From positions 20,206,481 through 20,270,480 of the forward strand of contig OX424561.1 in NCBI GenBank assembly GCA_949152475.1: 64,000 bases of DNA, written 5' to 3'. Positions 1 to 64,000 of this stretch are shown here, one piece after another. Origin of the DNA: Terebella lapidaria (Eukaryota > Annelida > Polychaeta > Terebellida > Terebellidae). Numbering within the stretch: position 1 is the stretch's first letter; the number at the start of each line of letters is the position of its first letter. The notes under the pieces are model-generated. The model was not told the DNA's origin. It saw nothing but the letters and a program-made list of their open reading frames with translations, and did not search any database. Made by a program: the position numbers and the translations under genes.

Positions 1-955
1 ACTTAGTCGTTTTTCACTGCAAAATCTGTTGCTGCCGGAAAATGCTGGACTTGATTCGATTCCGCCAAACTTTGTCTGCGATGTGCACAGCTCGAGGTCT
101 GCTCTCCAACTGCTGTCAGAGCCCGATTTCAAGGCCCTTATATACCCTTTCTGCTCACGTGATTTGAAAAGCTCCACGCTGATTGGCTGCCTCAGGAGTG
201 ACGTCACAATTATGCAAAAACTCAACCGTTAACCGAGAGGTGTCCGTCTCCGGCTCAACCGGCTTCTCCGGGTTTTTCCGGCTCCCTTTCAACTGTTTCT
301 CCGAGCGAAGTATCTGCAATTTTGAAGTATCTCTGCCATCAGGAGGGTTGAAAAGAGTCTCAGCCAGTTGAATCTGCCTCTCAGACGAACATCTAGACTG
401 CAAGTTGGGCGTTTCCGCCATCTGTACTGCTTCGTCAACTGCATATCTGCTCACTGGTATTACTGCTTGTCGACACTGGAAACTGCATACATTCTTGTCC
501 AGAAGGAGGGCCCTTCCTATCTGGAATGATGTTTCACCGCTTCTGTCGATCTGCAGCCGGTTTGCTGTCTCTGCTAAGTGGAAACTCCGGTTGGATGTCT
601 ACAGCCGGAAAACTTTTCCGTCTTAATTCTCTGAATACGGAAGACGTGTAGCTGCTTCTCTGGAGATACTAGACCGCTAACCCAGGTTCTTCTGGACCCC
701 TGGCCGCTACCCTGGACTGGTTGACTATGCGCTCAAACCAGTCAGAACCTCAAGGATGTCTCTATCCGGTCTCTGCACCGCTTTCCGCTCTGCTTCCTTT
801 CTCCGCCCTGTTTCCGGAACCAGCACTTGCTCACTGCTTCGACTTCTTGCGGTCGCTCTCTGCCGGAACTCAACGTTTTACCAGGGTCTCAGCTATCTCC
901 TTCTCCTGCTCTACAGCTCACTCCGTCTTCTAATATTTCTGCGTCCTCTGCGGCT

Positions 956-3900
956 TTACTCCGAGTCCGTATCCGACTCAGAGACCGTCGGTTCCGTCTC
1001 CGGAACACTACTCTGCTTCGGCGGCTCCGTCTGCCTCCAGGAATCCGCCATTCTCCGCTTCATCCATCTCGGATGCTTGGCGCCATTATACGGTTTCAGC
1101 AAATCGAAGTGAACCACCTTCTGTCGAGTTTCACTCTCTGCAATCTCGTAGGTCACGTCGGTAAATCTGCTCAGCACTAGCTTTGGACTGCTCCACTTCC
1201 TCTGCAACTTGGGAGCTTTGCCCTTCTTCCGTGTTTTGACCGCCATCCACACTCGGTCTCCTGGCTGGAACTGATTGTTGACCTTCCTCCGGTCGTACAG
1301 CTTCTTCTGCCGTTCCATTTCTCTGCCAGATTTCGCTCGAACCGCCTTGTATACCGCCTCTAGTCGCTCCCGGAGCTGACTGCCATACTCTGTTACTTCT
1401 GCCGTTGATTCTCCCGGCGGTCTGCCAATCAGTAACTCTACCGGAGTGTTGACTTCTCTGCCCAGCATCAGCAAGTTGGGACTCTGCCCGGTTGTCTCCT
1501 GCGGGGTACTCCGGTAAGCTGCCATTGCCAACGGAACTAGCTGATCCCAGTTGGTCTGCCGCTCGCTTACGTACAGGCTCAAGATCTGCTGCAGCGTCCG
1601 GTTGAATCGCTCGATGAAACCGTCCGACTGAGGTCGGAAAGCGGTTGTCCGTGTCTTGTGAATCCCCAGGATTCTGCAAACATTTCTCAGCAAGTCGGAC
1701 TCGAAATTTCTGCCTTGGTCGGTGTGTATCTCCATCGGGATACCGTACCGCGCTGCAAACTGGTTGACGAATATGTCCGCAACCGTCACCGCTTCCTGAT
1801 TCGGCATCGGGTAAGCCTCTACCCACTTGGTGAAGTAATCGCCGATTACTAAGATGTACCGGTTCCCCCGGGTGGATTTAGGTAACGGACCCATCACGTC
1901 CATTGCCACCCTTTCCATGGGCGCTCCAACCCGGTATTTCTGCATCGGAGATCGTTTCAAGTTCTGCATACTTCTTGACGCACATTCGTCACAGCTCAGC
2001 ACCCACTGCTTTATGTCCCGCATCATAGCCGGCCAGAAATACCGCCTCCGAATGCTAGCCGCCATCCTTCTGCTTCCGAGGTGTCCTCCCGTCCGGCTCT
2101 GGTGGGCCAGACGGAAAATCTCCTGTCTCAGCTCCTTCGGGGTTATTAACTGCATTCGGCTGGTTCCTTCTGCCGTTTTCCATTTCCGGTAGACTACTCC
2201 GTCGACTTTCAGCAAGGTCTTCCGCATCCCGTACAGCACTTTCTCCTCGCTGCTCATGCTGGAAAAGTCTGCACTGCCAGCTGTACCGCTCCCGTCGATC
2301 AGCGACGTCACCAGTGAGTACCATGGTTCTGCTTGCTGCATTCTCCGCAAATCATCTGGTCGATATTTCTGCCCCAGCACAGTATCCTGGTCCGCATTCT
2401 CCGCCAGCCTAATCTGCTCTGCAACCGCATCCGCTTTTCCTGGAACTGCCTTCTCCGTCACCGCAACCGCAATCGGCTTCCGGAACACTGCTTTTTCCGT
2501 CACCGCAACCGCAACCGGCTTCCGGGACGCTGCTTTCTCCGTCACCGCAACCGCAACCGGCTTCCGGGACACTGCTTTTTCCGTCACCGCAACCGCAACC
2601 GGCTTCCGGGACGCTGCTTTCTCCGTCACCGCAACCGCAACCGGCTTCCGGGACGCTGCTTTCTCCGTCACCGCAACCGCAACCGGCTTCCGGGACGCTG
2701 CTTTCTCCGTTACTGCAACTGCCTTTCTTGGGACTGCTTCCTCCGTCAGTTCTGCTTCTCCGCCCGATCCCCTTGACCGCTTCCGGCGTCCCCCCTTCCT
2801 TGGCTTGAGCTGAGGAGTTTCTTCACTTCGTGTCTGCCGGATTCTTTCTCCGTAGTTCCAGGCGTCTATCTTGGCTTGTTTCCAGTTGATTTTTCCGCAT
2901 TGGCTGCATGGGGATCTGGACAAGGCATCCGCATTATTATGGATTCGCCCCGGACGATGTTCAATGTCGAAATGAAACTCACTCAGGAGCTCAATCCACC
3001 GGGCTACCTGCCCCTGGGGCTCCTTGAAATTCATAAGCCAGGTAAGACTGCCATGATCCGTGCGAAGAAGGAAGTGTCGTCCCAGCAAGTACTGCTTATT
3101 CTTCTGTACCGCAAACACAACCGCCAGGAGCTCCTTCCGGGTGACACAGTATCTCCGTTCTTCTTTGGTTAGGCTGCGGCTCAAGTAGGTTATCACCCGC
3201 TCCTGGTTACCCTGCTTCTGTGACAGTACTGCTCCCAGCCCGGTGTCACTGGCGTCCGTGTCCAGGATATATCGGCCTTGCTCCCTAGGGTACCCGAGTA
3301 TCGGTGCCGATACTAGGCGGTTCTTCAGCTCTGCAAATGCCTGTTCTTGCTCCGTCTGCCACCGGAACGGCACCCCTTTTTCCGTCAAGTGATTCAGCGG
3401 CGCTGCAATCTCGGAGAACTTCGGCACGAACTTCCGGTAATAGGAGCAAAGTCCCAGAAAACTGCGCAGCTCCGTCAGGTTGGTGGGTGTCCGCCACTTC
3501 CGTACTGCCTCCGTTTTTGCCGGGTCGGTGCGGATACCGTCTCTGCCAACTATGTGACCTAGGAAAGACACCTCCGGCTGGAAGAACTTGCATTTTGACG
3601 GTTTGACTTTTAGGTCTGCCTCTCTCAGCTTGCTGAACACCTCCTGAAGATCACGGATGTGATCCTCCAGGGTCTCGCTGTAGACTATGATGTCGTCCAG
3701 ATATATGAGGCAGGTCTTCCAGGACAAACCGCCTAGCACCTTCTCCATCAACCGCTCGAACGTACCCGGAGCATTGCACAAGCCGAAACTCATCACTTTG
3801 AACTGGTAAAGGCCGCCAGGAACACAGAAGGCCGACTTTTTCCGGGCGTCTTCATCCATCCCGACCTGCCAGTAGCCACTGGTCAGGTCGAGAGTGGAGA

Positions 3901-4543
3901 ACCATTTAGCGTCTGCACAGGCTGCTATGGTGTCGTCTATTCTCGGCAACGGATAAGCATCTTTCTCCGTGACTGCATTTAACCGCCGGTAATCGACGCA
4001 GAACCGGGTGGTCCCATCCTTTTTCTTCACGAGGACAATCGGTGAAGCCCACGGACTGCTACTTTCTTCAATGACGTTCTTGTCTTTCATCTCCTGAATC
4101 AGACTGCTCACCAGCTCCCTCTTGTCTGGCGGAATTCGTCTGGTTGGCTGCTTAATCGGCCGGTGACTGCCCGTGTTTATCTGATGTTGTACCTCGTTGG
4201 TCTGCCCCAGTTCTCCGGCATCATTACTGAAGGTCGGCTTATTCCGAAATAGGAGGTCGGTTACTCTCTCGCGGAAATGACTCGGCACTGCATCCTGGGT
4301 CTGCTCTGCTAACTGCCGCAGCTTCACGTACCCGCTCCAATTCCGCCCGGCCTCCGACTCCGTGGAAATCTGCACCTTCCGGCTCCGCTCCGCCAACGGC
4401 ACAACACTGCAACCGCTGCTAAGGTGGTCATCGTCGCCAACTGCGCTCCTTTCTTGATGATTACCGGCTCTGCCATCACGTTGATCACTCGAACCGGGAC
4501 TGTTCCTTGCTTTATCCGGGATAAAGTTCTCCCGATCAGCCAA
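956..4543 (-). CDS. Pol polyprotein (reverse transcriptase, RNase H, integrase)
   Basis: The frame is 1195 aa. The RT fingers and palm include RFCVDYRRLN, YWQVGMDEDA and the catalytic YLDDIIVYS. RNase H follows, with DTDASDTGLGAVLSQ and HRPGRIHNNADALSR. A low-complexity Ala/Val/Lys linker of 14-aa repeats comes next. Integrase then shows an HHCC zinc domain (H and H, then CDEC), a DDE core (MDVMGPLP, TDQGRNFES, GFIERFNRTL) and a C-terminal GPY/F-like module (KWSSPKLVLSRFTDVTYEI). No chromodomain is seen. The order places it in the Ty3/Gypsy group. The C-terminus is acidic and Ser/Thr-rich. Confidence 0.95.
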   Translation of the reverse strand: MADRENFIPDKARNSPGSSDQRDGRAGNHQERSAVGDDDHLSSGCSVVPLAERSRKVQISTESEAGRNWSGYVKLRQLAEQTQDAVPSHFRERVTDLLFRNKPTFSNDAGELGQTNEVQHQINTGSHRPIKQPTRRIPPDKRELVSSLIQEMKDKNVIEESSSPWASPIVLVKKKDGTTRFCVDYRRLNAVTEKDAYPLPRIDDTIAACADAKWFSTLDLTSGYWQVGMDEDARKKSAFCVPGGLYQFKVMSFGLCNAPGTFERLMEKVLGGLSWKTCLIYLDDIIVYSETLEDHIRDLQEVFSKLREADLKVKPSKCKFFQPEVSFLGHIVGRDGIRTDPAKTEAVRKWRTPTNLTELRSFLGLCSYYRKFVPKFSEIAAPLNHLTEKGVPFRWQTEQEQAFAELKNRLVSAPILGYPREQGRYILDTDASDTGLGAVLSQKQGNQERVITYLSRSLTKEERRYCVTRKELLAVVFAVQKNKQYLLGRHFLLRTDHGSLTWLMNFKEPQGQVARWIELLSEFHFDIEHRPGRIHNNADALSRSPCSQCGKINWKQAKIDAWNYGERIRQTRSEETPQLKPRKGGRRKRSRGSGGEAELTEEAVPRKAVAVTEKAASRKPVAVAVTEKAASRKPVAVAVTEKAASRKPVAVAVTEKAVSRKPVAVAVTEKAASRKPVAVAVTEKAVFRKPIAVAVTEKAVPGKADAVAEQIRLAENADQDTVLGQKYRPDDLRRMQQAEPWYSLVTSLIDGSGTAGSADFSSMSSEEKVLYGMRKTLLKVDGVVYRKWKTAEGTSRMQLITPKELRQEIFRLAHQSRTGGHLGSRRMAASIRRRYFWPAMMRDIKQWVLSCDECASRSMQNLKRSPMQKYRVGAPMERVAMDVMGPLPKSTRGNRYILVIGDYFTKWVEAYPMPNQEAVTVADIFVNQFAARYGIPMEIHTDQGRNFESDLLRNVCRILGIHKTRTTAFRPQSDGFIERFNRTLQQILSLYVSERQTNWDQLVPLAMAAYRSTPQETTGQSPNLLMLGREVNTPVELLIGRPPGESTAEVTEYGSQLRERLEAVYKAVRAKSGREMERQKKLYDRRKVNNQFQPGDRVWMAVKTRKKGKAPKLQRKWSSPKLVLSRFTDVTYEIAESETRQKVVHFDLLKPYNGAKHPRWMKRRMADSWRQTEPPKQSSVPETEPTVSESDTDSE
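2455..2748 (-). repeat. 42-bp in-frame minisatellite inside the Gypsy pol gene
   Basis: About seven copies of a 42-bp unit start at 2455, 2497, 2539, 2581, 2623, 2665 and 2707. Each encodes 14 residues of the type AVTEKAASRKPVAV. The array sits between RNase H and integrase and keeps the reading frame, so copy number changes only lengthen or shorten a linker. Confidence 0.9.
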
Positions 4544-5082
4544 GGTCTTTTCTCCGTAGGCTCCTGCGGCATTTCTAGTACTCCTTCTGCTTCACGGACA
4601 CTCTCTGCTTGTCCTATAATCAGCTGTTCCGTTTCCGGCGGAATTTGGTAATCTGCTACAGCGTTGATCGGAAACGGCTCCCTGGTCTGCTCGAACATGG
4701 TGAGGAACACCTCCTGGCTGCCCATCTGCATGGTCATCCGGTCGAAGTTTATGCCGGATACTCGGGAACGGATGAAATCCATCCCCAGTATTCCTTCGTC
4801 TTCACAGTCTGCAATCTCGAACGTCACGGTCTCAGCTACTCCTGCGATGTTGAGTGGGAGTTCTTTCCGGCCATGTGTCCGTATGTTACTTCCGTCAACC
4901 ATTGAAAGACGAATCGGCGACCGCTTCAGCTTCATTCCGGGTTTCCGGATCCGTTCCCAGGTTTGTAGGTTGAGCATTGTGACAGTGCTGCCGGTGTCGA
5001 TTATCAGCGTTACTGGCTCTCCGCATACTCTGGCTGTCACACACATGCCCACCTCGCCCCTGGGACCGGGTCCGTGAACCAC
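4324..5082 (-). CDS. Retropepsin-type protease region of the Gypsy element
   Basis: The frame carries the aspartic protease signature LIIDTGSTVTML (about residues 26-37) and, further on, the hydrophobic-Gly motif GILGMDF that normally precedes the second active-site strand. It lies between gag and pol in its own frame and overlaps the start of pol. Elements of this kind reach such frames by ribosomal recoding. The protease would process the Gag and Pol polyproteins. The N-terminal edge is uncertain, because entry need not be at the first Met. Confidence 0.82.
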   Translation of the reverse strand: MVHGPGPRGEVGMCVTARVCGEPVTLIIDTGSTVTMLNLQTWERIRKPGMKLKRSPIRLSMVDGSNIRTHGRKELPLNIAGVAETVTFEIADCEDEGILGMDFIRSRVSGINFDRMTMQMGSQEVFLTMFEQTREPFPINAVADYQIPPETEQLIIGQAESVREAEGVLEMPQEPTEKRPWLIGRTLSRIKQGTVPVRVINVMAEPVIIKKGAQLATMTTLAAVAVLCRWRSGAGRCRFPRSRRPGGIGAGT

Positions 5083-5144
5083 CTGCCGGTTATGGGGGTG
5101 TCCTCTCTTCCGGGTCCCGGATTTCCCCTTTTCCGCGACCCGTT

Positions 5145-6431
5145 CTAGTTTTCCGGCTGCTGCTGCTGCTGTCGTGGCTGCTGCAATTGTTGCTGCTGCT
5201 GCTGCTGCGGCTGCTGCTGCTGCTGCTGTTGTCGCGGCGACTGCTGCTGTTGTGGTTGACGCCGCTGCTGCTGCTGCTTCGGCTGCCTACAGTCTCGGGC
5301 AAAATGCCCTTTCCGGCCACAGTTGAAACATTCTAAATCCGCTCGGGAACTGCGCTGCTGCTGCTGCCGGCTAACCGCTTCCTTGACCTGAGTCATCAGA
5401 TCCGCCATCTGCTGCTGAGTCTGCTCGGCTTGCTTCCGCAATTCGTTCACCTGCTGGCTCCACTCCGGCTCCGTGTTCAGCTGCCTCGTCCGGTGTCGCT
5501 CCGCTGGTCTGCTGTTGTCCGTTTTCATGATACTCTCATACTCGGTAGCGAAAGCCAGGGCCTGCGACAGCGTTTCCGGGTGGCTTTTCAATACCGACAA
5601 CCGCATATCTCGGTTAGTCAGGCTGTTGCAGAAATGCATCTTCATGAGCACTTCTGTTGTTGCCGGATCTGCTTTTGGGTAAGCTAGCCGCGTCTTGCTC
5701 CGTATGTCTCTGGCCAGCTCGGACAGCTCCTCCTCCGGCTGCAATTTCCGTGTCTGCAATTCTGCCTGGAAAACAAATGTTTTCTCCCCCGGACAAAACT
5801 GCCGTTTTAATGCCGCCACAACCGTATCAAAGCTGCGTCTCTGCTCCGCGGACAGATCCAGTAGTATGCTGCGGGCGTTACCCCTCAAACTGACACATAA
5901 GTTCAGCGCCTTTTCCTCTGCTGTCCAACGGTAGTACCGAGCGTATTCAAGGAGGTGAGCCTCATATTCCGGCCACGGATCAGTTCCGTCGTATGTCATT
6001 AATCTGGCTACTCCTGCCCTTGGTGCTGGCTGTTGTACTGCTTCTGCCTGCTGCTGCTTTCCGGTTACTGCCAGGTGCTGCTGAAACACCTCCATTTGGG
6101 TCGCCAATAATCTGGTCAGGTTGTCGACTAAGTTCTCTCCGCCTTCCGGGTCCGCATCCGGTTCCCGATCGCCAGCCTGGTCCGGAAAGTTAACTTCCGC
6201 CTCTGCTAACTGCTCTGCAGGCTGTTCTCCTTGAGGAACCCGGAGGGGCTCGTCTGCAACTGCTTTCTGCATTTCCGGCTGCAACAGCTTCCGCTCGGCA
6301 GGACGAACCGCTTCCTTTTCCGCAACCGGCATCTGCAACGGCTCAGCTCCTACTGCTCCTACAGGCTGCTCCGTGTCCGACACGGCTACCTTCAGCTGCT
6401 GTTCCGCCAATTTGCCCCGTCTAGTAGTCAT
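5145..6431 (-). CDS. Gag polyprotein of the Gypsy element
   Basis: This 428-aa frame starts MTTRRGKL just inside the primer site. The central part (about residues 140-300) has the look of a Ty3/Gypsy capsid, with the W-x-E-YE-AHL and Y-x-x-RW-T-x-EEK patterns. One CCHC zinc knuckle (CFNCGRKGHFARDC, about residues 370-383) follows. The tail is almost pure Gln, with Pro and Arg spacers, encoded by a CAG/CTG-type microsatellite near 5158-5280. The protein would form the particle shell and bind element RNA. Viewed as a fossil, it looks whole. Confidence 0.9.
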   Translation of the reverse strand: MTTRRGKLAEQQLKVAVSDTEQPVGAVGAEPLQMPVAEKEAVRPAERKLLQPEMQKAVADEPLRVPQGEQPAEQLAEAEVNFPDQAGDREPDADPEGGENLVDNLTRLLATQMEVFQQHLAVTGKQQQAEAVQQPAPRAGVARLMTYDGTDPWPEYEAHLLEYARYYRWTAEEKALNLCVSLRGNARSILLDLSAEQRRSFDTVVAALKRQFCPGEKTFVFQAELQTRKLQPEEELSELARDIRSKTRLAYPKADPATTEVLMKMHFCNSLTNRDMRLSVLKSHPETLSQALAFATEYESIMKTDNSRPAERHRTRQLNTEPEWSQQVNELRKQAEQTQQQMADLMTQVKEAVSRQQQQRSSRADLECFNCGRKGHFARDCRQPKQQQQRRQPQQQQSPRQQQQQQQPQQQQQQQLQQPRQQQQQPEN

Positions 6432-6441
6432 ACTGCAGATG

Positions 6442-6459
6442 ATCCCACCGCTGCCACCA
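6442..6459 (-). promoter_or_regulatory. Primer binding site, leucine-tRNA type
   Basis: The minus strand reads TGGTGGCAGCGGTGGGAT, an 18-nt complement to the 3' end of animal tRNA-Leu (acceptor and T-stem ending GCTGCCA plus CCA). It begins six bases inside the LTR edge, where minus-strand DNA synthesis would be primed. The first gag ATG follows only 10 nt later, so there is almost no leader. The tRNA match is from memory of tRNA-Leu(AAG) sequences. Confidence 0.8.
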
Positions 6460-6465
6460 AAAAGT

Positions 6466-7800
6466 TGTAACGGGTTTGAACCCTTCTGTGACGTCTTGAT
6501 GAACCGGTTTTCTAGGGAGGTGGGTGAGTTGTTGTTTAACCGGAGCTGAAACGGTAAAACTCCGGGAAACTGCTACTGTTGTACGGTTGAACTCCGGCTA
6601 GAAGTCTCTAAGGTTGGTAGCGTGGTCTGGAATGGACCTCTTAACCGTTGCCCGACTGCTAATCTGCAACTGCACCTGTAAAGTAAGGATCCGGAGGCGT
6701 TTCCGTCTCCGGGTACTGCAACTGCTCCGTCGGGAAACCGCTTTACTGCAACAGCTCCGTCGTTTTCCGTCTTACTGCAAACTGCGACTGCGCCTGGAAT
6801 AAAGAATCCGGGAACGTTGCCGTTTCCGAATACTGCAACCGCTCTGCCAGGTTCCGCCGCACTGCAATCTGCTCCGGTTGGCTCCGCCTCACCGCCACCT
6901 GCGACTGCACCTGAAATGGAGTATCTCGGAAGTGTTCCCACTTCCGGTTACCGCAACCGCTCCGTCAGGTACTGCCTCTGCAACTCCGTCGTCCGGTACC
7001 GCCTCTGCAACTGCTTCGTTGATTTCCACCTCCGTCTCCGTCTCCGACTCCTTCCTCGGTGATCTGGGTTCTTAGATCACCCTAAGACGTCGTTACAACT
7101 TGGTCTTAACCGACTGTAGTCTTATCTCCCTTTACTCCGTATAACTGTCTTTTCCGGGAAACTAACTTTATTATAACTTCCAGTTCCCTAACGAACACGG
7201 AAAAACAACTCGGTTGAAGTTTTCATGTTTATTTTCCAAGTTCACAGTCGGAAGACTTAACTGCTATCATCTGGATGACTCTATCCGGAACAAGGGAGTA
7301 CACTGCTATGGGAGAAGGGGTCTGCACAGGTCGACGTCAGGACACCAACTTCGCCGTCCGCTGTGAAGCGGGGGCTTTTATAGACCTGAGACCCACGTCA
7401 CGTGACCAACCTATTGTGACGTCATAGTCCGCCAAAACACTGATATTTTCCGGATTTCTAAAAACACTCTAGAACCAATCAGTGGCTGACACGTCACCTT
7501 TTAAACCGAAAGCGAGGCTGATCACATGACCTTCCGGAAATAACGTCATTACGTTTTTGTACTCCATTGTTCCGGCTCCGTGTCCGGTTCCGTCTCCGGT
7601 TCCGGCTCCGTCTTCGGCTTTACCGACATCATAAATTACTAGGTTCCGAGACGGAAAACCTTTAAAACATTAACAATACGGAACCGTATGAACCTTTAAA
7701 CACATATACACCCTAATAAACGGTTATTTAACCATAATATCACAAAATACTAACATAATTACCTAGGGGAAACCTTTGGGTACGCCCCAAAACCGTTACA
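6466..7800 (-). repeat. 5' LTR of the Gypsy element
   Basis: The 1335-bp LTR is bounded by TGTAACGG at 6466 and CCGTTACA ending at 7800, an 8-bp inverted terminal repeat. On the minus strand a TATAAAAG box lies near 7375-7385 and an AATAAA signal at 7228-7233, so U3 is about 450 bp, R is short and U5 is unusually long (about 730 bp). A solo relative lies at 36399-37600 and shares the ends, the TATA region, the poly(A) signal and the CACGTGAC block. The LTR is rich in TCCGTCTCC and CTGCAACTG motifs. Confidence 0.88.
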
Positions 7801-8922
7801 TTATTAATAATTTGGAAATGAATCAAAAGCATTTCATTTCGTACGTACGCATGTGCGGATGTACATGTAAAGGCAATCCCCTACCCCCTCCCCCCACTCC
7901 ATCCTCCGTGTGAAGAAATGGAAGAAAAATAATCTTATTTGACCTCAAGTATGTTCTAAAATTTACAGTATGGTAGTTGCTAAAGGGCTAACCAGAGGGT
8001 ATACACTGTAAAATACCCCCCCCCCCCCCCTTCCCCTCGTTTCGAACATGAACTAAGTCGGTAACAATGTAAAAACATAAGGTGTAGATTTTAGAAAGTT
8101 TATTACAGTCAAAACTGTAAATACATGTACACCAAACTGTTAATGAACAGGGCACACAAACGTTGTCTTAAAGTAATGCAATCATATGTTAATCCATAAG
8201 TATGTATTTAATATTTTTTTGCTGTCGTATTCAATTTCTGCTAAGAGCAATTACAACTCTAAAAATTGCTGACACCAAAATAAAAATCGACGTGGAGTCA
8301 AGATTCATAAATTGATATAAAAGCTTTGGAATATACATGCAAATCTGTAATATATATATACAAAATATAATTACGACTTGAATCGTGCAAACATGATCTT
8401 GAGTATTAGCGGTAGCTAGCTATTCAATAGGTCTATGAGTAGCACCATCATGAATATTGAATCTCTCGTTCAAAAATACAACAAAACACACAAAACGGTA
8501 GACACATTACAGACATAAATACAAAGGAAATACGAACGACAGGGAGGAGATTTACTTTGTACAACAGATTGCCTCGTAGCTATAATGATACTTCTATTAT
8601 AATACAATATACACAACATGATGAAACGCGGTTCAAACTGCAATCTATTTCCCATTTTGTCCATCAATGACTACATAATATTTCTAGTAGTGATCCTAAG
8701 TCTAGTCAAATTCTTCCTGCAACCAGCGAATTTCTGCCACGCACGCTCTCCGCGATACAAAAAGGGCAGATATTTCTGAAAAAATAAATTTGAACGATAA
8801 TACACATCATAAATTGACATGTCATCATTGATTCTATTCAATTTTTACATAATCTTTGCTCTTGCCAAGAATTATAAATTTGCATCAAATGGTTAGACGT
8901 TTTTCCGAGGAGATACCTATGT
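7801..8922. other. Intergenic DNA downstream of the nidogen gene
   Basis: No coding region is seen. The stretch holds a C17-18 run near 8014-8030 and AT-rich DNA. It should contain the 3' UTR of the nidogen gene; a minus-strand AATAAA at about 8099-8104 is a possible but distant poly(A) signal. Confidence 0.5.
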
Positions 8923-9056
8923 CTAGATGAGCAGCCCTATGCGGTTACACTCGTCCTGGCTAATATCGTCTGGACAGGCACACGTACGGCCACCATTGGG
9001 TGTGGGCAGACAGATAAACCGACATCCGCCGTTGTTCAACGCACAGGCATTGTTAC
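8923..9056 (-). CDS. Nidogen exon 25: terminal EGF and stop
   Basis: The exon encodes [16 protein letters not shown] and TCACPDD, the C-terminal EGF that packs against the propeller, then a short tail ending GLLI and a TAG stop. The acceptor is TTTTCAG. Confidence 0.92.
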
Positions 9057-12000
9057 CTGAAAAATCGTCTCCCTTATCAGCTAAATGCAAGTTGTCTTCA
9101 TAACAAAGCATTATTAAATGTATATATAATCCACCAGGGTGTTTCAAATTATTTCTCAACATAGATCCACCATAGACAGTGGAACTATGTACTAAACAAC
9201 ATTGCTGGGAATATTCCCAAATCAAGAGCCAACCTGCAGGACACTGGTTCCTGACGACAGCGATACCGTACAGACGGCCGTGACCTCCATTCGGCAGCTT
9301 CAGTCCGGTAGTCTCCGTCTGGGTGAACTTGTTCATGCTCTGCAGATTCTCCCTACATTCCGGGAGAAAACAAGCACATGCATGCAATAATCAACAGGCA
9401 GGTAAATTGCATCAGGAAATTAAGTTCATATATAAAGTACAGATATAAAGTACATGTCAGCTACTAAAAATTAGCCCAAAGGCTAAGATAGGTTACCGGA
9501 CAATTTTGGTTTGGCCATGGCAGCATTGGCAGGTAACAGACCTTGAGATTTACCAATCAAGGTTCACAGTGTGAACAAATGACCTTGACATTTACCAATC
9601 AAGGACATTCGTGTGAACTTCGATGTCACCATTACATGTTCATAATACAAAGATATATCTGGGTGGAATCGTTTAGGCCGCTCAGGTCAATTTACACATT
9701 ACGAGTCAGACATTTGGCACTCAAGGTCATCTGACGTCAAGATCAAGGTCATCATTAGTTGTGCCATATATGTCTTGCTATATGTTCATAATGCAAACAT
9801 GAGTTCTATCTGCAAGCATTTCATCTATAGAGGCAAATCTGGGCATTTTTTGACCCCAAAATGGCTGTTCTGACCTTTCAAGGTCATCGAAGGTCAAATT
9901 CAAGGTCACCACACAAATCACCATATATGACTTCCCATTTGAAAGTGCTAATATCTGAGCTCCATCTTCAAGCGTACTATGAGTACAGTCCGGGCAGCTC
10001 CCATTATGAAGGGAAAAAGTGCCGAGAATTTTCTAAGTCCAAAATTTTTTTCAAAGGGTGAAAAATTTTTTTTGCCTAGAAATGGCCCAAAATGGATAGT
10101 AATGCGATTTGGAACGAAAAAAATTTTTTTGCCGACTCGTCGAAAATTCAAAATGGCCGCCACACGGAGATCGGCGATTCAAGGGCAACAAAACTTATAC
10201 ACATCATAAAGGTACATAAGGGGAATCTTTTGAAGCAAAAATCTCAAAACTGATCGGACAGTTTTTGAGATAAGACGGACAAGGTGCAAATTTGGGCATT
10301 TTTCGACCCAAAAATGGCTGTTTTGACCTTTGAAGGTCATCCAAGGTCAAATTCCAGGTCACCACACAAGTCGCCATATATGACTTTCCATTTGAAAGTG
10401 CCAATTTCTAAGCTCTATCTTCAAGCATTCTATGAGTACAGTCTTCACAGCTCCCATTATGAAGGAAAAAAAGGGCCGAAAAATTTCGTGTCCAAAATTT
10501 TTTTCAAAGGGTGAAAAAAAATTTTTTGTCTAGAAATGGCCCAAAATGGATAGTAATGCGATTTGGGCGAAAAAAAAATTTTTCGTCGACCCGTCGAAAA
10601 TTCAAAATGGCCGCCATACGCAGACCGGCGATTCAAGGGCAACCAAACTTATACACATCACAGAGGTACATAAGGAGAATCTTTTGAAACAAAAATCTCA
10701 AATCTGATCAGACAGTTTTTGAGAAAACGACCGTCAAAGTCCAAAATTAGCTGTTTTTCGTCAAAAATGGCCGCCATTTTGAGAAAAATGCGAAAATCAA
10801 AAAACTAAAAAATAACCCCCTCTTGAAATATTTTTAGGCAACTTTGTGCAAAATTTCAGGAAAATCCGCCTGTAAACTTTAAAGATAAAAATGTGGACGG
10901 ACGACGGACGACGGACGCAACGCGACGGCAATAGGTTATCGGACCATAGGTCCGGTAACCTAAAAAGTATGTATCAATATAATGTATCGCACATGATTGT
11001 ATGTATTGAAGTTTGTGCTGCACAATGTAATAATTATTATACGTGAATGTATGTATTCTAAATTGAAGTACACATAAACAAGAGCATACTTGTGCCAGTC
11101 GGTCCAGTAGAAGACGTTGTGTGTGTAAGTCAAGTCGAAGGGGTAGTCAGCCCGTGTGTAGATCACCCGCCTACCCATTCCCTCGTAGTTCACGCACTCG
11201 ATGCGCTTCGTCTCTGCACCATACATACACCAAATCTATCATCAATATCATATCACACGATAACGATATACTGTAGCGCCTTATGACAACACGTTATGAC
11301 ACGTACCGGCGTCGACCCAGCAGACGTGGTGAGTGTCGAAGTCGATGGTCAGCCCGTTAGGGAGTCCCACGTCCTCATCCGCCAGGATCTTACGGTTAGC
11401 GCCGTCCATGCTCGCTCGCTCGATCCTCGGGGCGTCACGGTTCCAGTCCGTCCAGAACATCGTGCTGAAAAAGGATGCAAATGTGTAGGCCCCAAAGTAA
11501 GTTCTAAATGTTGTGAATGATCTCAAAGGGTAATGTTTGTGTAAAACTAACTGCAACTTTTGAGTATTACGAATGTCATGATGATACATGTAAACTTACT
11601 ATAAATGAAACTAACTATAACATGAATTATCATCGGATTGCTGCAAATGCGCGATTCTGATTGGTCAACTCTCCGACAATACCCCGCCGTATTTGGAGAG
11701 CTGTGACGCAACCCCACGATATTTTCTGTATCGTGGGCTTCAGGCGGGTAATACGGAATGACGTTTTGGAGAGCTCCATATAATCCAATGATAAAATCGT
11801 TACCATGGACTTCAGACCCCAATACGGCAGGATATCTGCCTTCAGTCAACATATCCCACTCGGCCTGCGGCCTCGTGGTATATGGTGACTTCAGGCAGAT
11901 ATCACGCCGTATTGGGGTCTGAAGCCCATGATAACTTATAGTATCATGAAAATCATCACTACATGTGCTAAATCTAACTGCAACCTCTCAGAAGTACTAT

Positions 12001-15000
12001 GAACGTCATCGTGACAGAAATGCTAAAACTAACTATAACAAGTTCTATGAACCTCACCAAGATGGGATTGCTAAAATTAATTGCAGCCTCTGAGAAGTTC
12101 TGTGAACGTCATCAAGATATGATTGCTAAACCTAACTGTAACCTCTAAGAAGTTGTATGAACGTCATCAAGATATTATTAATATACATGTTCAGGAAACA
12201 TAGTCATGATTTCATATCATATGTTTGAATTTGGGGAATGGATAAAGAATATAAGGGACACCTCGGGTACCAAACTCATTGCATACAGTATATGATATGC
12301 AATTACTTTGGTTCATTGTATTCTAGTATTGTATTGTTGTATTCGGCTGTGTAAAAATGTACAAAACGCAACTCTTGGTTACATGTAAATAATGAGCAGA
12401 AAATGTTAACGCTGTCCCCGTTTAAAGACTACTTATAATATAAAACATCTTCCGTGGCGCCCTACCCGCTGACAGGGTCGATGACAATTCCCCTGGGGTC
12501 GAAGAGGTCCTCTGTGATGAGAGCCTTGCGGCCCGTGCCGTCCGTCTTGGACGCCTCGATACGGTCCAGGCCCGAGTCCGTCCAGTACATGTTCCCAGTG
12601 ATCCAGTCTATGGCGATACCCTCCGGCGATCCCAGGCCTTGACGGTGTTAGACATATATGGAATATTTGCTATTGTAAAGGAGTCAGAGACAATGCGTCT
12701 TTAGAGAGAATAAACATGTTTATGTGTAGATATCGGACTGATCCTTATATTTCTTAGCTTGAGGATGAAAGTATGTCACAAAAGCTGACAGGATCGTCTG
12801 TCATGCACTGGGGTGCTTGTTCACTATACCTGAGATGAGCACTTGGGAGTCAGTGCCATCTAATTGGGCCTTGCTGATCACGTGACCTGCTACATCCGTC
12901 CAATAGAAATACCGCGCAAAACAGTCGACGTCAATGCCAATGGCTGTCTGGCCTAGGAGTAAAACATGATTGGCTAAGAAAAATCGTCAATAAGCAAGCC
13001 ATTACGCTAATTATTGCTGGTAATATCTACGATAATGCATGCTGGTGGGTAGTTAAACATGTCTATATCTACGGACCAGGGATTGAGAGAACAGCCTCGC
13101 CCGGGTTGTCGTCAGTCGGAGTGAAGGGCATCTGTAGGATCGTCATACCCTGGGCTATCATCAGGTACGACTCCTGGTCTCCCAATGCTGCGAGTGTAAA
13201 AGATACATCCATGGATATAAGTAGAGCGTTAGACTCCCTGTCATGAAACGTTCAGAGTAGGCCTACATCGAAGGCTATTTCACTTGCATTTATGTGGTAC
13301 ATGTAAAATTTATCGTATTTCTCCAAAATAATTGTACTGTTTGTAGGCCTCGATCTATGATAGAACAATGTTAGAAAGCACCATGTCCGTTATACATGTA
13401 CGCACGTGCACATCTGTAGCCGTCCCCGCGGTATCCCTGCCTGCACACACAGATGTAGTCGTAGCCACGGTTCTCGCACGTGGCATGAGGGTCACAGATC
13501 CGGGCGTCGCGCCGGCAGTCCGCTGTCAGTAACATGAGGTGTGGTGTTAGAGTACGGATTTTCTTCATCCTGTGCATCTTGCAAACTAGTGATTTTATAA
13601 TGGAATAGCGAACCAGGTCTTTCACCAAATTGTTTCCCAGTCTGACCTAGGAATCGCCAGCTTTTAGGTAAATACATGTAGGCCTATGTACTTTCTCTGA
13701 CCTAAACTGTAGCTTCATACTATCAGAAATACGTGAAGAGATATGTATTTCTGACACTATGGGACCTTCACGACATACCGGTGAGCCTGCATGAGTAGCC
13801 ATCACCCTCATAGCCTTGCCTACAGCGACACTGGTACGTGGTCGAGTGAGGGTCGTACAGACACTCGGCATTGATATCACAGTTGTTGATCACATTGCAT
13901 GCTGCAGAGGTTATTATTCCAAGTATGAAAAAATAACAATTACATGTATATTAAATGTGGTCTAGGTTGTGTCAAATTGATTTGAATTTCAGAATCTGTC
14001 ATCGAGTTGTCAAATGTTATTTTTTTCATCAAATTATTCTATTTGATTATGATGATCATGACTACTACTAGTGTGGTAGCGTGACGGCCACTACCAACAG
14101 TTTCCATGGATACTGACATGCCTCTGTACAGCGCTGGCCGTCGCCCTCGAATCCCTCATTACAGACGCACGTGTACCGTCCGGAGCGGTCTGGCTGACAG
14201 CGGGCGTTACGGTCGCAATAGTTGTACTGGCTACAGTCCTGGGCCCGGTCACACACGTACCCGTCACCTGTACGAGTGTACCATTGATCACGATGACATC
14301 TATTCATCGATATTTCAATATATAGGCCCATGGCAATGGGACAAGCTCGATTTCAATCAGTAACAGAAAAAGGTTGCCTCGACTATACATTTCTTAAAAT
14401 TACACGTAAGATGCGTACTGCATGGTCTCAAATTTAGGTAACATACACTAGTTTACGTTAGTATCTACATTGTATAATACAAGTGTAACTGGGAAGTTGT
14501 CTGTACTGTCGATAGAGTACATACCGGTGAAGCCGGAGTTGCAGCGGCATATATATCTCTGGTTGTAGTCATCATACACACACTGGGCATTGGGGTCACA
14601 GCGGAGTGCCTCACACTCGCGGCCCTGGTCACCTGGCAACGGTGAGCAAAACAATTCACGCTCAGATCCGGAAGGAAAATGTCCTAACAGGTAATTCTAG
14701 TCTCTCTGGTATGTCTGCCAAGAAACCCCACTCTGTGAATTATATTTGCTATATAGTGAACATATTGTGTGCATGTATCAAATACATCTTATTGAAATTT
14801 ATTGTATATATTTTAACTTTGTTTGATTTCCTCCCTTCTCTGCACAGTTGTTTATAAAAACTTGACAAACAACACACTTAGTACAAATTATTAAGCGACA
14901 CAAATTGCGCACAATTGGAAGCACAAATTGTGTACACAGCAAAATACATGCAAAGGCTCACGATATAAAGTCAAATTATAAAGCATTGCAGTGTTATATA

Positions 15001-18000
15001 TGGCGACAAATAATTAGCAGCAAATTGGATATCAAATGAATTATATTTAATAGTGACATTTGGACATATCGGATACATGTACGTTCATGAACTTTTTTTA
15101 ATTATCCCTGTACCAAACACGAAACTGAAATCAAGAAGTGAGACATACATGTAAAGAAAATTATTGTCAATCTGTAATAAATATAAATATATTAAAGCAA
15201 TAAGGAATGTCTCCCTTTCAATATGTATACAGTCATATTATATTGCTTCACACATGATCCCCAAGTCTCTGCAACAAAATCAAACACGCATGCTTTCATC
15301 ATATTTTTTGCCGTCGTTTTAAATGGAAATTCAGGGTAGATCTTTATTCCTCTTTTCATCCATGAACACTGCTTCTGTAAAAAGTAGATACATGCATACA
15401 ATTCATCTACTACGTGTACATATTGTATGGTGTCAAATTGCCACTTGAAAATGATTCCATTTATTCCTGATTTTCATATACCGTGATTTGTAAATTTATC
15501 CATTCTTGCCTACTATTATGTGAAGTTGAATGTCTACATACCGATGGGTGAACAGGTCTGGCCGTCACCACTGTATCCGGCTCGACACTGACACACGAAC
15601 GTCAGACGGTTGACGTCATAGACACAGTCGGCGAAGTGGTCGCATCTGTGACAGCCAATCTCTTCTGGAGTGACAAATATAACGGGAGACTTCATTTACG
15701 TTGTGGTCAAGTGGATTGTTTATAAATACGCGCAACTTTGCTGTCGTCTGAAACAATCGTAATTAAAACAACCTTTGTGGCTGAGATACATGTACTAGAG
15801 TACATAAAAGCGCCAACTTTGAAGATGTTTTGATTTCAGAATTCGTGAATAATTCCGAAGAGATGCGATGGATTTATATCTGGTAGTGTTCTATCTCGGA
15901 CAACTACCTGGCAAATTCAGTAAGTACATGTTAATTATGTGCCTCTCATTAGATATCGATTGCTTCTACATGACTTTGTAGGAAGAAACATGTACACGTA
16001 CATGTATGATCAGACATGCGATAATTTCAAGGACATTTCCAGGCATAGATACAAGAAAATTAAATCCTTACCCTCCCCGGTGTCCGAGCAGGAGTAGCCG
16101 TCCCCGCTGAAGCCGTCCACACACTGGCACGAGTACTTCCCGGTGGAGTAGTCGTACACACACTCGGCGTTCTCGCCACAACTGTCCACCTCGCTACAGT
16201 CAAACTCTACAGATGGCAAATACGGGACTTCATAGAGTTATACAGTTACATGTATGAATAAGTATTGTGTTACTTCGAGATCAAGGGACTAATAAAATTT
16301 TAGATCCAATACATTTAATAGATATGAATGAACACATCCTTCCATTGCCTAAATCTATGTAGGTGCCTAGGCATACTTATAGACAGGTCTACAATATGTT
16401 TCATATTACCAATCATTTATAATTATGATTCATGGATGGATAATGAGTAAGCCAGTATGTAACCGTAATTTAACAATAGAACTTACCGACACGTTGACAC
16501 GTGATGCCATCCCCATGGTACCCAGAGTTACACTGACACACGGGCGTGCCCCGCTCGGCGTCAAACACACAGATAGCATTAGCGTCACACGTGTAATCCC
16601 CGCAGCTTCTGTCAGCTAGATACACAGTCGTGGTCGTATCAAAGTCGGGATCAAAATGGATTACAGTAAACGGGTTCAATTTATTAGCAGTACTGTTGTT
16701 TAGACGGACCATGTGCTGAAAGGCAAAGTGTTAATGAGTGTATATTTGTTTATGAACTCCTGAAGAATGTATCCGATCCAGTGACGAACCGCCCGGTCAT
16801 TCTGCTCATCGGCGAGCGTGCCAGGACAATAGCCAGCAATAAGTTTCTCTGAGCGAGCATTGTCTGAAAGATGCTCATGATTATTGTCAAACGATGACTT
16901 CACATCCTGTCGCAGATACATTGAACTTAACTAGGCCTACAACAACTAGGCGGGTGTTAAAGCGGCGCATAGTGTAAAACTGAGCAATGCTTCCCAGGTC
17001 ACAGATCAGACAATATACATGTAACACTGTAACTTGAGCCATTGCAAACACACATATAACATCAAACAAAACACCAACATCAAACCAGGACATGGACCAA
17101 ATCATGGTAATCACACATGGCCTAACACAATCAACGTAATAAAATGTAAATACACCACAAATCACAACGAAATTCGGAAACAATAACAACAACGAAAGCC
17201 AATCACAATGAATTAGTCAACATACAAAGCTCAGCAATTGTTCGAAATATGAAAAAGTGTAAGTGCTTTAACAATATCAAACAATTAATCAACAGGACCC
17301 ACGTCAAAACATATTATATAGTTGCCATGGCACTCACGCTCGCAGTTGTACCCATCCCCGGCGTATCCGGACCGACAGCGGCACATGTAGGAGCCCTGGT
17401 TGTTGTAGCAGTCGGCGTCAGGGCTACAGCGGTGCTGGCCCTCGGCGCACTCGTCATAGTCTGGGGGCAAGGGAACGGGGTTTAAATTATTGAAGAGCAA
17501 TTATGATATTACATGTATGATACCTGTGTAAAATGCCTCGTGATCTTGCAGAATGCATTTGCAATTCGGGATGAATCGGCTAGATCTGATTAAAATTTCT
17601 CGGTAATTCAGACGAGAACCTATGAATATTAGGCTAATAAAATCTTTGATACAGGTTCAAATGGTGCGACAGGTATATCAAAAACCCACCGACACATCGC
17701 TGGGAGCGGCCGTCCATTCTGTAACCTTGGTTACACTGACACTGGTGCCTGTCTCCATAGGCCACGCACTGGGCGTTACTATCACAGGGGTAACCGGCTC
17801 GGGCGCACGGGTCTCGGGGGTCCGGAGTTGCTATAACAACAAACACCAAGTAGAGATAAACTAAATATATATTAATTTTGCATTGCGAATTTTTAAATGC
17901 AATTGAAATGTAGACCACATTTATGTACTGAGTGTACAGTAGCTCTAAAGCCAGAATCTGCGGCTTTAAACTTCATATAGACTATACACTTGGATGTGAG

Positions 18001-21000
18001 TAGTGAGGTACACACCTGTGCCCTCCTCGAGTCGGTTGGACTGCGCGTAGCGGACGATCTGCTGCTCCGTGTCGTCAAAGTGGAGGAAGTTCTTGGAGAC
18101 AGAGACGGTCTGCTGGGCGTCGTGTGGATGGGAGTTACCCTCGCACTCGGTGAAGCTGATGGTCTGGTCGACCGTGAAGTGGACGGGCGCCCCGTCAACC
18201 GTGAACATCTGGCTCGAGCGTGACCGCACCTCGCCTGTACAGGAGGACAACACTAATTCCTAGAGATGTGTATGAATGGCGGGCTTCGTTGAGAAGTCAA
18301 GTTTGAAGGTTACATGGATTTATGATATATATTTACTATATCATAAATGTTGTGTTTTCTGCTCCCATCTAGAGATACATGTAAGTAGCAAGTACTGACC
18401 GGACCCCGAGCGGCTGTAGACTTCCTCATAGTCGGGTATCTCGAGGCTGGCGCCCTGGGCGATCTGGGGCATATCGCCGTTGACCTCCGAGTGCATCTCC
18501 ATGTGCCCCTCGGCGTTCTGGCCCACGTACGTCTGTCGGATCGTCACCTGGTGTCCCGACTCCACAAAGTCAACCGTCGCCGTCCGCTCAAAGTCGCCGC
18601 CTGTGTGTTTTCGGTTGGTATAATGATTATTGGTACAGAGCATGTACATGCAGTGATTTAGCACTGGACGTCTCTAAAAACAATACCAGTCCACACACTG
18701 GTCTGAATATGTTAGCATGTAGTCTACATGTACAAATAATCTACACGAATGTCAATTTCAGGACGTCATCCCGTTTTGAGTTAAATATGAGGCATTGAAG
18801 TCACCCACCGGTGATCATATATCCGTTGCGGGACTGGCTCTCACTGGGGATCGCTAGCAGCCAGCCGAGGCCCCCGGCGAAGGCGTACAGGGCCTGGAGT
18901 GTGTAGCCGAGTTGGGGCGTTACGGGGCTGATAGCCACATACACTCGCCCGTCCTTGAACATCAGGAAGGCGTGCAGCGCCGAGTCGTCCAGTCGAATAC
19001 CGTTAATCTGACCGCTAACACGGCCATTCACTCGCATACGGATCTCTGTTGATTGAGTATGGAGATGTTTTATTGATGGTAGAAAACACATCGTGGCAAA
19101 GCCACTATATGTACACTCTTTACACAGACACATAATGTAGACATAGATTGCTCTCTGTAGGTACGAAATGTGCAAACAAGTTCACATAATATGCAGAAGA
19201 CGCGCTCGTACCTGGCTCGACACAGTTGAAACCGTTGCCGACGTATGGCTCCTGACACTGGCAGCAGAAGCCGGAGTTGTAGTCCTGACACTGTCCGTTG
19301 ACGCTACAGGTGCGGTCCCCGCCGGCAGCACACGTGTCCGCGCGCTCTACAGGGGGTCATACAAAGAGACTTCGGATAAGATGACCGGATATGAAAGGTG
19401 TCCGGATAAATGAGTGAAGGTTTTTCAATGTTTGATTACTCGTATGTAAGGTTATGATTTCCCAGATATTGATTGCCCGAGGAGAGTTCACACATGACTT
19501 ATAGACTACATGTAGCTGCAGGCCATTGACATATTTTCATTATGCCAATATGATGTCACAAAAGAGACTGGTACCGTCATGAGAGGGTCCGGTTTGTGTC
19601 CTGTCCTCCGATTCTTCGATGTTCTCTCCGTACAGCTGACCGACTCGGAACATCCACACACCGGGGGCGCCGGCGTTAGAGCGTCTGGGGGAAGAGTGCA
19701 TCTGATCAGAGCCTGAGGTTTATGAGAGTCGGAGAAAATAATCTTTCCTCTAGGATGCTTACTCGCTATCGTGTGGGCCTTTATAATGTTCGTGAAAGTC
19801 TATTTACATTTGATGGACAAATATATTTAGTAAGGTAGCGAATTGTCCATTCGCACACCATGAACACGTATGTGATGTTATTCCAAAGTATTTCACATTT
19901 CCACCCCTCCCCGCGCCCACCCCACCCCATCAGTCCCTTCATGCCGTACTGTGAGAAGGTTCTGGCGTGCTCGGTGCCGGACCCTCGCAGCACCAAGGAC
20001 CGCCCGTCCCCGGAGTCGAAGCCAGCCTGGGCGGGCACGTCCTCCTGCACCGGCATCTGCTTGCCCTCGCCCCGCGTCCAGCCCACGTTCGCGTACAGGA
20101 AGATCACAAACGTCTCCGAGCCGTCAGACGCCAGCACCAGCTGAAACGTGTTCACCTGTCGCCGGGCGGGAGAAGTAACGAATATATAGAATGTAAGAAT
20201 CAATCTATTACCACTAATACATCCAAATTTTGATGATTTCAATAACAAACGTAAAATGCCACATTTTGCAATAGAAACAAAGCCCAACCAAATACTTTAT
20301 CAAAAGACACATTGGTGTCATCAGGGGCAGACAGTGTGGTTAATGTAGTTGTTTCTACTTACACCCAATGGAATTAGTATACAACTGCCCAACAACCTAT
20401 GAAAATAATTTTGAAATCCGAAACAAACCCCATGGAATAGATATAAAACAAGTACATAAGTACTTAATCACAAGCCAAAAGGCTACTGAGTTTCAGATGT
20501 TCAGTGTCAAACGCTAACTAATGTACATTCGAAATGTACTAATGTACATTTGAAATGTACTAATGTACATTTTGAAATGTACATTTTGAAATGTACATTT
20601 TGAGAAATTTTCCAGATGTTTAGTGTCAAACGCTTACTAATGTACATTTGCAACCGAAATCGATATTCAACTACTATGTTTCGAAACCGAAAACGTTTTT
20701 GGCTTTAAGATGTTCGTGTAAAATTTAGAAATTCAATAGAGTAAATATACATCTACTACAGTATATCGAACCAAAATAATTAAACCAATTTGTTAGCCCG
20801 TAGTAGGCTACATTAATACATACGGGGTCGATCTGCTTGTTGTAGTAACCGACATCGTCCCACGTGACCACGAAGAGCGAGCGGGGCCGGAAGTTCCGGT
20901 GGTTGGGGAAGTTCGGGTGGATCTCCCGGGCAGCCATCTCCAACAGGGACGGGTCCTCGGTCTCCCTGGCAACGGGTACAGGGATTATCACGTGACGTGT

Positions 21001-24000
21001 ATCGACTTCGATATTAGATAGTAACTGCAGCTTTAATGTACATTTCTATTCGGTGGAGATTCAAAAGTTATATGTATGTATTTGTCGCTTCTAAGAAGCG
21101 GAAATATTCCGGATGCAATGCAATATGAGTGAGCATTACCAAGCGACTTTTATTTGCTTCTGTTGAGCTCCTATTCATATTTTCTCTCAATGTTTCTAAA
21201 GGGCTCTGACATACGACGGTGTACCTGTAGTAGACATTGCCGGAGATCCGTATATCGATGTCGGCGAGGAATGGCGCGATCAGTCGGTAGCCGAAGGGGA
21301 TGACGAGGTCGGCTCGGTAGATCGGCAGGTCTGTCCCGAACGACACGTGCCCATTAGTGTTCACCTACGAGTGTAGAAAAGAAGCACAATGTCATTGTGG
21401 TGAATATCTTCAAGTGAGTACCATTCAGAGGCCGTCGCGAAGACGCCATGTACTACTTTTTATGATTTTTATAGTAGACATATTGAGTACATGTTTTAGA
21501 AGCAGTTCGAATTTGGGTTTACTTGAAAAGTAACACGTGGAAACACTCGGGAGAACCCAACAGCATGTTTAGTTCAGTGTTTGATTGTGTTCAAGTATGC
21601 AATGGCATCATTTAACACAATGTGCTTATCACTAATTTCACAAGTATACCAAGTTTACCGTTATTAACCGAATCATCTGAAAACTTGTCCTTGAAAGTAT
21701 GCGTCTAGTTAGACAGTAATTCTGCAGTATTGTTAGCAATATTCCTATACCAGTATATATGGGATTTGAAAATAAACCTAGTGCATTAAAAAGTGTGTGC
21801 ATTGCTATCGCTGTCAATCTTGAAGGAATCAGTGACCAGATTACCACTGTGGAGCCATCATGACTGAGGAGATTCGCCTGTCAGTTATACCCCTCTTGTT
21901 TACTCCGGTTATACCGTGGATTTGTCTAACACATTTTGGACTGTAAGGGGAATATGACTTGCTGTTTGTTTTCTCTCCCCTGACGTATTTACATAGACAC
22001 CCATCTTTTGCTGTTTGAATCTCGGGGAATAGGGTGAATGCCATAGGGTGTTGTGCAAACATTGGTCTTTCTAGGTTAAATGTTGCCAATAATTCACTGC
22101 CAGATGTTTCGTGTGAGAATTTTAACCTTTGTGTACATCATTACGTGGGGGTATAACAATAGACATAATGTACGAAATTATAGTGCCAGGTGTGTGGAAT
22201 GCCAAAGTTTTGTCGCAGAAAAAACACGGAAGTGCTTTACTCCAATCCTGTTGCCTGCGCCTACATGTAGGTGTATTTCCTGCGGCACCTCATTGAAAGG
22301 AGAGTACTGTATTGTAGGATTTGTGTGTATCATCTGGTGTTCATTATGGTTCAAACAACACGAAGAAGAACAACAGGCCGGAAGTAAGGTGTGCACCTTA
22401 TCCATTGTACCAGATCTTATGATGATAATACACAAAGATGATTATACATTTCGTGTTCCCTAACATTGAAATAGAAAAAGAGTATTTGTTAAGATCATTG
22501 TTGATATTACATGTATATCTCTCCAACTACGTGTACATAGGCCTAGTACTGATAAAAACAAGTACTATATGCGCTTCGATGCCGTGCAGTTAAATTTGCC
22601 AACGATATTATTTGCATTATTATTATGTCATAACCATGCAGGTCTCCACATACATGTATTCAAAACAAAATGATCGATATTTTTGATATTTTAATAGTGT
22701 ACTTCCAGCTCAAAGTCTTGGTTACACACTCGGTATAACTCCACCACCTTGAAGTTGAAAGCACCAATTATTGGTACCACAAGTGGAACCCCTGCTAACG
22801 GCCGGATATCCCCGGGTCTGGTGTGAATTGTTCTCTGGATTTTTGACTGATTGCGCTCTATTAGTTCCAGTGTCGATCAGACTGATGGTTATTAACTTTG
22901 AACCTGATCAGGAACCTGGGCGCTGTTGCAGAATTGGGCGAGGAGCAAACCTTGAACACCGTACATATCTGGAGTTCTCGTCCACCATTAGTATATATAA
23001 CACGGGCTTGTTCATGTATGGAGCCCTGTTCTCGACCGATGCTTTGGAAGTTAGGCATAGGTGTTCGTCATGCAAACAAGCTTGAATATTACAGCTTTCC
23101 TGTGTCCCGGAAGCTATAATTAGGCCTATATGCTATGTTCCTTCCAACAGTATCTTCGTTTACTAACATATATTCTTATTTAGAATATATGTTATCATTA
23201 TGTGAACAAATTACCACTAATCTGTGACAAAATTACTGCACCAAATTTCCTTCTAGTTATGGAGCGGTGATGCACACAATTTTGAATTCGAATGTCGGTG
23301 TTCCTTTTGCAAAATATATATATGCTATCCGAAAGTGTTCACGTGTCCGAAATTTGCGGGATGGATCTGTGTCTACATTTACTTCAAATTCGAGCGACTG
23401 GAAGAACAAAAATCTTCCCAAAAAACAGCAGTGAAAATACTCTTCTACAACGTCCTTCTCTTGGTCGAAGCACTTCAAATAAGATACAGTGTATGTGCAT
23501 GTTTATTCTCCTTGAACATTTTGATTGTCTTGGTGGTGCAGTTATATTCATCTCATTTGAGCCCACTCTTTATCGGCTTCAGTAAAGAATAAATTTCAGT
23601 CAGTGTGACTGTGTGCGGTGCCTCCATCGATAATTTTATCGGCATCACATGCATTTGTTTCAATGTACCGGTGAACGATTGGCAATTTCACGGATATACC
23701 GTGCTGAAAGACTCGAGTGCTGCAGACGTAAACATCGAGAGTTTATTTTCTCAGGAGTGCCAGCAATTAAATACAGAAAGTGGGGCAAAATATAGCGGTG
23801 TTGTGCCAGTTGAATACTATAGTATCATACCAAATTTGTATCGCTAATTCGAAAAGCTACCGTATTGGTCTTAATAGTGGCACGCGCCCTCTTTTCCTAA
23901 AAAATGTTCAATTTTTGTAACCTTGTAATTCCATGTCTTTCTAATAAAATCTTGGTGTGCTCCAATCCACACATTCATGCTTCTTGAATCATAATAAAGA

Positions 24001-27000
24001 GGATTGACGGCTATTATTCAGGTATATTATAATAGCCTTATAGGTATATTATTCAGTGATTTTTATTTAATCTGAACTCAACTCAAGTTTGAATCATGCA
24101 CAAGTTTGAGGTTTTTCTTTGGCCCACCGTGCTACTATTAGGACTAATACGGTATATATAATAAAAAAATATATATATATTATTACTTATGTTATAGACC
24201 TCATTCTACGATAATAAAGCACTGTTTCCACTTCCGATTTGGTACGTTCTCTTTATTTTACGGTTCACATCATCATTTTACGATTTGCTTTAAATCACGT
24301 AGTACTACACTACGTTTTGGCGTCCAGCACATGCACATCATATTTACCGCAAAACGCAGTCGCATACCAATGCAATGCGCATCCTCATCGCGTGCTATTA
24401 AAATGTGTTTCGTATTTTCATCTTCCTCGTCCATCCAACTTACACCAAGGAATCGATATCCATGAAATTGAAATAATTACCGACTTCCGTTCATTGTTAT
24501 CGGTCGTAATATGAACATACACGTGGTACAGACAAAATTATTTTTGGTACAGTATATATGGTATATTGGCAAGTGAACATTGCATAAGGCAAATCTACTG
24601 ACTCGTGTCTTGTGCTGTTATGGTAAATAGTAGATCTACTGTACACAAACGAACACTACACACACTGGACATAATTAGTGCCACTCTCCAGTCATTTAAA
24701 GGATGTGTTCAATGATATTCAACTTTTCTCAGGATAAGTATATTGTTTCATCAACACCAACAGATAAATATTCATTTTTGGTCGGTTTAGAGCGTTTACA
24801 GAGCAGTGCCTTTTTTCTCCCAATGCGGGGAGTGACACCAATCTCTTGTGGAAATAACTCGTTCTTCGGTAATTTTCGTGTGCCTATTGACATCCTGTAC
24901 CAAGAAATCTGCAAGCACATGAAATCACACACATTTACCAGCTGTTACAGGTTTTACACAATCTATCATGTCCAATTATATCCAAATATATCAGCTTCTG
25001 GGAGTTAAGTTTTATTCACGTGTACATGTACGTGTACGTACACAAAACCCCCAGAATGTGGTCGGCGTCAGTACTGACCATGAAATTCTCTTCGTCAGAA
25101 TTTTTTTGTGATTGTGCATTTCTATTCGTGGCACGGTGCTACTTCAGTAGTTGAAGAAATATATATATATGTATATATTCACAACTGTGAGATATAGCAT
25201 GCTCAGTCCAATTATGATATATGAAAATAACACATACGCTACTCAAGAAACCCATACAGCCGCTTCTGGCCACATGTATTGTGTATTCTTAATTGCTGGT
25301 TTAAATGAACATGCAGTAAGAGTTCAGATTAAAGAGATGATACTATTTTGCATATGCAGTGTACAATTAAAGCGTTTACATAACTCTTGAAAAACTGTTG
25401 TCCTTGTTTTAACCCAAATGTGTGAATTTCTAAGGTGGGAACGCATGAATGACACGAAACAGAAATCACATACTTACAAAACATAAAAGTGGATAGCAGG
25501 GACAAAATTTTTCTGGTAAATTCTGGTTTCATACAGGTTTCCCATACTATTACATGCTCTCACACACAAAAAAAAGTCTAGTACTTTCACTAAGTCTTAA
25601 AATATCATCGATTTCCAGCACTTTTACCATAAGCCTGAACCATACAGGAATTATTGTTGTTGTTGACTAAAATAAATGAACAAAACAAAAGTAAACTGCA
25701 AACCGCAAGAGGTTCACCGCAATGCAAACCACAGAAGCGATGTACGCATGCATGGTTTTAATTTTGGTGGCTAATAATCCGGAAGTAAAAATTAGCCCAA
25801 AGGCTAAGATAGGTTACCGGACAATTTTGGTTTGGCCATGGCAGCATTGGCAGGTAACAGACCGTTTACCAATCAAGGTTCGCAGTGTAAACATATGACC
25901 TTGGGATTTACCAATCAAGGTCATCCGTATGAACTTCGATGTTACCATTACAAGTATGTGTGTGGCATTTGATATTCTATATGTTGGGTGGAATCGTTTA
26001 GGCCGCTCAGGTCAATTTACACATTCCAAGTCAGACATTTGGCACTCAAGGTCATCTGACGTTAAGTTCAAGGTCATCATTAGTTGTGCCATATATGTCT
26101 TCCTATATGTTCATAATGCAAACATGAGCTCTATCTGCAAGCATTTCATCTATAGAGGCAAATCTGGGCATTTTTTTACCCCAAAATGGCTGTTTTGACC
26201 TTTCAAGGTCATCGAAGGTCAAATTCAAGGTCACCACACAAGTCGCCATATATGACTTCCCATTTGAAAATGCCAATTTCTAAGCTCTATCTTCAAGCGT
26301 TCTATGAGTACAGTCCTGACAGCTCCCATTATGAAGGAAAAGAAGTGCCGAAAATTTTCTAAGCCCAAAATTTTTTTCAAAGGGTGAAAATTTTTGTTTG
26401 CCTAGAAATGGCCCAAAATGGATAGTAATGCGATTTTCGCCGACTCGTCAAAAATTCAAAATGGCCGCCACACTGAGATCGGCGATTCAAGGGCAACAAA
26501 ACTTATACACGTCACAGAGGTATATAAGAGGAATCTTTTTAAGCAAAAATCTCAAAACTGATCAGAGAGTTTTTGAGAAAATACAGACCAGGTGCAAATT
26601 TGAGCGTTTTTCGACCCAAAAATGGCTGTTTTGACCTTTCAAGGTCATCCAAGGTCAAATTCAAGGTCACCACACAAGTCGCCATATATGACTTCCCATT
26701 TGAAAGTGCCAATTTCTAAGCTCTATCTTCAAGCGTTCTATGAGTACAGTCCGGACAGCTCCCATTATGAAGGGAAAAAGTGCCGAAAATTTTCCAAGTC
26801 CAAAATTTTTTTCAAAGGGTGAAAATTTTTTTTTGCCCTAGAAATGGCCCAAAATGGATAGTAATGCGATTTGGGGCGACCCGACCCGCCAAATATTCAA
26901 AATGGCCGCCACACGGAAACCGGCAGATTTAGGGCAACCAAACTTATACATATCACAGAGGTATATGAGGGGAATCTTTTGAAACCAAAAACTCAAAACT

Positions 27001-30000
27001 GATCAGACAGTTTTTGAGAAAATGGCCGTCAAAGTCCAAAATTGAGCGTTTTTCGACAAAAACGGCCGCCATTTTGAAAAAAATGCGAAAATCAAAAAAC
27101 AAAAAAATACCTCCTTCTCAAAATATTTTTAGGCATTTTTCTGCAAAATTTCAGAAAGATTCGATCGTTAACTTTAAAGATAAAAATGTTAACGCCGGAC
27201 GGACGGACGGACGGACGGCTAGACGGACGGACGGACGACGGACGCAACACCATGCCAATAGGTTATCGGACCAAAGGTCCGGTAACCTAAAAAAATACCT
27301 CCTTCTCAAAATATTTTTAGGCATTTTTGTGCAAAATTTCAGAAAGATTCGATCATTAACTTTAAAGATAAAAATGTTAACGCCGGACGGACGGACGGAC
27401 GACGGACGCAACGCCATGCCAATAGGTTATCGGACCAAAAGGTCCGGTAACCTAAAAAGGCGATATTTCACGAGCTTGGCTCGGCGTCACTGAACGTCTA
27501 GGAATGCTTTGTTTGTTTGCGAGGTTGGTTCGAGGTCTCGAGCACCAAACACAACTCTTCCCGGATCACTGCCCTGTATGTTTACAATTGAGACGCTTGA
27601 GTAGCCTGCGAAAACAATTATTGTATTAAATCGGCGGCTTGGACAGTGATGAGCGGCAAAAACAAAGGAATGTGAACAGCATGGTGCTCTATTCAGGATC
27701 AACCTGTACAGGGCAAATCGCGGAGAAACACGGCCTACTTCAGTAGTTCCGTATGTTAAATGTACATACGCATTATACATATCATGAATACATATAATAT
27801 GAACGTGATATGTAATTTGTGGGTTGAACGTTTCACTTAACTGTATGTTCAGTTGAAGATAATGTACAGTTATTCTAGAATGGTATTTGTTCGATCAGAA
27901 AAAAGTGGCTTTCTGTGTTGTATCTACTACATGGACAGACGGTCAACTAACCTCAGGATTTACATAACTATCTTTTGACCACCATTCCATGCTGCAGGAA
28001 AAAATGTTTGTCACCAGAAATACATAACGAGAGTCTCTCTCTCTCTCTTCTGTATTTCTAGTGTCACTAACACAGAAAAATGAAAGCAGAAATACATAAG
28101 AGATAGTACTGATGAAACATGGAAAGGGAATCTCGTGAAGAACTCCATCTTTGCCACATGGGGCTCGACAGATAATCTTTGATCCTAAATCCTTGAACTT
28201 TCAACTCACATTGATGTGAACTTCACACAGCTGGCTTGAAACATGCTATACATCCAGAAAAAAGTTATATCTTTTGAATTTCGTTTTATGAGCTTCAGCT
28301 GTTAGACTAAATAAATGCAAAAAAGATCACTATATGCAAAAATCCTATCGGAATACCGGTGTTTATGACACACCGATGTATGGTAATTTCGCCCTCTCGT
28401 ATCCGTCTCCATGTTTATCCCCCCCCCCCCCCCCCTCCGAGTCGCTGAGTGCATTGGTACATAAATGTCAGATTGGCATTGCCTTGAGACACCTGTACCT
28501 CGCAGAGGCACCTGTGGATTCCATCCCTTGGTACTCGAGTACAGGCGTGTCAGGTGTATCACGCGTACAAACACCCTTCACCAGCAATAGCAACAGTACG
28601 GCGTGATATATACCAGCGGGTCTGCTGACAGCTCTATACGGGCTGGCAGGGTGTACGCTGTACTTGTGGGGGTGGGTTTACATTGGAACGACTGGGTCTG
28701 TGGCTGCATGTTGATTGTTGTGGCCTGGTTAAGATCATTAATGATAGATAATGGCCGATGGGTGATGAAGAACGGGAAAAACGTAGCTGCGAAAATTGAC
28801 TCTGATATATCTTGGTGTCAACTGATGTGTAAATCTCTGGGGATACCCTGTATATGTGTCAGCAGGTCGTTATTTATTTCTGGTGCCAGTTGATACAGTC
28901 CGTTCTGGTAATTAGTATGTACATCGTCATTAAACTCATCGTCTTCACTACCATATTGATGTCGTACATAATTATATCGATTGTTTATGTACATGTATAA
29001 TGTCACTGTGTGTGAAATGAAGGAACAAAAGATTCATGTCATTGGCTCATTCAAACGTGTAAACACTGCTACTATTTTTGGCATGTAATGGTTATAGTGC
29101 CACCGTTCATTGATTACCCTTCCATACTCAGATAACTGATAACAGGGAACATCTTCTGATAACACTTATCGGCTCTCGTTTTGGCAGGTTTTCTTGTTTT
29201 CTTTCTCGGCGCATTCCCCGCTAACGCCGAACTAATGAGCGTGTTAACAACTCGGCCTGATATATGTGTGTGGTCCATTTAACTGTTATCTGTAACAACT
29301 CTGTCAAATAGCGAATACGGAGCTGTTATACGGAGCATGCATTGCTACGCGTTCTCTTTTGTGTATTTTTACTACGCGTTAACATTTGCCTGACGAACTG
29401 AGCAGTTCTAGAACTCTGTTCAGAATGTTACAAGCGAAAGACAAGGCACTTTGTGAGACAAGTGTTCCGTTGTTCGCAGTGTCTGCGAAGTTGTACTGCT
29501 GATAAAATAATTACAAAGCGGTTCAGTTTTGCCCAACTGAGTATTACCACTGATGAGTATTACAGCTATATTTCATAAACTTTCACAAACGAGTAGTTTG
29601 GAAAAACTACACATTCCAATGGTTTCGAGTGTATTCCGTAAAATCCATCATCGACAGCATTTACATGTAATACCTATCCATCGGTATTATTTCGGCAAAT
29701 AAAGTGTTTAGTGTTTTAAACGATAAACGGTAGAATTATGTTAGCAATCCCTTTGCCTATAGGAACATACATTATGTGTGGCAAAGGGTTAACGAGATAT
29801 TTATAAGTATGTGTGATGTTGTTATCTCCAATCCATGCAGGTATAATTACAAAGCTCCAAAGCACCTATCTACAGATAACACGGTCTGTTATAACACCGC
29901 TTCTTTCTACTGTATAGTTCCCTGTAGATTTGGAGTATAGCTGTTTATGGGATACAGCATAGAGGAACACAGAATCCGACTGTATTGATAATTGCACGAT

Positions 30001-31203
30001 ATCTTATCACGTGAACCACTTAATCTGCACGGTTTATTGACCGCTCACTACATGTAGTTTGATGGTACGTACATTTGTATTTATGTGTTCATGGCTGTTT
30101 GGAAACCAGATAAAAGACATATATATATTCGAGATAATACACGGGATAAATGCCTTTTGTGCATGTCCCAAATCCAAGAGATATATTATGTCGAGTTCCA
30201 TGGAAACTATTTTTATTGATGCAATATACCGGACCACTTAGTGTAAATCGTGTATGTAACATTGGTTTATCAAAGAACTGGCCATGTGTTTAACGTATGT
30301 AACAGCTCACATTACGTCCGACATGCGGCTGTTCTTTTTTGTCGACAAGTCACAGGAATTCAGACTGTTTTATTTCTGAAAAAAACGTTGCTAAACTTAT
30401 GATAATCAAATTGACAGCCTGCAAAGCGAGCCATTTCCACCAGTTTGGACTTTAGTCGGCTGCCAGTGCAACTCATAAAACCCAGACACTGCGATTTCCA
30501 TGTCCTTGATGGGGCTAAATGTTTGCTTTAAAAAATTTAAGGAGGTATTTAGCAGTTCCATTCACGAATATAAAACATTAGAACGCTCCACTAATTCGTA
30601 ATTACTGCTAAGGATCTTGCACATGGTTCCTCGGCTTCCAAGAATGTACTACATGACCTTCAACTGTATTGTTCAAGAGTATCCAGAATATATTGCAAGA
30701 ATTTTGATGACAAAAATCCTTTGGACTCATATCACATACACGAATTTAACCTTTTGTGTGTGGAATTATTAAAACATCGTTTCATTCTCCGAAACCAAAA
30801 AATTATTATTCGCAATGCATACGTGTATTGTTTGTGCTGCATGATGCTCGATTTCCGAATCAGCCGGTTCAGTTCTTTGACACTCTTCACAATGCTCTAC
30901 GCACATTTGTATATCATCGCCAAGTACATTGTACATATCATACATGTATATGCACCTGTACATAATTAGGACCCGTGTACCGTGTATTACGGCGGTAGTA
31001 CTCACGTAGATGCTGTGGTACATCTGGTCGTAGAAGGTGACGGGGATGCGGAGGGGGATCTCCTCCGAGCTCTCGTCGTCCCCGACGGGGAGCCGACTGT
31101 CCGGGTAGTCCGGTCCGAACGGGTACAACACCGAGCGCTGGATGGCGTGAGCGCCCACCAGCAGCCCCACCAACACGCAGAGGGTCCGGGGTAAACTATC
31201 CAT
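8923..31203 (-). CDS. NID: Nidogen-like basement membrane glycoprotein (25 coding exons)
   Basis: The assembled exons are 31006-31203, 21225-21364, 20824-20965, 19950-20155, 19575-19684, 19212-19346, 18809-19045, 18400-18600, 18016-18234, 17690-17830, 17338-17460, 16487-16615, 16072-16206, 15542-15664, 14525-14632, 14118-14267, 13779-13901, 13406-13522, 13077-13187, 12830-12952, 12466-12637, 11307-11464, 11090-11213, 9234-9352 and 8923-9056. All junctions are GT-AG and in phase, and the total is 3678 nt (1225 aa), close to vertebrate nidogens. Domain order is signal peptide, NIDO, EGF, G2F, nine EGFs, YWTD propeller, EGF. Nidogen links laminin and collagen IV in basement membranes and would be secreted. 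I find no thyroglobulin type-1 exon, which vertebrate nidogens have. A few donors (exons 4, 16 and 18) were chosen by phase among alternatives. Confidence 0.92.
9234..13187 (-). CDS. Nidogen exons 19-24: YWTD beta-propeller
   Basis: Exons 13077-13187, 12830-12952, 12466-12637, 11307-11464, 11090-11213 and 9234-9352 carry LDL-receptor class B repeats: [34 protein letters not shown] and VFYWTDWHK. The six-bladed propeller binds laminin in known nidogens. The last exon holds the typical closing segment [15 protein letters not shown] and ends at QCPA before the final EGF. Confidence 0.92.
9465..10965. mobile_element. Non-autonomous DNA element, copy A (TACCGG family), in nidogen intron 23
   Basis: The left end has TAGGTTACCGGAC at 9489-9501 and the right end GTCCGGTAACCTA at 10950-10962, an inverted pair. 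The right end is also a 14-bp-arm hairpin (TAGGTTATCGGACC against GGTCCGGTAACCTA). The interior has two tandem copies of a segment of about 450 bp, starting near 9841 and 10294. It has no coding capacity. A closely related copy lies at 25796-27454 and a decayed one at 59765-60420. Confidence 0.85.
11803..11930. repeat. Imperfect palindrome in nidogen intron 21
   Basis: The arm CATGGACTTCAGACCCCAAT with ACGGC and GATATCTGCC returns inverted as GGCAGATATC, GCCGT and ATTGGGGTCTGAAGCCCATG. A second hairpin based on CCCACGATA/TATCGTGGG lies just upstream (about 11690-11760). Together they look like a hairpin-type repeat inserted in the intron. Confidence 0.7.
11967..12180. repeat. Tandem repeat of about 48-55 bp in nidogen intron 21
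   Basis: Units starting GCTAAA(A/T/C)CTAACTG at about 11967, 12022, 12070 and 12125 share GAAGT(T)CTATGAACGTCATCAAGAT. A related unit seems to lie on the other side of the palindrome near 11540-11620, so the palindrome may have landed in the array. Confidence 0.65.
13406..17830 (-). CDS. Nidogen exons 10-18: array of nine EGF modules
   Basis: All nine exons are phase 1-1 and most encode one complete EGF. Exons 15 and 16 share a boundary inside a module (CNSGFTG joined to DGYVC). Exon 11 (17338-17460) is a calcium-binding EGF, with DYDEC and the [12 protein letters not shown] hydroxylation-type pattern. The others have the CxCxxGYxGDGxxC form usual for nidogen. Symmetric phases allow loss or gain of modules without a frame change. 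Confidence 0.92.
18016..19045 (-). CDS. Nidogen exons 7-9: G2F beta-barrel
   Basis: Exons 18809-19045, 18400-18600 and 18016-18234 encode 219 aa, the usual size of a G2F domain. Visible motifs are [44 protein letters not shown] and [12 protein letters not shown]. This GFP-like barrel binds perlecan and collagen IV in the vertebrate protein. Confidence 0.92.
19212..19346 (-). CDS. Nidogen exon 6: first EGF module
   Basis: Six cysteines are spaced as in EGF1 of nidogens, with the diagnostic [18 protein letters not shown] segment. It joins the NIDO and G2F domains and is a symmetrical phase 1-1 exon. Confidence 0.92.
19575..21364 (-). CDS. Nidogen exons 2-5: NIDO domain
   Basis: The four exons are 21225-21364, 20824-20965, 19950-20155 and 19575-19684. 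Key residues include [57 protein letters not shown] and [13 protein letters not shown]. This is the extracellular NIDO domain shared by nidogen, alpha-tectorin and mucin-4. Exon 5 continues into an acidic linker before the first EGF. Confidence 0.92.
20490..20650. repeat. Short AATGTACATTTGA repeat cluster in nidogen intron 3
   Basis: Units of AATGTACATTTGAAATGTACT repeat about four times. They are flanked by a direct duplication of CAGATGTTCAGTGTCAAACG (again, with changes, near 20614). The cluster lies between exons 3 and 4. Confidence 0.6.
21365..25795. other. Nidogen intron 1, exon-2-proximal part
   Basis: Mostly AT-rich unique DNA with TA runs near 24160-24180. I see no exon of the host gene here. 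One open stretch with membrane-like composition (23335-23592) is listed separately. Confidence 0.55.
23335..23592 (+). pseudogene. Possible remnant of a membrane-protein gene
   Basis: An open stretch reads [19 protein letters not shown], then [20 protein letters not shown] and a hydrophobic run ([13 protein letters not shown]), ending at a TAA. The pattern of a basic-aromatic segment followed by two hydrophobic helices faintly recalls XK-related proteins, but I cannot establish this. There is no ATG at its head (it opens with GTG) and no flanking exon was found. It lies antisense in nidogen intron 1, so a decayed or chance frame is as likely. Confidence 0.25.
25796..27454. mobile_element. Non-autonomous DNA element, copy B (TACCGG family), in nidogen intron 1
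   Basis: This copy has the same start as copy A (TTAGCCCAAAGGCTAAGATA then GGTTACCGGAC), the same two internal tandem segments (about 26166 and 26602) and the same GGTCCGGTAACCTA hairpin end. The last part, about 27103-27288, is duplicated in tandem at 27289-27454, so there are two consecutive right ends. GACG tetranucleotide runs precede each hairpin. No coding capacity is seen. Confidence 0.85.
27455..31005. other. Nidogen intron 1, exon-1-proximal part
   Basis: Low-coding AT-rich DNA with a C-run near 28420-28437 and a TCTC run near 28035-28050. No gene is recognised. Confidence 0.5.
31006..31203 (-). CDS. Nidogen exon 1: signal peptide and start of NIDO
   Basis: The exon begins with Met and a hydrophobic signal peptide ([13 protein letters not shown]), then the conserved nidogen start [14 protein letters not shown] and an acidic DDESSEE block. 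It ends after HSIY with a GTGAGT donor. The phase-0 join to exon 2 gives [12 protein letters not shown], the expected NIDO pattern. The 9.6-kb intron 1 follows. Confidence 0.9.
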
Positions 31204-32332
31204 CGTCCTCAGTACGTATATTGTTCTCTATTATATGAATGTGCTGTTTAGAATGGGATATTTATTACCGATCTAGAGCATTCCGTTCCCGATGGGATAC
31301 CTTTCCTGGGTGGTGCGTAGCATGTAATTATGGAGAGCAGAAGGTTGCGTTTGTTTGGGTGCTTTGCTTGTTTCAAGGCGGCTCCTTCCCCCGAGTGTTG
31401 ATCTAAGTTTTTTGGTAATCCGAATTCTGTATCAACATTAATTTTTGCGCTGCTCTAAGTACGCTCCCCTCCCAGGGCCGTGTGATGATGAAGCTGTGCC
31501 TCTGCTCCTGCCTCCAGACCACGGAAATACCTCTTGCACGGGAGAGGCAGATACCCCCGGCGTGCTTCCTATCGGCCTCTTCTTCTAACGAGATAATCCG
31601 GAAGGATTGTTTCGCTTCTGAGCTCCTCTTTGAGGCTCGCAGACTTCAGATCCCGACGGTAGATCCGCTCGTACCTCCTCTTGTGGCACGCACGCACGCT
31701 CCACGATACACGGACAAAGAGGAGATCAGACTTATGTATTGGATCCTTGCAGGTGATCACAGCTCGGCTACAGCACGTGAGGAGGCCTGACTGCCTACTG
31801 CTGAGACTAATCGACGTACGGGATCTATTCCTCGCTCGGCCACATGGGGAGCCAGAGAGACGGGTGCCACTTATCCAGACGTGTGGAGGGGCGAGGTGCT
31901 GGGCGGAGGCAGGACTGGAGTACCACCGAGACCATTTGGATGGATGGAGCAGGGCTGGGACTGTCACTGAACGGCTTGCACATGTAATGCTGGTGCTTTC
32001 GTACGTACAGTGCGGTGTGGCGAGGGTCGGGATGGGGGCGTTGTGCAGGTGGAGGGGGGATGGGGGCGTGTCGGGGTCTTGAAAATAACGAGGGGGGGGG
32101 GGGGAGGGGGCTTGTGTGGTTATATCTTCTCCTGTGATGTCACTTGATATCTGAGGCCTAAGATAATAAAATCTTTGTTCATCAGCTGATAGTTATCTAC
32201 TAAATCTCCACTTGTATGTACATGTACATAGGACAAAAATATGAATTTCTGCATAAGTTTGTGGTAGGCCCTACATATTTTAGCGTATCATAATTTCAGT
32301 GTTTTCATCAGGATTTCAGGAACCCTGGGTGT
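31204..32332. other. Region upstream of the nidogen start codon
   Basis: This should hold the nidogen 5' UTR and promoter. A weak TATA-like CATATAATAG lies on the minus strand roughly 30 bp upstream of the ATG, too close to be a convincing TATA box. A G-run is at 32092-32109. Frames here have no recognisable protein features. Confidence 0.4.
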
Positions 32333-32338
32333 CATTAA

Positions 32339-33510
32339 TATGGAGTTCCACAGGCGACATACGACATACTACATACGACATACGACATATGACATACGAC
32401 ATATGACATACGACATACTACATATGACATACTACATACGACATACGACATATGACATACGACTTATGACATACGACATACTACATATGACATACTACAT
32501 ACTACATATGGCATACGACATACCACATACTACATACTACATATGGCATACTACATATGACATACCACATACTACCCTATCCTTCCCATTGAAAGAATAA
32601 ACTTTCTCATGGACGTCCCAGAAGGACTGAGGCACGATGTGCAATCACTACCTAAACAAAGAAAACCACCTCAGGGATGACAAAAATTGTCACCCTCCTT
32701 GAAAAAGAAAATAAATACAATATTCAACTGTTCAAAACCTCCAGGCAACTGGCGTCCTCACAATTCTGCCATGCTAAACGGTATAGCCAAATTCAATGGA
32801 ATTTCCATTGTGAATTTTTCAGATGAAAAACTTGATACAAATTTGATAGGCCTACATGAAAACATGAGTCTGCTGGATACGTGTAGCTATCATTTGTTCC
32901 GATGAGGTGTGTGATAGATCTGACATTGTATGAGTTGACTGGTATCTTGCATGTGATAAGTCATATGTAGTATGTCATAGGTCGTAATAATCGTATGTAA
33001 TATGTAGTATCTCATATGTAGTATGTCATATGTATAGTATGTCATATGTCGTATGTCATATGTAGTATGTCGTATGTAGTATGTCGTATGTCATATGTAG
33101 TATGCCGTATGTAGTATGTCATATGTCGTATGTCATATGTAGTATGTCGTATGTAGTGTCATATGTCGTATGTCATATGTAGTATGTCATATGTAGTATG
33201 TCATATGTAGTATGTCATATGTAGTATGTCGTATGTAGTATGTAGTATGTAGTATGTACCATGATGTCATACATTGGTAAGTCACTTTCACCCTAGCCCT
33301 GAAAACAAGGCAAAAGCAGGTTGTATTTTAATTTTTTTTGTTCACCTTCACGAAAAAAAAAAATCTTGAAATACACCCTGCATTTTGCCTTGTTTTCAGG
33401 GCTACTTTCACCCTGGTCACTTTTAAAGTCATATGTCGTATGTAGTATGTAGTATGTCGTATGTGGTATGTCGTATGTAGTATGTCGTATGTCGCCTGTG
33501 GAACTCCATA
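32339..33510. mobile_element. Foldback element with satellite arms
   Basis: The ends are TATGGAGTTCCACAGGCGAC at 32339 and its exact inverse ending at 33510, with 30 bp identical at the tips. A 6-bp direct repeat CATTAA flanks it (32333-32338 and 33511-33516), a clean target duplication. Each arm continues into an array of 7-mers of the ACATACG/ACATACT/ACATATG type (left about 32357-32570; right about 32990-33255 and 33430-33490). The middle (about 32590-32940) is unique and noncoding. Confidence 0.88.
33295..33403. mobile_element. Small hairpin MITE nested in the foldback element
   Basis: The 109-bp insert starts AGCCCTGAAAACAAGGCAAA and ends with the inverse TTTGCCTTGTTTTCAGGGCT. An exact 11-bp direct repeat ACTTTCACCCT flanks it (33284-33294 and 33404-33414). 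It interrupts the right arm of the larger foldback element, so it is younger. Confidence 0.85.
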
Positions 33511-33624
33511 CATTAATGTTACTAGTATATCATACATGTATCACATTCAAGACATTTACACTGAATATAATTTTTCAAGTAGTTGACGGTGAGTCAGTCA
33601 TCATCAGCCATATTTTCATTTTCA

Positions 33625-34184
33625 CTATACTTGGATTTTTCTAACTAGTTTACACTGTTTTTCGCTAATATTTTTGTGATGCTAAACGCTATCGTTCTAT
33701 AACTTGGCATACTTCACCTGGGAGTCAAACGGCAATTTTCTACAAAATTTCACACAGCTATCACGAAAATTGAAAAAGTTGGCAATCTACCCCAATGTTA
33801 AATTTAGCCCTATTATTTAATTTCTGGGCCCGCACACAATTCTGTGCATTTGCTCGGTTTTGTAGCGGAGCAATGTTTCAAAATCAACATGTTTGTGTAT
33901 AATATACCCCACTGTATCTCCTGGTTCAAAGTTACAAGAATATTTCGAATCCTGATGGATGTAAACAGGACCAATTCCTCGAATATGCTCAGATTCTCGA
34001 GATCCCGTTTTGGGCTGAAATTTAACATAGAGGTAGATTGACAACTTTGTCAATTTGGTAAATTTGGTAGAAAATTGCCGTTTGCCTCCCAGGTGAGGTA
34101 TGCAAAGTTATGGAACGATAGTATTCAGCATCACAAAGATATTAGCGAAAAAGAGTGTAAACGAGTTAGAAAAATCCGAGTATA
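33625..34184. mobile_element. Long-TIR hairpin MITE
   Basis: Arms of roughly 180 bp are inverted copies. The left arm runs from TATACTTGGATTTTTCTAAC through CTATCGTTCTATAACTTGGC to AAGTTGGCAATCTACCCC; the right arm returns the same in inverse order to GTTAGAAAAATCCGAGTATA. The centre (about 33800-34015) is noncoding. A cousin sharing the GTTGGCAATCTAC block is at 41310-41865. Confidence 0.8.
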
Positions 34185-36398
34185 ACTCCATACTTAGTGT
34201 ATCAAATACAAATTAGCATCTGCTTGTTATAATAAAAAGAATGGTGAAAGAAGCGTGGGTGTGTTACCAGAAAAGTGACGAAACATTTCATATGCAATGT
34301 ATCATACGTGTGCAATTGGAATATTACACTCGAATGTATGTGTATATTTAGCACACTTTAGCAAACTAACACACCAAGGTTATTTACATGACAAGCATAT
34401 GTTTATTACAAAGCATGAAGATGACAAAACATAGACGCACGATCGGAAATAATATGTGCATGTATGTCCTGGTAAGATATTAGTATTTCCCTATATTCAA
34501 TGCATTAGTATTTCCCTCTATTCAATGTCTACAAGTGTGATTTACATTGTTGTGGTCGGAAAGATACACCCGGAGATATCCAGAGCACTTCTGGCAGGAG
34601 CAGTAACATTTGGCGACGATTGCGGTTTCATGACTTCGCTGGGTTTGTTTGCACTTAATAGCTCGGCAAAATCAACAGTTTACAAAGCACACAAGATAAA
34701 GATACGATATGTGTATATATCCCAAGCCACAAACAATGGAATTTTACAAAACCAAAGCCATTTAATCGGCAGATCTGTTTGATGTCACTGTAGACAAGTT
34801 TCCCAATTTGGTTACAAACTAAATCTGACTGGCAAAACTTCGAGTGTCCTAAAGAATGTTTATCACATCCTAAATGATAATGTCCACAACAGCTGTGCGA
34901 GAAAAAAAAACAATGGTTGTGGAACAAGACAAGTGTGGAACAAATATAGGCTTATGTGAATCCTAGACGAACGCATAATCACAGTGACGATGTATTTTGG
35001 ATTGCTACATATAGTATTAGTTTTCATAAAGATTTATCACAATTTTTAGCTTTGCCGTCCCATTTGATCCGATAAACTATTGTCGTGGGTTTTTGTCCGT
35101 CGTCCGTTCGTCAGAAAAATAATTTTATTTTGCCAGAATAATTATCCTATAAATTAACCAAAACCTAGGCCTATGTATATGGACAGAAATACACAACGAG
35201 AGATATATTTCTGATATGGGTGAATGTCCTCAGCCCTTTAATTCTTTCTTTTTACATGTAGATACACACACGAGACATTGGCGGTCTTGACCTTGACCTC
35301 AGACGACCTTGGGTCGTAAATCTGAAGGTCATGTCTGACCTGAAGAGTGTAAATTGGATTCTGTATACAAATGTAGACAGTGCTTGTAGTTATGGGGCAT
35401 ATAGAACGTCATATATCGCGGGTCTCCTGGGGACCTTGACATATTGCGGATCTTAAATGGGGTGACATTGAATTGACATAAGATGACTATGAGAAATAAT
35501 TGTTGAGGTCACCTCTAAACTGTAAATTGACATGTGAATATGAAACGACCGTAAAATAGGCTTAGGTTTGTTTATTATTAACATATTAGTTAATTATTAG
35601 ATGATTATAATTTTGATAATTTATGATTTATGCAGAAAATACGTCATACATCTTCATATTCAATACTCTGAGTGCTTTATAAGCTCAGGCTTACCAGCGT
35701 AATCATTACATATACAACATGGCGTACAAAGTAGCATTCAATAACAATGCATATGAATCAAGTGGAGACATATACACCTGCCCATTGCGCTAGTGTTCAC
35801 ACTAAAGTACTCAGATTTAAAGTTGGTCATACAGGAAGCATAGAGTTGGTTCATGTTGGAAGTCATTTGTTTTTGGATTGTTTGAATTTGACTTGAGATG
35901 ACATCTCGAGTGTCAATTGTTGAGGTCACGTCTGATCTGAAATGTGAACATGTACATTGGATGCCGCTGACAAAACGTTTAGAAAGTCAAATATGGTGGC
36001 TTATTGGGTGACTTTGAACCTATCAAACCTCAGATGACCCTGAATGGTAGTAAATGTCAAGGTCACATCTGACATGAAATATGTAAACTGGCCTTCGCAG
36101 GGTACTCGCTCGTAGTCGTAGATAGAGTTTGTATCATGAACTGATAGAAAGTGTTATTTGGTGTATCATATTGTGACCCTGGAAGTGACCTCAGGTAAAT
36201 TACCAAGTCACACCTGACCTGGAATGTGCAAATTCACCTGTACAGACAAAATGGTTGTAAATAGAATAGAGCTGATCGAGGTTTGAATTGAGAGGTTTGA
36301 ATTCACCTTGAATGGTGAATATGAAGGTCCAGTCTGGTGTTAAATTAACAAATTGGCCCTGGAGTGAAGATGGATACAGGCAGAGGTTAGCTTTGTTT
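34185..36398. other. Intergenic DNA with a degenerate AGGTCA-rich repeat
   Basis: No gene is recognised. From about 35280 a motif of the form AAGGTCACATCTGACCTGAA recurs in diverged form near 35329, 35506, 35924, 36058, 36209 and 36324, with spacing of roughly 115-420 bp. Similar words continue at 38520-38790 on the far side of the solo LTR. Confidence 0.5.
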
Positions 36399-37600
36399 TG
36401 TAACGGATCTGGGGTCAGGCGGAACTGACGGAAGATTATCGGCTACTGCTACTCGGTTGAAATGGTCAGAGATCTCTACGGGTTGGTAGCGTGGTCTGGA
36501 TTGGACCTCTAACCGTTACCGACTGCTTTCCTGCAACTGCACCTAGAAGGAAGAACTCAGCCGTGTTCCGCCTCCGTCTCCGCAGCTGCTTCTGAAACGA
36601 AGAACTCAGCCACGTTCTGCTTCCGTCTCCGCAGCTGCTTCTGAAACGAAGAACTCAGCCACGTTCTGCTTCCGTCTCCGCAGCTGCTTCTGAAACGAAG
36701 AACTCAGCCACGTTCTGCTTCTGTCTCCGCAGCTGCTTCGCCGCTTCCGTCTCCGCAACTGCTCAGCTGCTCCGTCTCCGCCCGTCTCCGTCTTCTTCTC
36801 TGATCATCTGGGTTCTGGATCACCCTCAGACGTTATCAGATTTATCTTAACCGACTGTTTCATATATCTTTTTCCTTTGTTTTTCCTTTACTCCATATTA
36901 TCGATACTTAATCATTCATCAAGTTTCTTCAGGAACACGGAAAAATAACTCGGATGAAGTTTTCAGCTTTATTTTCTAAGTTTACAGCCGGAAGATGTAT
37001 TTTGAAACCATCTGCATGTCACTGCCGTGAGCCGGAGTACCTCTGCTCTGAAAGATGGGTCTGCACTGATCGACATCAGAACACCTACTTCACTGACCCT
37101 CGCCGGAACGAGGGTTTTCATAGACCCAGACCCGGTGTCACGTGACCAACTGATTGTGACGTCACAGACCGACAAAACACTGATTTTTCCGGAATTTCTA
37201 AAAACATGCTAGAACCAATCAGTGGCTGCCACGTCACGTATTATACCGAAAATGAGGCTGATCACGTGACCTTTTGGAAATTACGTAGTTTGACGTTTTT
37301 GTACTCCGGATGCTCCGGCTCAACCGTGAGAAAATATGCCGAGTTCCGAGCCGGACAACCTCCCCCACACCAATAATACGCCAGTGTGTCTGTCTTTTGA
37401 TAAAGTGAATGGTCGGGCTTTGTTTCTATTGCAAAATGTTATATGTTTGTTATTGGAATCATAAAAATTTGGCTGTTTTGGTGGTAATAGATCGATACTT
37501 ATACATACGTACGTAGGAACACTCTTTAAATCTATGAATAACCCTGATTTTTTAGACGGAAAACCTGGGGAACATTTGGGAACACCCCAAATCCGTTACA
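36399..37600 (-). mobile_element. Solo LTR of the Gypsy family
   Basis: The 1202-bp unit starts TGTAACGGAT and ends ATCCGTTACA, a 10-bp perfect inverted end. It matches the LTR at 6466-7800 in its promoter block (CACGTGACC, CCAATCAGTGGCTG), its minus-strand AATAAA signal (36968-36973) and its TGGTAGCGTGGTCTGGA segment. No internal region is attached. Target-site repeats are not clear. Divergence from the other LTR suggests an older insertion or a different subfamily. Confidence 0.85.
36553..36745. repeat. 49-bp minisatellite inside the solo LTR
   Basis: Almost four copies start at 36553, 36602, 36651 and 36700. The unit contains GAACTCAGCCACGTTCTGCT, then TCCGTCTCCGCAGCTGCTTC and TGAAACGAA. 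The LTR at 6466-7800 lacks this array. Confidence 0.9.
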
Positions 37601-39661
37601 GTATTATGAGCATGTAGGAAATCACATTATGAACAGTGTCAGATTTAGTTTGGCCATTACCTTACTGGCCAACTTGAGGCACTAGAGTCGATCGTACAAA
37701 AATATCAGTAAATGAGTACATTTATAGATCCATTCCAAGTCCTATACTGTTGCGTAGACATGAATGTCAATGTGAAAGTCCATTCATAAGAACCATGGGA
37801 ATGGAATCGACCACTTGGGCGTAGACCCACATGTTGACTTTTTACCATTACCTAATTTATACTTATTCACACCTGGCGGCACATATTTCCGGATAATACA
37901 GAATCATCCGAGCCAATTTATTACTGTTTGGCTCGCCCTCACTGTCGAATTTTCCGAGTACACAATTCATGGCACACATTTTTACGCTGTTCTTTAACTG
38001 ATGAAGAATTGAAAACTGAAAAAAAAATTGTTGTTCACCATAATGAGCAATAAATAAATGGCAGTTCAGTAGGCTACTAAAGCGTACTCAAAAGTTTGGG
38101 AGTATAACTCCAAAAATTACTAAACACTACATCGTAGAATACAGAAATACACCCAGATCACAACGTTGGATTGGGTTCGGTAAGGTTTAAAGATCTTGAA
38201 AATAGACTTTGGGATGAAGACAACGCCGAGCGACACGCATTGACCACACGCCATGACGCACTTGTTCATTATAGGTCTAAAATCCTGGTGATTCCCGAGA
38301 AAGTCCCCAGCCGAGGACTCTATCTCCCTCCCACATGTTTATTATATGTCTCAAAGCCTGCTGATTCCCGAGATTCACCAGACCCGATTCCTAAGGGCTC
38401 TGCCTATAGCACACAGTCATGTTCATGTCAAGTATGTCAAAGCCTGCTGATTCCCGACATTCACCCAAGCTGATTCATGAAAGCTCTGCAACCCTCAGTG
38501 ATCACCATTATGGTAAATCTTCCAGTGACTTTGAACTTGACCTCAGATGACACCGTGTGCTCTGATTTGGATTGAAACACTGGCCTTTGGAGTGGTCAGT
38601 AGTCTGGCGTGACATACAGAAATATGCATTAGGAAATAATTTCACGGTGACGTGCACCTGAACATTCTATGTACACCAAATGCTTGGAGATACAGATTAC
38701 ATATAGCAATTCATACTAGTACATCTCGTAATAACCTTGAACTTGACTGATCTGACACCGAGTTCATTGTAGACCTCGAACTTGATTCCACTTGATCTTG
38801 AGTACTTGGTCAGAAAACGACAATTTAGAGAAATAAGTTTGCGATCTACTATCTTTAAATAAACGATAATCTGGACAAATTGATGGTAAGCTGCAGCACC
38901 CTTGGTGTTGTTTTACCATTTCTAACATTAGGGCCTCTACCATTTTGTATTAGAATAAATGCAGACTGCATATCCAGGTCATACCGGCACTCGGTTACGA
39001 GATAGTCCCAAAATCGTGTTTTAATAACAATCAAACCAGCATTTTGATTTCCTACAAGAAAGTGCGCCAAAAAAAACACTATTATTGAATTTCTCCAAAC
39101 GAATTTCCACATTCTTCCATGTCAGATGGTCCCAAACACTAAGTTTTGCAAAAATCACATTACACAATGAACTGGTACTCAGTTTGAGTTGAGCCAGAGA
39201 AAATACATCCGATGAGCACTCGAATCGTCTCGATATCATCTTAGACGAGGGTCACCAAAAGATACACCATATATTACTTCCTATATGACCATGCATAGCA
39301 CAAAGTAAACTCTATGCAATTCAGTTTTTGGTGTCAATGAAACCCATTTGCGCATTTAGTGGTGCACACAACCCTGCCCACCCCATGGATGTTGGAGCAA
39401 TTAGGTTAATATTTAAGGACTACGGACTGTATTTCATCAGAAGCGAGGATGAAGTAATGCATTTAGGATTTAGCCATGCACTAATAAAAATGGCGGGCCC
39501 ATTCTAATCGAACCGTAATTACATATTTGATTTCATGTAAATACCCCTGTTATGGCCCGATATTACGTGATTTTGAAACGTCATTTTACGTTTTCCAAGC
39601 ACTATCTGTAGTTATCATCACATTCCTCGTAGATCTACCGTTGTGTCCATGTGATATCATA
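37601..39661. other. Intergenic DNA upstream of the RING gene
   Basis: No gene is recognised. A diverged tandem with TCAAAGCCTGCTGATTCCCG occurs near 38348 and 38436. The promoter and any 5' exon of the RING gene may lie here. A possible acceptor (TTCCTCGTAG near 39630) is in frame with the RING exon, so the true start may be further upstream. Confidence 0.4.
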
Positions 39662-41023
39662 ATGCTCCTGTCTCAGAGAAATGGCCCAACCTGTTGTGTG
39701 TGTAACACTGCCCTGTCTATGCGCAAATCCACCGAGGTTCCATGTGGGAAGCACCTGATTTGTGGCATTTGTTCGTCAGTCAACTCGGAATATTCAAGGC
39801 AGTGTTCAATATGTATGCCAGCAGATCCTAACGTGATGGGCAATGAGACGGACCTAATGGGAATCTGTAGGGCTCTCACACCCGAACCGATGCCGATGGA
39901 AGGTATACCAATCAAGTTGTCTTTGGAAAATAATGTGAAAACAAAACAAAATCAGCCAGCTATTCACAACATCAAGAGAATGACTATATACGTGACAATA
40001 AAATATACATGTCTCTGGTTGGGTAGGCAATTAATATCCAGATTTATGACCATCTCGCTTACATTTTGTAGGTCTATCAGAAGAGGATCTTTTCACTCAC
40101 GACGATGACATCGAGACGATGTTGTCCCCTCACGGTGTCGAGGTCTCTGGGGTTCGAGGGAAGGACGATCACCAAGCAAGCAAACCCTCGAGGGCCTCGG
40201 CAATGTCTCCTGTCCCCCAGGACCGGTCTCAGCAAAACCAAGCCCCAGGCCCTGCTCCCGCAGTGCCCATGGTACATCGCATTGACGCCAGCGGTAACAC
40301 CGTTCGCTACTTCCCCTACCGTGCAAAGCCAGTCAAACACTCGCAAGCGGCGAAGTCGACGGTCGACGATCGCTTCCAAGAGTTTGAGATGGTTCCCATG
40401 GCTGGTAAGGCTTTGGGTGGTGCGAGCAGACCACCCAAAACGAGTCGCGGAATCAAAGGTTTCACTGGTTACGACCCTAAGGTTGCCCTGGGGTCCGACG
40501 CCAGCATGAGCGCGGTAGAGCGTTTGGTGTTACACCCTACTTCGGGGGCTACTGGTGCAGACTCGTTCGACAGTTTCACACGGGTGGGTGCCACGGCTGC
40601 AGCTAATCCACCATGCACTGACCCTGGCCAGTCCGACCAGCCATCAAAAGCGGGATGGCATGGCATGGAAGGTCCCCAGGGCGTGACCGGCTCCGAAAGC
40701 AATCACAGTCTTCACAGCACAGTTAGCATCGAGAGAGGAACGTCTCCATGCAAAAGTGAGTGAAAATGAAGAGCAAAACCTCTGGATCTATTTACAAAAT
40801 GTGGGATCATTAATTAGTCTTTACGACGTCTAAATGTGGACAATTTTCAGACCGCCGGGGGCAGTTGCAGAAGGCAGTAGACTGGGTTCCGGCGGCCGTG
40901 CGGCCAGAGACAGCAGGTAGCGAGCAGTCCGGGGTGTCGGCAGGCAGTGACCACGTGTCGATGGATGACGACTGGATGTCCAGTGGAGCCAGGGAGTCGG
41001 AGGAAGACTTCTGGGGCATGTAG
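39662..41023 (+). CDS. RING-finger protein, probable E3 ubiquitin ligase (3 exons)
   Basis: The exons are 39662-39902, 40072-40755 and 40851-41023, with in-phase GT-AG junctions. The first exon holds a C3HC4 RING: CCVC, VPCGKHLICGIC and CSIC, i.e. C-x2-C-x13-C-x2-H-x2-C-x2-C-x10-C-x2-C. RING domains recruit E2 enzymes, so ubiquitin ligase activity is the likely role. The rest is disordered, Pro/Ser/Gly-rich sequence with YFPYRAKP and ending in an acidic-aromatic tail, DDDWMSSGARESEEDFWGM. No family is recognised. The start at 39662 is the first Met before the RING; an upstream exon is possible. The CARD gene lies 2 kb downstream in the same direction. Confidence 0.75.
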
Positions 41024-43050
41024 TCCACAGGTCGACTTTGGTTGACCACAGAAGATGACGACTGACGACGCCAAGTGGCGAAGAGAACCCGAAAATGATA
41101 TGTTCCTACTGTACTGTAATCAAAGAATTGATAAATCCTCTGTTGACTCTAAATAAAATTAATATCAAATCCAAGCATGCATTTCTCTCCAAATTACCTA
41201 CCAGGCTTATGTACTAATTGTAGTACACGAAAAATAGGACCAAATTTGTAGGACCAAAATAGGACCAAAAATAGGACCAAATTTGTATGATGACCGTTTC
41301 CTCATGGGAATACTAAAGTCAAGTTCAACACAAAACCTCGCATGAGGGATTAGGATGGTCGGATCAATTTGAAATTTTGTTTGTTTCCTTTTGGTATAAA
41401 ACCATATTTTTTCACCAAATTTCAGACTTCAATCTTTAAAATTGAAAACGTTGGCAATCTACTCCAATATTAATCACATCAAACATCGTATTCGCGAGTC
41501 TGAACAGAATTTGGCGTGCTGTTCGATGTTTAAATTGCACAGTACTTTGTAAGCATGATATTTTGTTGGAATACACCTGTATGATTCTTCTAACTCAGAA
41601 ACTTTCCTCATATTACATTTCTTAGCGGAATAAAGATCATGAAATCCAAATTTGTTTGAATTCCTGTGATCTGATTTGTGTCCAACATTTTAACATAGGG
41701 GTAAATTGCCAACTTCTACAGTTTTCAAGATAGAAGTCTGAAATTTAGCGAAAAAATACGGTTTATGCCAAATGGAAACATGTAAAATTTCAAATTGATC
41801 TGACCACCCCATACGAAGTTATCGCTCAAATCACATGAGATTTTGTGCTGAACTTGAGTATAGTAATAATTACCATGACAACCTTCAATTTGAGCAAAAG
41901 CTGTGAACTATATGCACTAATGCACTAGTGCTAAACAACACATATCTTGCACTGAACACGACTTGTGTTTTGGGTCATCTGATCTCAAGCTCAATTCGGC
42001 CAAATGCACAATACTAGTATCCTCCTTATTATATGTACATTCTCTCAGTACATACATGACACATCTTCAAGAAATCTCCTGTTTGACGCAATACGAACCT
42101 AAACAATACTAGTATTTAGGTTCAAAACCGAGTCTACGGTCCGACACATAATGGCATTGCGTTACGTCTGTCGACCGTCATCGGCGTCCGACGTCGAAAA
42201 CTTAGGAAGGTCGCATCTTTTATCTTTTCTGTTTTGAACGAATGGTCTACGTTACCAGGTTACGCTGGATCGAAAATTTGAAGATGAACAGCACAACTCC
42301 TTTTATCGGTATTCTAGTTGAGGCGGCCAGTGTCTATTCCAGTGTTGGTGTCAACAGCTGGTCACTCTCACCATGCGAGAGCTCTGTGTAATCGTGCTGG
42401 CGTCAGTCACCCAATTCGCAAGACAGGTTTAGGTCAGTTGCGTCATGTGCAACTTATTATACTCCAAGAAATGCTTATTTTGACGCCATTTTATGACACC
42501 TCATCCATTCGATTAGACATCAATATTCGCGCGCAAAGTAGGCAAGCCTAATATTAATCGTAATCCTAATACAGACCACGTCTAATATGCAACTTGTGCA
42601 ATGACATTCATTAACCTCCCGTTGCTCTATTCTTAATGGAGAAAGCAGTTAATCTCTTCTGAATGGATCATTTGTCAGCGGGTGTTTAATGGTATAGATT
42701 AATACAATAAAGATTAAGTGTTCATGGCGGACAGTATCGCCCTGAACCATACGGTGAGACGTTTACATGGAAATTGGCTGGATTGAGAGGCAATGAACCC
42801 CGAATGTTAGGGTAGCCCATTTTTCACATATATGTACCAACTTGCAAGTGGACGTAGTTGGTTCTATTGTATGTCGAGTCATGGTATTTTAGAGCCCATC
42901 AGCACAAGAACAAACCGTACGAGAGAAGAGACAGTTCACAATAGCAGGATATATTCACCAAAACGAGAAACACAAGCCTGCTACTTACATGAGAATATCT
43001 CCGATAAATCGTCCAAATAAACTGGCGACCACAGGCTAACGAAACGAAAG
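41024..43050. other. Intergenic DNA between the RING and CARD genes
   Basis: The stretch contains a hairpin MITE (41310-41865) and otherwise no recognised gene. AATAAA at about 41152 may end the RING transcript. The CARD gene promoter should lie in the last part. Confidence 0.5.
41310..41865. mobile_element. Hairpin MITE, cousin of the 33.6-kb element
   Basis: Inverted arms run from ATACTAAAGTCAAGTTCAAC through TGATCTGACC-like and ACCAAATTTCAGACTTC blocks to GTTGGCAATCTACTCCAAT, and back to GAACTTGAGTATAG. The central block matches the 33625-34184 element. No coding region. Confidence 0.7.
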
Positions 43051-45880
43051 ATGTCAAGCGGCGTACAGGAGGGGATGACGATCCCCGCTCTACTGATAGA
43101 CGGCATGCCTCCAGATAACGACACTCCGACGTCAGGCGCCCCAGCGGATCACGACACCCTGACGGCTACCAGGTCCGTGTCTCCAGCCGTGTCGACCTCG
43201 GACCTGACAGTGGAGTACCATTCAGACAGCGACAGCCCCCGCGCCCACGCTAACCCCGCGGCCCTGAAGCAGTTTTTCCAGCGCAAGCCCGTCCTTGACT
43301 ACTTCAGGATATATCTGGACGTCCGCGAGGACCTGCTCGTCCAGCTCAAGTTCGCCGGCATCCTGGACGAGGACACCTTCGACATCATCCAGGTACAGTA
43401 AGGCGTTTCAAAGTACTGGACACCTCCGATCGGGAACAAATACATTGCGACTTGGATAATAAAGGTTTATGGGTTTGAAAGAAAGGTCGAAGACATAATT
43501 GGCAAAACTGTTGGTACATGTACAACCACTGATCAATTAACCAGAGCAAACTACACGTAACCGATACTATGATTCGTTCTCCTAAGAGTACGCAAATATC
43601 AGTTTTCACTAAAGCCATGATCTCCTGACTGAGATATATAATATGATATCCCCTGCCTATCATAGGACCTGGGGTTCCCGGCCAATAGGTACGAATTGAT
43701 GGAGGTCATCATCCGACGCTCCTGGACGCACGAGCAGTTCGAGAACTTCTGTGCCGCCCTAAAAAACACTCAGGATGCCGGCTTCGTCCACAAGATCGTC
43801 TCCAAGGCGGAGGGCTACATCACGGCAAGTGAAGAAGGTATTAATCGTCCATCTGCCCAAAATTGCCTAGACAGTTGCTAAACCAAATCAGTTCACAAGC
43901 TGTAAGTCATTCTTGATCTTGTATCAGAACTGATTCCAGCAGTAAACTAAAGGACCTCACTTTGCGCATAATAGGCTTGGGCAGTCAAATGATGATACGG
44001 TGTGATTCTGCTGACAAACAGGTACAGGTATACACATATTGTTTACAAGAGCAATTACGGAACAAACAACTCAAAATGATTTGAATAACTCAGACAAAAC
44101 ATATAAGTATCCGCGACAGCAGAATCGCACCGTATCGGCATGTCACTACCCAGCCCTATTTCCATAATTCCGCCTAAAACTGATTATTCAACTTGATTAT
44201 TGCCCCATGTCCAGAGCGTCTGCGACAGGACGCGCTGGACGTGTTGGATGATTCCCCGTGTGAGGGATACTACACCCTGGCGGAGCTGGAGGGCCTCGAC
44301 CAGCACAAGCAAAAGTCCATCAAAACCAAGCTCAAAGTCAAGGACGATCTGATCCGGGACATGCACATCGAGAACAAGGCCAATAAGATGGCACTGGACT
44401 CCCTGACACAGGAGCACGACAACATCAAATCCAAGTACGTCACAGTTCAGACACTACTCTATTCCGCATTTTCGAAAATATCAGTAGATCTATATCCCAT
44501 CGAGAACAAGTTAGTATTCAGACATTTATGTCTAAAATGTAATCACATCGTACTGTGTGATACTGTTGTAATGTAAACCACCAAGGCATGTTTGATTTCG
44601 TCAGGTTTGTTGCCCTAGACAAGTCAGTGCGGGACGTGTTGGACTCTATTGGATCCTCGGATGATAATGTCGATACTTCGGTTTGCGTCGCTCTCAGTTC
44701 GCTCAAGGACACTGTGAGGAGCGAGAGGAAGCAGCTGGTCGAGCTGGAGAGGGACTACAACAAGGTACAGGTCGAGCTCGTGCAGCTAGAGCTCAAACAC
44801 GGCCGCCTCAACCGGGAGCACGGAGAACTCCAGGAGAAGCTGGACGGCATCAACGGGCTAATGGAGAAGGAACGAGAGGTCATGAAGGAACAACTGGAAG
44901 CTCTCGAACATAGCCTCGTCAGTTCAAAGGCTAAGAACGAGGAGCTTCAATTCAAAGTCGACGGGCTGCAAGATATATTCGGAGGGCACATTAGAGAACT
45001 AGAACATCAGCTGCGCGTTAAAGACAAGCATCTCATGAGGAAGTCGCGGGAAGTCGAGAGAGCTATTGCTGAGCGAGACGAGGCTCGGGGTCAAATCAGC
45101 GGCATCAAGGATCAGATGAGGAGGCTTCTCCGCACCTTGGGTCTGACGAATAGCAGAGGTCAGATGTCACTTGAACAGGCTCGAAATATCTCAGATGTCA
45201 TGAAGCCTAGGAGATGGAAGAATCAGAGCCACTTGGACACCAACGACGCCGACCTGGACAAAGATTTAGTTGTGGAAATTCTTGAGATGCTTAACTCTGT
45301 AAACGAGAAGCATCTGTCCACTGGAGATGCTGTTGTTGAAGAACTTTTAGATGCCATCGAAGCAGCAAACGATTCTCATCAGAGACCATTGTCGCCATCT
45401 CGATCCCCGCAACTGAGGCGCTCTATGGCTGAACACAGCTCCCCAAACTCAAGAAAGAGCACACCAAAAGTTCACACGTCAGCACCACACGTCAACATAG
45501 TTTCATTCACTGCTCTCTCAGACGAAGTACACCTCCCCAATGTGAACACGGGTCCCGACAAGACAAATCTACTGAAGATACATGATAAGTACCAAGGGTC
45601 AGCGCCTCGTCCGAGCTCACCGTCGCCCCGATCCAGACAGGCCTCGCCTTGCCCGGACAGGGACATCCCCACTCTCCTCTGTTTAGTCTGTGACAAGATA
45701 TTCACAGAGCCCTCGAACCACAACAACGCCTGTATGCATCACGTCAGTGGAGCCACCAAGCTCTACGAGGGAACAGAACTAGAGGTGTGGTCATGCTGCA
45801 AGAGCAGAGATTCTCTCAAAGGCTGCCAGAGGGGCCGGCACCAGGCTGCTAATATCGACACAAACCCAGAATACTTGTAA
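43051..45880 (+). CDS. CARD-coiled-coil protein with C-terminal CHORD-like zinc motif (4 exons, 669 aa)
   Basis: Exons 43051-43392, 43666-43837, 44215-44434 and 44605-45880 join in phase (2010 nt). Residues about 71-166 form a CARD-type death fold (LLVQLKFAGILDEDTFDII, then RYELMEVIIRRSWTHEQFENF). Residues about 200-250 and 280-425 are heptad-rich coiled coil. A Ser/Pro/Arg-rich linker follows to about 598. Residues 604-658 carry a CHORD-like metal site: CLVC, NACMHH, VWSCC and GCQRGRH. CARDs mediate homotypic assembly in apoptotic and immune signalling, and CARD-coiled-coil proteins such as CARD9/11 nucleate signalling filaments. The CHORD-like end is unlike those. A CARD split by a phase-0 intron is visible between exons 1 and 2. 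The CARD and CHORD calls rest on motif spacing, not a search. Confidence 0.82.
43972..44158. mobile_element. Small hairpin MITE in CARD gene intron 2
   Basis: The ends TAGGCTTGGGCAGTCAAATG, then GATACGGTGTGATTCTGCTG, return inverted as CAGCAGAATCGCACCGTATC and GTCACTACCCAGCCCTA. The GGCTGGG tip followed by ATACGGTGCGAT resembles a common animal hAT-type MITE end, from memory. Confidence 0.65.
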
Positions 45881-45993
45881 TTTGTTTCGCTGATTTTTGT
45901 CATTTATTCCATGGAAAGAACAAACTGATATGTCTGAGAATGTGAAGAATGATGGCTATGTTTTGTCTCATTTTTATTTCACCTTGACCTTTG

Positions 45994-45999
45994 AATAAA
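45994..45999 (+). terminator. Poly(A) signal of the CARD gene
   Basis: AATAAA lies 114 nt after the TAA stop. The opposing signals of the S10 gene lie about 20 bp further on. Confidence 0.65.
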
Positions 46000-46017
46000 A
46001 CATATTACATCATAATT

Positions 46018-46027
46018 TTTATTTATT
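46018..46027 (-). terminator. Poly(A) signals of the S10m gene
   Basis: Two overlapping minus-strand AATAAA hexamers sit about 250 nt after the S10m stop codon and face the CARD gene end. Confidence 0.55.
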
Positions 46028-46276
46028 ACCTTCTCATACAGATACATGTTTATGTATAATAAGATCGAGCAGTTACAAACTACCGAAAATTAAGACATTG
46101 AACGGTGCAAAAACTTCAGCATTTGACAATCAGTTTACCACATTATCAGAAACTTGATCCTATCTTTTTGCCAAAAAAAGTTCACACACATACATCTAGG
46201 GTCTCAATTTGGAGAACAAACATAATAGAATCACAAATACAACCAAACAAAATCAACCAGTATGAAATTGAAAATG

Positions 46277-47649
46277 CTAGCTCATGACTTCACTCTTTTT
46301 CTCTGGAGGTTTCAAGTGCTCCGGTATTTTTTCAATTCGGTGCTGAAAATAGAAACAAAGGATTCACAATCATATTTCCATATTGTACACCAGGTTAACA
46401 TGGAAAACAATGTATTGAGAAAATGTAAGTTACTCCTATAGCTTGACTGATATGTACAAACAGTACGCCTGTAGATGTACATCACATGCTACTGTTTTGT
46501 TGAATACCTTGGTGACTTTCATGGCCATTCCCTCAGGCAGGTTCCTCTGAATGTACTCCAGGAAAGTGTCGGCCGTTGAACCAGTTAGACGCTTGAACTG
46601 AGAGATAAAAGACATATTCATCATCAAAATCTAATTTTACTTTTGCATCCATGTACACGATATTTGTCAGACGTAGCCACTCAACTGACCTCAAAGCATT
46701 TGTAATGTGTTCTGGTCTCGTACTGCACGAAATGTTTCTTGTAAACGTGGACAGACTTCAGCATGCTCCATCTTTTGATCTCTCTTCGCGGAGTTCTTCT
46801 GTGGAAGTTATTGGTATAATCAGAAATTCAGAACGAGAGATGCATTTCCAGGATAATGTCAGTCATTGAATAGAGGCCTCACAATATCCATGTCATGAAC
46901 GTACTCTAGCGAAATATGAATCTACTCCCATGTGCATACACCATATATTATGAATCATTTAAGTTGGAGCTTTACATATAAAGGAGAGCTCACATGTTCT
47001 CTAATGTCAGATCCAGTTCATGTGCTGCCAACTTGACAAACTTCGTGTAGCTGGCAATGACTGCAGGATCATGCCCCTTCACTTCAATCTCCAACGTCTT
47101 ATACAACGAGTCCGGCTCGGGTTTCTGAAGGGTTCAAGTGTTACATACATTATGCCTACATATATCATGTATATTGATTGCACACATTCATCAGCAACCA
47201 CAGACTTTTCCGAAAACTCACCTGCACTGCTGTTGAAAAGTGATTGTGGATTTTCGAGACCGCTGGGTGTAGATCGATATTTTCTCTGGAAACAGAGAGC
47301 AAATTGCAGTGTTGTATCATTCATCAGAATATAGAACAGGAGTGGTAATTGTAGTAGTAAGCATACAAAACAATGGTTCGCATATTGTGAGGATGAATAA
47401 GCACATACTGATATCAAACAAATACAAGAGATGATCTTTTTGAACTACAGTGTATACGTATTTACCGATAAACAAATCATTTAGAGTGTTCCAAATTCCA
47501 CAATAAATTTCAGTGTTCCTAAATCATGTAAATTGTCATAATTTTGGCAGTCATGTCCAAGAAGATTGAATTCATACATACTGGACAAGTGCTTGCTTGA
47601 AAGGAGATCCACAATGAGCAGCCGAATACCGAGTACAGATCGGAACCTC
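46277..47649 (-). CDS. MRPS10: Mitochondrial small-subunit ribosomal protein S10 (6 exons seen, first exon missing)
   Basis: Exons 47582-47649, 47222-47285, 46994-47124, 46690-46798, 46508-46597 and 46277-46342 join in phase (175 codons plus stop). The sequence matches vertebrate MRPS10 closely in [46 protein letters not shown] and PEHLKPPE, with the usual N-side [11 protein letters not shown] block. It belongs to the head of the mitochondrial small ribosomal subunit. The first exon seen starts in phase 0 with [12 protein letters not shown], so a further exon with the start Met and part of the targeting peptide must lie to the right; I could not identify it. It is convergent with the CARD gene. 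Confidence 0.9.
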
Positions 47650-48511
47650 CTGGAAATATCAAAACAACACATATTGATCACCTTTTTCTTACACTCATAC
47701 ACGAACCAGTCCTTGTTCATTATACTGTGTTTTACTGATAATACTGTTAATTACATTATAATTATGATCAGTTGGGGTAATGCCAAAAAAAAGGCCATTA
47801 TTCAATGCTCAATGTCACTCAGTCACTTTCATTGCAACATGTGCAAGTGACCACACGAGTAGTTGAGTAGTTTGATCTTATTATACATGTACATACATGT
47901 ATGTAGTTATCTCATAATCAACCCTCCTCATCACCTTCATTTGGAATATTTCAAGAAATATATGAAACACACCGATTTTAATTAATTGAGCATCTGTGGC
48001 AAACATGAGAAACTGTGAATTTTCTTGTTCAAAATATGGGTGCATAAGAACACAGAAATGGGCATGAATTGCAGAAACGGAGTAGAGTATGTAGAAACAA
48101 GGCCGGTTGGGGCAGAAACGGCTGTTTACTACCACAAAAGCAAGTTCTTTAATGTATTTTTGGTGTAAAGATGATATTAACCGGGAAACCTATTCTTACT
48201 TCCATCGTTGTTGTGTAGGCCTAAACTCATCAGCGTCACCATTCTTTAGCTATACAATGTCCCATCACACACAGGGTGACAGCTCTGTGGCAGCTCATCA
48301 TTAGCCTGCGCTGTCACTCAACAGTGTCTGTGTCTACCTCTACTTACCTGTAGCTGTGTTTACATGCCTATTTTATTGTTATTTTTTACTCTTCTTTGGA
48401 ATGCAATAAACATTTATGAATAGGCCTACACTTGTATTCTTTTTATTAAATTTCACGCAATACATATTTTTTCATTTATAAATACACTTGGGTTTTTTTT
48501 CAATTGTTAGG

Positions 48512-48585
<74 letters not shown>

Positions 48586-49470
48586 TTATATAATATATAC
48601 GAGATTTATATTTGTATCTCATCCTCATCAGCTTAATCGGTCTGCGGATGGATGATCAGTCAGAAAACAACATATAAACATCTGTGAATGAAGAATGATG
48701 AAGAACACAGACATTTATGTAACACTGGTTTACATTCAATATATTTCTACTGAAGAATAACTGGAGCACATGTGGGATAAAGTGCCACTCGGGGCAAATG
48801 TGTGATCGACCGATCAACACCATGCTTATGCTATCTGCACCATGTGAACAGTTTTGAAGCAATCACAGCCTATATCTCAGATTACCCACGTTATTGTACA
48901 AGCAATCCGAATAGTGTTGCAAAATTACTGTATTTAAAAAAACTTCATTTGGATGCACAAAACGGCCTGTTTCTGACCATAGCTGACCCGTTTCTGCATT
49001 CTCAGCTCCGTTTCTGCAAATCTGGCCGTTTCTGTTTTTCGTTCTCTTCTAAGAAAGGAGCAATGAACATTCGGAGCACATGTTCAATTTAGTGCGCAAT
49101 TCTGTTTCTTCATGATAATCAATAATGATGAGTTTATCAGCAGCACAAAATGATAATCGCAGATAAAAAGAACACATGATGTGTCATAGTAAACAATTTT
49201 CCATCATAACCAATTGTCATTCCGGATCTTAACTATAGGAAATCAGCTGGGAATGAAATTGCCCACTCTATTGTACATGTGAGCTGAACATTCAAAATCA
49301 TTATCACCTGTTTATATTGGAATGGCTGAAGGGGGTGTTTGGTCTGCAGGTGTACTGACAATGAATTTCACTATCCCCAGTGCAGAATCAAACAAGACAA
49401 TGAAAATTACAATATAGTTACATAGCAACCTAGACAATGCACCCAGTTTCGTTGGGACTATTATTAGTAT
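47650..49470. other. Region right of the S10m exons
   Basis: The missing first S10m exon and promoter should lie here. A (TA)n run occupies about 48516-48583. Diverged inverted blocks with repeated CCGTTTCTGC words lie on both sides (about 48040-48130 and 48960-49050). No other gene is recognised. Confidence 0.5.
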
Positions 49471-49471
49471 A

Positions 49472-50610
49472 AAAGGGGCACTATATGGGACTCCGTTTTT
49501 AGGGGATTTCCAGATTTGTCGGCCGACGCTGTTTTATTTATAGAACAATAGGTCAGATTACGTTTTTGTCCCAGGATCTCTGCGGAGCAAATTGTCAGAT
49601 CAGCCAGGTCGGCTCGTCAGTGTCCTAGGTCAAAAACGTCATCTGACGATTTGTTCTATAAATAGTGCTCAGTTTATAATACAATATTTGAAGTACACAT
49701 AAATTATGGTTTATTAGCCTGGGGGAATTCCATACATGTTGATAAAATTTTTAGATTACAAAAGCGCGCTATCCACATTATCAACAATAAACATTACCGA
49801 TCACACACTGACCCTCTCTTTAAAGCCGATGAAATTCTAAAAGTAACGGACCTGTATCATCTACAAGTGCTTATGTTTATGTATGACCATAAAAACAACA
49901 ATCTCCAAAAATCATTTGAACATTTTGCAAGAACAAACATTGTTCTAAAATCTAAATTGACTAGACAGGCACATTTATATTTCACTCCGCGACCAAGAAC
50001 AACTTTTAGCTCTAAATTACCTAATTATTCTTTCCCTAGGCTATGGAACACTTATGATGAATCGTTATCACGCTTTAAATACAAAAACCGAAAGACCTTC
50101 CGTGAGTTTTTGAAAACACATTTTATATCACTTTACGATAACAACATACTCTGTCAAAATCGGTACTGTAAAGATTGTCGCACTTAATAATTTAATATTG
50201 AACATTTTGCCTCGACATTTACTTAGACTGTACCTGCCCCACGTGTGCTGCCGCCGCCTGCGTCCACACCACACAGTACCTGCCGCTCCCTGCCTCTGAT
50301 CGAGATCACATAAGTCTTTTTTTTTTCTGTTACTGTTTCTTTAGTTATTTTTCTTATCATTTAGAGACTTTCTGTTTCTATTATTATTTTTTCTCACCTC
50401 AATTTTTTTCAGTTATTTTTTTTCAGGGCACCACAGGAAGACAGCTTTACCAAGCTATGTGGTGACCCGGCTATTTCGTTATTTGTAATAAGTGTTGTGT
50501 ATCATAGTTATATAGCCGAATAAATTTGATTTGATTTGATTTAGCAGCGTCGGGAGAAAAATCTTGGAAATCCCCTAAAAACAAAATCCCATATAGTGGC
50601 CCTTTAATCA
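49472..50610. mobile_element. Hairpin element interrupted by a LINE
   Basis: The left arm (49472-49535, GGCACTATATGGGACT, TTTTAGGGGATTTCCA, CCGACGCTG) returns inverted at 50543-50610 (CAGCGTCGGGAG, TGGAAATCCCCTAAAA, CCATATAGTGGCCC). A second inner pair, TATTTATAGAACAA and TTGTTCTATAAATA, lies at about 49535-49670. The LINE fragment sits between the inner pair and the right arm. Confidence 0.75.
49685..50542 (+). mobile_element. 5'-truncated LINE, 3' end of the reverse transcriptase gene
   Basis: An open frame to 50187 reads YGLLAWGNS, LQKRAIHIINNKHYRSHTDP, LKVTDLYHLQVLMFMYDH, FTPRPRTTF and FPRLWNTYDESLS, ending at a TAA. This is the thumb and C-terminal tail typical of jockey/CR1-type non-LTR retrotransposons of invertebrates. 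The 3' UTR ends in AATAAATTTGATTTGATTTG, a short tandem tail. Everything upstream of the RT C-terminus is missing, as in dead-on-arrival insertions. Confidence 0.82.
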
Positions 50611-50624
50611 CAATGTTGTCAGAA

Positions 50625-51295
50625 TGACCAGTTGGGAAGAAGGGGTATACGCGACCCGGCCGCACACGCGACCCGGCCGCCCGTTACCTCCCATATATCA
50701 TAGTGCTCGCAGCAGCAGTGTGATCACCTGCATGCATGCATGGACGAACATGCCTGGGTGCCGATTGAAGTGTCGTGGTCTCTGATGCATTGTATGTTTG
50801 AGATGCTCGACTAATCATGTTTAATAGTGTAATAAATAAACCATGTTGATTTACTGAAACTTATCTGATTCAACTGATTCAAACTTATCTGATTCAAACT
50901 ATCATGCGCCTCATATTTAATTCTGGTGGCTGCTTGACAGTTTTCTGCTTTTTTATTGCACTTTTGGTTTTTTGTCTGGTGGCTTCCTTAAATCTGCCTC
51001 CAATCCCTCAACAGTTAAAGGATTCTTCACAGCTTCTGTATACCTTTTTTTGTTGTACGTGGCGAATGGATGCCATGCAGTAATCTAGTACTTTAGTGCT
51101 AGCTGAGCGCTATGATATACGACATTACGAGAGGTAACGGGCGGCCGGGTCGCCAATGGGCATATATGTCACCAAATGGGATTCTTTTGGTGGCATATAT
51201 GTGTCAATGGGCAAACATGCCACCAAATGGGATTCTTTTGGTGGCATATATGTCAATGGGCAAACATGCCACCAAATGGGATTATTCCCAACTGA
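50625..51295. mobile_element. GC-rich-ended hairpin element with internal tandem repeats
   Basis: The left arm has CAGTTGGGAAGAAGGGG, CGACCCGGCCGCCCGTTACC and ATATCATAGTGCTC near 50630-50725. The right arm returns GAGCGCTATGATATAC, GGTAACGGGCGGCCGGGTCG (about 51105-51152) and CCCAACTG near 51288. Between the GC-rich block and the right end lie about three copies of a 45-50-bp unit, CATATATGTCAATGGGCAAA plus CATGCCACCAAATGGGATT (about 51155-51285). Confidence 0.65.
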
Positions 51296-52499
51296 TGTCG
51301 TGATGACCCGACTTTGAAGTTTGAGCGATAATGGAGTAATGTTCTCATTCATGTGAAGAATACAATCTGAATGGGCGACTCGTAATGAAACGCCTTCAAA
51401 AAATTTTCACACAGTCATGAGAATATCATAATTAATCAGCAATAGTTACTGTTACCGAACATTTCCTATAAATATTGCGAAGTACAAAATAACTCCGGCT
51501 AATGGGCGCCGCCATTTTTTCCAAATGATAAAAAGCGTCACGAATTTGTAGAACGATTATACACTCTTCGTGTAAGGTTTCTCGTAAATCACGGGAGGTG
51601 GGGGGGGGGGAGTGGGACGAGAGAGGGAGGAGTAATCTAGGGGGTCGTAAATAGTCGGGAAGTCTGGTTTTTAATACTCTTGCTTCGAACATTGATGTTT
51701 CCATATTTTAGTAACCGTCGAAAACTACAATTTTCGAAGCGATGTTTCATACATCAACGATAAAATTCAGCAGGTAGGCCTATATCACGAATTATGTAAT
51801 CCAAATACGTAATCTATCGTAAGTTTAGGCCAACCTGGTAAAGTGATAACGAGATCTAGATCTATAACAAAAATAAATGGGCATACTATTCAACCCCACA
51901 ATCCCAGTAGATCTAGTTTCCCTGAAACTATTCACTTCAAGTACACATATCGATGGTTGAAAAACTGTTCGATTTTGACAATGAACATTTTATGATATCC
52001 AAGTTATTCCTGGGAGAGACACCGAATATTTGATGATATATAACTTGAGGCATCAACTTGAAGTTGCAATAAAATTTCCACAACAAAATAATCAGATATT
52101 CACATGGCAACTGATTTTTCATTTTCTGTTGTAAATGGCCTAAAGATGTGGTTGTAAATGGCCATATCGAATATTCCATAAACATGAGAGACAATGTGAA
52201 CGAAAAAGCTTATAAGGGTCATATGACTTTTTTATTCCGAAATTGGCATTTTTAACCCTTAATAGCACATCATGGAGCCTCGGAGGCCCCACTCGATTAA
52301 TGTTGGCTCACCCCCATCATTGCTTACCAGGGCAATATAACTTAAGATATTCCTGCAACTATCACCTACCATTGTTGCTATGATTTTAGGTACCACCAGG
52401 TCAAAGCTAATTCAACGTAATACGTCATTTTATACAAGCACCCCCTTACCAATGGGGGTCTGACATTATTATATATATTATATTATTATTATTATACGT
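51296..52499. other. Intergenic stretch
   Basis: No gene is recognised. A G-run lies at 51600-51612. The rest is AT-rich unique DNA with TATTAT repeats near 52465-52495. Confidence 0.45.
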
Positions 52500-52509
52500 G
52501 GTTCCCGAG

Positions 52510-55500
52510 TAGTTGCAGATTCCTCCTTTTGCTGCCTCTTGTCATTGTGGGGATGCTCGAGCTCCCCTGGCTGCTCGCCAAAACCACTCCCAATCACCAG
52601 ACTCCTCTCAACATCTTCCATTCCGTTGTGCTCCACCGACGCCCGCTGGTGGGCCCGTCATGGAGCTGGCGCTGGAGGTCAGCGTATTTCTGGGTATGAT
52701 ATTTGCACCCTTGCCTCTCGCACACAAGGATTCACGGCTTCTCATGGACCTCCCTCCTGTTCCTTCTGAAGTTCTTCTTTGGGATGATGGCTTCGCTCTG
52801 GCCACATCTGGTTGGCTATGCTCCGGCGTCATCTTTGGATCAACAGTTAGCCTGTATACATCTGCCATGATGACTCCTTGTAGGTCATCGACTTTCCGTT
52901 TCAACTTCTCTTCTGCAATCTTCAGCTGCAAACCTGGTCTTTTATGGGCTCGTTTATACATACAAAGTTTGTCCGTCACCATTTCTGCAGAGGTCTTTAT
53001 TCCGTATCTACAGATGTCCATTCTCCACTGCTGACTCCAGACTAATGCCTCCAGACTCGGCACATTTCCCTGTTAGACCGCCACCTGAGCAACGTCTCTC
53101 TCATCCTCCACCGGAGCCAGTAGCTCTGGGCGCCAGGTTGAGGCTTCCTTGCACTGCACATCAAGCAGGCTCCCCATCGGGTGTCCACATCTGTTATCAT
53201 CCTACACCAGTGCATCTGTACCTTGATCTTCTGCAGTCTGGCTGACTCCCTGGTGTACTCTGAGATGCCGAGCTTCCATCAAGACCTCTTTCCATGCAGC
53301 ATAAGATATGATGAGCTACAACATTGGGGGTCTTCAGCATTGCGGCTCCAGAGGGTCCTCTGCATCTTCTTCACGAGGGGTATTCTAACCCTGCAGGCAG
53401 TGCAGAGGTCTGAACGTCGACCTCTGCACTCTGCACCTCAAAGTTGATCATCCCCAATCTGTCTCCGCAGAAGTCGTCCTCCTGCTAGAGCCTTCCCTCC
53501 TGTAACTGGAGTGTGGGGAAGAGCCCCAGGAAGCCATCCTAGTCCTCCCCGCTATGGGGGGGGGGAGATGCCTCACTCTTGCAGTGGAACTAGTAACTGG
53601 CAATCCGGGCATCCGAAAAAGCTAACATGCCCTTTGCATCCTTCAAATTCAGAAGCCATTTCGGGGAAACGTGATCGGTCCTGACTAAAATACTCTCACT
53701 TTTTTCGTGGTATAGTAGTTCCTCTGATTGGTACAAAAAGAATAATTGGCATAGGCGATCACTCTCTCATGGCCATTGCGGACATGATAGAGGACTTCAC
53801 CTATGCCGTATCCACTGCATGAGCAGATTTTAGTAGTCCATACAGAACCGGGTGGCTCCATCCTTCTTCCAGACTAGGACTATGGGAAAGGGTCACGGAT
53901 TGTTGCTAGGATCTGTCACCTCAGCTTTCAGTATTTTGTTCACCCCTGCCTTTGTAAGCTGCTGCTTGTAAGGCACTCACCAGAGGGACTGCTTGATGGG
54001 TCGGTGATCTCCTGTATCAATCACATTACACTGGTGACGTTCGTCAGAGTTTCCCGTCTTCTGCTGTGAATACAATCATTCATGTAGTTCATGATCAGGT
54101 TGCGGAGGTCAGAGAAAAAGTTGGAGGCACACGTTGCGGCAGGTGTTTGGCTCATCACCAGCATCACTTCCTCAACCCCTTGTAGTTGCACCATTAGGCT
54201 TCCTCCTGGTATCATCACCTCATGCTCCTCCATGTTGAGGAGACCCACCATCACCTCTTCGCCACTCGCCTCTACCAGGGCTCTTCCCACGTCATATCAT
54301 GGTCAGGGTGGGTTATACAAGGCCCATGCATGGTCGCCTCTACCTCGGTGCCCTCTTGATTACAAGGGAGACCAGGACCTCTAACCTTGGCAGGAGTGGG
54401 ATCCACCACACATAGGCCAAGTACACTTGGCTCTGGTGTCTTACTCAGGAACACTGGCTTCTCGTTTACTCTCATCTTCCCAGTTATCCCCTAGCACTCC
54501 AGACATCCCCACTCGGTTTAAAACCACTTCTGTTGGTACTTCAAAGTCCCACAGAGGGATGATAGTCAGGAGCGTGCCGAGGACATCAAGGTAGTCTCCC
54601 GTTGCAGCATGTAGGAGAACCGTCCAGGTCCTCGGTCTCTCCCTTACATGGTCGGGCAGCACAAAAACATCCACAATGGTGGAAAAAGCACCCATATCAG
54701 CCAGCAGGTTGATCGCTCGTCCCTCCGGGCAGCAGTGGGTGTACCAGGCTAAGGGCTTGGATTTGGTAGCTATATTTACACAGGACAAGGGAAGGTCTGT
54801 ACCCCTCTTGAGTGAGAATCTCTGCACCAGTATTTACAGAAAACAAGGCCCATCATCCCTTTCGAGCGTACCCCTCAGAGTCATATCAACATCAGTATTT
54901 ACCATAAACAGGGAAGGTCCGTACTCCACATTAGGTGAGCCACTCGGAGTCATTATCTTCCATTATGTCTTATCGTCCTTTATTACCATGACTTGTACTT
55001 GCCAGGATCAGGATTTGCAGCATCAGAATTGGGTCCTCCTAGTTAACATGATGTTCCTTGCCCTCTAACTCCTCTTGGCTGGCCTCGTCCTCCAGCTGCT
55101 TCAAGAGAAGCGCCAGACCTCACATATATGTCCTCCAGTCTCTGAGGACACACTGGTCTCAGGCTAACTCAAACTTATTTTGGAGAAAATATCTCCCTTC
55201 CGAGTCACTGGAGTCCATCTCGCCCTCCAGTGGTGGTTTGGGAGTCGACGCTGGACTGACTTGGACAGTTAGTGGCACTGTGTGGTAGTATACCTACCTA
55301 CTGCAGAGGTGGCGCTCCCATCTGCGAAGCCATCGGGGCGATCATCTGCTGTGGAGCATACTTGGACCCTCTCATCTTCAGAGAAGGTACTGCTGCCGTC
55401 ATCGTCCGGCCGCCTCCATACCGTAGGGGCTGACGCCTTACAACCCTCTCTCTTCCTATCACCCTCTCTCGGACTGTAGGGTAGAAGCCAGGAATAGACC
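52510..55500 (-). mobile_element. Broken Ty3/Gypsy fossil
   Basis: Minus-strand protein traces are in Gypsy order from right to left: a protease-like LLADMGAFSTIV region (within 54441-54827) and RT-like traces around 53810-53960. The copy is badly broken, with many breaks, and lacks recognisable LTRs. It is clearly much older than the element at the left edge and looks like a different family. The edges are approximate. Confidence 0.55.
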
Positions 55501-57695
55501 TGGGGATGCCTCACACATTGATGATTCCGTTTTAAGTGACGGCATTTCGCCAGATGTATGGTTGCCTAGGGAGACAACGTGAAGCGATATTGATCCACGG
55601 GCTGGTTTATTTTGCGCGTGTTGAAGTCTGGTTTTGGGAAAAGCAAAAATTCCGATGGTATTTCCCGGGATTTGGAGTAGAGAAAGATTTTGCTGAATGT
55701 ATGCTATGTCGGCAATTGCGATCTGAAAACGAGCTAAATTGACAGGGGTCCTGTTCAACGTCATTTTATGAAAAAATTTGTACTATCATGCTCTATAGTG
55801 ACCTAGATTTTATTGAAGTACTATGATTATACTATCACACCCTGTCAACCGTTAATCCCTATTTTTTTGGGGGGGAAAGGTGAAACGCACATCCGAAGTT
55901 GCCCAATTTAACATTGATTTAAATGCAGCCGATAATTGGTCATATCAACCCTGTAGGCCTTCCTGCAAGAGCCTCCAGTTGGGAAGAAGGTGCTCGGCAC
56001 CTTCCTATCTACATAGCTGGGTCGTTCTTGTCTCTCTGGTATCGATACAAGAATCTCACTATTGCCCAGGAAAGATGTGGGTTTCCCCAGAACTTTCCCC
56101 AACCCAGAGTTGAAACCAAGTTTGGCACATATTTTGAGTTAAATATTCCTTGTGGTGAAAAGTTTGATCTGGCTCCAATTTCGTCATTTTGAGATTTTGT
56201 TCAACTTTTAGGCCTACTTTGAATTTTCACCTGTGGTGAAAATTTCGATCTGGATCCAATTTCGTCATTTTCAGCTGCATTTTTGGCCACATATTTTGAG
56301 TTAAAATATAACTTTTGGTGAAAAGTCATCTTGAGATGCACTTTTGATTAACCTTTACTTCGAATTTCAACTTGAAAACCTAGGTTTGGTACATAGTTTG
56401 AATGGATATAACTCGAAACCAGTTTTGGCACATATATATATAGTTTGAGTGGATATATAGGCTAACTTAAGGTGAAATGTTCAATCTGGCTCCAATTTCG
56501 ACATCTTGAAATGCAACTTTGATCAACTTTCACTTGGAATGTCCACTTGAAAACAAGTTTTCAAATATTTTGATTTGAAATATAACTTTTGGGGAAAAGT
56601 TCAATCTGGCTATCTCTCGAAATGGAAATTCGACATATACATGTAGTGATTTCAGTTACGACCATGAATTTAACCTTCAATGACCTTGAAGGTCAAATCA
56701 CCACTCAGAGTCAAGAGATTTTGTAGTCATTTTATTACGAAATCTGGCTCGCGGCCTCACAAATGAAGTCACACGTGACACGCACCAATTAGAATACAAT
56801 CGTCCGCCGTCACAGCTCCATCGCCGTGGCATGTCCAGGACTGCAGGCTCCTGACTTGGCGGCTCACCGTCAGCGACCACTTTCCGGAAGTCCACTGTCG
56901 CTGACTAACTCCAACTATCTCTCAGCCCTTGCGTATTCTATTAATTGCATTGCTTACCCGCTGACTCCCTTTACAATGTCCCTTTACAATGTGACTTGCG
57001 CAATACCTTTTGCCAACGTGTAGGCCTACTGTAAAATTGAAAAGGCGCAACCATAAGTAGAAAACACATCAATACTCATGGATAACTAGCGGGTCTGACT
57101 GACCATTCAAAATATCCACAGTAAATCGGCATTACATACAGGTTCAGGCAAGTAAATATACTAATATCTCGAACATAAATGACCTTACAACTGTCATGGT
57201 TGAACACCTTTTCTGTGAATCAAATATTGCCGAACAATAGTAATCCCATCCGACAAACAACTCAAAGCATACACCGTCGTAAGGTCACTTGGCAACCAAG
57301 ATCTAAGTCATCCATGGATCGGGTTTATACGTGAACATGAGAGTACACATAGGTACTAATAGTTGGGGCTGTGAATTGCGGATATACACTGTCTGTATGT
57401 TGGTAGAATATACAAATTTTATGAAGTTATGGTTATGGATATACCACACCCAATCTGGTGGACATATGAAACAATAATATACAAGCCAAATCTAAATTTG
57501 TTCCGTGAGCATTTTGAAAAAAAAGTTACATGTAAATTATTGCAATTTACCTACCATATAATAACATACATATAGTGCTCGACATGAAAACAACTACAAC
57601 ACATGTGTTGACAAAGTGACATATGCACGGGTGACAGGCCATAAATGATGTGCAGTCGGTTTCCGGCCTCGGGCGTAGTATCCAGAGTTAAAACT
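55501..57695. other. Intergenic DNA with a degenerate tandem repeat
   Basis: From about 56110 to 56640 diverged units of roughly 110-180 bp share TGGTGAAAAGTTTGATCTGG, CTCCAATTTCGTCATTTTGA and GGCACATATTTTGAGTTAAA. An AGGTCA-bearing tail (TGACCTTGAAGGTCAAATCA at about 56678) follows. No gene is recognised. Confidence 0.5.
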
Positions 57696-58931
57696 TTACC
57701 ACGGAATTGTAAAGGGACCCAGGTCGATTTCTGGAATTCCATTCCGGATGCCAATTCCGAATTTGAGGCCTAGCCTCGCAGCAAATGGCCCGGCTCTCGC
57801 CTCAGCAAGGTGTGCTCCAGCACTGATTCCAGTGTAATTCAGGGAAATTCCGGCTTCTGCTCCGGCACCACCAAGTTCAACGTGAGCCTGCAATGGGGTG
57901 TTCTTCATGCCAACTTCTGCCCTGCCGACTCTGGCCCCAGCGCCTGCATGGATACCCGTCACTCCCGACGTTGCTGACGCATTTGCATCGTAGGCTGCTG
58001 CTCTTGCACCCACTTCAATCCCTTCAAGCAGGTAGGCATTAGCTTGAGCTTCCAGTCCAGTGGCACTTGCAAAAGCAGTCTGTTTGACGGGAGTAACAGA
58101 GGTTCCCGCGCACGCTGTCTCTGTGTTTGCCGAGGCCCCTGCACCAAGGGCTTTCAAACCACCAACCTCATCCACGTGTTTTTCTGCAGCAGCAGAGTGG
58201 CCTACAGTCCCTTTGATCTTTTTTTTCCCTACTCCGTTCGCCATAAAGGCTCTGTCTGCAATGTCCACACCTATTTGTACAGCAGAGGAAGCAACAGCTT
58301 GTTTGATTACATCATTCTTCTTGGTTTCCGCGGTCTTCTTGTTGCTGGTCTTGCCAGTATCACTGTTCTGCTTGGAAACGGCACTATTTGTTCCCTTGCC
58401 TCTATTGCTGGCTTTATAAGTACCACCTTTCTGTGTGGAACTGCCTCCATTTGTTCCGTTGCCTCCATTGTAGTCATCATCATTCTCGTAAATGATGGGC
58501 AAGGTATCTGCACATCGTTCCTTCTGAGGGAAACGAAGCTCGGCACTCTCTGAGCTTGAACACTCCGAAAACTCCTCCCCTTGTTTGTTTCTGTATTTTC
58601 CAGAATCTGTCTTCTCCAACGGGCCATCTGCATGATGAGGATACACAATTTTCCCCACCTTTTCGCCTGTTGTCATGTACGGGCCACTTCGCGTATCTCC
58701 TTGACCCAATTTACCGCTGTTCGTGGTCTCGATATCTTTACAGACAAACTTTCTCTGTCCATCGAAGGCTCCCTTGGCTCGTTCTCCTTTTCCTGCCCCA
58801 GATGGTCGTACTGAAGAAACCTTCTGCTCATCAAACGGCCCTACATCATTGTTTTGCTTGTTTGGTTTATGTTTTCCCTCTATGTGTTGTTCATAGAATT
58901 TATCATTCAATTTTATCTTCTTTGGGTCCAT
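57696..58931 (-). CDS. Uncharacterised 411-aa protein with Ala/Gly-rich repeat domain
   Basis: Taking the Met at 58931 (MDPKKIKLNDKFYEQ), the single open frame gives 411 aa. Residues 1-130 are polar and charged. Residues about 155-215 are Gly/Asn/Ser/Thr/Lys-rich and disordered. From about 215 the sequence becomes Ala/Gly-rich with alternating small and hydrophobic residues (AGAGARVGRAEVGMKN, GGAGAEAGISLNYTG, GAHLAEARAGPFAARLGL) and ends GIPEIDLGPFTIPW. That alternation suggests stacked beta strands and recalls repetitive animal proteins of unknown function, from memory. There is no signal peptide. A TTTTCTAG acceptor just upstream (about 58948) is in frame, so an extra 5' exon is possible. 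Confidence 0.7.
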   Translation of the reverse strand: MDPKKIKLNDKFYEQHIEGKHKPNKQNNDVGPFDEQKVSSVRPSGAGKGERAKGAFDGQRKFVCKDIETTNSGKLGQGDTRSGPYMTTGEKVGKIVYPHHADGPLEKTDSGKYRNKQGEEFSECSSSESAELRFPQKERCADTLPIIYENDDDYNGGNGTNGGSSTQKGGTYKASNRGKGTNSAVSKQNSDTGKTSNKKTAETKKNDVIKQAVASSAVQIGVDIADRAFMANGVGKKKIKGTVGHSAAAEKHVDEVGGLKALGAGASANTETACAGTSVTPVKQTAFASATGLEAQANAYLLEGIEVGARAAAYDANASATSGVTGIHAGAGARVGRAEVGMKNTPLQAHVELGGAGAEAGISLNYTGISAGAHLAEARAGPFAARLGLKFGIGIRNGIPEIDLGPFTIPW

Positions 58932-58985
58932 TTCGATTTTGTGTCCTAGAAAACATGTACATGTACGAATGATAGCGTAGTACAT

Positions 58986-59764
58986 TTATCATTGCATCAC
59001 GTTCGTTTTGTTTCCATTTCACTAACTGCATCTAAACGGGATTTCAAAGTATTAATAAAGTGCATATAAATAAAACAGTCTTTGAGTGAAGAAAAGTATT
59101 TTAAGCACTCCCAAGTTCTAACTCGTAAAACTGCGATTATCTTTTTTCATGACGCCATGAGGGGAAGACACACTTTGTAATTTCCACCTAGTGAAATATT
59201 GTATTATGGACTACATGTTGACATTCATGTTGATAATTTGAATAGTGAACTTAACATCTTGAGTATTGAACTTAACATCTTGAATACTCAAGTTAGAAAA
59301 AGAAGTCGTTTGGCCCTAATATCTTAATATTATAAGCCTCTGTACTATCAATATTCGCTTCCCTCCATCCCTTTTCCGAAAGTATATTACACACGTATGA
59401 CCTAGAAGCCAGCCACACTTTCCGAAAACAGTACACATTTAAATCCTGGTCAGCTGAACTGAATTCGCTCCTGTCAAAATTTTCCTGCTCGAGCTTCGTC
59501 TGATTTTATAATTAGTATATTAACTGTTCTGTATAAGCAGAACTGAAAATACGGTCAGTCTACAATTCACCGAAGGCTGTCAAATACTACTAACCGCAAC
59601 TACTTACTAGTATATGTACCAGAAAATCCAGAAATAGAGTTGATCCCCTTTTGTCCGTTGTTGCGATTCTTCACATAAGCCGTCCACGGGTTTAGGTACG
59701 AGTGAGCAATGGGGGAAAACTTTCTTCAAATTCTAGAACACTTACCCGAATTCTAGAACACTAG
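58986..59764. other. Intergenic stretch upstream of the 57.7-kb gene
   Basis: The promoter of the minus-strand gene should lie here. AT-rich DNA with a short tandem AACTTAACATCTTGA near 59248-59284. No other feature is seen. Confidence 0.4.
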
Positions 59765-60420
59765 CAAGAGGGCCAAGATTGGCTACCGGAGAAATGTACA
59801 GTACTAAACTGCGATTCTCGGTTTTTCCACTAAAATTGCCGCCCGCTGTGTCCTATCGAGTGTATATATCAATTTGTCTTATGCATAGAACAATTCACAT
59901 ATTTCATATGGGATGTGATACGAAAATGATTTACCGCTTGAGAGTTACCGCTCAAAATCACTGAACTTCGGTCCAAGATTAAAGTCACCAAAATATCTTC
60001 CAAGAACAGCCATTTGCATTGATTTCACATGCACAGGTCTCAGGTCAATTTAGACATTTCAGTTCGGACAAGGTCATGTGAGGTCAAGTTCAAGCTCACC
60101 ATAAGATGAACCGTATATCACTTCCTATATACACATGTACATGTACAAATAGCAAAACCCGAGCCACTATCATCGAGTGTTTTGTCGGCAATGACCAACT
60201 CACACGTATCGTGTTACAACTCAAGGTTATCTTAGGCCGAGTTCAAGGTGGGGGGGGGGGGGACAAAATAAGGGCAACGAAACTTCTACACATACAAATG
60301 TACATACTCCATTTTGAAATAGTACCCCCATTCTGAAAGATGCACCCGTAACTTTACAGTGTGGACGACGACCGACGCAACGCCAGGCCAATCGATTATC
60401 AAATCACGGTAACCTAAGTA
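59765..60420. mobile_element. Decayed copy C of the TACCGG-family element
   Basis: The left end GATTGGCTACCGGAGAA and right end ATCACGGTAACCTAAG, with GACGACCGACGCAACGCC before it, match copies A and B in order. The interior keeps GTCATGTGAGGTCAAGTTCA but has lost the tandem segments. A G-run is at about 60249-60262. Confidence 0.6.
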
Positions 60421-61670
60421 GACACGAGAAGTTCATCGTAACTATTATAGTATATATAGCAGTAATATCTCCAATAAAATCTTCACCTTTTTACATGTGC
60501 ACGTACACGTTTATCAATTCGAATCTAATTTCGACTTCTTTTTATCATGTGGCTCTTATCAGAAATACATTAAAAAAAAATGTATTTCTGCTCTTATCAA
60601 TTCGACTTCTCTTTCTATGTGCTCTTATCAAACTCGTCCATGTGTTTCATTACATAGCTGCTATTACTCTTAGCCAGGTTCAGAGGCGGATCCATGATTC
60701 TTGAATAGGGGAGGGGGGAGGGGTGCTCTTCCTAAATGTACATAACCGTGAGACAATGCGAGAGCGCGAAGCTGTATGCGGTCTCAGGGTTGGTTGAGGT
60801 TGGGGGGGGGGTGCTTGCGAAAGAAATTATTTTTCTGAATTTAGGTGCACTTTACAACTTTACCGAACTTTTTTGTTCCGTATGCGGTCTAGGGGTCCAA
60901 GGGGCGCCGTAAAGCCTGAACCTTGTTCCGTATGCGGTCTGGGTGTCCGGGGGCGCCGTAAAGCCTGAACCTTGTTCCGTATGCGGTCTGGGGGTCCGGG
61001 GGCGCCGTAACCCCCCGAGAAATTTAGGGAATTTAGAGTCTCTGAGATGATTTATGAGGTCTATTTTACAACTGTAACTTGTGAAATCAATAAGTTTTAT
61101 TTTAGAAGTATACTTTAGTTTTCTTTTTCAAAGAAAGAAAGGTATAATACTAGTAGTCCTACCATTCTACAGTTCTTACATGTATGCCCCTGACAAGTGA
61201 TGGTCAATCGTTTCATACTAATGATGAGATACAATTATAAATCTTCAAAGTTATGCGGACATTCAGAATCCCTGTGTATATTCAATAATAGGCCTACATG
61301 TAGTTGTAGTATGATCTCAAGTGCATCGGACTAGATTTATTATTGAGGGGAGGGAGGGGGGGTCTAAGCAGTTCAGATGAGTCAAGCGACCGAGCGAAGC
61401 GAGAGTAGCCTATAGATACGGCGTGGGGTCTGGGGCCCGCTCCAGTGCCCTAAAAGCCAGCTTTCATCATGTCCTATGGTTGAGAATGGCTCTCTCTGGC
61501 TCTGATTGAGTATTTTTCATTCAATCAACATTATGACCATTGAACAACGAATGTTAGGCCTATGTAGGCTTACATGATGTAACGCTGCATATGCAACTTT
61601 GTCATGTAACATATTTCTGAGAAAACAAAAAAAATATTCGTTGTTAAAAATATACATGTACGTGTGTGTT
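60421..61670. repeat. Repeat-rich stretch with a 49-50-bp tandem
   Basis: Three units of GTTCCGTATGCGGTCTGGGG, then TCCGGGGGCGCCGTAAAGCC, start at 60875, 60925 and 60974. The flanks GAGGCGGATCCATGATTCTT, GGGGAGGGGGG and GAGCGAAGCGAGAGTAG (about 60683-60720 and 61390) look like pieces of a widespread marine-invertebrate repeat. No gene is recognised. Confidence 0.6.
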
Positions 61671-61919
61671 AGTTATGGAATTCCGGTCACGGCATCAACT
61701 TGTGACTCACAACATGCGAGTTGCTTTTTCATATTGAACTACCGTTTAGTATGGAATCTCTAGTCACAAGTCGTTAGTTACAAGTCAACGACATCAAAAT
61801 GTGACTTTCGACTTGTGACTTGAGATCCCATAATAAGCAGTAGTTTAATATGGAAAAGCTTCTCACAAGTCGCATCTCATAATTCACAAGTTGATGTCGT
61901 GACCGAAAATCCATAGTTA
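61671..61919. mobile_element. Hairpin MITE of about 250 bp
   Basis: The left arm CCGGTCACGGCATCAACTTG and CATATTGAACTACCG returns inverted as AGTAGTTTAATATGG, GCATCTCATAATTCACAAGT and TTGATGTCGTGACCG. The tips are TATGGAATT and ATCCATA. Noncoding. Confidence 0.75.
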
Positions 61920-61995
61920 ATACGTCATACGGATGAGTTATTATCTCATACGTATGACTTGATATATCATACGTATCTCCAACATATCACTGGGG

Positions 61996-63168
61996 GGACA
62001 CATGATGCGGTAACTGCAGTTACCGAATCATTTTCGGAATGGACGTGTTGTGTACATATATTTGAATTGTGTGTTTTTGCATTTATAACGCATAATAGCG
62101 CTAGTTTTTGGTCAATGATTACTAATTTGTTGGATCTGAACAAAATCTATTGAAATTCTGTTGTGTTCCACGTGTAATTTGTGCTGAGACTGGATCTGAT
62201 TGGTGTGACGAATTGTCAGTTACCGAATGCCAGTGTCACAGTTACCGAATCAATTTAGCTGGTCAGTTGGTCAGAGCTATGTCAGTTACCGAATGCCATG
62301 TGTCACAGTTACCGAATCAATTTAGCTGGTCAGTTGGTCAGAGCTATGTCAGTTACCGAATGCCATGTGTCACAGTTACCGAATCAATTTCGCTGGTCAG
62401 GGCAGTGGACAGTAATTCGCTCAGCCAATCAGCGAGCGTTGACCTCACTTAGGCAATTTAAAGGGAAACTGTTGTTAAACATCGCCTCATATATTTTTAG
62501 GCCAGACTTTAAAGAACGCAGTGCTGGGAAATAATGACCCGGTTTTCAAGGCAGTATGTTGTTGGCGTTCTTCTCAGGAGCTGGGGAATCAAAGGGGTTT
62601 TGCATGGGCATCAGTACCCATAATTTTGGGTATTTTTACCCCGGGTCCATTCAAGGCAGAATAGCGAAAAATCCCATGTGTCGTCAAATATATTCATGCT
62701 TACCACGCGATGCCCAATACGTTGAGGGATAAAACTAGCATAGTGGTTAGGCTGGGATTTTTTTTAGGAAGGTGTTATGGACCGTCAAAGTAAGATCATT
62801 TAACATTGAGTTGAATGGCCAATATAATTAATATACTGTAGCCGTCAGTTGGTCAGAGCTATGTCAGTTACCGAATGCCATGTGTCACAGTTACCGAATC
62901 AATTTAGCTGGTCAGTTGGTCAGAGCTATGTCAGTTACCGAATCATCGCCGATATTCATAAACAGTCCTATGTCCTATCAGTGAAATTAAACATGGAACA
63001 CGACAGAATCTCACTAGATTTGGTTCAGACCCAATAAATGAATAAATATTAACCAAAACATAGTGCTTATATACTTTATAAATGCAAAAAAAACACACTT
63101 TGAATCTACGTACACGCTGCGTCCATGCTGAAAATGATTCGGTAACTGCAGTTATCGCATCATGTCCA
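61996..63168. mobile_element. Long-TIR element with near-terminal palindrome and internal 67-bp repeats
   Basis: Arms of about 180-190 bp are inverted copies: left ATGATGCGGTAACTGCAGTT with ACCGAATCATTTTC and TTTTTGCATTTATAACG, through CTGAACAAAATCTATTG to TTCTGTTGTGTTCCA; right the inverse, ending ATCGCATCATGTCC. Each end holds the sequence CGGTAACTGCAGTTACCG, a perfect 18-bp palindrome at 62008-62025 and nearly so on the right. The middle carries the 67-bp minisatellite. No coding region is seen. Confidence 0.82.
62215..62445. repeat. 67-bp minisatellite inside the long-TIR element
   Basis: Units start at about 62215, 62281 and 62348, with a further copy at 62863-62945. Each contains GTCAGTTACCGAATGCCATG, TGTCACAGTTACCGAATCAA and TTTAGCTGGTCAGTTGGTCA. 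The GTTACCGAAT word is the same as in the terminal palindrome. Confidence 0.88.
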
Positions 63169-64000
63169 AAAAAAAAATACCGCAATCAAGTGCGGTGTAA
63201 ACGAGTTGGAAAAATCAGATTAGATCTATTTGTCGTATGCACATAAATATGCAGAGAGTAGGCCTACCGTACAATTTCGAACTAAATATGCCTAGGCTCC
63301 TATGAACTATGTCCATCCCACCCTCGGAGTCGGTGGTTATCGATAGAATATTTTTTCAAGTCAACAATGAAATTTACAACATGGCTGATACGATTTCAGA
63401 CAACTAAATGTGCTCCGAATTGCTCAGATTGCACCACAAAGCATCTGAAGATCGCTGCCTAGGCGTTTGATTAGCTGGTCTCCACCACGAACTTGACCCC
63501 CCCCCCCACCCCCACCCCCCACTTTCAAAATCGTTTCATCGCCCCTGTATACCGTAGTAGAATGATATTAATAGTGGGATCATGTATTTTGTGCTTTCAG
63601 ATAAAACACATTTAATTTAAAAACAATTTATTAAAACACATTTTATTGACATCTTTTTTTCGGGGACGAGACATTTCGAGCCGGAGCTCACTTGTGATTA
63701 AAACTGATGTGTTTGGAAAATTGATCTAAAAATGTATCTGACAGGATTGAATGGATTGCTTGCCTAGAAAGCTATATGAATGAAATGTTATGAATATTTG
63801 TGGTTATTTGTGCTGAAGTTATTTATCCATCAAAATTTCTAGGTACCATGCAGTTAGTTGATATGTTAAAAGTTTTCGGTAGACCTACATGTATGGTAAA
63901 AAGACAGAATCAAATAACTTCATCATATGATCATGTGCGGAACGGAGCAGTTATTTTTTGACAACACAGTATATTAAATGGCCCAGTGTCATGTAGTATT
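63169..64000. other. Right edge of the window
   Basis: No gene is recognised. A C-run lies at about 63498-63523. Confidence 0.45.

Follow-up and report, generated by a model that had tools for sequence, protein, structure and literature searches.

A gene of the polychaete Terebella lapidaria is predicted to encode a protein in which a CARD-like segment, a long coiled coil and a C-terminal CHORD-like zinc module follow each other in one chain. The gene is located in a stretch of 64,000 nucleotides (contig OX424561.1, positions 20,206,481 to 20,270,480 of the forward strand), here referred to as the window. With moderate confidence we favour the reading that this is one protein-coding gene whose product is an oligomeric scaffold of the death-fold type, with a zinc module for docking at its C-terminus. 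Directly supported are the gene model, the CHORD-like similarity with a full ligand set, the heptad periodicity and a weak similarity to a CARD profile. The combination suggests an unstudied signalling scaffold, the CARD part being weakly supported. Among the papers listed in literature searches none treated a combination of CARD and CHORD; the earlier note on this DNA knew of no described protein joining the two. Uncharacterised orthologues with this architecture may well be on record in protein databases.

Gene structure and occurrence in the genome

The predicted gene runs on the plus strand from an ATG at 43051 to a stop codon ending at 45880, and its four exons join into a single frame of 669 amino acids without internal stop codons. 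All three introns (273, 377 and 170 bases) are GT-AG introns. The GC content of exons 1 to 4 is 0.61, 0.56, 0.55 and 0.52, that of the introns 0.37-0.40, and GC3 is 0.67, a coding-type value. An in-frame TAA is present at 43018, upstream of the ATG. The four-exon model of the earlier note is thereby upheld at the level of DNA sequence. Its features are as follows.

43051..43392, + strand: exon 1 (residues 1-114), with start codon, leader and the N-terminal half of the CARD-like segment; open frame, donor CAG/GTACAG, GC 0.614
43666..43837, + strand: exon 2 (from residue 115), completing the CARD-like segment; GT-AG splice sites
44215..44434, + strand: exon 3, linker and beginning of the coiled coil; GT-AG splice sites, open frame
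44605..45880, + strand: exon 4, with coiled coil, a linker rich in Ser and Pro, the CHORD-like module and the stop codon, in one frame
45680..45841, + strand: CHORD-like zinc module (residues 604-657), from Pfam CHORD, PDB 2yrt and hhalign to CHORDC1
45994..45999, + strand: AATAAA, candidate polyadenylation signal

The leader in exon 1 (residues 1-67) has no recognised domain. The exon 4 frame comprises 439 codons from stop to stop. Since this uninterrupted exon encodes both coiled coil and zinc motif, their linkage is independent of splicing, whereas the joining of the CARD-like part to them does depend on splicing. A search of the genome (761.6 Mb, 438 contigs) with the full protein retrieved its own locus and one weak site on contig C16 (5 matches in total; 14 candidates scored). 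No relatives were found among prokaryote genome contigs with exon 4 as query (23 pattern matches), nor among viral contigs with the module as query (42 pattern matches).

The C-terminal CHORD-like module

The assignment of the C-terminus to a CHORD-like module is supported by several sequence comparisons, in line with the relationship proposed in the earlier note. The motif reads C604-x2-C607-x13-C621-x2-H624-x15-W640-x-C642-C643-x8-C652-x4-H657. Six cysteines and two histidines are kept (C604, C607, C621, H624, C642, C643, C652 and H657), which by analogy would act as ligands. CHORDs are described as containing two C3H motifs each (PMC12129344), and the Cys/His count of the module fits the requirement for two C3H zinc sites. 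Pfam CHORD (PF04968) matched the isolated 76-residue C-terminus with 22.9 bits (E 1.3e-4), below the gathering cut-off of 24.6 bits, and the full-length protein with 17.2 bits (E 0.0078). A PDB sequence search with the module gave CHORDC1 (2yrt, E 5e-4) and RAR1 (2xcm, E 0.014) as best matches. In a pairwise hhalign comparison with CHORDC1 the module reached a score of 41.5 (95.3 %), while the highest of 40 shuffles with fixed Cys, His and Trp positions was 26.1; the similarity thus exceeds the ligand pattern. The MSL2 RING model was also considered for the C-terminus and was rejected, since its match (E 0.017) is weaker than that of CHORD. The predicted structure of the zinc module has a mean pLDDT of 44, too low for a usable fold.

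CHORDC1 (Morgana) and plant RAR1 are CHORD co-chaperones of HSP90 and SGT1. The module of the window protein finds its best sequence match in these proteins and shares with them six cysteines and two histidines in the same order. The spacings differ: CHORDC1 has C-x4-C and CC-x14-GC, the window module C-x2-C and CC-x7-GC. Furthermore, CHORDC1 and RAR1 carry two tandem CHORDs, whereas a Pfam scan of the window protein found one matched stretch. Unlike in CHORDC1 and RAR1, this stretch shares its chain with a coiled coil and a CARD-like segment. In melusin and Chp1 a CS domain is reported to sit in the same protein (PMC2935968), and for RAR1 it is in the partner; in the window protein a Pfam scan (E up to 1) found no CS domain.

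REXO1 and its yeast counterpart Rex3 are described as single-CHORD proteins (PMC12129344). The REXO1 gene of the same genome was located through PF15870 and, by eye, shows both C-x2-C and CC-x7-GC. The short stretch between WSCC and GC, correctly pointed out in the earlier note, thus has a parallel in another CHORD. Judged from these sequences, REXO1 would offer a precedent for the short form only, without implying descent from REXO1. REXO1 has C-x17-C where the window module has C-x13-C (by eye), the window protein shows neither an exonuclease nor an EloA-BP1 match (Pfam scan), and the hhalign score between the two modules (17.2) is within that of Cys/His/Trp-fixed shuffles, which reach 24.5.

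One further site with the module was found in the genome, at C16:2819188; intron-split modules could escape this search, as is apparent from REXO1, which was missing from the CHORD family search of the genome. The C16 gene resembles the window gene in encoding a coiled-coil protein that ends in the same short CHORD-like module, and its last open frame has 471 codons. The two modules match each other with E 0.0017 in one direction and 6.5e-5 in the other (39-40 % identity), and their hhalign score is 48.5 (96.6 %), against a maximum of 30.6 in 40 Cys/His/Trp-fixed shuffles. The C16 module taken separately scored 12.2 bits with Pfam CHORD and 23.8 with CHORDC1, not above Cys/His/Trp-fixed shuffles (25.5). 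A profile of both modules gave weaker PDB matches than the window module (2yrt, E 0.0025; RAR1, 0.19). The C16 gene differs from the window gene in that a CARD was recognised nowhere in its scanned pieces or frames: Pfam scans of the pieces found none, and with a CARD profile no frame of at least 50 amino acids exceeded 2.7 bits in two overlapping stretches (15 kb together), in which an intron-split CARD could escape.

Contig C4 (42090390-42091615) and the small contig C277 carry ordinary CHORD matches. On the latter (24,166 bases) a stretch (L025) has a GC content of 31 %, compared to 43 % for the window, and its CHORD-coding frames are open only when TAA and TAG are read as Gln. It is probably derived from a ciliate present in the assembly as contaminant or associate. 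The hhalign score of the window module with a ciliate CHORD was 17.4, within Cys/His/Trp-fixed shuffles (which reach 25.5). Weak CHORD matches on C17 (20.9 bits, one internal stop) and C2 (17.8 bits, open frame, profile positions 29-52 only) were taken as chance because no Cys/His pattern was found at either locus.

The N-terminal CARD-like segment

Residues 68-171 probably form a divergent CARD, as far as profile comparisons allow; this assignment is unproven. No Pfam family, CARD included, matched these residues at E up to 1, and the one PDB sequence match (E 1.5) is not meaningful. A CARD profile was built from 18 of the 20 Pfam CARD hits of the genome plus human CARD9, omitting L038, which nearly duplicates L008, and the partial hit L048. 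With this profile residues 68-169 scored 12.5 bits (single-comparison E 6e-6), and hhalign gave 69.9 %, compared to at most 1.6 % for 20 shuffles and 0.5 % for the reversed segment. The alignment spans residues 93-151, across exons 1 and 2. A Death domain was rejected for this segment: a profile of 25 Death domains gave 0.8 % (hhalign) and -0.7 bits, within shuffles.

A broader background of 2211 rows of frames and domains (1825 distinct) was scored with the profile extended by a CARD found on contig C1 (see below). Known CARD loci were excluded from this background, in which overlapping loci contribute some frames more than once and fragments of the window gene itself are present. The segment ranked second with 12.0 bits, after a CARD-like frame of L063 (34.1 bits); the best unrelated frame scored 8.8 bits, equal to the score of the full-length window protein. 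Twenty CARDs held out one at a time scored 34.3-99.5 bits, each far above the window segment, a range that is biased upwards since 18 of the 20 were picked by the Pfam CARD model. In the same runs the segment itself scored 8.4-14.5 bits, shifting with the make-up of the profile. The earlier note had advised profile searches of both ends of the protein. They returned CHORD, below threshold, for the C-terminus; the CARD that it had placed at the N-terminus was absent from Pfam and without a meaningful PDB match, and obtained weak support from the own-genome profile, above shuffles and unrelated frames.

The L063 frame (~909-1265) lies close to a Death domain and is absent among the Pfam CARD hits. 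We take this arrangement to be a CRADD-like layout.

Coiled coil and comparison with CARD9 and CARD11

The coiled coil claimed in the earlier note is visible as a heptad hydrophobic contrast that is mostly raised (0.38-0.78) where 28-residue windows begin between about residues 216 and 420. Past residue 530 values of 0.5-0.55 are still found in places and the contrast has no shuffle control, so that it serves as a description and not as a formal coiled-coil test. An NCBIfam scan returned generic coiled-coil matches (best E 2.6e-4) as well as unrelated families.

With its long coiled coil placed after a CARD-like segment, the window protein shares the layout of the CARD-CC family (CARD9, CARD10, CARD11 and CARD14). 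CARD9 and CARD11 are reported to be kept inactive by an interface of the CARD with the coiled coil, its disruption leading to filaments that template BCL10 (PMC6624267). Invertebrate CARD-CC proteins were described by Staal et al. (PMC5978004), in a paper whose main text does not contain the words CHORD or zinc. The genome of T. lapidaria has a CARD9-like CARD of its own, separate from the window gene, in two exons at C1:79192600-79195000 (first half at L050:3600-3848, second exon at L050:5857-6159). At C1:79194884 it shows 49 % identity to CARD9 residues 62-100 (~39 residues, E 0.009), and the location of its first half in a separate exon places the exon border close to CARD9 residue 62. A probable second CARD9-like CARD, read for its second half only, is located at C14:4263799 (L030, L052; 42 % identity over ~39 residues, E 0.107). 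Close to the C1 gene lies a long frame (L051:2941-4074), which presumably is a fragment of a LINE-type reverse transcriptase.

The joined C1 CARD scored 127 in pairwise comparison with human CARD9 and the window segment 26, a score matched by 99 of 300 shuffles. Comparison of the window segment with the canonical C1 CARD gave a score that was matched by 19 of 300 shuffles. The window domain is broken after residue 114, by eye upstream of the border in the C1 gene. The window coiled coil scored 49 with CARD9 residues 101-214, and 58 of 300 register-preserving shuffles matched this; the C16 protein scored 38 and the best windows of three other frames 86, 82 and 54, the last three being a biased control since these frames were fetched by a CARD9 search. 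The window protein thus differs from CARD-CC proteins in its weak CARD score, its break point, a coiled coil that is not specifically similar and its terminal zinc module. The CARD9/11-type likeness suggested in the earlier note is reduced to a general layout, neither part being clearly above shuffles in comparison with CARD9.

Proposed function and alternative explanations

We infer oligomerisation, CARD-CARD assembly, zinc binding, a docking role and the location in the cell. The long coiled coil would gather copies of the protein and bring their N-terminal CARD-like domains to a higher local concentration; clustered in this way, the domains may assemble or recruit a CARD partner. By analogy with CARD9 and CARD11, the coiled coil perhaps also restrains these domains. 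The CHORD-like module would bind zinc, with two C3H sites expected, and most likely serve as a protein docking or control surface.

The main competitor of this scaffold is a coiled-coil protein with the same C-terminal CHORD-like docking finger but with an N-terminal helical domain that is not a CARD, and with a cytoskeletal or trafficking role. It is a possible, if doubtful, explanation. The N-terminus has neither a Pfam family nor a meaningful PDB match, and the C16 gene, the only other module gene found, shows no CARD in its scanned pieces and frames; however, the segment stands out from shuffles and unrelated frames with the CARD profile, but not with the Death-domain profile. A divergent member of the CARD9/10/11/14 family, nucleating BCL10 for MALT1, would have its CARD-like domain and coiled coil in the order observed. 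Membership of this family is nevertheless quite improbable: the CARD9-like CARD on C1, which far outscores the window segment, and its probable second copy on C14 argue against it, as do the different domain break and the CARD and coiled-coil scores near those of shuffles. Even less credit is given to a model that fuses two adjacent genes, or to a pseudogene. The gene model was predicted from DNA alone, which leaves room for such errors, but the absence of internal stops, the clean splice sites and frame in all four exons and the coding-type GC3 speak against them.

The preferred scaffold, with its CARD-like segment, coiled coil and CHORD-like module in one animal protein, would allow a direct link from death-fold assembly to CHORD docking to be tested. 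Two coiled-coil proteins, neither of them CHORDC1, melusin or REXO1, end in the short CHORD-like module. A more specific version is considered unlikely: here CARD assembly and the recruitment of HSP90/SGT1 or the IKK complex by the CHORD module would be coupled within the same chain. HSP90-dependent NLR function is reported to require the CHORD protein Rar1, in plants at least (PMC2935968), and in breast cancer cells Morgana has been reported to belong to the IKK complex and to be needed for IkBa recruitment (PMC5696377). A contact of the window protein with HSP90, SGT1 or IKK would involve one lone module whose spacing is non-canonical and which has no CS domain next to it. If true, such coupling would give animals a counterpart of the plant RAR1-NLR link and place chaperone control within the signalling assembly.

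Neighbouring sequences

Upstream of the gene, at 39488-40763 on the plus strand, two frames are present, one of which has a RING-like Cys pattern (by eye); no Pfam family matched them at E up to 0.01. The downstream neighbour, at 46436-46630 on the minus strand, is an exon matching Ribosomal_S10 with 22.6 bits (cut-off 21.2), which perhaps encodes part of mitochondrial ribosomal protein S10. Further downstream, translations of 51103-51406 display short repeated units (by eye).
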